From assembly GCA_018970025.1 (NCBI GenBank), contig JAGWXF010000027.1, positions 1 through 36,600 on the forward strand: 36,600 bases of DNA, written 5' to 3'. Under the pieces are notes generated by a model. It was not told the DNA's origin. It was given only the letters and a program-made list of their open reading frames with translations, and did not search any database. The translations under genes were made by a program, and so were the position numbers. Shown piece by piece: positions 1 through 36,600 of the stretch. Positions within the stretch are counted from its first letter, which is position 1; each line of letters starts with the position of its first letter. This DNA comes from Actinomycetales bacterium (GTDB lineage Bacteria > Actinomycetota > Actinomycetes > S36-B12).

Positions 1-34
1 GCGACGCTACGAGTCGAACTCGGCGCAGGGGAGG

Positions 35-433
35 TCAGCGGAGCAGCGTGACGACCTTCTGCGGTGTCAGGCGGACGACGACCCGGACATTCTCGGTGCC
101 ATCGTCCATGGTGTACCGCTCAGCTCCCGTGTACTGGCGGGCCAGCCGATCGATGAGCTCACGGCCACCCTCATCGGTCATCGTGGTGGTGCCGCGGACC
201 TCCACGTAGGAGTACGGGGCATCCCGCGGGTACAGCAGCAGGGTCGCCCGCGGATCCCGCTCGAGGTTGAGGTGCTTGCGGCGTCCCTTGACGGTGGACA
301 CCAGGATGTCATCGCCGTCTCGCTCCACCCAGACCACCGACAGGTGCGGCTGGCCATTGGGCAGGATCGTGGCGATGGTGGCGAATTCAGCGGCGTCGAA
401 CCACGGCTTGACCGAATCAGGCAACTGTGTCAT
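35..433 (-). CDS. PPOX-class flavin/F420-dependent oxidoreductase-like protein
   Basis: A 132-residue split-barrel protein of the pyridoxamine 5'-phosphate oxidase (PPOX) family. The pattern FATIATILPNGQPHLSVVWV followed by a KGRRKHLNLERDPRATLLLYP segment is typical of the small actinobacterial F420- or flavin-dependent reductases of this fold. These act in the cytoplasm on varied substrates, and the substrate here cannot be read from sequence. I use the ATG at 433; an in-frame ATG at 442 would add three residues (MCL). It is the last gene visible of a minus-strand run gltX-hypothetical-PPOX, starting 24 bp after the preceding gene ends. Family assignment is fairly sure; cofactor (F420, FMN or heme) is inference. 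Confidence 0.85.
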   Translation of the reverse strand: MTQLPDSVKPWFDAAEFATIATILPNGQPHLSVVWVERDGDDILVSTVKGRRKHLNLERDPRATLLLYPRDAPYSYVEVRGTTTMTDEGGRELIDRLARQYTGAERYTMDDGTENVRVVVRLTPQKVVTLLR

Positions 434-457
434 GAGGCACAAGGCTACGCGGGCGGC

Positions 458-1186
458 CTAGCGCTGGGCTGCGAGTGCGTTGATGCGGTCGACCAGGCTG
501 GCCGCGTACCCGGCTTCGCGCATCGAGATGGCCATCTCGATCTGCCAGCCGTCGCCGGTCAGCCGGACATAGGGCTCCATCCCCGACGCGCTGGTGCGGG
601 TGAACAGGTCCGCAAGCGAGTACGAGCGCAGGGCTCCGGGAGCCGATCCCATCGCCGGGCGATAGCCGAGGGCGGCCCGCGTCGATCCATCGACGAGGTG
701 CTCCTGCTCGCCGCGCACGATGCGATCGCTGTCGACGAAGACGTACGTGGAGCGGTCTCCCCGGCGATCCGGCGGCAGGAATCCGCCCATCCGCTCGCCA
801 AGCGTTGCCGTCGGCCATGAGCGCCACCCCGGGTCTGCCTCGATCGCCGGCCGAATGCGCTCCCACGCCTGCTCGCGCAGGGGGGCGACCATGACCTCGC
901 GCCGATCCTCCAGCCGAATGGTGAGCTCCTGTCGATCGAGGATGTCGATCCTGTTCCACAGCACCCGGACGGCCTGGTCGATGCCGGCCGACCAGGCCGG
1001 TGCGCGACGCGCGCGTCGGCCGTCCGCGCCGACGCCGACCCAGATGATCCGTCCCTGCGTGATGACCAGCCCCTGCCGGTGCTCGCATGGCACGACGATC
1101 GCTGGGTCAGTGCCGAGCAGTCCAGCTGGGATGCGTTCCAGGATCCGGGCCTCGGCTGCCGGACCTGACCCTCGGCCTGTCAGCAC
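458..1186 (-). CDS. Conserved-looking hypothetical protein downstream of gltX
   Basis: I do not recognise this protein. From the GTG at 1186 it is 242 residues with no signal peptide or membrane segment. A central stretch (GLVITQGRIIWVGVGADG, later LTIRLEDRREVMVAPL) alternates hydrophobic residues as in a beta-rich domain; a bacterial PH-like fold is possible but unproven. The reading frame stays open upstream to 1348 inside gltX, so the start is uncertain; 1186 lies 38 bp after the gltX stop and is the first plausible start outside it. Position between gltX and the PPOX gene on the same strand suggests co-transcription. Coding potential is supported by length and by the lack of a better frame here. 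Confidence 0.55.
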   Translation of the reverse strand: MLTGRGSGPAAEARILERIPAGLLGTDPAIVVPCEHRQGLVITQGRIIWVGVGADGRRARRAPAWSAGIDQAVRVLWNRIDILDRQELTIRLEDRREVMVAPLREQAWERIRPAIEADPGWRSWPTATLGERMGGFLPPDRRGDRSTYVFVDSDRIVRGEQEHLVDGSTRAALGYRPAMGSAPGALRSYSLADLFTRTSASGMEPYVRLTGDGWQIEMAISMREAGYAASLVDRINALAAQR

Positions 1187-1223
1187 GTGCCGACCGACCT
1201 GGGCCGCGAGAGCCGAGCCGATG

Positions 1224-2708
1224 TCATCGCCGGCTGGCCGCTTCCAGGCGCGCGATGCAGATGGCCCTGCCGAGGATCGCCATCGACTCGAACAGCGGGG
1301 GGGAGACGCGGCGGCCGGTGATCGCCACCCGAACCGGAGCGTAGGCAACCTTCGGCTTCAGGCCGAGGCCGTCGATGAGCGCCGCGCGGAGGGCATCCTG
1401 GATGGTCTCGGTGGTCCAGTCGTCGAGCGCCGAGAGCGATTCGATCGCAGCGCTCAGGGAGGGAATCGACTCTGGGACGAGGACGGCGTCGGCATCTGCC
1501 GGGTCGAGGGCGAATCGCTCCTGCGGGACCAGCAGGAAGGCGAGCATGCCCACCGCCTGGGTGAGGGTCTCCATCCGCTCCTGCACCAGCGGCACCGCCT
1601 GGGCCAGGACCTCCCGCTGCTCCTGGGTCGGCGGGTCCGCGATGACGTGGGCATCGACGAGGAAGGGGATGATCCGCTCGGTGATCTGCCCCACTGGCAG
1701 CGCCCTGATCCAGTCGCCGTTGATCGCCCGGCACTTCTTCAGGTCGAAGCGGGCCGGGTTCGGGCTCACCCGATCGAGGGTGAAGGCCGCGGCCATGGCA
1801 GCGATCCCGAAGAACTCCTCGTCGTCGCCCATCGACCAGCCCAGCAGCGCCAGGTAGTTCAGCAGGGCCTCCGGCAGGTAGCCCTCGTCCCGGTACATCT
1901 GCAGCGAGGACTCCGGATCCCGCTTGGACAGCTTGCGATTGCCCTCCCCCATCACATAGGGCAGGTGGCCGAAGCGCGGGGTGGTGCCGTCGCTGACGCC
2001 GATGGCATGCAGGGCTTCGTACAGCGCGATCTGGCGCGGGGTCGACGACAGCAGGTCCTCCCCACGCAGCACATGGGTGATGCGCATGAGCGCATCGTCG
2101 ACCGGGTTCACCAGCGTGTAGAGCGGCTCGCCATTGGCCCGCACCAGCACGTAGTCGGGCACGTGCTCCTTGGCGAAGGTGATCGGTCCGCGGACCAGGT
2201 CATCCCAGGTGAAGTCGCGATCGGGCATCCGGAAGCGGATCACCGGCTCGCGCCCGGCGGACTCGAAGCCGCGCGCCTGCGCGGCGCTCAGGTCGCGGCA
2301 GGCACCGTCGTACCCCGGCGTGCGGCCCTCCTGCCGGGCCCGCTCCCGCCGCTCCTCGAGCTCCTCCTGCGAGCAGTAGCAGCGATAGGCTTGACCGCCG
2401 TCGATCAATCGGCTCGCCACGTCGGCGTAGACGTCCAGCCGCTCGGACTGCCGGTACGGGCCATAGGGGCCGCCGACCTCCGGGCCCTCGTCCCAGTTCA
2501 GGCCCAGCCACCGAAGCGCCCCCAGCAGCGCCTGGTAGCTCTCCTCCGAATCCCGCGCACTGTCGGTGTCCTCGATCCGGAAGACGAACGTGCCCCCCGT
2601 ATGCCGTGCATAGGCCCAGTTGAACAGGGCCGTGCGCACCATGCCCACATGCGGATTGCCCGTGGGCGATGGGCAGAACCGAACGCGCACCGCACCGGTC
2701 TCAGCCAC
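1224..2708 (-). CDS. gltX: Glutamate--tRNA ligase
   Basis: Class I aminoacyl-tRNA synthetase of 494 residues that charges tRNA-Glu (and, where GatCAB is used, also tRNA-Gln). The HIGH-type signature reads PHVGM (residues 19-23) in the context [20 protein letters not shown], and the KMSKS-type loop is KLSKR (259-263). The catalytic Rossmann fold is followed by the alpha-helical anticodon-binding domain, and the length is normal. The GTG start at 2708 lies inside the end of the preceding FAH-family gene (8-bp overlap, GTGGCTGA), implying translational coupling. It sits in the minus-strand cluster downstream of leuB-ilvE-cimA, a neighbourhood common in actinobacteria. Confidence 0.97.
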
Positions 2709-3492
2709 GTTCCACCACCCGATTCGTCAGCGAGCCGATGCCGTCGATCGCGACCGTGACCGTGTCGCCCTCCCGCAACGGCCCGACCCCCGCGGGTGTT
2801 CCGGTCAGGATCACGTCACCTGGGACGAGGGTCATGACGGCGCTGACTGCCTCGACAAGCGCAGGGACGTCGAAGACCATCTGCGTCAGGTCGGCCTGCT
2901 GCCGCACGTCGCCGTTGACGGTGCATCGGATTGCCGCATCAGCCGGGCGGAAGTCCGTCTCGATCCACGGGCCGATCGGGCAGAAGGTGTCGAAGCCCTT
3001 GGCCCGGGTCCACTGCCCGTCGCGGCGCTGCAGGTCACGCGCAGTCACGTCATTGGCGCAGGTGTAGCCCCAGATGACGTCGTCGGCGGAGTGGGCTGGG
3101 ACGTCCCGGCACAGGCGCTTGATGACGACCGCGAGCTCGGCCTCGTGCTCGACGCTCTCCGACTGCCAGGGCAGCATGATCGACTCCCTCGGCCCGATCA
3201 CCGAGGTGCTCGGCTTCAGGAAGATCATCGGCTCCGCCGGCAGGTCATTGCCGAGCTCCTGGGCGTGGGCTGCGTAGTTCCGGCCGACCGCGAGGACCTT
3301 GCTCGGGATGACCGGCGCGAGCAGTCGGACGTCGGCCAGGGGCAGGACCCGGCCGTCGGGAACGAGGTCCCCGACGGGATGGCCGACGAGCAGGGCAATG
3401 ACGGTCTCGTCGGTGATCTCGCCGTCCGCACCGACGCCCTCGACCACCCCGTAGCTGACCTCTTCATCCACGGCGACCCGGCAGATGCGCAT
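2701..3492 (-). CDS. Fumarylacetoacetate hydrolase (FAH) family protein
   Basis: A 263-residue FAH-fold enzyme. The family cleaves or isomerises diketo-acid type compounds in a metal-dependent manner and includes acylpyruvases, oxaloacetate decarboxylases and HpcE-type isomerases. Visible hallmarks are [15 protein letters not shown], the acidic metal site around [11 protein letters not shown] (E117, E119) with D148 in [11 protein letters not shown], and [12 protein letters not shown] near 165. The N-terminal part (MRICRV...) is the usual short lead domain of the actinobacterial members. It overlaps gltX by 8 bp and follows cimA by 46 bp. Substrate cannot be decided; acylpyruvase or oxaloacetate decarboxylase activity is plausible from the family. 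The ATG at 3492 is the natural start. Confidence 0.88.
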
Positions 3493-3538
3493 TGCGGCAC
3501 CCTACCGAGGACGATGCCTGCCTCACCGGTCCGTGGCG

Positions 3539-5131
3539 TCAGTCGCCCGGCTGGTCGTCCGACTCCGAGCGCAGGAGGCCGAAGCGGACGGCATCCTCCA
3601 GCGCCTGCCAGGACGCGGCAATCACGTTCTCGTGCACCCCGACCGTCGACCAGTCGCTGCGGCCGTTCGTGGTACCGACCAGCACCCGCGTCACCGCGGC
3701 GGTTCCCTCCCCAGCATCGAGGATGCGCACCTTGTAGTCGATGAGCTTCAGCCCCAGCAGCTCGGGGAAGATCTGCCGGACGGCGTAGCGCAAGGCGCGA
3801 TCGAGGGCATTCACCGGGCCGTTGCCCTCGGCCGTCGAGATGATCCGCTCCCCGGCTGCATGCACCTTGACGGTTGCCTCGCTCTTCACCGTGCCGTCCG
3901 CGAGCTGCTCGACGATCGTCCGCCAGGACTCGACCTCGAAGGACCGCTCAGCGCCGCCCTCGGCCAGCAGCAGCAGCTCGAAGGACGCGTCCGCCGCCTC
4001 GAAGGTCCATCCCCGGGCCTCGAGGTCCTTCACCCGCGTCACCACCCGGGTGATCAGGTCCGGGTCGGACGACAGGTCGTAGCCGAGCTCCTTGCCCTTG
4101 AGCTCGACCGATGCCCGGCCTGCCATCTCGGTGACCAGCACGGCCTGATCGTTGCCGACGATCGCCGGATCGATGTGGTTGTACAGGTCCGGGCTCACCT
4201 TCAGGGCACTGGCATGCAGGCCCGCCTTGTGGGCGAAGGAAGCCCAGCCCGCATAGGGCTGATGGGTGTTCGGCGCGATATTGGCGATCTCGGCCAGCTC
4301 GCGGGCGATGCGCGTGGTCTCGGCCAGGGCGCCTGGCGGCAGGCAGTCGATGCCGAGCTTGAGCTGCAGGTTCGGTACCACGACGAACAGATCGGCGTTG
4401 CCGGTGCGCTCCCCGTAGCCGTTCGCGGTGCACTGCACGTGCGTTGCGCCCGCCTGGACTGCCGTGACCGAGTTCGCGATCGCGCAGCCGGTGTCGTCCT
4501 GGCAGTGGATGCCGATACGCACGCCTGATCGGGCCGCGACATCGGAGACGACCTCCGCGATGCCCATCGGCAGCATCCCGCCGTTGGTATCGCACAGCAC
4601 CCCGACGCTAGCCCCGGCCTGCGCAGCCGCGACGAGCAGGCGCACCCCGTAGTCGCGATCGTGCCGGTACCCGTCGAAGAAGTGCTCCAGGTCGACGAAG
4701 ACCCGGCGGCCCTCGCCAACGAGGTATCGCACGGTGTCGACCACCATTGCCTCGTTCTCGGCCAGGGTCGTGCGCAGAGCCTCCACCACGTGCCGGACAT
4801 CGGACTTCGCGACCAGGGTGATGACCGGGGCCTGCGAGTCCAGCAATGCCTGCACCTGCGGATCCTCCTGCGCCCGGACCCCCGCCTTGCGAGTCGAGCC
4901 GAAGGCGACCAGCTGCGCATGGCGCAGCTGGAGCTCGTCGCGTGCACGCGCGAAGAATTCGGTGTCCTTGGGCATCGCGCCGGGCCAGCCGCCCTCGATG
5001 AAGCCGACCCCGTACTCGTCGAGCAGGCGAGCCACGGCCAGCTTGTCGTTCACCGAGTAGGAGATGCCCTCCCGCTGCGCCCCATCGCGCAGGGTGGTGT
5101 CGTAGACGTGGAATGCGTCCGGACGTGCCAT
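3539..5131 (-). CDS. cimA: Citramalate synthase (LeuA-like, CimA family)
   Basis: Condenses acetyl-CoA with pyruvate to (R)-citramalate, a threonine-independent entry to isoleucine. The protein is 530 residues: a TIM-barrel starting with VYDTTLRDGAQREG, a metal-site segment GIHCQDDTGCAIANS, the GYGERTGNADLF motif, and a C-terminal LeuA-type regulatory domain from about residue 395. The ATG at 5131 follows the strong Shine-Dalgarno GGGAGGAAG. The in-frame ATG at 5164 lies within the upstream terminator hairpin and is rejected. The usual HxH metal motif appears as HCQ, which deserves a check. A leader peptide with several Ile codons and a terminator lie immediately upstream, suggesting isoleucine attenuation. 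A 2-isopropylmalate or homocitrate synthase role is less likely because a separate leuA is present. Confidence 0.9.
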   Translation of the reverse strand: MARPDAFHVYDTTLRDGAQREGISYSVNDKLAVARLLDEYGVGFIEGGWPGAMPKDTEFFARARDELQLRHAQLVAFGSTRKAGVRAQEDPQVQALLDSQAPVITLVAKSDVRHVVEALRTTLAENEAMVVDTVRYLVGEGRRVFVDLEHFFDGYRHDRDYGVRLLVAAAQAGASVGVLCDTNGGMLPMGIAEVVSDVAARSGVRIGIHCQDDTGCAIANSVTAVQAGATHVQCTANGYGERTGNADLFVVVPNLQLKLGIDCLPPGALAETTRIARELAEIANIAPNTHQPYAGWASFAHKAGLHASALKVSPDLYNHIDPAIVGNDQAVLVTEMAGRASVELKGKELGYDLSSDPDLITRVVTRVKDLEARGWTFEAADASFELLLLAEGGAERSFEVESWRTIVEQLADGTVKSEATVKVHAAGERIISTAEGNGPVNALDRALRYAVRQIFPELLGLKLIDYKVRILDAGEGTAAVTRVLVGTTNGRSDWSTVGVHENVIAASWQALEDAVRFGLLRSESDDQPGD

Positions 5132-5148
5132 GTCTTCCTCCCGCAAGC

Positions 5149-5175
5149 AAAAAGCCCCTCGCATAGCGAAGGGCT
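5149..5175 (-). terminator. Intrinsic terminator in front of cimA (probable attenuator)
   Basis: On the minus strand a 10-bp stem (AGCCCTTCGC / GCGAGGGGCT, loop TAT, one U-G wobble) is followed by TTTTT. It ends 18 nt before the cimA start codon and so cannot be a terminator for cimA itself. It could end transcripts coming from leuB-ilvE or act as the terminator arm of a leader-peptide attenuator. Confidence 0.85.
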
Positions 5176-5198
5176 GCGCGTCGACGGGGTCGACGCGC
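5176..5198 (-). promoter_or_regulatory. Perfect 10-bp hairpin abutting the cimA terminator
   Basis: The arms GCGCGTCGAC and GTCGACGCGC with a 3-nt loop form a perfect stem that begins at the last base of the leader-peptide stop codon and ends at the base before the terminator stem. A ribosome finishing the leader peptide would cover it. I do not see an obvious mutually exclusive antiterminator, so its exact part in attenuation is inference. Confidence 0.6.
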
Positions 5199-5257
5199 TA
5201 GGTAATGATGCAGATGGACCAGGGATGCCCGGCTCCGCTCGTCATCATCGTGATCAC
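5198..5257 (-). CDS. Candidate Ile-rich leader peptide of cimA
   Basis: A 19-codon open frame reads MITMMTSGAGHPWSICIIT from a GTG at 5257, with AGGA seven nt upstream. ATGs at 5248 and 5245 are alternative starts but lack a well-spaced ribosome site. Three of the last five codons are isoleucine, and the stop codon touches the hairpin-terminator pair that precedes cimA. CimA serves isoleucine synthesis, so stalling at Ile codons when charged tRNA-Ile is scarce would fit classic attenuation. This is inferred from layout; no homologous leader was compared. Confidence 0.55.
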   Translation of the reverse strand: MITMMTSGAGHPWSICIIT

Positions 5258-5321
5258 GTGCGCATCCTGCCACATGTCCGCTCCCCCGAGGGCCGAGCCG
5301 GCCAAGCTGCTGGCCGGTCGC

Positions 5322-6443
5322 CTAGCAGATGGTGTGCAGCCAGTTGTGCCGGTCGGGGGCTGCGCCGGTCTGGATATCGAGCAGGGCCTGCCGCAGTCGC
5401 ATCGTCACCTCGCCGGTTCGTGCGCCGTTGACCTCCCACGACCCGCTCATCCGGGACTTGACCGAGCCGACTGGGGTGATCACCGCTGCAGTGCCGCAGG
5501 CGAAGACCTCGGTGATCTCGCCCGAGGCGCAGCCCTGCCGCCACTGCTCCACGCTGATGCGCCCCTCCTCGGCGAGGATCCCGAGGTCGGCGGCGACGGT
5601 CAGCAGCGATTCGCGGGTGATGCCGGGCAGCAGGGTGCCGGTCAGCGCAGGGGTGACCAGCCGGGCGGCGTCGCCGGAGCCGTACACGAAGTACAGGTTC
5701 ATGCCCCCCATCTCCTCGACCCAGGCGCGCTCGACTGCATCGAGCCACACGACCTGATCGCACCCATGCTGCGCAGCCTCGGCCTGGGCGACCAGGGAGG
5801 CCGCATAGTTGCCGCCGCACTTGGCCTCGCCCGTCCCGCCGGGTGCGGCCCGCACGTAGTCATCGGAGAGCCAGACACTGACCGGCTTGATCCCCTGCGG
5901 GAAGTACGCGCCCGCGGGCGAGGCGATCAGGTAGTACTCGTAGGCGTTCGCCGGCCGCACCCCGAGGCCGATCTCGGTCGCGATCATGAATGGCCGCAGG
6001 TACAGGGACTTCTGCGGGTCATCGGGCACCCAGGCGCGATCCTGGCGGACGAGGGCCTCGATGGAGCCGAGGAACAGCTCGCCGGGCACCTCCGCCATCG
6101 CCAGCCGTCGCGCCGATCGGGCGAAGCGGTCGGCGTTCTGCATGGGCCGGAAGCTCCTGATGGTGCCGTCGGCATGCCGGTACGCCTTGAGGCCCTCGAA
6201 GATCTCCTGGCCGTAGTGGAGCACCGCACTGGACGGATCCAGGGTGATCGGCCCGTAGGGCACCAGCACGGCGTCATGCCAGCCGGCATCAGCGCTCCAG
6301 CGCGCGCGAACCATGTGATCGGTGTGGAACCTGCCGAAGCCCGGATTGGCCAGGATCTCGGCGAGGACGTCAGGCGAGGTCGGCGATGTCGTGGGCTGCA
6401 GGTCGATCGGCCACAGGGCCGTTCCGCTCGCGGTGATGGTCAT
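5322..6443 (-). CDS. ilvE: Branched-chain amino acid aminotransferase
   Basis: Fold-type IV PLP enzyme that performs the last, reversible transamination of valine, leucine and isoleucine synthesis. From the ATG at 6443 it has 373 residues. Features are [11 protein letters not shown] near the N-terminus, [14 protein letters not shown], the PLP-lysine segment [12 protein letters not shown] (K208) and the cofactor-phosphate segment [13 protein letters not shown]. An in-frame GTG at 6452 is possible, but the GGGGAG ribosome site lies only 1 nt from it and at a workable distance from 6443. The gene follows leuB by 36 bp and precedes the cimA leader region, so the three genes form one biosynthetic unit interrupted by a terminator. 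Confidence 0.95.
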
Positions 6444-6479
6444 CGTCCTCACGCTCCCCAGAGATGGTGCCGTCGCTGC

Positions 6480-7532
6480 CTAGGCCTGCTGCTGCGCGCC
6501 AGCGGCGAGGGCATCGCCGATCTGGCCGGTCGAGCGAACGGCCCGCCCGCGGCTGGCGAGGTCATCGGCCACCGCCTGCTCCACCCACGCGGCCGCCTGT
6601 GCCTGCCCCACGTGATCCAGCAGCATAGCCAGGGAGAGCACCGTTGCGGTGGGATCCGCCTTGCCCTGGCCCGCGATATCAGGGGCTGACCCGTGGACCG
6701 GCTCGAACATGCTGGGGTTGCTGCGGCTGGGATCGATGTTCCCGCTCGCGGCAAGGCCGATGCCACCGCCGATGGCGGCTCCGATATCCGTGAGGATGTC
6801 GCCGAAGAGGTTGTCGGTCACCACCACGTCGAAGCGCTCCGGGTTCGTGATGAAGAACATGGCCGCGGCATCGACATGGCAGTAGTCGGTTGCCACGGCC
6901 GGGTAATCGGCCGCGACCCGGTCGAAGGCACGCTGCCAGGTGCCGCCGGCGTTGACCAGCACGTTGGTCTTGTGGACCAGGGTCACCTTGTTTCGGCGGC
7001 GGGTCGCCCGCTCGAAGGCATCGCGGATGATCCGCTCGGCACCGTAGGCGGTGTTCATGCTCTCCTCGGTCGACACCTCGTGAGGCGTGCCCTGGCGCAG
7101 GACGCCCCCGGCGCCGACGTACGGGCCCTCCGTGCCCTCGCGGCACACGACGAAGTCGATCTCCTCCGGCCCCTTGCCGGCCAGCGGCCCACTCACTCCC
7201 GGGTACAGCTTCACCGGCCGCAGGTTCAGGTGGTGGTCCATCACGAAGCGCAGCGGCAGCAGCACGCCCCGCTCGAGAATCCCGGGCTTGACGGACGGGT
7301 CCCCGATCGCCCCGAGCATGATGGCGTCGTACCCGCGCAGCTCCTCGACGACCGGATCCGGCAGCAGCTCGCCGGTGGCGTTGTAGCGGCGAGCGCCGAG
7401 GTCGTACTCAGTGGAGTCGACGCTGATGCCCGCGGCAGGAGCGATCGCTTCGAGGACCTTCATCGCCTCGGCGACCACCTCGGTGCCGATGCCATCGCCG
7501 GGGATCAGGGCCAGGGAGAGCGTGCTGGGCAT
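6480..7532 (-). CDS. leuB: 3-Isopropylmalate dehydrogenase
   Basis: NAD-dependent oxidative decarboxylation of 3-isopropylmalate in leucine synthesis. The 350-residue protein starts [21 protein letters not shown] and contains the catalytic Lys/Asp region ([39 protein letters not shown]) and the NAD-binding segment [18 protein letters not shown]. The ATG at 7532 has no ribosome site; instead TAATGT sits 7 nt upstream, consistent with a leaderless transcript. It is the first gene of the leuB-ilvE-cimA minus-strand block and is divergent from a small membrane protein gene. Confidence 0.96.
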
Positions 7533-7539
7533 GCTGCGA

Positions 7540-7545
7540 ACATTA
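7540..7545 (-). promoter_or_regulatory. Leaderless -10 element of leuB
   Basis: TAATGT is placed 7 nt before the leuB ATG with no Shine-Dalgarno between, the spacing expected when transcription begins at or next to the start codon. The same arrangement recurs at vapB, serA, the tetR gene, the lacI gene and the dimethylformamidase-like gene. Confidence 0.6.
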
Positions 7546-7623
7546 GTCGGAAAGGATGCGACGCATCCCGTGGGCCGGGCGCCTCGGGCTGCATCAGGTG
7601 CCGGCGTCAGGGATGATCAGGGC

Positions 7624-7950
7624 ATGCTCCAGGATCCGTCGGCGGACACCACGCCAGGCCAGATCGCAGACACCACGCAGGCCGCCCCTCAGCTCGCCGA
7701 CCAGCCCACTCGCGGGCACCGCCGCTGGAGCGATCTGAGCCCAGCCCAGCAGCGGGCGATCATCGCCGCAGGGGTTGTCCAGGTGGCCCTCGCGGCGGCG
7801 GCCTGGACGGACCTCGCGCGCCGGCCTGCAGCCGGTGTGCGCGGGCCCAAGGCGGCCTGGGCTGCTGCCATCGCGGTCAACTTCGTCGGGCCGGTGGCCT
7901 ACTTCGCCTGGGGTCGTCGACCAGCGCTGCAGGACGCAACACCAGGCTGA
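7624..7950 (+). CDS. Small membrane protein with PLDc_N-like C-terminus
   Basis: A 108-residue protein with a polar N-terminus (about 35 residues rich in Thr/Gln/Ala) followed by two membrane helices (about 44-62 and 77-96). The pattern WTDLARRP, then PKAAWAAAIAVNFVGPVAYFAWGRR, resembles the phospholipase-D-like nuclease N-terminal (PLDc_N) module, which occurs as a free-standing small membrane protein in actinobacteria. Function of such proteins is unknown. The ATG at 7624 is preceded by CAGGG. The open frame extends further upstream over the leuB start, but that part is antisense to leuB and is not included. Divergent from leuB. Confidence 0.7.
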   Translation: MLQDPSADTTPGQIADTTQAAPQLADQPTRGHRRWSDLSPAQQRAIIAAGVVQVALAAAAWTDLARRPAAGVRGPKAAWAAAIAVNFVGPVAYFAWGRRPALQDATPG

Positions 7951-7955
7951 TCCCC

Positions 7956-8259
7956 TCAGAGCACGTGCACGATCCCGTCGCCGTGCCGGCCGAGCCGGCG
8001 GTCGAAGGTGACGAAGGTGGCACCGACATCGATCGCACCCGCCAGCAGGAAGGCGTCAGCGACGTCGTCCCCGCTGATCCCGTGGTCATGGCACAGCCGC
8101 CACATCACCGACAGGCGCCGACTCGATGGCGTGGCCAGCGATACTCCGCGGCATGCCGGCCGATCCTGCCGTCTGGAAGTAGGCACGTGCGGCCTGGTGC
8201 TGGGGCGACGCGGGGTTGACGGCATTGATCAGGACGTTGACGTCAGGGCAGGTCTGCAT
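7956..8259 (-). pseudogene. vapC: Broken VapC-type PIN-domain toxin
   Basis: Two pieces of a PIN ribonuclease lie in different frames. The N-terminal piece (from ATG 8259) begins MQTCPDVNVLINAVNP with the first catalytic Asp, then runs to a stop at 8086. The C-terminal piece ending at 7956 reads RLCHDHGISGDDVADAFLLA and GATFVTFDRRLGRH, holding the later acidic residues. Between them are only some 15 codons where VapC proteins normally have about 50, so an internal deletion has also shifted the frame. The antitoxin gene directly upstream on the same strand looks intact. Loss of toxin activity is inferred. Confidence 0.75.
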
Positions 8260-8500
8260 CAGCGGATGCCGCTCCATCCAGCAGGGCTCGAAGCGCAGAC
8301 CCATCGTTGACGTCTATCCCGGGCCGGAGCGACGCCAGCTCGGGGAGCACGGGCAGCGGGGTGGGCTCCAGGGCCCGGTAGCGATTGAGGACTTCGCGCA
8401 GGCCCTCTTCCACGAGCGAGGTGGCGGTCACCCGTCGCTCGGCCGCGAGGATCTTGACCTCGCGGTAGAGGGCATCGTCCAGATCCAGCGTCGTCCGCAC
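8243..8500 (-). CDS. vapB: VapB-type ribbon-helix-helix antitoxin
   Basis: An 85-residue protein starting MRTTLDLDDALYREVKILAAERR, the N-terminal ribbon-helix-helix DNA-binding motif of VapB antitoxins (first 45 residues), followed by a toxin-binding tail (LPVLPELASLRPGIDVNDGSALRALL). The family represses its own operon and neutralises the VapC RNase. The GTG start at 8500 has no ribosome site, but TAGCGT lies 6 nt upstream, so it is probably leaderless. It overlaps the start of the broken vapC by 17 bp. The antitoxin appears complete although its toxin is not, so it may now be only an orphan repressor. Confidence 0.8.
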   Translation of the reverse strand: MRTTLDLDDALYREVKILAAERRVTATSLVEEGLREVLNRYRALEPTPLPVLPELASLRPGIDVNDGSALRALLDGAASADADLP

Positions 8501-8506
8501 CCGTGG

Positions 8507-8512
8507 ACGCTA
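8507..8512 (-). promoter_or_regulatory. Leaderless -10 element of vapB
   Basis: TAGCGT sits 6 nt before the vapB GTG, with no Shine-Dalgarno between them. Confidence 0.5.
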
Positions 8513-8597
8513 GCAGATATGCATACGCTGATCTGCATCCATGTGATGGCTCGGACGGCGACTCCCGGGCCGACATCAGTCCAGCCTGATCGAGACG

Positions 8598-8984
8598 TCA
8601 GTCCAGGCTGATCGAGATGCCGGCGGCCAGGGACTGGCCGGTGCGCCTGGCCCGCCGGTGATTGCGCCACATGAGGATGCGCCCGAGCAGGCCGTACTTC
8701 CGGGTGATGAGCTCGGCGGTCGCCTGGGTCTGCTGCGCATCAAGCAGGGTCGCGGTCGCAGGTACCTGCTCCCCCTTGAGCCGGCCCCGGCTGTCGCAGG
8801 GGGCGACCAGCACCGCCGGGTTGTTGCGGATCCGCTTGAGCTTGCCCGAGTCCCCCTGGGTGATCACCCGCAGGGTGTCCCCCTGCCGGACGAGCCAGAC
8901 CGGGGTCGGAACAGCAGTGCCGTCCTTGCGATAGGTGGTCAGGGAGAGGTACGCGGCGCCAGCCAGGGAGTCCAGGGTCGTCAT
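8598..8984 (-). CDS. PPOX-class F420-dependent oxidoreductase-like protein
   Basis: A 128-residue split-barrel protein distinct from the one at the left edge. The opening LAGAAYLSLTTYRKDGTAVPTPVWLVRQGDTLRVIT and the following GKLKRIRNNPAVLVAPCDSRG are characteristic of the small PPOX-class proteins usually annotated as F420-dependent in actinobacteria. It is cytoplasmic with no signal peptide. It is transcribed away from leuA, with 48 bp to the leuA leader peptide. The substrate is unknown; F420 binding is inferred from family resemblance only. Confidence 0.85.
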   Translation of the reverse strand: MTTLDSLAGAAYLSLTTYRKDGTAVPTPVWLVRQGDTLRVITQGDSGKLKRIRNNPAVLVAPCDSRGRLKGEQVPATATLLDAQQTQATAELITRKYGLLGRILMWRNHRRARRTGQSLAAGISISLD

Positions 8985-9017
8985 GGGCTCATCTCACACC
9001 GAGTCGAGCCGCCCTGC

Positions 9018-9023
9018 TACCCT
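9018..9023 (+). promoter_or_regulatory. Likely -10 element for the leuA leader transcript
   Basis: TACCCT lies 9 nt upstream of the leader-peptide ATG in the 48-bp gap between divergent genes, placing the transcription start almost at the leader peptide. No convincing -35 is visible. Confidence 0.4.
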
Positions 9024-9032
9024 GTGCGCATC

Positions 9033-9074
9033 ATGACGGACCTGCTCCTCCTTCGCTGCCGCGGCGAGGCCTGA
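9033..9074 (+). CDS. Leucine-rich leader peptide of leuA (LeuL)
   Basis: A 13-codon frame encodes MTDLLLLRCRGEA with four consecutive leucine codons, 78 bp upstream of the leuA start. Leader peptides of this type precede leuA in many actinobacteria and sense charged tRNA-Leu. Downstream, ACCGGC (9078-9083) can pair with GCCGGT (9109-9114). No T-run terminator is visible before leuA, so control may act by translation or by a factor-dependent terminator rather than an intrinsic one. Confidence 0.85.
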   Translation: MTDLLLLRCRGEA

Positions 9075-9116
9075 CCAACCGGCCCCCTCGTCGCGGGATT
9101 CGACGTACGCCGGTGA

Positions 9117-12880
<3,764 letters not shown>

Positions 12881-14445
12881 CGGCCCGCCGAGCGGCGAAG
12901 CTGTCGTCCAGCACGTAGACGGCCGGGCGACGGACCAGCGCCCGGGCGATGGCGATCCGCTGCCGCTGCCCGCCGGAGAGGTTCGCGCCACCCTGGTCGA
13001 TCGGGGCATCGAGCCCGCCCGCGAGGTCGCGGACGAAGTCAGCCGCCTGCGCCGCCTCCAGCGCATCCCATACCTCAGCGTCACTGGCCTCCGGCCTGCC
13101 GAAGCGCACATTGCTGCCGACCGTCCCACGGAACAGGAAGGCACGCTGCGGCACGATGCCATAGTGCGACCAGAGCCAATCCTGCGGCAGCCGACGGATA
13201 TCGACGCCATCGAGGCACACGTCGCCGCCCGTCACATCGCGCAGCCGGGGCAGCAGGTTCACCAGGGTGCTCTTGCCGGACCCGGTGCCCCCGACGATGG
13301 CAGTCGTCGTCCCCGGCTCGAAGCGCAGGCTGATGTGATCGAGGACGGGATCCTGAGCCCCGGGGTACCGGTACTGCACCTCCCGCAGCTCGATGCAGCC
13401 ACGCCTGGCCGCCACCCGGGCCTGGACTGGCGGGAACGATGGGCCGACCAGGGCCATGCCTGGCTCGATGTCAGGAGCCATGCGCAGCACCTGTGCGATG
13501 CGGTCGGCGGACGCCGATGCACGCGGCACCATCATCAGCGTCATCACGGCCATCATCACCGAGAAGAACACCTGCATGATGTAGGCGAGGAATGCCGTCA
13601 GGTTGCCGATCGGCATCTGGCCGTCGGCGACCAGGTGCCCCCCGAGCCAGATCACCGCGGCCGACGACAGGTTCATGATGAGCATCAGCGCGGGAAACAC
13701 CAGGGCGAACAGCCGGGTCACCCGCAGTGCGGTCTGGGTGAGGTCCTCGTTCGCCCGGGCGAAGCGCTGCCGCTCCCATGGTGTTCGGTTGAAGGCCCGG
13801 ATGACCCGGATGCCGGTGAGGTTCTCCCGCAGCACCTGGTTCACCCGGTCGATCTTGACCTGCATGGATCGAAAGAGCGGGATGGCGCGGAAGACCATGA
13901 CCGAGATCACCATGAGCATCAGCGGGATGACGGCGACCAGCAGGAGCGACAGCCGGGGCTGCTCCCGGATCGCCATGAACACGGCTCCGACCGCCATCAC
14001 CGGAGCCAGCACCATGACCGTCAGGCCCATCAGCACAAGCATCTGCACCTGCTGGACGTCGTTGGTGTTGCGGGTGATCAGCGAGGGCACGCCCAGGTCG
14101 AGAACCTGCCCCTGGCTGAGGGCCTGCACGCGCCGGAAGATTGCTGCGCGCAGGTCGCGGCCGAGGGCCATCGACGTCCGCGCGCTGAGGTAGACGGTGG
14201 CGATCGCAGCGGCCCCCAGGGCGATCGACACGACGAGCATGATCGCCCCGAGCCGGAGGATCACCGCGATGTCACCGGTCACGACGCCATCGTTGATGAT
14301 GTCGGCGTTCAGGCTGGGCAGCAGGAGATTCGAGATGGCCTGCACGAGCAGCAGGAGGCTGATGAGTGCGAGCACCCGCCCCTGCCCGGCAAGGTACGTC
14401 CGCAGCAGCCAGGTCACGAGCGACCCTAACCCGGCTCCGGGCCGG

Positions 14446-15588
14446 TCAGCGCGCCCAGTCGCCGATCTGACGACCGATGACGCGAAGATACTCAGCCGCG
14501 TACGCGAGGCTGTCCTCGCGACTGGAGGCCAGGTCAAGGAGCGCGTACCAGCGGGCCACCTCGGAAGCCCGCGCACGGGCCGCCGGGTCGATCTCGCCTG
14601 CCACGACGACGACCGGTATGCCGGCTGCCGCCTCCACCACCCGCCCAGGGCCCTTGCCGCCCAGGCTGCCGAGGTCGAACCGGCCCTCGCCGGTGATGAC
14701 CAGGCTGGCTGACCGGATCGCGGCATCGAGCCCTGTCGCCTCGAAGGCCAGGTCTGCCCCGGATGCGATGCGCGCACCGAGGAGCGCGCATGCCGCCGCC
14801 GGCATGCCACCACCGGCCCCGAGCCCGGGGAAGGCGGGGTCGAAATCCGTCGCAAGGGCCGAGAGGATCCGCCCGACGTGGGCGAGCCCGGTGTCCAGGG
14901 CATCGACCTGGTCAGCCGAGGCTCCCTTCTGACGGGCGAATCCGAACGCCGCACCGCCAGGGCCGTGCATGGGAGCGTCCACGTCGGTGGCGAACACCAG
15001 TTTCGTATCGGCCAGCAGGCGCCTGGCCGGGCCGGCATCGATCATGTCCAGGGCACGCAGCCCCCGGCCGCCGGGGGCGATCGAAGCGCACTGCGCGTCG
15101 CGCAGCTCAGCGCCCAGGCCACGCAGCAGTCCCAGGCCGGCATCGGTGCAGTTCGTGCCGCCCACGCCGATGATGATCTCGGCCGGCGCTGCGTCACCCC
15201 GGCGCATCAGCTCGCCCACAGCCAGGCCCACCGCCTCGGACGAGGCTCCCATCGGGTCGCTGCGGAGGATACCGCCGCGATGCAGGCCGACCAGCTGCGC
15301 CGACTCCAGAACCGCAGCGTCCCCCAGCCAGGCAACGTCGAACGGTCGTGGCTCGCCGCCTACGAGCACCGATCGCGTCTCCACCGGCGCCCCAGCGTGC
15401 CTGAGCAGCTCCACCAGCCCATCGCCGCCGTCGGCGAGGCCTCGAACCTCCACCGGCCCATCGAGGACCTCCCGCAAGCCGGCGGCCAGGGCACCGCCAG
15501 CCTCCATGGACGTCAGGCAGCCCTTGAACTTGTCCATCACGATCACGATGGGCCCGGGCTCACTGCTCATGGACACGTCACTGCTCAC
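14446..15588 (-). CDS. Glycerate kinase
   Basis: Type I glycerate kinase (GarK/GlxK fold), 380 residues, phosphorylating D-glycerate with ATP to 2- or 3-phosphoglycerate. Recognisable are IVIVMDKFKGCLTSMEAGGAL, LADGGDGLVELL, IIIGVGGTNCTDAGLGLLRGLGAE, FATDVDAPMHGPGGAA and VITGEGRFDLGSLGGKGPG. The GTG at 15588 overlaps the preceding EamA gene by 4 bp (GTGA); an ATG at 15570 is the alternative. Lying downstream of serA, it could feed phosphoglycerate toward serine synthesis, though that link is inferred from position. Confidence 0.93.
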   Translation of the reverse strand: MSSDVSMSSEPGPIVIVMDKFKGCLTSMEAGGALAAGLREVLDGPVEVRGLADGGDGLVELLRHAGAPVETRSVLVGGEPRPFDVAWLGDAAVLESAQLVGLHRGGILRSDPMGASSEAVGLAVGELMRRGDAAPAEIIIGVGGTNCTDAGLGLLRGLGAELRDAQCASIAPGGRGLRALDMIDAGPARRLLADTKLVFATDVDAPMHGPGGAAFGFARQKGASADQVDALDTGLAHVGRILSALATDFDPAFPGLGAGGGMPAAACALLGARIASGADLAFEATGLDAAIRSASLVITGEGRFDLGSLGGKGPGRVVEAAAGIPVVVVAGEIDPAARARASEVARWYALLDLASSREDSLAYAAEYLRVIGRQIGDWAR

Positions 15589-16523
15589 GGATCGGCAGAG
15601 GCGGCCGCGGTGGCCGGGCTCCTGTCAGCCGGCGCCAACGCACGCCGAGTCCGGGACCATTGCGCCCAGGCAACCGCGGCGACGACGACGCAGGCGGCGC
15701 CGATGGTCAGCCAGGTGACCTGCTCACCGAGGAGCCATGCCGACCAGGCCAGCGTCAGCAGCGCCTGCAGCTGCTGCACCTGCCCGCCGTACGCGACACC
15801 GGCCATCGACAGGCCGCGGTACCAGGCGAAGAAGCCGAAGTACATCGACGACAGGCCGAGCAGCAGCAGGGACGTCCACTCGATGGGAGTGGTCGCATAG
15901 TCGTCCTTCGTCGCCCACCACAGCAGTGCCGATGCCGGCAGCGTGATCGGCAGGGAGAACACGACGACCCAGGAGATGACCTGCCAGCCGGGCATCTGCC
16001 GCGTGACGATCGCCCCCTGCACGTAGCACAGGGACGACAGCAGGACGGCTCCCACGACAAGGAGGTCAGCCAGGATGCTGCCGCCCTCGAGGCCACCGCG
16101 GGTGATGGAGAACGCGACCAGGGCCAGCGTGCCTACCCCTGCCGCAGCCCAGAATGACCTCGTCACCTGCTCCTTGGCGATGATCACCGCGAAGATCGCC
16201 GTCGACAGCGGCATGAACGCCGCGATCACCGCTGCGTGCGCCGCGCTGGTGAACTGCAAAGCGATGGCCAGCAGGATCGGCCAGCCGAAGACGGCGCCGG
16301 TCATCGTGACCAGGATCGGCCGCCACAGGTGTCGCGGGGGGATCGGAACCCGCCGCCAGGCAAGCAACGGGATGGCCACGGCCGATGCGATCACCGCCCG
16401 GCCGGTCGCCGTGAGGAACGGGTCGAGGCCCTGCACTGCCACCTTGGTCAGCGGGACGGTGAACGACCACAGGAAGACGGCGACGAAGGCGAACGCCAGC
16501 CCCCGACGGATGGTGGCATACAC
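15585..16523 (-). CDS. EamA/DMT-family transporter
   Basis: A 312-residue membrane protein with ten predicted helices in two EamA repeats (about 10-140 and 150-290). Typical are FLWSFTVPLTKVAVQGLDPF, FTSAAHAAVIAAFMPLSTAIFA and the second-repeat ending WLLGEQVTWLTIGAACVVVAAV. Members export amino acids or metabolites across the cytoplasmic membrane. The GTG start at 16523 lies 24 bp after the serA stop, so the two are probably co-transcribed, and the stop overlaps the glycerate kinase start by 4 bp. Export of serine or a related amino acid is a guess from position; the family is too broad to decide. Confidence 0.88.
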   Translation of the reverse strand: MYATIRRGLAFAFVAVFLWSFTVPLTKVAVQGLDPFLTATGRAVIASAVAIPLLAWRRVPIPPRHLWRPILVTMTGAVFGWPILLAIALQFTSAAHAAVIAAFMPLSTAIFAVIIAKEQVTRSFWAAAGVGTLALVAFSITRGGLEGGSILADLLVVGAVLLSSLCYVQGAIVTRQMPGWQVISWVVVFSLPITLPASALLWWATKDDYATTPIEWTSLLLLGLSSMYFGFFAWYRGLSMAGVAYGGQVQQLQALLTLAWSAWLLGEQVTWLTIGAACVVVAAVAWAQWSRTRRALAPADRSPATAAASADP

Positions 16524-16547
16524 CGACGCAGCCTGGTCGACTCCCCG

Positions 16548-18134
16548 CTAGGAGAGGTCGACGACCCGCCCCGAATGCGCATCGATCCGCGAGGCAATGG
16601 CCTCGACGGCCTCCGCGGGAACGGCCGAGTCGATGGTCAGGACGATCAGCGCATGGCCATCGGGGCCATCGCGGCTGACCTGCATGCCGCCAATGTTGAT
16701 GTCGGCCTCGCCGAGCATCTGGCCGACGATGCCGACGACCCCCGGCCGGTCGTGGTAGCGGAAGAAGGCCATGTGCTCGCTGATGGGGACGTCGACGTCG
16801 AAGTCGTCGACCTCGACCACCTTGGCGACATGGCGGGCTCCGGTCACCGTGCCGGCCACGCTGATCTTCGCGCCGTTCGTCTGCGTCAGGCGGACCCGCA
16901 CCATCGACCGGTGATCAGGGCTGTGCGCATCGGTCGTCAGGGCGACCCCGACCCCGCGCTGCTCGGCCAGCACCGGCGCGTTCACGTACGAGACCGGGTC
17001 ATGCACCAGCTTGGCGAACACGCCCTTGAGGGCCGCGAGCTCCAGCACGCGGACGTCGTGCTCGACCACCGCCCCGAGGACCTCAACGTCGACCCGGACG
17101 ACCGCGTCGGTGGCCAGGCCGCAGGCGATCGAGCCGAGGCGCTCGGCAAGCGACAGCAGGGGCTTGATGTCATCGGCCAGCTGCCCGCCCTGCACGTTCA
17201 CCGCATCGGGGACGAGCTCGCCTGCCAGGGCGAGCCGGACGGACCTGGCGACTGCGATCCCGGCCTTCTCCTGGGCCTCGTCGGTCGACGCGCCCAGGTG
17301 CGGCGTGGCGACCACCGACTCCAGGGTGAACAGCGGCGAGTCGGTGCACGGCTCCTTGGCATAGACGTCCAGGCCGGCGCCCGCGACACGGCCGTCGACG
17401 ATCGCCTCGTAGAGCGCCTGCTCGTCGACGATCCCGCCACGGGCAGCATTGATGATGCGCACCGTCGGCTTGACCTTGTGCAGCTCGGCATCGCCGATCA
17501 GGCCAATGGTCTCCTTGGTCTTGGGCAGGTGGACGGTGATGAAGTCGCTCTCCGCCAGCAGGTCGTCCAGGCTCACCATCCGGATGCCCAGCTGCGCTGC
17601 CCGCGCGGGCTGCACATACGGGTCGTAGGCGATGAGCCGGACCCCGAACGAACTGAGCCGCTGCGCGACCAGGATGCCGATGCGGCCCAGGCCCACCACG
17701 CCGACGACCTTGTCGGCGACCTCGACCCCGGTGTACTTCGACCGCTTCCACTCCCCGCGGTGCAGGGCCGAGTTCGCCGGCACGACATTGCGGGCGCAGG
17801 CCAGCAGCAGGGCGACGGCCAGCTCGGCGGCGCTGACGATATTGGAGGTCGGCGCATTGACCACCATGACGCCAGCCTGGGTGGCCGCTGGCACGTCCAC
17901 GTTGTCGAGGCCGACCCCGGCGCGGGCCACCACCTTCAGCTGCCGGGCCGCCGCGAGCGCCTCGGCGTCGATCTGGGTGGCCGAGCGCACCAGGACGGCG
18001 TCGACGTCGACGATCGCCGCCAGCAGCTCCGCGCGATTGGCGCCGTCGCAGGTGATGATGTCGAAGTCCGGGCCGAGGGCGTCCACGGTGGCGGGCGACA
18101 GCTCCTCGGCGATGAGCACACGTGCCTTGATCAC
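16548..18134 (-). CDS. serA: D-3-phosphoglycerate dehydrogenase
   Basis: First step of serine synthesis: NAD-dependent oxidation of 3-phosphoglycerate. The 528-residue protein is the long type I form: substrate/NAD-binding domains with VGVVGLGRIGILVAQRL, catalytic Arg in AARGGIVDEQAL, Glu in DVYAKEPC and His in TPHLGASTDEAQ, then the intervening ASB domain (about 320-450) and a C-terminal ACT domain for serine feedback. The GTG at 18134 has no ribosome site; TAGACT sits 6 nt upstream, so the mRNA is probably leaderless. It is divergent from a tandem-TetR regulator with 73 bp between the two starts, and heads a run with EamA, glycerate kinase and ABC exporter genes. Confidence 0.96.
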   Translation of the reverse strand: MIKARVLIAEELSPATVDALGPDFDIITCDGANRAELLAAIVDVDAVLVRSATQIDAEALAAARQLKVVARAGVGLDNVDVPAATQAGVMVVNAPTSNIVSAAELAVALLLACARNVVPANSALHRGEWKRSKYTGVEVADKVVGVVGLGRIGILVAQRLSSFGVRLIAYDPYVQPARAAQLGIRMVSLDDLLAESDFITVHLPKTKETIGLIGDAELHKVKPTVRIINAARGGIVDEQALYEAIVDGRVAGAGLDVYAKEPCTDSPLFTLESVVATPHLGASTDEAQEKAGIAVARSVRLALAGELVPDAVNVQGGQLADDIKPLLSLAERLGSIACGLATDAVVRVDVEVLGAVVEHDVRVLELAALKGVFAKLVHDPVSYVNAPVLAEQRGVGVALTTDAHSPDHRSMVRVRLTQTNGAKISVAGTVTGARHVAKVVEVDDFDVDVPISEHMAFFRYHDRPGVVGIVGQMLGEADINIGGMQVSRDGPDGHALIVLTIDSAVPAEAVEAIASRIDAHSGRVVDLS

Positions 18135-18140
18135 CCGCGG

Positions 18141-18146
18141 AGTCTA
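18141..18146 (-). promoter_or_regulatory. Leaderless -10 element of serA
   Basis: TAGACT lies 6 nt before the serA GTG start, without a Shine-Dalgarno in between. Confidence 0.55.
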
Positions 18147-18194
18147 TTGGCCAGTGCCCGGCGCAGCCGACCGGCCGAAGGTTCGATGAGCCGC

Positions 18195-18200
18195 TAGATT
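18195..18200 (+). promoter_or_regulatory. Leaderless -10 element of the tandem-TetR gene
   Basis: TAGATT lies 7 nt before the GTG at 18208, which supports that GTG over the in-frame TTG at 18199 that would fall inside the promoter. Confidence 0.55.
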
Positions 18201-18207
18201 GTCAGCC

Positions 18208-19455
18208 GTGCCATCGACCCTGTCGACGCGCCGCGCTCCCAGGCAGCAGCGGTCGATCCGCAATGACGAGCGGATCCTCGACAGCGCCGTGGCAATCCTG
18301 GACGAGGAGGGCTGGGGCGAGCTGGCGATCTCCCGGGTGGCCCGGCGGGCCGGCCTGAATCCGTCGACTGTCGGGGCGCGCTACCTCAACCGCCAGGAAC
18401 TCGCCGCGGCCGCCTGGCAGCATCGCCTCGCCGGGCCACTGATGCAGTCCCTGCGGCCGCTGGCCGAGGCCTGCGATGGGCGTCCGGTCTCCGGGCCAGC
18501 CCTGTTCCACCTGCTCGATCCCTTCATGTACCCCGACGCCACCACCCGGGCTGCGATCGAGATCCTGGTCGTCGCCGCCTACGAGCCAGTCATCGCACAA
18601 GCGGTGCATGACACCATCGGGCCGCAGCTGACCGAGTGGCTCGTCCACGCGAGGAGCACGGCGAGCCGGGCCAAGGCGGCGCGTCATGCGCTGCTGATCG
18701 CGACTGGCCTGGGATTCGTGCTCGAGTCGCGCCGCTGGGCAGGCCTGGACGCCGATTTCTCCGCTGAGCTGCACGGCCTCGCAGACGCACTCAGCCACCC
18801 GACTGCCCCGGTGCGACTGCCCTCGGCTCGCGCTGAGGGGCTGGACGCACCGCTTGAGCCGGGCACCGGCAACGAGGCCTGGGACGCCGCTCTGCGGGCC
18901 ACCGTCGCATGCGTCGGCGAGCGAGGGTACGAGTCGGCAACCATCGAGGCGATCACCGCTGCCTCCGGCTACTCGCGCACCGTGATATTCGCGCGATACC
19001 CCACCAAGCTCGACCTGTTCATGGACGCGACCGACCGCATGCTCGCGGACTCGGTCAGGGCCGGCATGGCCTATCAGGAGCTCCTGGCCGGCCACGGCCC
19101 CGGTATCGCCGACACGTGCTACCTGCGCGAGCTGATGCGGCCTGAGCGCACCAGCCTGCGGACCCTCACCCTCGAGCAAGTCCGCCTGGCACCCCACCAC
19201 GAGCGGCTGCGGAGCGCGATCCGGGACGCCCTGCTCGACGCACAGCGGATGCTCGCCCAGTTGCAGCCGAATGCGTCCCCCCCGGCGATCCGGGGGCGCA
19301 TGATCACGGAGACGGCGGTCACGACCGGCACCGGCCTCGTCGCCCAGCTGCAGCCGGATGCTTGGAGCCTGCCCTTCGACACGGTGCTCGTCCCCTGGTT
19401 CACCCAGAAGTCGGCCACCCACGAGTCGGCCGCCCACGAGTCGGCCGCCCACTAG
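18208..19455 (+). CDS. Double TetR-family transcriptional regulator
   Basis: A 415-residue protein made of two TetR units in one chain. The first helix-turn-helix is LAISRVARRAGLNPSTVGARY (about 39-59); the second is ATIEAITAASGYSRTVIFARY (about 244-264). Each is followed by a helical ligand/dimer domain. A single TetR has about 200 residues, so one chain may act as a pseudo-dimer. Such tandem TetR proteins exist in actinobacteria, but their ligands are mostly unknown. The C-terminus ends in a short repeat (THESAAHESAAH) made by a 15-nt DNA repeat. Divergence from serA suggests control of the serA-EamA-glycerate kinase-ABC run. The stop overlaps the convergent DUF1905 gene by 4 bp. Confidence 0.85.
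   Translation: MPSTLSTRRAPRQQRSIRNDERILDSAVAILDEEGWGELAISRVARRAGLNPSTVGARYLNRQELAAAAWQHRLAGPLMQSLRPLAEACDGRPVSGPALFHLLDPFMYPDATTRAAIEILVVAAYEPVIAQAVHDTIGPQLTEWLVHARSTASRAKAARHALLIATGLGFVLESRRWAGLDADFSAELHGLADALSHPTAPVRLPSARAEGLDAPLEPGTGNEAWDAALRATVACVGERGYESATIEAITAASGYSRTVIFARYPTKLDLFMDATDRMLADSVRAGMAYQELLAGHGPGIADTCYLRELMRPERTSLRTLTLEQVRLAPHHERLRSAIRDALLDAQRMLAQLQPNASPPAIRGRMITETAVTTGTGLVAQLQPDAWSLPFDTVLVPWFTQKSATHESAAHESAAH
19411..19455 (+). repeat. Three 15-nt tandem repeats at the end of the tandem-TetR gene
   Basis: The unit GAGTCGGCCGCCCAC occurs about three times (the first copy diverged), encoding the ESAAH repeat before the stop. Slippage in a coding tail is likely. Confidence 0.7.
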
Positions 19456-19733
19456 GCATCGATGACGAGATGGACGTCGACCGCAGTGCCCGTCATCAGG
19501 CCTTCCGAGGCGCGCACGGATGCCCGGATCGGCAGCACGTAGCTGCCGTCCTTCGGAAACATGGCAGTCGCCCACTGCGTGCCGCCGATTCGCACGCGGA
19601 CGGGGATCATCCCCCAGCCGTAGGAGACTGCGCCGGCGACTGACGCGATCACCGCTGCCTGGTCATCGGGCACCGTGACGAAGTACCAGGGCGAAGGCCC
19701 CTTCCAGAACCAGACCGGGCCGCTGAAGGTCAT
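19452..19733 (-). CDS. DUF1905 domain protein
   Basis: A small beta-barrel protein of 93 residues starting MTFSGPVWFWKGPSPWYFVTVP and ending GLMTGTAVDVHLVIDA, the full extent of the DUF1905 domain. The family has no proven function. I choose the ATG at 19733 because the conserved domain begins there. The frame is open to 19856 with other starts (ATG 19793, GTGs just before 19733), and none has a ribosome site, so the N-terminus is uncertain. It converges on the tandem-TetR gene with a 4-bp overlap and diverges from hsp20. Confidence 0.8.
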   Translation of the reverse strand: MTFSGPVWFWKGPSPWYFVTVPDDQAAVIASVAGAVSYGWGMIPVRVRIGGTQWATAMFPKDGSYVLPIRASVRASEGLMTGTAVDVHLVIDA

Positions 19734-19903
19734 CTGCACCGGCACAGTCTGCACACGCGGGTGACCGGCGCGACGACGCCAGTGTCCGGCCATTGGCCCG
19801 GACATCGCTGCGACTGCTTGCATCACCCGGCCGCCAGGACTGTGCTGGGCATGCAAGCGATCCTGCAGCCGAGCGATCGCGACGTACCGACCAGGGAGGA
19901 CCC

Positions 19904-20356
19904 ATGAACAGCCAGGCGACCACGACCGATGTCAGCACCCTGATCCGCCGGCAGGACCCATTCCCTCGCCTGATGGACTGGTTCGAGGGCTGGCTGCCGA
20001 GTGAGTTCGGGCCGAGGTGGGAGCATGCTCGATCGATGCGGGTGGAGGAGTTCATGCGCGAGGGCTCCTTCGTGGTGCGCGCGGAGATCCCCGGGATCGA
20101 TCCGGACAAGGACGTTGAGGTGTCCGTCTCCGATGGCCTGCTGACGATCCACGGCGAGCGGCGCGAGGAGCACCAGGAGGAGCGTCGCTCCGAGTTCTCC
20201 TACGGCAGCTTCCTGCGGACCGTCCCGCTGCCCAAGGGGGTCGATGCCTCCAGCGTGCGAGCGAGCTACCAGGACGGGATCCTCGAGGTGCAGGTCGCGA
20301 TGCCCGCGACCACGCCTGAGGCCGCCACCAAGGTGCCGGTGACGCGCAAGCCCTAG
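19904..20356 (+). CDS. Small heat-shock protein, Hsp20/alpha-crystallin family
   Basis: A 150-residue ATP-independent holdase chaperone of the cytoplasm. The variable N-terminal arm (about 45 residues) includes DPFPRLMDWFEGWLPSEF, followed by the alpha-crystallin domain (MRVEEFMREGSFVVRAEIPGI; VSVSDGLLTIHGERREE; FSYGSFLRTVPLPKGVD) and a short tail. Binding of unfolded proteins is known for the family. The ATG at 19904 is preceded by GGGAGGA, a strong ribosome site. Its stop overlaps the convergent photolyase-like gene by 4 bp. I saw no clear HAIR/CIRCE-type operator upstream. Confidence 0.93.
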   Translation: MNSQATTTDVSTLIRRQDPFPRLMDWFEGWLPSEFGPRWEHARSMRVEEFMREGSFVVRAEIPGIDPDKDVEVSVSDGLLTIHGERREEHQEERRSEFSYGSFLRTVPLPKGVDASSVRASYQDGILEVQVAMPATTPEAATKVPVTRKP

Positions 20357-21576
20357 CGTCTCGGCTGCCGGGCCCAGGCCGTGAACGAGGTCACCGGCCC
20401 GCTTCGCGGTGCGATGAGCCACGGCCACGGGTGGACGTCCGCCAGGGTCAGCGAGGCGGCCCGCCGGCGCCACCCGGGTACCGGCGCGAACGTCGCGGCG
20501 AGCGGTACTCCAGCGAGGACCTCAGTCGGGCTCCCGAGCCAGGCCTGCACCTCGCGGCGATCGGCGAGGTCCGCCAGGCACTCGGCAAGGAACACCAGTC
20601 GCGGTGCTGACAGCCGAAGGCGGCGCAGGAGCGGCTCGTCGAAGACGAAGATCGCGGGCAGGCCCGGGTGTGCGTGCAGGGCCGGGTCGCCGTCGCCCAG
20701 GCTCTCCGCAGTGAGCCAGACCGCCTCGGCAGGTCCGCTGGCGCTTGCCTTGGGCGGGCCCGCGGTGTGCTGCACATCAGGGTCGCGACGCAACGTTGAG
20801 TCCACGACCGCCCTCGGCTCTCGCGGCCGGTCGGCCGGCCAGTCCTGGATCGGGCAGTGGTCCTGCAGCGGGCACTGCCCGCAGAGGCCCGCAGCGCGCT
20901 TCTCCACCTGCCATCGGCTGAACCCGTAGGGCTTGCCGGTCAGTGCCCCGACGGTCCACTGCCAGCCCAGCCGGTTCGCCGCCCGTGAACCGTCCAGCAG
21001 ATGCCGGAAGAACACCTCCTCGCCATCGCGCCAGCCCAGGCCATGTCGGACCGTCCAATGCGATGCCAGCCACATGCGCTGCTGGTTGGTGATCCAGCCT
21101 CGGTGCACCAGCTCGCCCCAGGAGTCGTCCAGGCAGCGGGCCTGTCCGGCCCACGGCTGCGGCAACGCGCCCTGGCCGAACTCCTCGACTGCGAAGCGCA
21201 GCGAGCGTCCCATCGCCGGACCGACGCGGGCGTAGAGGTGGCGCGCATACTCCTGCCACATCAGCTCATCACGGAAGCGCGCGACGTCCTCATCAGGCCC
21301 GCCGGACACGTGATCCCAGGCGCGTCGAAGGGCGATCAGCCCATGGCGGATGTACGGGGACAGGCCCGACGCCCCCCGACGGGCGCGTGGCCAGACCTCG
21401 TTGCGGCGACGGGCGTAGCCAGCCACGTCGAATGCGGCCAGGGCCGATTCAGCGGCTCGCTGCCCCCCGACGATGTCGGATGCCGCGATCGGCTGCGCGA
21501 CGATGCTGCCGAGCTCGCCGGCAACCCATGCCTGGATGGACGCCCGGTCGCCGGCGGGCGTCGTCAGTCGTCTCAT
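20353..21576 (-). CDS. Photolyase/cryptochrome-like protein with FAD domain first
   Basis: A 407-residue flavoprotein of the DNA photolyase/cryptochrome superfamily with an unusual domain order. Residues about 30-225 match the helical FAD-binding domain (LSPYIRHGLIALRRAW; WITNQQRMWLASHW; DGSRAANRLGWQWTVG). Next comes a cysteine cluster, LCGQCPLQDHCPIQ (C232, C235, C241). Residues about 283-375 (AVWLTAESLGDGDPALHAH; IFVFDEPLLRRLRLSAPRLVFL) resemble the alpha/beta antenna domain that is normally N-terminal. C148 could be a fourth ligand for an iron-sulfur cluster. It overlaps the DUF2256-DUF3253 gene by 4 bp (ATGA). DNA repair, light sensing or another flavin role cannot be decided. Confidence 0.8.
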   Translation of the reverse strand: MRRLTTPAGDRASIQAWVAGELGSIVAQPIAASDIVGGQRAAESALAAFDVAGYARRRNEVWPRARRGASGLSPYIRHGLIALRRAWDHVSGGPDEDVARFRDELMWQEYARHLYARVGPAMGRSLRFAVEEFGQGALPQPWAGQARCLDDSWGELVHRGWITNQQRMWLASHWTVRHGLGWRDGEEVFFRHLLDGSRAANRLGWQWTVGALTGKPYGFSRWQVEKRAAGLCGQCPLQDHCPIQDWPADRPREPRAVVDSTLRRDPDVQHTAGPPKASASGPAEAVWLTAESLGDGDPALHAHPGLPAIFVFDEPLLRRLRLSAPRLVFLAECLADLADRREVQAWLGSPTEVLAGVPLAATFAPVPGWRRRAASLTLADVHPWPWLIAPRSGPVTSFTAWARQPRR

Positions 21577-21950
21577 GCCCGCCTGATCCGGATCGGCCCC
21601 TTCGCGGTAGACGGATCAACCGCCTGACCACCCTGGGTGATCACCACCTCGCCTGCGGCCACCAGTCGTCGCGCCGCTCGGCGGGCCGGCTCCATCAGGC
21701 CGTGCCAGTCATCGCCGGCTGCCACGCACCTGGCTGCCTCGCTGGGGCAGATACTGGCGCCGGCAGCTCGGCTCGACAGCAAGGACCGGATGGCGTCCTC
21801 CAGCGCGAGATCCACGGCCGTGACCTTGCGCTGGCGGCAGCCATCCGAGCAGTAGCGGATATCCGCCCAGTTCCGTGCCCAGGCCTTGCGCCACTGCATC
21901 GTCCGACCGCACGATGCGCAGGGCTTCTCCTGGGCCCTGGTCACCGCCAT
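21573..21950 (-). CDS. DUF2256-DUF3253 fusion protein
   Basis: A 125-residue protein joining two small domains. Residues about 8-45 form a DUF2256 zinc-ribbon-like motif (KPCASCGRTMQWRKAWARNW, then IRYCSDGCRQRK: CxxC plus CxxxC). Residues about 46-125 match DUF3253, a winged-helix-like module (ICPSEAARCV; LMEPARRAARRLVAAGEVVITQGG; DPSTAKGPIRIRR). Neither domain has a known reaction. DUF2256 genes are often next to cryptochrome/photolyase genes, and here the stop overlaps the start of the photolyase-like gene (ATGA), so a joint role is likely. It follows ilvC by 32 bp on the same strand. The ATG at 21950 has no clear ribosome site; a GTG two codons later is possible. Confidence 0.85.
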   Translation of the reverse strand: MAVTRAQEKPCASCGRTMQWRKAWARNWADIRYCSDGCRQRKVTAVDLALEDAIRSLLSSRAAGASICPSEAARCVAAGDDWHGLMEPARRAARRLVAAGEVVITQGGQAVDPSTAKGPIRIRRA

Positions 21951-21982
21951 CGGCGCCGTTCGTCGCGGATCGAGTCGCCCGG

Positions 21983-23023
<1,041 letters not shown>

Positions 23024-23094
23024 TCAAGATGTCGTGCGCGTCACGTGCCGTGCCGGGCGAGAGTGAAGGCTACCGCCCGGGCCGGGCCGGGACC

Positions 23095-23619
23095 TCAGGC
23101 CGTGCGATCGACTGGCCGGAGCGACCGATCGGTGATCGACCGCGAGCCGCGTCCCACGGCGACCATGCCCGACTTCACCAGCTCCTTGATGCCAAAGGGC
23201 TCCAGCATCCGCAGGAAGGTCTGCAGCTTCTCCGCGTTCCCCGTGACCTCGACGGTGATGGCCTCAGGCGCGACATCGACCACCTTCGCCTTGAACAGGC
23301 CCACCACCTCCAGGACCTGCGATCGGGTCTCGGCGTCCGCCTTGACCTTGACCAGCATGAACTCCCGTGCGACCGACTGCTCGGGCTCGAGCTCGACGAT
23401 CTTCAGCACGTTGATGAGCTTGTTCAGCTGCTTGGTCACCTGCTCCAGGGGCAGGCCCTCCACGTTGACCACGATCGTCATCCGGGAGATCTCCGGGACC
23501 TCCGTCGGGCCGACGGCAAGGGACTCGATGTTGAACCCGCGCCGGGAGAACAGGCTGGCGACCCGGGCCAGCACCCCTGGCTTGTCCTCGACCAGGACCG
23601 AGAGCGTATGCCGCGACAT
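23095..23619 (-). CDS. ilvN: Acetolactate synthase small (regulatory) subunit
   Basis: A 174-residue subunit that binds IlvB, raises its activity and gives valine feedback inhibition. The N-terminal ACT domain reads RHTLSVLVEDKPGVLARVASLFSRRGFNIESLAVG, followed by the second ferredoxin-like domain (REFMLVKVKAD... VDVAPEAITVEVTGNAEKLQTFL). Length is normal. Its ATG overlaps the ilvB stop by one base (TGATG), so translation is coupled. Confidence 0.97.
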   Translation of the reverse strand: MSRHTLSVLVEDKPGVLARVASLFSRRGFNIESLAVGPTEVPEISRMTIVVNVEGLPLEQVTKQLNKLINVLKIVELEPEQSVAREFMLVKVKADAETRSQVLEVVGLFKAKVVDVAPEAITVEVTGNAEKLQTFLRMLEPFGIKELVKSGMVAVGRGSRSITDRSLRPVDRTA

Positions 23620-25373
23620 CAGTCGTCACTCCCCCACTCAGGCGCCATGGAGCGCGCGATCATGATGTCGTCATTGCTGGTGCCGGCTGCCACCATCGGC
23701 CAGACCATCGCGTCCTTATGGACGACGAAGTCGATGACGACCGGCGCATCGTTCATGCCGAGAGCCTTCTCGATCGTCGCATCGACCTCCTCCGGCGTCT
23801 CGCAGCGCAGCCCGTGGCAGCCATAGGCATCGGCCAGCTTGACGAAGTCGGGCACCCGGTGCGAGTGCAGGTCGGTGTTGGAGTAGCGCTCGTTGTAGAA
23901 CAGGGTCTGCCACTGGCGGACCATGCCCAGGCTGGAGTTGTTGATCAGGGCGACCTTGATCGGGATGTCGTTCACCGTGCAGGTGACCAGCTCCTGGTTG
24001 GTCATCTGGAAGCAGCCATCGCCGTCGATCGCCCAGACGGTGGCATCCGGCCGGCCCACCTTGGCGCCCATCGCCGCCGGGACGGCGTATCCCATCGTCC
24101 CCAGGCCCCCGGAGTTCAGCCAGGTACCGGGGTGCTCGTAGCCGATGAACTGCGCCGCCCACATCTGGTGCTGGCCGACGCCCGCGGAGTAGATGGAGTC
24201 CGGCCCGGAGATCTGGCCCAGCCGCGCGATGACGTACTGCGGCGACAGCGAGCCATCCTGCGGTATGTCGTACCCCAGCGGATAGGTCTCCCGCATCCGG
24301 CTCAGGGTCGACCACCAGGCGGCGTAGTCGCCCCGCTGGTGCACCGCGAACTCGTGCTCGATCGCGGCGATCAGCTCGGGGATCACCTCGGCGAGGTCGC
24401 CGACGATGGGGACGTCCGCATGCCGGTTCTTGCCGATCTCGGCCGGGTCGATATCCGCGTGGATGATCGCCGCGTTGGGGGCGAACGTCGACAGCTTGCC
24501 GGTGACCCGATCGTCGAAGCGGGCACCGAGTGCCACGATGAGGTCGGCCTTCTGCAGGGCCCCCACGGCCGCGACCGTTCCGTGCATGCCGGGCATGCCC
24601 AGGTGCTGCGGATGGGAGTCGGGGAACGCCCCCCTGGCCATCAAGGTGGTGACGACTGGGATGCCGGTGAGGTCTGCCAGGCGACGCAGGCTCGCCGAGG
24701 CATTCGCCCGGATCACGCCGCCCCCGACATAGAGCACCGGCTGCCTGGCATCGACGATCATCCGGGCTGCCTCGCGTACCTGCTTGGCATGGGGCCGGGT
24801 GACCGGGTGGTAGCCGGGCAGGTCGATGACCGGCGGCCAGTCGAAGGAGGTCATCGCCTGCAGGGCATCCTTGGAGACGTCGACCAGGACGGGCCCGGGC
24901 CGGCCGGTCGACGCCAGGTGGAAGGCCTCGGCGATGGCGCGGGGGATCTCGTCGGGGTTGGTCACCAGGAAGTTGTGCTTGGTGATCGGCATGGTGATGC
25001 CGCGGATGTCAGCCTCCTGGAAGGCATCGGTGCCGATCGACCCGCTGGGCACCTGCCCGGTGATCGCGACCATCGGGACGGAGTCCATGTGGGCATCGGC
25101 GATCGGGGTCACCAGGTTCGTGGCTCCCGGGCCGCTGGTGGCCATGCAGACCCCCACCCGGCCGGTTGCCGCGGCATAGCCCTCAGCCGCATGGCCGGCC
25201 CCCTGCTCGTGCCTGACCAGCACATGGCGGACGACCTGGGAGTCCATCAGCGGGTCATAGAGCGGCAGGATCGCCCCGCCCGGGATGCCGAAGACGTCGG
25301 TGACGCCCACGGACTCCAGTGATCGCACCAGGCTCTGCGCGCCGGTGAGTTGCTCGCCCATCGCTCCTGCCAT
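23619..25373 (-). CDS. ilvB: Acetolactate synthase large (catalytic) subunit
   Basis: ThDP-dependent enzyme making 2-acetolactate from pyruvate, or 2-aceto-2-hydroxybutyrate with 2-oxobutyrate: the common first step of BCAA synthesis. The 584-residue protein shows the ThDP-activating Glu region ([19 protein letters not shown]), the FAD-type central domain and the metal/ThDP motif [19 protein letters not shown] ending in INN. The start is ATG 25373 or ATG 25361 (MGEQLTGAQ); neither has an ideally spaced ribosome site. A Val/Leu/Ile-rich leader peptide and an intrinsic terminator precede it, so expression is probably set by attenuation. Confidence 0.97.
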
Positions 25374-25456
25374 CCTTCACGTCGCTGCGGTTGCCGATCG
25401 ACCCGCACGGTCGGTCGGCCGGGTGCCTGTCGCCGGGCACGTACGCCCTCGCAATG

Positions 25457-25477
25457 AAAAACCCCCCGGCCCGGGTT
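25457..25477 (-). terminator. Attenuator terminator upstream of ilvB
   Basis: On the minus strand AACCC and GGGTT form a GC-rich hairpin around GGGCCGGG and are followed by a run of five T. It lies between the leader peptide and ilvB. Upstream, GCGCGC arms at 25492-25497 and 25518-25523 can form a separate stem that overlaps the leader stop codon. Confidence 0.75.
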
Positions 25478-25510
25478 GGGAACGGAGGGCAGCGCGCCGG
25501 TTGACGGTCG

Positions 25511-25564
25511 TCAGCCCGCGCGCCTGATTACTACGAGGTCGTGGTGTGCCACGGGCAGAACCAT
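25511..25564 (-). CDS. Val/Leu/Ile-rich leader peptide of ilvB
   Basis: A 17-codon frame encodes MVLPVAHHDLVVIRRAG: seven of seventeen codons are Val, Leu or Ile, with a V-V-I run near the end. Leader peptides of this kind precede ilvBNC in many actinobacteria and stall when charged BCAA-tRNAs are scarce. It is followed by two possible hairpins, the last a terminator, 84 nt before ilvB. A second frame from an ATG at 25570 reads MPLWFCPWHTTTS and has GGAG only two nt upstream; it lacks BCAA codons and is judged less likely. Confidence 0.8.
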   Translation of the reverse strand: MVLPVAHHDLVVIRRAG

Positions 25565-25613
25565 AGCGGCATCGCTCCGGCTTGTCACCCGACCGCGACG
25601 AATGAGCAGCCGG

Positions 25614-25748
25614 TCACGCCTGCAGCAGGTCGACACCCTGCTGCCGCGCGGCCGCGCGGGCGACGTGATGGTCCTCATCGGCGAAGGCCCAGGACATGAC
25701 GATGGACGCGTCGAGAACGAACCCCGCCTCTTGCGTCCGGCGATTCAC
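25614..25748 (-). pseudogene. VapC-type toxin remnant with most of the PIN domain deleted
   Basis: An open frame of 44 residues from GTG 25748 begins with a PIN-domain N-terminus (AGFVLDASIVMSWAFADED, first catalytic Asp) and jumps after some 15 residues to what looks like the extreme C-terminus of such toxins (AAARQQGVDLLQA). A complete VapC has about 130 residues, so the centre with the remaining catalytic acids is missing. The join is in frame, hence a neat internal deletion. It lies just downstream of a Phd/YefM-like antitoxin gene that is itself frameshifted. Confidence 0.65.
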
Positions 25749-26010
25749 ATCCGCCTCCCGGTGTCAATCGCGTCCGAATCGAGATGCCGAGGGTCCGACC
25801 CTCGCCAGCCGAGAGGATTCGGTCAATCGCAGCCCTGCGCTGCTCCCCTGTGCGCTGATCGACGGGCTGCAGCGAGGCAATGGGGTGGCCGTGCCGGGTA
25901 ACCGTCACGACCCGGCCGCCGATGACCTCCTCGAGCACCGACGACAGGTGAGCCTTCCGCTCGTAGATGCCGATGGTTCCATCGGCCGACACGGGCGAGG
26001 CAGCGGTCAT
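25675..26010 (-). pseudogene. Phd/YefM-type antitoxin with frameshifted C-terminus
   Basis: From ATG 26010 the first 79 residues are a typical Phd/YefM antitoxin: TIGIYERKAHLSSVLEEVIGG, then RVVTVTRHGHPIASLQPVDQ and a toxin-binding helix. After GISIR (about 25774) the sequence becomes an Arg/Gly-rich tail running over the toxin gene to 25675. Adding one G at that point would restore DAIDTGRRM and a stop (25749-25747) that overlaps the toxin GTG in a GTGA junction, the usual layout of such pairs. So a single-base deletion is likely. The DNA-binding half may still be made. Confidence 0.65.
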
Positions 26011-26067
26011 GGAGCCGACCGTGCGATCTGGTCAGGCTCTCGTCAACCTTCGAACTGCCCGATGCCC

Positions 26068-28143
26068 TCACGCCCGCCCGGTGAGCATCCGGTCCAGGAC
26101 GTTCGAGCACACCCGGCGCAGGCCGGCCGTCGGCCCCTCCACCACCAGGCACCCGCTTGCGGTGATCGAGCTCACCGCGAGGACCAGGCCACCCGCGGGG
26201 GTTCGGGTGACGGCCAGGTCGGCTCGCAGGGACGGATCAGGCGCACGCGCCGGGCCATGCTCGAAGACGCCGAAGTGATCCGGCGTGCTCGGCGTGCTGG
26301 TGGCCAGGATGGTGGTCTGGCCAGGGGTCGGCAGGCTGGCATCCCACTGATCGAACTCATTGCCCGGCCCGGTGTTGATGCCCTCGGAGCCGAACTCCTC
26401 GCCCGCCACCCCGGCGAATGCCCAGTCCCAGTCCGGTGCGTGGCTGGCATCCGTGCGGGTGAACGTCATCGAGGCGCCGGCGCCGAAGCCGGCGAACCCG
26501 ACCCCGACCAGCGCATTCGGAGGCCTGCCCTGCTCGGCCCACAGTCCGCCGAGGCACGACTCGTATTGATGGAGCCGGTCGGCGGGCTCCACGGAGCAGG
26601 TCTGGGATCCGCCCCAGCGGCGCACCTCCATCAGGTGCGGCTTGGCTGGATGCAGGCTGGTCACCCAGTACAGGCCGTTGCCGCCGAGGTAGATGACATT
26701 CCCGCCGCGGTCGAGGAAGGCGGCCAGGGCGTCGAGCATCCGGGAGGTCCAGTACTCCGGGTGGGCGGAGAGGATGAGGACGTCCACGCCGGCAAGTGCC
26801 GCACTGCCCTGCTCGTGCAGGGCGCGATCGCCCACCACCCCGGGAGCCCTGCCGTCCTGGACGAGCCAGTGCCAGGCATACAGGTCGGCGGTGAGCAGGT
26901 GCGCGGGCAGGTCGCCCACCGCGAAGCCGTCGCCCCCGTCGACCTCGAGCCGGGCCTGCGGCCCGAAGGTCGGGCAGGGCCGACGTGCCGTGGTGATGAT
27001 GACCGGGGACCCGTCGGCGTGCAGGGAGTAGTGGGAGCGCCCTGGCCAGGTATCCGGGTCACGGCCGAGATTGCCGTAGGCCTGCCAGGTCAGGGTCGAG
27101 GCCAGCAGGCTGACCCGTGCCGGGCGCTGCACCACGAACGGGATGTCCAGCACCTCGCCCTGCGACTGGACGCGGATGCCGTAGAACCCGGCCTGCGCAT
27201 CGGCCGGGATATCCACGGCATGCACGACCGGCCACCGGCAGTCCTCGAGATCGTCCCGGTGGAAGTGGATCGAGCCGGCCGGCGTCAGCAGGTGGCCGTT
27301 CGTCTCCACCGGTGCCGGGTACTCGCCGCTGAACGCGGGCGCCTGGTGCAGGCGCAACGCGGGGGTCGATCCGCCGACCCCGGGGATCGAGTCCGAGTCG
27401 GTGCGATCGGCGAAGTCCCAGGCATGCGCCGGGGCCGGGCCGTACCCGTTCATGATGTCCATGAGCTCGACGATGTCCAGGGCCCGGCCGTGCACCTGCA
27501 GGCCGGTGACAGTGCCGTCGAAGGCCCCGTTGGCGAGGTCGAGCCCGGCTCCGATCGCGAGGTCGATCCCGGTGGTGCCCAGTTCGGGCCGCTGGGCCGA
27601 CGTCGGTCCGCCGGCAAGCGCGTCGAAGCCCTGGACGAAGGGCCCGCCGGTGCGGCCCCATGGCGCACTGAAGACATCGACCGAGCCATCGGGCCGCCAG
27701 GCCGCCCCGATGAAGTGCCAGGCGCGCTCGCGGATCCGCTGCCCGGTCAGGCGCGGCTCGCCTGTGGCATCGGCCAGTGCCAGCATGCCGTCGACGACTG
27801 CCAGGCCGGCTCGCCGCGACGACCCGGGTTCGGCCCAGGAGAGCACGAATGCTCGGTGGCTGAGGTCGGTGGGCCGGGCCCAGGCGCAGATCGTCATGCC
27901 GGCTGCCGGCGAGGCATCGACGCGAGCGCTGGCATAGGAGCCGGGCTCGGCGCCCTCGTCAGGGGCGCTGAACTCCCCCGCGCCCCAGTCGCATGGGTAT
28001 GCGATCACGCCCGGTCCGGCCGGGTGCGGATCGCCATGCTGCCACCGCCAGACGGCTGCCGTGGCCTGCGCCACGCCGCGTGCATGCAGTCGCACGACCT
28101 GGCCTGGAACTGCCTCGAGGGTGTCGACGTAGCCGCGAATCAC
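26068..28143 (-). CDS. N,N-dimethylformamidase large-subunit-like protein
   Basis: A 691-residue protein resembling the catalytic (large) subunit of N,N-dimethylformamidase, which hydrolyses dimethylformamide to dimethylamine and formate. In order: an N-terminal beta domain with VPGQVVRLHARG, a LamG/concanavalin-like domain (about 80-235; FDGTVTGLQVHGRAL), and a C-terminal amidotransferase-like domain (about 310-690) with LTWQAYGNLG (Y356), LYAWHWL (Y422), LILSAHPEYWTSRM (E463) and NVIYLGGNGLYW. DMFase binds iron through Tyr and Glu; Y356 and E463 are candidates by position only. No small subunit gene is visible. The GTG at 28143 has TAGCCT six nt upstream and a LacI-type operator 27 nt upstream. 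The true substrate is unknown. Confidence 0.82.
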   Translation of the reverse strand: MIRGYVDTLEAVPGQVVRLHARGVAQATAAVWRWQHGDPHPAGPGVIAYPCDWGAGEFSAPDEGAEPGSYASARVDASPAAGMTICAWARPTDLSHRAFVLSWAEPGSSRRAGLAVVDGMLALADATGEPRLTGQRIRERAWHFIGAAWRPDGSVDVFSAPWGRTGGPFVQGFDALAGGPTSAQRPELGTTGIDLAIGAGLDLANGAFDGTVTGLQVHGRALDIVELMDIMNGYGPAPAHAWDFADRTDSDSIPGVGGSTPALRLHQAPAFSGEYPAPVETNGHLLTPAGSIHFHRDDLEDCRWPVVHAVDIPADAQAGFYGIRVQSQGEVLDIPFVVQRPARVSLLASTLTWQAYGNLGRDPDTWPGRSHYSLHADGSPVIITTARRPCPTFGPQARLEVDGGDGFAVGDLPAHLLTADLYAWHWLVQDGRAPGVVGDRALHEQGSAALAGVDVLILSAHPEYWTSRMLDALAAFLDRGGNVIYLGGNGLYWVTSLHPAKPHLMEVRRWGGSQTCSVEPADRLHQYESCLGGLWAEQGRPPNALVGVGFAGFGAGASMTFTRTDASHAPDWDWAFAGVAGEEFGSEGINTGPGNEFDQWDASLPTPGQTTILATSTPSTPDHFGVFEHGPARAPDPSLRADLAVTRTPAGGLVLAVSSITASGCLVVEGPTAGLRRVCSNVLDRMLTGRA

Positions 28144-28149
28144 GTCGGC

Positions 28150-28155
28150 AGGCTA
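28150..28155 (-). promoter_or_regulatory. Leaderless -10 element of the dimethylformamidase-like gene
   Basis: TAGCCT lies 6 nt before the GTG at 28143, with no Shine-Dalgarno. The palindrome at 28170-28185 begins 14 bp further upstream and would overlap the -35 region. Confidence 0.5.
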
Positions 28156-28169
28156 CGCGAAAACTCTTG

Positions 28170-28185
28170 GAACAAGCGCATGTTC
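28170..28185. promoter_or_regulatory. LacI-type operator, imperfect copy
   Basis: GAACAAGCGCATGTTC differs by one base from the perfect palindrome in the P450 promoter (31440-31455). Its place just upstream of the -10 of the dimethylformamidase-like gene is right for a repressor site, most likely for the LacI-family protein encoded at 30320-31369. Confidence 0.7.
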
Positions 28186-28210
28186 AGCGATATTGACCTC
28201 GCGCGTCCGG

Positions 28211-30115
28211 TCAGTTCCGCGCCCACTGGGCATACAGGGTGAGGTCACGGCCCGGATTGATGACCTTGCCGTCGGAGTAGTTCGTGCCGATGCCCGATGG
28301 GGCGGTGTTCCATCGCACGAATCTGTGCCGCGAGCGGGTGAAGGTGTTCGGCGCAAGCGCTGCGCTCACCCCCCGGACAAAGGACTGCTGGCTCATCGTC
28401 CCCGACCCGCCATTGCGGTCAAAGGTCACGGTCCAGGTCCGCTGGGACCACTGCGCGTACAGCGTCACGCTCGCCGCCACGGAGATGGCCTGCCGGTCGA
28501 CGTAGCCTGTTCCGGTCCCGTCCGCCTTCGTATTCCACCCGGCGAAGCCATAGGACTCCCCCCGCGTGAACGCATTGGCGCTCAGCGTCGCACTCGACCC
28601 CGAGGCGATCCCCTGCGCAGGCATCGTCCCCGAGCCGCCATTGGCATCGAACGTGATCGTGCAGCACGCCTGCCACTGCGCATACAGCGTCAGGTTCGAC
28701 GTCGGCGTGATGCTGGCCCCGGCCGGATACGCCGTGCCCGTGCCGTCTGCCCTGGTGTTCCACCCGGCGAACGTGGACCCGGCCTTGGCGTAGCCAGTGC
28801 CCGCGGGAGCAGTCACGCTCGCTCCGCTGCCGGTGGAGCTCAGCGGCGGCACCTGCGTCCCCGAGCCGCCGTTCGCATCGAAGGAGACGGTGTAGCACGT
28901 CTGGCACGACCACTGGGCGTAGAGCGTGATGTCGGACGGTGGCGTCATCGTCTGCCGATCCGAGTAGGCCGTGCCGCTTCCATCGGCCTTGGTGTTCCAG
29001 CCCGCGAACGCGAAGCCGGAGCGGGTGTAGGGATTCAGGTTCAACGTGTCTTGACCCCTGTCCCAGAACACCTGCGGGCGAAGCGCCATCGGATTCTTCG
29101 ACGCGCTTGGCTTTGGCTGCCCGCCATTGGCGTCGAAGGTGACCGTCCACGCCTCGCGCCACGTGGGGCGCCACACCATGGACCTGCCGATCACCCATTG
29201 CTCACCCTCTTCGACTCCCATCAGCTCCCCTGGTTCGCACCGGGATCGGCTCCCGTAGACGCACAGCATGTTGAGGGACGCCTCGGTCTGGATCCAGCCA
29301 TCGCTGGCATAGCCCGGCCGAGTGAATGAATCAGCCCGAGGTGCCGTCCACTTCGACCCGACAGCCATGGTCACCGGGCTCATCGATCCCGTCCCGCCGT
29401 TGGCCTCGTAGGAGATCGTGCAGCATGGGCGGAACTGCGCATGGACCCATCTGGATGCCGGGTTCCCCTTCTGCCAAATGGCTGGGAACGGGGCCTTCAC
29501 GCCCGGGGTATAGGTCACCCCTGCATCATCAACCCACCCTGCGAACTCAATCGTTCGGTTCCACGTCTTCCAGTCATACCCGCTGTCGAGCCATCCCCCT
29601 GGGACCCAGCCCGCGGCGGCATCGCAGTACAGAGGAGACTGGCCGCCCCACGGATGCTCATACGCTTCGCCAATCAAGGCATTGATCTCGACGCCGGAGG
29701 TGAGGTTGACGCGCACGCACGAGGACGTCGCCTTGCTGGAGGCAGTGCTCGACGCCGACGCCGTGCTGGAAGCCGACGCCGTGCTGGACGCCGACGCCGT
29801 GCTGGACGCCGACGCCGTGCTGGACGCCGACGCCGTGCTTGACGCCGTGCTGGCTGAGGTTGCCATGGTCGTCGCACTCGCACTCGCGCTCGCGCTCGCG
29901 CCTGCGGTCGCCACCGGGGTTGGGGTCGCGGCCGGGGTTGCGGTCGCCGAGGCCGTGCTGCCGGCATCGCCGCGCACGATGGGCGCACGACTCCCCGGCA
30001 CGCCACTGGAGCACGCGCTCACGAGCAGGGCACCGAGGCCGGCAACCACCGCCATCCGCGCCAGCGAGCCGGTCGATTCGACTCCACCCTTGGGTCTGCG
30101 CACGTCGGGCTCCAT
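28211..30115 (-). CDS. Repeat-rich surface lipoprotein with InlB-type B-repeats
   Basis: A 634-residue exported protein. A basic n-region and the hydrophobic stretch MAVVAGLGALLVSAC form a lipoprotein signal with lipobox VSAC (C35), so it should be anchored on the outer face of the membrane. Residues about 48-130 are almost only Ala, Ser, Thr and Pro, likely a flexible stalk. A Cys-containing region of about 100 residues follows, then five B-repeat (Listeria-Bacteroides, Flg_new) units, recognised by five ANGG/RNGG turns and four LYAQW ends with GWNTxADGTGT between. Such repeats occur in adhesins and large surface proteins. Several CxxC or CC pairs open the repeats. Binding partner is unknown. 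Confidence 0.88.
   Translation of the reverse strand: MEPDVRRPKGGVESTGSLARMAVVAGLGALLVSACSSGVPGSRAPIVRGDAGSTASATATPAATPTPVATAGASASASASATTMATSASTASSTASASSTASASSTASASSTASASSTASASSTASSKATSSCVRVNLTSGVEINALIGEAYEHPWGGQSPLYCDAAAGWVPGGWLDSGYDWKTWNRTIEFAGWVDDAGVTYTPGVKAPFPAIWQKGNPASRWVHAQFRPCCTISYEANGGTGSMSPVTMAVGSKWTAPRADSFTRPGYASDGWIQTEASLNMLCVYGSRSRCEPGELMGVEEGEQWVIGRSMVWRPTWREAWTVTFDANGGQPKPSASKNPMALRPQVFWDRGQDTLNLNPYTRSGFAFAGWNTKADGSGTAYSDRQTMTPPSDITLYAQWSCQTCYTVSFDANGGSGTQVPPLSSTGSGASVTAPAGTGYAKAGSTFAGWNTRADGTGTAYPAGASITPTSNLTLYAQWQACCTITFDANGGSGTMPAQGIASGSSATLSANAFTRGESYGFAGWNTKADGTGTGYVDRQAISVAASVTLYAQWSQRTWTVTFDRNGGSGTMSQQSFVRGVSAALAPNTFTRSRHRFVRWNTAPSGIGTNYSDGKVINPGRDLTLYAQWARN
29751..29840 (-). 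repeat. Five 18-nt tandem repeats in the lipoprotein stalk
   Basis: On the plus strand GACGCCGACGCCGTGCTG recurs five times with one or two changes, then a partial copy. In the gene frame this encodes a Ser/Thr/Ala six-residue repeat. Copy number may vary between strains by slippage. Confidence 0.85.
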
Positions 30116-30319
30116 TCTCAGCTGGTCGTCTCACGGCTTGACCGAAGGTCTCGCGGCTGACTGTTGGCGTGCGTTGAGTAGACCCAACTTCATCCGGCAG
30201 GGCAACGACCCTCGCGCCCGCACAGGCCACGGTGTTCGGTTTTTGCGCAGTCCGAGGTCCGCGGCCAGCCGATCGTGGCGGGTATGCCCGCGTGATGACG
30301 TCAGGCTCAGGTGCTGCGC

Positions 30320-31369
30320 TCAGCCGGGCGGCGGGCCGACGGAGCGCCGCCGCACCACGATGGGGCTCGGATCGCTGACGGTCACCGCCGCCGGGCCGGG
30401 CTCGCCGACGAGCCGACGGTGGAGCATCTGCATCGCCTGCCGGCCCAGCTCCTCCAGCGGCATCGCGATGGTGGTCAGCGGCGGGCAGAGGTAGTTGGCA
30501 AGGGGCGCATCATGGAAGGCGACCATCGACAGATCGTCCGGGATGACGATGCCCTGGTCGCGCGCGGCAGCCATCGCGCCGACGGCGGCCGCGAGGCTGG
30601 CGGCGGCGACTGCAGTGGGCTGGGGCTGCTGGCCGAGCAGGGCGAGCATGCCCGCGTAGCCGGAGGCCTCGTCGAAGTCGTGGTGCACGACCAGGCCCGC
30701 GGTCACCGTCAGCCCTGCCTCCCGCATGGCCCGCTTGTAGCCCTTGACCCGGCGCCGGGAGGTGTCGACGTCCGGGGGGCCGGCCAGGCAGGCGATGCGC
30801 CGATGACCGGCATCGACGAGCTCGCGGGTGCCGAGGTACATGCCGTACTCGTCGTCCTCGATGACCTGGGGCACCTTGCCGGCGATCTGCCGATTGAGCA
30901 CGACCACGTTGCCGGTGCTGCCGAGCAGGTCGTCGGTCACCTGGTCGGTGAGGGTCCCGCTGGCCAGGAGCAGGCCATCGACCCTGCCCTCGAGGACGAG
31001 CTTTCGGACGGCGTCATTGGCGCGGCCGAGCTCGGAGCCGTCGGCGACGACGAGCACGTAGCCCAGGGCACTGGCCGCATCCGCCGCTCCCTTGATGACG
31101 TCCGCATAGATCACCCCGGAGACATTCGGGATGAGCAGGCCGATGGTGGAGGTCTTGCGCACGGCCAGGCTGCGGGCACTGGCATTGGGGACGTACCCGA
31201 GCCGGTCGGCGGTCTCGCGGATCCTGGCCCTGGTCTCGTCGGTGGCGCGGGCGCGGTGGTCGTCACGGAGCACCCGCGAGACGGTCGACTGGTCGACACC
31301 CGCCTCGCGGGCGACATCGGCCAGGGTCACCGCGGGCCGAAGGCTTGCCGCCCTTGCCCGTGCCGTCAC
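30320..31369 (-). CDS. LacI-family transcriptional repressor
   Basis: A 349-residue LacI/GalR regulator. The N-terminal helix-turn-helix TLADVAREAGVDQSTVSRVLRD and hinge region (LGYVPNASARSLAVRKT) are followed by a periplasmic-binding-protein-like effector domain (STIGLLIPNVSGVIYADVIKG ... VVVLNRQIAGKVPQ). The GTG at 31369 has TACGAT six nt upstream (leaderless); a GTG at 31402 is the alternative. It is divergent from the P450 gene, whose promoter holds a perfect palindrome with the central CG typical of LacI-family sites; a near copy precedes the dimethylformamidase-like gene. It probably represses both and is released by a pathway compound. The family often senses sugars, but the effector here is unknown. 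Confidence 0.93.
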   Translation of the reverse strand: MTARARAASLRPAVTLADVAREAGVDQSTVSRVLRDDHRARATDETRARIRETADRLGYVPNASARSLAVRKTSTIGLLIPNVSGVIYADVIKGAADAASALGYVLVVADGSELGRANDAVRKLVLEGRVDGLLLASGTLTDQVTDDLLGSTGNVVVLNRQIAGKVPQVIEDDEYGMYLGTRELVDAGHRRIACLAGPPDVDTSRRRVKGYKRAMREAGLTVTAGLVVHHDFDEASGYAGMLALLGQQPQPTAVAAASLAAAVGAMAAARDQGIVIPDDLSMVAFHDAPLANYLCPPLTTIAMPLEELGRQAMQMLHRRLVGEPGPAAVTVSDPSPIVVRRRSVGPPPG

Positions 31370-31375
31370 CCGCAG

Positions 31376-31381
31376 ATCGTA
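31376..31381 (-). promoter_or_regulatory. Leaderless -10 element of the lacI-family gene
   Basis: TACGAT lies 6 nt before the GTG at 31369. It is about 60 bp from the palindromic operator. Confidence 0.5.
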
Positions 31382-31432
31382 CTCACCGAGCAGGCCGGGC
31401 ACGGGCGCGTGACGCTCGCCGGAGCGGAACGC

Positions 31433-31461
31433 TTGACAAGAACAAGCGCTTGTTCAAGGAT
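31433..31461 (+). promoter_or_regulatory. P450 operon promoter with perfect LacI-type operator in its spacer
   Basis: TTGACA (31433-31438) is a consensus -35. A weak -10 (AAGGAT, 31456-31461) lies 17 nt downstream. The spacer holds GAACAAGCGCTTGTTC (31440-31455), a perfect 16-bp palindrome. Binding of a repressor here would block RNA polymerase. The P450 ATG follows at 31491 with GGAAGGGG as ribosome site. Confidence 0.75.
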
Positions 31462-31490
31462 TCGAGAACCACGACGGAAGGGGTGCCGGC

Positions 31491-32672
31491 ATGGCCGAGG
31501 CACTGACATTCGATCCATTCGACGCCGCGAACACCGCAGACCCCTACCCGGTGTACCAGCGGCTCCTGCGCGATGCGCCCGTCTACCGAAACCAGGAGCG
31601 CGACTTCTGGGCACTGTCCCGGTTCGATGACGTGAAGGACGCGATCATGGACTGGGAGCACTACTCCAGCGCCGAGGGGGTGCGCATCGACGACCTGCTC
31701 GAGCTCGCCGGTCCTTCTCCCCTGACCATGGATCCGCCCCGGCACGCACTGCTGCGCAATATCGTCCGAAAGCCCTTCGCCCCCCGGGCCATCGCCGAGA
31801 TGACGCCGATGATCGAGCGCAACGTCGATGCGCTGCTGGCCGGGCTGGCGGCCGAGTCCGGCCCGTATGAGGTCGTCTCGCGCTTCGCCAAGCTGCTGCC
31901 CGTCGCGGTCATCTGCGACCTGCTGGGCGTGCCGGCCGAGGATGCGCCCATGCTGAAGGGCTGGGCCGATGCCATGCTCGAGACGGTCCCCGGGCAGGTC
32001 GGCTCGACACCCGCGGCCATCGGGGGGGCGTCGAGCCTGCGCGCGTACTGGCTCGCGGCGCTCGACGAACGCCGGGCAGATCCGCGCGCCGACATCCTGA
32101 CGGCGATCGCCACGGCCGAGGTCGACGGCAGTGCGCTGCCGGCCGACGAGCAGGTCGGGATGTGCAATCTGGTGTTCGAGGCGGGCAATGCCACGACGGG
32201 CACCCTGATCGCCAATGCCGTGCTCGCCCTGGCCACGTACCCCGATCAGCGTGCGTGGCTGGCAGCTCACCCCGAGTGCCTGACGGGCGCCATCGAGGAG
32301 TTCCTGCGGTGGGAGTCGCCGGTGCAGGGCCTGATGCGGGTGACCAAGCAGGATGTCGAGGTCCATGGCGTCCGGATCCCGGCCGGCCAGCGGGTGCTGC
32401 TCGTACTGGGCGCCGCCAACCGCGACCCCTCCGTGTGGCAGGCACCCGATGAGCTGCGCCTGGACCGCGAGGTCATCCGCAACCTTGCCTTCGGCGAGGG
32501 CATCCACCACTGCCTCGGCGCTCCCCTGGCCCGGCTGGAGGCGCCGATCGCACTCGAGCGGTTCCTGGCCGCCTTCCCCGACTACCGGGTGCAGGACGTC
32601 ACCAGATTCCATGACGTGTCGATGCGCACCCTGAAGGCACTGTGGATCGAGCCGTCGGGTGCAACGCGATGA
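31491..32672 (+). CDS. Cytochrome P450
   Basis: A soluble bacterial heme monooxygenase of 393 residues. Visible: MDPPRHALLRNIVRKPFAPRAI (C-helix region), I-helix FEAGNATTGTLIANAV (231-236 AGNATT), ExxR in EEFLRW (E270, R273), and the heme loop FGEGIHHCLG with the thiolate ligand Cys341. In most P450s the I-helix carries an acid before the Thr pair (AGxE/DT); here Ala replaces it, so oxygen activation may differ. No ferredoxin or ferredoxin reductase gene is next to it. It is the first gene of a three-gene unit overlapping DUF1330 by 4 bp (ATGA), under a LacI-type operator. Substrate unknown. Confidence 0.95.
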   Translation: MAEALTFDPFDAANTADPYPVYQRLLRDAPVYRNQERDFWALSRFDDVKDAIMDWEHYSSAEGVRIDDLLELAGPSPLTMDPPRHALLRNIVRKPFAPRAIAEMTPMIERNVDALLAGLAAESGPYEVVSRFAKLLPVAVICDLLGVPAEDAPMLKGWADAMLETVPGQVGSTPAAIGGASSLRAYWLAALDERRADPRADILTAIATAEVDGSALPADEQVGMCNLVFEAGNATTGTLIANAVLALATYPDQRAWLAAHPECLTGAIEEFLRWESPVQGLMRVTKQDVEVHGVRIPAGQRVLLVLGAANRDPSVWQAPDELRLDREVIRNLAFGEGIHHCLGAPLARLEAPIALERFLAAFPDYRVQDVTRFHDVSMRTLKALWIEPSGATR

Positions 32673-33037
32673 CCCGGCTCGACGTCGACGGCGACCCCCT
32701 CGCCGACCTGCTCGCGCGCTACCCCGACGAGCCGGTGGTCGTGGTCAACCTCGTTCGGCTGAAGCCGGGAGGCCAGGACGCCCACCGTGCCTACCTCGAC
32801 CAGGTCGACGGCATTCTCCAGCGGTACGGCGCGACGCCCTGGTATGCCGGTGCCGGCCTGGGCACCCTCATCGGCGAGGAGCACTGGGACAAGGCCGCGA
32901 TCACCGCCTACCCGAGCGTGCGGGCCCTGGCGGCCTTCATCGCCGATCCGCAGTTCCTGGCCCTGGCACCCCTGCGGCATGAGGCGCTCGATGCCGGGAT
33001 CGTGCATGTCTTCCGGCAGCCAGTGGATCCCGCGTGA
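32669..33037 (+). CDS. DUF1330 family protein
   Basis: A 122-residue ferredoxin-like (dimeric alpha/beta barrel) protein. PVVVVNLVRLKPGGQDAHRAYLDQVDGILQRYG, then GTLIGEEHWDKAAITAYPSVRALAAFIADPQF, is characteristic of DUF1330. The family has no firmly known reaction, although related barrels are monooxygenases, dismutases or isomerases acting on pathway intermediates. The ATG at 32669 overlaps the P450 stop (ATGA) and its own stop overlaps the next start (GTGA). Very tight coupling suggests it acts on, or helps handle, the P450 product. Confidence 0.82.
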   Translation: MTRLDVDGDPLADLLARYPDEPVVVVNLVRLKPGGQDAHRAYLDQVDGILQRYGATPWYAGAGLGTLIGEEHWDKAAITAYPSVRALAAFIADPQFLALAPLRHEALDAGIVHVFRQPVDPA

Positions 33038-34497
33038 CGGCATACCGCGAGGCCTTCGAGTACGCCTTCTCGCCGCTGTCGCCCGATGCTCCGCATGTCG
33101 ACCCGCCTGCCGTCGCGGTCTACCAGACACTGCTGGTCCGCGGCCCCGACGGCGGGCCAGCGCCGGCGATGGCGAGCGAGTGGACGATCAGCGACGACGG
33201 CCTGACCTGGCTGCTGCGCCTGCGCGACGACCTGGCCTTCCATGCGGGGGGCCCGGCGACCTCCCGAGAGGTCCTGGCCACCCTGCAGCGCCTGCGGGAG
33301 CACTGCCTGCCCGGGGACCGCCAGCTGTGGTACTGGGACCCAGTGCGCGACCTCGACGCCCCTGACGAGCGGACGATTCGCCTGCGCCTGCATTACCCGC
33401 ACCCACGGCTGTTCACCTTGCTCTGGGGCACGCATACGGCGATTCACGACGAGGCCATGCGGTCCGCGCTCGGCGACGACTTCGGGCGCGTGACAGCGAG
33501 CGGGACGGGCCCGTACCGGATGGCCTCCTGGGCCGCCGATCGCATCCGCCTGGAGCGCGTCGCCGCCAGCGACCACCTGCCCGAGGAGCTCGTCTTCAGC
33601 CACCTGGCCAGCGCATCCGATCGACTCGATGCCCTGCTGGCCGATGAGGTCGACTGCGCCCACGCCCTGGATGCGGCCGGCCTGGCGGCCCTGCATGACG
33701 ATCCGCGCTTCATCATGTGCCGTCAGCGCCAGCCATCGAACATGTACCTCAGCCTTGACTGGGCCAGGGATGATCTCGGCTTCGATGACGTGCGGACCAG
33801 GCAGGCCATCAGCCTGGCCATCGACCGCGACCGACTGGTGCAGGTGGCGCTCGGCGGCCTGGGCGCGGTGGCATATGGGCCGCTGCCGCCGGGGCTGCCG
33901 TTCCACGACCCGGCAGTCGACCGCGGCAGGCATGACCCGGCGCAGGCCCGTGCGCTCCTGGCCAGCCTGGGCTGGCAGCCGGGGGCCGATGCCGTGCTGG
34001 AACGCGGGGGCATCCGGCTCGACTTCGAGTGCGTCGTCCCGGACGACCCGGTGTTCGCGCGGGTCTTCGAGCTCGTGGCGCAGGACCTCGCCCAGGCGGG
34101 CATCCGCATCACGTCATTACCGGCGCGGCCATTCGCCGACTTCTACGCTGCCGTGGGCCGGCATCCTGCCGCGGCAATCTCCAAGTGGCTGTGGCCTGAT
34201 CCGGTCGAGGCGCTCATCGGGTTCACCAGTACCTCCACGGCACCCTTCCCCAACTGGCAGCGGGCGAGCTCGCCTGACCTCGATGCCGCCTTCGATGCCT
34301 TCCTGCGGGCCACGGATGCGGTCGGCCACCAGGCCGCCGCATCGGCGATTCAGCGGATCTTCGTCCGCGACCTGCCGTATGTCCCGCTGCTCACCCCCGA
34401 CGACACCTGGGCCTGGAACCGCCGGGTCAGCGGATTCCGCCCCCGGCCCGGTGACCTCTACCCGCCCTACGACGCGGTGAGCCTCGGGCCGATGTGA
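33034..34497 (+). CDS. Cytoplasmic family-5 solute-binding-protein-like protein
   Basis: A 487-residue protein with the fold of ABC solute-binding proteins of family 5 (oligopeptide/DppA type): VYQTLLVRGPDGGPAPAMASEWTISDDGLTWLLRLRDDLAFHAGG, GTGPYRMASW, DDVRTRQAISLAIDRDRLVQVALGG, DPAQARALLASLGW and DLPYVPLLTPDD. Exported members start with a signal peptide; this one starts with MTAYREAFEYAFSPL from a GTG overlapping the DUF1330 stop and has no hydrophobic segment. No permease or ATPase gene is nearby. It is therefore probably cytoplasmic and may bind or sense the pathway substrate rather than import it. Its end overlaps the convergent EthD gene by 31 bp. Confidence 0.85.
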   Translation: MTAYREAFEYAFSPLSPDAPHVDPPAVAVYQTLLVRGPDGGPAPAMASEWTISDDGLTWLLRLRDDLAFHAGGPATSREVLATLQRLREHCLPGDRQLWYWDPVRDLDAPDERTIRLRLHYPHPRLFTLLWGTHTAIHDEAMRSALGDDFGRVTASGTGPYRMASWAADRIRLERVAASDHLPEELVFSHLASASDRLDALLADEVDCAHALDAAGLAALHDDPRFIMCRQRQPSNMYLSLDWARDDLGFDDVRTRQAISLAIDRDRLVQVALGGLGAVAYGPLPPGLPFHDPAVDRGRHDPAQARALLASLGWQPGADAVLERGGIRLDFECVVPDDPVFARVFELVAQDLAQAGIRITSLPARPFADFYAAVGRHPAAAISKWLWPDPVEALIGFTSTSTAPFPNWQRASSPDLDAAFDAFLRATDAVGHQAAASAIQRIFVRDLPYVPLLTPDDTWAWNRRVSGFRPRPGDLYPPYDAVSLGPM

Positions 34498-34793
34498 ACG
34501 ACGAAGCGCTGCGCCCGCTGCGCATCGGCGAAGGTGGCCGTGTGCTCGCGCACGGCCCGTGCCTGCGCAGAGGCCAGGCAGGCGTCCATCGTGGCCAGGT
34601 CGGGGAAGTCGAGGAAGCCGATGCCGTCGAAGGCGTCGTCATTCACGGCTGCCTCCTGCGCGGCGGGGCTCAGCGTCACGGCGAGCACGCCCGGCAGTCG
34701 GCGCACCAGTTCGCCGTGCTCGGCCCAGCCCGCCTGGAATTCCTGGCGAGTGGATCCCGGCCGCCGATACAGCACGACCACGTACCTGATCAC
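34467..34793 (-). CDS. EthD family protein
   Basis: A 108-residue dimeric alpha/beta-barrel protein: MIRYVVVLYRRPGSTRQEFQAGWAEHGELVRRLPGV is the EthD signature, followed by a GIGFLDFPDLATMDACLAS strand-helix. EthD was named from the ethyl tert-butyl ether pathway, where it accompanies a P450; its exact reaction is unsettled. Here it again lies beside a P450 unit, on the opposite strand. The GTG start at 34793 lies within the first of four 20-bp tandem repeats, so the start region has been duplicated upstream. A downstream start is unlikely because the conserved strand begins at the first residue. Confidence 0.85.
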   Translation of the reverse strand: MIRYVVVLYRRPGSTRQEFQAGWAEHGELVRRLPGVLAVTLSPAAQEAAVNDDAFDGIGFLDFPDLATMDACLASAQARAVREHTATFADAQRAQRFVVHIGPRLTAS

Positions 34794-34860
34794 GGAACCA
34801 CGTGCCTGATCACGGAACCACGTACCTGATCACGGACCCACGTACCTGATCAACCGAACC
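34781..34860. repeat. Four 20-bp tandem repeats spanning the EthD gene start
   Basis: Four head-to-tail copies with exact 20-bp period begin CGTACCTGATCACGG (second copy CGTGCC; fourth diverges after TGATCA). Each holds TGATCA and, on the minus strand, GTGATCAGGTACGTGG, the first codons of the EthD gene. Replication slippage or a regulator-binding array are both possible. No spacers, so not a CRISPR. Confidence 0.9.
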
Positions 34861-34916
34861 CGTCCCTATGCATCGTCGTTCATCGTCCCTGCCGGGGCTG
34901 GGATCGGATCGCAGCA

Positions 34917-36161
34917 TCACGGGGCGAACGCCGCCTCGGACGCACCGGCGAGCTCACCATCGCGAACCAGCAGCCGGCCGGAGCGCCAGACCCGGCTGGG
35001 CCGCTGCAGGGCCGTCAGGTCCGCTCGGACGTCCCCGTCGAGGAGCAGCAGGTCCGCCTCGAGCCCCCGGGCAATCGAGCCGGTCGTGCCAGCCAGTCCA
35101 TAGGCCCGCGCCGGCAGGCTGGTCGCAGCGGCCAGTGCCTGCTCCAGGGGCATGCCGACCTCACTGGCCAGCGCCACGATCGATGCCGCGATATCGCCGT
35201 GGGCCACGCCGGGGACGCCGGCATCCGTGCCAGCAAGGATGGTGATGCCCGCGGCGGCCATCTCCCGGAACACCGGCAGCATCGCCTGCCGCTGCAGGTG
35301 GCGCGGGATCGCATTGCCGCCCGCCCCCGGGAAGTCGGTGCGGGCACCGACCGTGATCGTGGCATCGACGGCGGTACCCGATGCACGCAGGACCGCGATG
35401 GTCGCCTGGTCGATGCCGATGGTGCCGTCGGGTGACAGGCATGTGCCATGGGCGATGACGGTGACGCCCGCCTCGGCAGCCAAGCGCACCGCTGCCTCGG
35501 TATGGGCGTGGACGACCAGGGCACGGCCCTGCTCCCGGCAGGCCTCGCTGATGCCGCGCAGCGCCGCCGCGTCGAACTGATGCAGCCGAGGGTCGCTGCC
35601 AGCGGTGAGGTTGCCCCCGGTGAACATCACCTTCACGAAGTCGACATCGGCCGCGATGAGGACCCGTGCGAGGGCCAGGGCCGCAGTCTCGTCGGCCACC
35701 GCCCCGCCGAGCCAATGGCAATGGCCGTCGATAGCCGTAATGGGCGAGCCGCTCACCAGCACCCGGGGGCCGACGGCATCCGGGGCCCGCATCCGAGCGC
35801 GCACGTCCAGCATGACGTCAGTGCGCCCGCCGCAGTCGGCGAGGGTGACGACCCCGCGCAGCAGCGCTGCCCGGGCATTGGCCGCGGCACGCGCCACCTG
35901 CTCGTGGTGATCCTCGCTCAGCAGGTTGGCGACGACCTCGCCATCCGCGCTGAAGGTGAGATGCACGTGGCTGTCGAACAGGCCAGGCAGCAGGGTCGCC
36001 CGAGGCGCCTCGAGTACCGGCCCGTCCCAGTCCTGCCGGCCCGGCGGCAGGACCGACTCGATCCGGGACCCGCGCACCACGACGGCATGGCCCTCGACGA
36101 ACCCCTCGTCAGCGCTGAGCAGGCAGCCAGGACGCAGCAGCCATGCCGGCTGCGTGCTCAC
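34917..36161 (-). CDS. Metal-dependent amidohydrolase family protein
   Basis: A 414-residue amidohydrolase-superfamily enzyme (imidazolonepropionase/prolidase-like branch, COG1228 type). LLPGLFDSHVHL gives the first metal HxH (about H65, H67); DFVKVMFTGG, VVHAHTEAAVRLA, VIAHGTCL and ITILAGTDAGVPG give the remaining strand-end ligands; the C-terminal beta sandwich ends GLEADLLLLDGDVRADL. Members cleave C-N bonds of cyclic amides, dipeptides or similar compounds in the cytoplasm. I choose the GTG at 36161; the open frame to 36248 overlaps the upstream MBL gene. The 43-bp gap to that gene on the same strand suggests an operon. Substrate unknown. Confidence 0.87.
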   Translation of the reverse strand: MSTQPAWLLRPGCLLSADEGFVEGHAVVVRGSRIESVLPPGRQDWDGPVLEAPRATLLPGLFDSHVHLTFSADGEVVANLLSEDHHEQVARAAANARAALLRGVVTLADCGGRTDVMLDVRARMRAPDAVGPRVLVSGSPITAIDGHCHWLGGAVADETAALALARVLIAADVDFVKVMFTGGNLTAGSDPRLHQFDAAALRGISEACREQGRALVVHAHTEAAVRLAAEAGVTVIAHGTCLSPDGTIGIDQATIAVLRASGTAVDATITVGARTDFPGAGGNAIPRHLQRQAMLPVFREMAAAGITILAGTDAGVPGVAHGDIAASIVALASEVGMPLEQALAAATSLPARAYGLAGTTGSIARGLEADLLLLDGDVRADLTALQRPSRVWRSGRLLVRDGELAGASEAAFAP

Positions 36162-36204
36162 GATGCCGCCCGCAGCGCAGCTCCTCGGATCACCGAGGCC
36201 ATCG

Positions 36205-36600
36205 TCATCCCAGCAGGCCTGGCGGCAGGCCGATGCGGTTGAAGGCATCTGCCGCCGCCTGCACGTGACGGCGGCCGTTCACCAGGGAGAACGCCAGGTG
36301 ACCGGGCATCAGCGACTCGAACTCGTACTCCAGCAGTCGGTTCATGGATGCGGCGTACTCCTGCACGCTGGAGTCGGCGACGTTCTGCAGGATGATCTTG
36401 CCGCCCCAGAAGACGTGATCGCCGCTGAACAGGTAGCTGTGGTCCTTCCCGGCGACCAGGAAGCACATATGGCCATTGCAGTGACCGTTGGTGAGGATCG
36501 CGGTCAGGGTGAACTCCCCTGCCGTGAACTGCTGGTCATGGGTGAGCTCGACGTCGATCTCGCACGGCTTCCAGGTGAAGTCGCTGGGATAGAAGCCGAA
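36205..36600 (-). CDS. MBL-fold metallo-hydrolase, C-terminal part (cut by window edge)
   Basis: The frame is open to the last base, giving 131 visible residues from FGFYPSDFTWKPC to GIGLPPGLLG. LTNGHCNGHMCFLV followed by YLFSGDHVFWGGKI matches the second half of the metallo-beta-lactamase fold (the GHxxGH metal motif and the later Asp). LESLMPGHLAFSLVNGRRHV-type residues near the end carry a further His. The N-terminal HxHxDH motif must lie beyond the edge. Members hydrolyse esters, amides or lactones. It precedes the amidohydrolase on the same strand, so both probably serve one pathway. Confidence 0.8.
   Translation of the reverse strand, partial: FGFYPSDFTWKPCEIDVELTHDQQFTAGEFTLTAILTNGHCNGHMCFLVAGKDHSYLFSGDHVFWGGKIILQNVADSSVQEYAASMNRLLEYEFESLMPGHLAFSLVNGRRHVQAAADAFNRIGLPPGLLG

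Follow-up and report, generated by a model that had tools for sequence, protein, structure and literature searches.

A Conserved Palindrome Probably Joins a LacI-Family Repressor, an SBP5/Dpp-Type Importer and an Amide Hydrolase in One Local Regulon

The Locus and Its Genes

The window, by which is meant the whole stretch of 36,600 nucleotides that was analysed, contains a lacI-family gene that is divergent from a short unit headed by a cytochrome P450 gene. A gene for an amide hydrolase lies on one side of this pair, and three further genes of the same set lie on the other, the last of them truncated where the contig ends (Table 1). The gene identities given in the first-pass annotation for the LacI-family protein, the P450 and the hydrolase (DMFA2_C/PF20254) were confirmed by Pfam. 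In the LacI protein, PF00356 covers residues 26-73, and PF13377/PF00532 are above cut-off; a homolog, P0001, starts at the residue equivalent to the GTG at 31369 of lacI. An importer operon that belongs to the same set is found on another contig of this genome, C16. It encodes an SBP5 protein with a Tat signal together with DppBCDF. Of the E1-alpha, E1-beta and first SDR genes of the set, E1-beta was sought throughout this genome. The only match was a 39% paralog on contig C29, so that the gene is either absent or was lost where the contig breaks off after 36600.

Table 1. Genes and predicted regulatory features in the window
Feature	Position	Strand	Remarks
PF20254 amide hydrolase	26068..28143	-	dimethylformamidase large-subunit / N-acetyl-beta-phenylalanine acylase family
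Operator O2 (predicted)	28170..28185	.	GAACAAGCGCATGTTC, one base off
LacI-family repressor (predicted binder)	30320..31402	-	
-35 hexamer of P450 unit (predicted)	31433..31438	+	TTGACA
Operator O1 (predicted)	31440..31455	.	GAACAAGCGCTTGTTC, perfect palindrome, C/G centre
Candidate -10	31456..31461		AAGGAT, weak, 3/6
Cytochrome P450	31491..32672	+	first gene of O1 unit, accessory; Pfam
DUF1330 small protein	32669..33037	+	ATG at 32669 overlaps P450 stop; longer frame from 32642
SBP5-like protein without export signal	33034..34497	+	start overlaps preceding stop
EthD-like small protein	34467..34793	-	Pfam on G040 ortholog
Amidohydrolase (PF01979)	34917..36161	-	open frame extends to 36248
MBL-fold hydrolase, cut by contig end	36205..36600	-	Pfam on G040 ortholog

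The Palindrome in the Window and in the Genome

The starting point was the claim that two copies of one palindrome stand before the P450 and hydrolase genes, and that their recurrence by chance is unlikely. Both parts were borne out, with stronger support than could be seen from the window. The scan found GAACAAGCGCTTGTTC at 31440-31455 with no mismatch, and the copy at 28170-28185, GAACAAGCGCATGTTC, differs from it by one; these are the only matches in the window at up to three mismatches. Two matches were reached in none of 100 dinucleotide shuffles (mean 0.04, largest 1). From O1 it is 35 bases to the start of the P450 gene and 37 or 70 to that of the divergent lacI gene, and O2 lies 26 bases before the start of the hydrolase gene.

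The search was then extended to the genome, which comprises 2,636,945 bases in 39 contigs and is about 89% complete; the source names of homologs (Actinomycetota and Actinomycetales bacterium) make an actinobacterial origin likely. At up to two mismatches the 16-mer occurs at four places, against one for a reversed-pattern control, so the many unrelated copies that would have spoken against a specific site were not found. Three of these places have at most one mismatch, where 0.009 would be expected by a composition-only estimate that assumes 70% GC; the third is an exact copy on C16 (G000:C16:35547-35562), and each of the three stands ahead of genes that belong to a single conserved set. The fourth place, at C3:1360, has two mismatches and lies inside an open reading frame, which we take to be that of glycyl-tRNA synthetase. 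Once three mismatches are allowed the excess disappears (15 places vs 17 for the control), and weak sites therefore cannot be called.

Conservation in Related Genomes

The LacI gene is present in five of the 166 genomes of the order, this one included, and the proteins of the four relatives (G040, G052, G067 and G100) are 65-74% identical to it; the other LacI matches in the order are at 42% or less, among the matches listed. Wider samples searched at E 1e-90 added none: in the class it was found in 4 of 394 genomes, each of which belongs to this order and had been identified before, and in the phylum in 1 of 396, which is the genome analysed here. A scan of genome contigs with the LacI protein gave only two hits, unrelated and at 24-25%. 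A plasmid-borne near copy of the protein was considered and rejected, as the 30 records are all under 60%, the best among the matches listed being 39.6%.

The exact core of the palindrome, ACAAGCGCTTGT, follows the same distribution. It occurs in all five LacI-positive genomes vs 12 of the 161 others, which have one copy each (Fisher p 6e-6, a value to be read with the caution that genomes are not independent), and the nine exact cores in the five LacI-positive genomes all adjoin genes of one conserved set. Loss of the motif in close relatives, which the first-pass annotation had named as a refuting observation, was thus not seen, the motif being kept in 4/4 relatives that keep the genes. One genome, G021, lacks this LacI but has a site with one mismatch; a stretch of G103 was left out of the comparison.

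Twelve operators are predicted in the five genomes, a count that leaves aside seven similar but weaker sequences in the stretches compared (window 3109; G052 50594, 58188 and 65911; G100 78743 and 82572; G067:C114 9779) and two in G021. All twelve have the C/G centre, and a start codon follows 26-62 bases after eleven of them and 231 bases after the twelfth. The operators of G052, G040 and G067 differ from the 16-mer of the window at up to four positions, which indicates that the two outermost bases at either end are only loosely constrained. As for the genes that follow, the importer is preceded by a site in 5/5 genomes, 36-59 bases before its start. The PF20254 gene is preceded by one in 4/5, at 26-29 bases in three and 231 in G067; in G040 the gene belongs to the gene run that follows the importer. 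G052 and G100 each have a site between lacI and the PF20254 gene. A single site of the twelve, G100:C39:66661, precedes a tatA-tatC pair and not an enzyme gene.

Promoter Geometry

How does the palindrome sit with respect to the promoters? Before the P450 gene it had been placed between the -35 and -10 elements. The upstream half of this claim is well founded, since a perfect TTGACA is followed by a spacer of 17 bases made of one A and the palindrome, but the candidate -10 is weak and a strict promoter scan of 28000-31600 returned nothing, at neither O1 nor O2. The site on C16 has a similar arrangement, with TTGACA, then TA, then the exact palindrome in the promoter spacer, 54 bases before the genes for SBP5, DppB, DppC and two ATPases. 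In the five genomes TTGAC(A/T/G) is found one or two bases upstream of the importer site. The -10 is weak, with three of six positions matched, at O1, at the C16 site, in G040 and in G067, and is better in G100 (four) and G052 (five).

The copy at 28170 had been described as just upstream of a -10, and this is unsupported because no promoter was found there: a convincing -35/-10 pair was sought, the best candidate matched 6 of 12 positions, and no clear promoter hexamers are seen. The sites before the PF20254 gene in three relatives are likewise not accompanied by a recognisable promoter (best 5-7 of 12).

The Amide Hydrolase

The hydrolase was first called dimethylformamidase-like. It does have the domain of that family (DMFA2_C, residues 287-666, E 3.7e-62), but the name is too narrow, as its closest solved relative is an N-acetyl-(R)-beta-phenylalanine acylase (8huy, 8i59, 8i5a). 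The alignment with the acylase is near full-length, covering residues 2-685 of 691 (E 1.8e-53), although the sequence similarity is only remote; a literature search on this acylase turned up no paper. The large subunit of N,N-dimethylformamidase from Paracoccus (6lvb) shares the PF20254 domain, but it aligns with a lower score (E 1e-41) and in split form. For dimethylformamidase the iron ligands are named as Y399, Y440 and E521 in PMC7686228. Y356, Y372 and E463 of the window hydrolase align with them; among 70 sequences, its own included, the first two of these putative ligands are present as residues in 70 and the third in 69, with one gap.

The P450, the Importer and the SBP5-Like Proteins

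Is the P450 a defining part of the system? The initial reading had taken the pairing of a P450 with C-N hydrolysis as its essence, and this is not supported, because a P450 ortholog is present in only two of the five LacI-positive genomes, whereas the importer, the hydrolase and an SBP5-like protein are constant. Among the 166 genomes of the order, orthologs occur in the window's genome and in G100 (70%), the next best match being 42%. In G100 the gene adjoins a ferredoxin gene and is separated from the nearest operator by about 690 bases, with a tatB-like gene ahead of it. The P450 is thus optional and was rejected as a constant member. In contrast, the importer, the EthD protein and the MBL hydrolase are found in 5/5 of the fetched stretches, and so is the PF20254 hydrolase, in one case as a fragment at a contig edge. 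Of the three genes in the P450 unit of the window (P450, DUF1330 and SBP5-like), it is the last that is widely shared, and each of the five genomes encodes one or more non-secreted SBP5-like proteins.

The SBP5-like protein of the window (33034-34497) belongs to PF00496; its structural model has a pLDDT of 94.5, and the best PDB match is GbpA (3m8u, TM 0.88). An export leader was sought in 115 homologs by a crude measure, namely a hydropathy above 1.6 over 15 residues within the first 45, which is not a signal-peptide program. None of the 115 has such a leader by this measure (median hydropathy 0.65), whereas values of 1.74 and 1.67 were obtained for two importer leaders. The SBP5-like family therefore likely stays in the cytoplasm, a point that draws attention to it. 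Compared with known SBP5/Dpp oligopeptide importers (DppABCDF, GbpA, NikA), the importer gene set and the SBP5 family are the same; the differences are that the binding protein of the importer has a twin-arginine lipoprotein leader and that one or two further leaderless SBP5-like proteins are encoded alongside.

Interpretation and Alternatives

These data are best read as a conserved local regulon under LacI. The palindrome is likely the operator of the LacI-family protein, which we expect, with good confidence, to repress the importer, the P450 unit and the amide hydrolase until an imported compound or its product releases it. That one LacI regulon ties the P450 unit to the hydrolase gene, as proposed at the outset, is very likely, with few copies elsewhere and the motif kept in four relatives. 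At O1 and at the C16 site the operator occupies the space after TTGACA, where a -10 would follow, so that a repressor sitting there would obstruct RNA polymerase directly. Self-repression would follow as well, since O1 is also upstream of the divergent lacI gene. At O2 the target of the repressor may be a start of the hydrolase gene that is weak or internal. The importer, predicted to consist of a Tat-exported SBP5 lipoprotein and DppBCDF, would then bring in the substrate, and the PF20254 iron hydrolase, the amidohydrolase, the MBL hydrolase, the EthD protein and, optionally, the P450 would cleave amide bonds and oxidise the resulting fragments. Release of LacI by the imported compound or its product would switch on importer and enzymes together.

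The substrate is likely an amide- or peptide-like compound. No sugar enzyme was seen among the Pfam-scanned genes and most LacI groups are carbohydrate regulators, so that either the effector class is unusual or the pathway has been misread. A further, tentative thought is that the imported amide-like compound is handed to the non-secreted SBP5 proteins, which might serve as intracellular carriers, buffers or sensors for the PF20254 hydrolase and its partners; LacI would then be of a non-sugar type, and the tatABC genes of G100 would export the Tat-dependent binding protein. This is possible, and we would not hold it to be probable.

Other explanations have to be weighed against the LacI regulon. 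The narrower reading, a dedicated oxidation and hydrolysis pathway of P450 and dimethylformamidase under LacI, draws on the sites that precede both genes in the window and on the P450 beside a ferredoxin in the G100 neighbourhood. It appears unlikely given the P450 distribution described above and the better alignment of the hydrolase with an N-acyl-beta-amino-acid acylase than with dimethylformamidase. The sites might instead belong to another regulator, most plausibly a GntR/FCD protein encoded divergently from the C16 importer operon, whose gene adjoins the importer operator or lacI in the window's genome, G052 and G040. Yet at E 1e-20 G100 has no match and G067 only a 36% paralog, while both keep several sites; with two of five genomes lacking its ortholog, the GntR protein cannot explain the sites. 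LacI, unlike GntR, is present in all five genomes, and even palindromes with a C/G centre are of the LacI type (PMC4052901), all of which makes the GntR protein quite improbable as the binder.

Chance recurrence, or a structural hairpin in place of an operator, is very improbable. The palindrome can form a stem, G100:C39:66661 lies inside a longer imperfect inverted repeat, and the G052 importer site was scored as terminator-like by the scan. Against this stand the shuffles, the position of all three close genomic copies upstream of set genes, and the recurrence of matching places in five genomes at the distances from start codons given above.

Relation to Known Regulons

The kind of regulon is already known. 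In PMC4052901, 1251 of 1303 LacI-family motifs are even palindromes, 1173 with a CG centre, and of the 182 LacI groups for which a pathway is assigned, 176 control carbohydrate genes. Like the local LacI-family regulons of that account, the system described here has a regulator with a helix-turn-helix and a periplasmic-binding-type effector domain, a predicted operator that is an even palindrome with a CG centre, a small set of linked operons, sites at similarly short distances before starts (with one exception), and possible autoregulation. Its sites are found next to lacI and a small number of pathway operons and are few elsewhere. It differs from those regulons in its content, an importer of SBP5/Dpp type together with an amide hydrolase and an amidohydrolase, with no sugar enzyme seen. 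Among the results of a literature search, none was seen to describe the gene set.

Two motifs in one window have thus become a testable regulon that extends over two contigs and is seen again in five genomes belonging to two families. An iron amide hydrolase family mostly of undefined function is linked to a specific importer, and a likely operator is assigned to a LacI clade whose members, where named, have only generic names. Among 120 listed homologs of the LacI protein, 37 match the pattern and 26 of these have the HTH stretch DQSTVSRV in common. Thirteen LacI clusters (one of them that of G100) have a longest contig identical in size to that of a PF20254 cluster, a comparison made by eye that suggests linkage of the two genes elsewhere.

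A palindrome, one LacI clade and a conserved gene set

In five genomes of one order, the same palindrome stands beside a recurring set of gene families, including an SBP5/DppBCDF importer, a PF20254 hydrolase, EthD, MBL and SBP5-like proteins, and it occurs together with one clade of LacI proteins. The LacI protein, whose closest solved relatives are CcpA, PurR and RbsR, would bind these predicted sites and repress, and the imported compound or its product would release it; this compound is probably amide- or peptide-like. The predicted working is that of ordinary local LacI regulons, and the difference lies in the unusual cargo.

The first-pass annotation had described two copies in the window and judged their chance recurrence unlikely, and both points hold. 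The 16-mer GAACAAGCGCTTGTTC occurs with 0 mismatches at O1 and one at O2, at no other place in the window at ≤3 mismatches, and two matches were reached in 0 of 100 dinucleotide shuffles. The own genome (2,636,945 bases, 39 contigs, ∼89% complete), scanned at ≤2 mismatches, has just four places, against one for the reversed control. Three have ≤1 mismatch, where composition alone predicts 0.009, and the third of these, on contig C16, is exact; the sole two-mismatch place falls in an open frame that we take to be glycyl-tRNA synthetase. At three mismatches this genome shows no excess (15 places vs 17 for the reversed pattern).

Predicted sites and other features (G000, own genome; G052, G100, G040, G067, relatives with the LacI ortholog; G021, genome without it; C, contig; L, fetched stretch)
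Feature	Location	Remark
Site O1	window 31440-31455	exact
Site O2	window 28170-28185	one mismatch
C16 site	G000:C16:35547-35562	exact
Sites	G052:C32:41761 and 52833	52833 identical to O2
Sites	G100:C39:66661, 68773, 82555	
Site	G040:C13:82270	
Sites	G067:C152:1221 and 12964; G067:C114:5232	
Palindrome	G021:C3:446539-446554 (L036)	one mismatch
Hydrolase gene	window 26068-28143	PF20254
List_Bact_rpt gene	window 28211-30115	five repeats
18-base tandem repeat	window 29745-29847	5.7 copies
SBP5-like gene	window 33034-34497	no apparent export signal
SBP5-like gene	L005:5075-6574 (G000:C16:30071-31573)	no apparent export signal
MBL-fold gene	window 36205-36600	cut by window/contig end
tatA-tatC	L034:7501-8599 (G100:C39)	
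tatB-like, P450, ferredoxin set	L084:4890-6846 (G100:C39)	

Conservation and placement of the sites

A search of 166 genomes of the order, the own genome among them, places LacI orthologs (65-74% identity) in four relatives, G052, G100, G040 and G067; other matches among those listed reach ≤42%, and samples of the class (394 genomes) and phylum (396) gave no further ortholog at E 1e-90. The five genomes hold 12 predicted sites, three of them own; this total excludes seven weaker near-matches in the fetched stretches. When both strands are tallied, there is no variation in columns 3-5, 8-9 and 12-14, and the two outermost positions at either end are loose. The exact 12-base core is present in 17 of the 166 genomes, namely 5/5 with this LacI and 12/161 without (Fisher p 6e-6, among genomes that share ancestry); a comparison of promoter regions in relatives, proposed earlier, thus finds it kept in all four having the ortholog. 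Its nine places in the LacI genomes all adjoin genes of the set, with one place each in the other 12. Overall, the reversed core outnumbers the exact core, at 62 places spread over 50 genomes, three of these places lying in the five LacI genomes. A one-mismatch palindrome was also seen in G021, where the 20 kb fetched showed none of the genes of the set.

All five genomes have one site ahead of the importer, at a distance of 36-59 bases from its start, and TTGAC(A/T/G) stands one or two bases upstream of each of these sites. The -10 is weak in the window genome, G040 and G067 (3 of 6) and scores 4 in G100; the G052 promoter, TTGACT-16-TATAGT, matches 10 of 12. The PF20254 gene is preceded by one site in four genomes, at 26 (window), 29 (G052), 28 (G100) and 231 bases (G067); the G040 gene belongs to a gene run downstream of the importer and would need none of its own. 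Promoter-hexamer scoring found no clear promoter at any of these four sites, so the first-pass placement of O2 just upstream of a -10 was not borne out.

Which protein, then, reads the sites? A GntR/FCD regulator, encoded in the C16 arm, was the rival candidate examined, with orthologs in G052, G040 and the own genome. A search at E 1e-20 found no match in G100, and G067 yielded nothing closer than a 36% paralog; with no ortholog in either, it cannot account for their sites and was ruled out there. All five genomes carry LacI, and the motif has the form of LacI-family operators as surveyed in PMC4052901, whose figures give 1251/1303 operators as even, 1173 with a CG centre, >75% lying 140 to 30 bases upstream, and 72% autoregulated.

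The hydrolase and the P450 unit

Residues 2-685 of the hydrolase align with N-acetyl-(R)-beta-phenylalanine acylase (E 1.8e-53), and with dimethylformamidase in two pieces (E 1e-41). Its Y356, Y372 and E463, conserved in 70, 70 and 69 members of a set of 70 sequences that includes the own protein, align to Y399, Y440 and E521, the dimethylformamidase iron ligands given in PMC7686228. Full-length orthologs (53-55%) occur in G052, G100 and G040, the G067 match is a 39% fragment at a contig edge, and the remaining genomes among the 19 with a match reach ≤37%. The hydrolase gene directly follows lacI in G052 and G100, with the site in between; the window keeps this order, with the List_Bact_rpt gene lying between lacI and the site. 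Nothing matching the protein of this repeat gene was found in the stretches fetched from the four relatives.

Thirteen LacI clusters, one being that of G100, pair with PF20254 clusters by identical size of the longest contig, down to ∼51% LacI identity, suggesting a lacI-hydrolase linkage that predates the five genomes. Three homologs (P0100, P0101, P0102; 403-405 aa) start like this LacI (81% over 44% of the query) and continue into a HipA-like C-terminal domain, as Pfam run on P0100 gives it; they are either chimeras of assembly or fusions in which the effector domain is broken.

The P450, nearest by sequence among solved proteins to vitamin D3 25-hydroxylase, is followed by DUF1330 and SBP5-like genes, likely forming one operon with it because starts overlap stops. 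The first-pass pairing of P450 and dimethylformamidase survives as one local edition of a wider predicted regulon; beyond the window genome, G100 alone among the 166 genomes of the order carries a P450 ortholog (70%, against 42% for the next match).

The importer and its surroundings

The C16 site reads CTTGACATA-GAACAAGCGCTTGTTC-TAGGTT and lies 54 bases before the ATG (35617) of an SBP5 gene; genes for DppB, DppC and two ABC ATPases come next. A twin-arginine motif and lipobox (RR(G/S)F ... LAACSS) open the SBP5 protein and likewise its orthologs from all four relatives. The other arm holds GntR, EthD, aminotransferase, SDR, SBP5-like, MBL, M20, amidohydrolase and alcohol-dehydrogenase-like genes (Pfam assignments made on G040 orthologs; "ADH" and "DMGDH" are our labels), and the fetched stretch starts within a DMGDH-like gene. 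In this assembly the set is spread over more than one contig, since the window ends inside the MBL gene; for the TPP-dependent E1-beta gene of the four relatives, the assembly gave only a 39% paralog.

SBP5-like proteins with no apparent leader turn up in all five genomes within the stretches that were fetched; type 1 was seen in all except G052 and type 2 in all except G100. By crude hydropathy, none of 115 homolog clusters (E 1e-60) passes the leader threshold, which two importer leaders pass narrowly. The model of the SBP5-like protein from the P450 unit (pLDDT 94.5) has an SBP5 fold, best matching GbpA (TM 0.88).

In G100, a tatA-tatC pair follows downstream of site 66661, with TTGACA-17-TAGCCT immediately next to the site on its downstream side, and site 82555 lies between the importer and the divergent tatB-like, P450 and ferredoxin set, which it would also control. 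These are possibly dedicated Tat genes within the regulon, and they make sense alongside a binding protein with a Tat signal.
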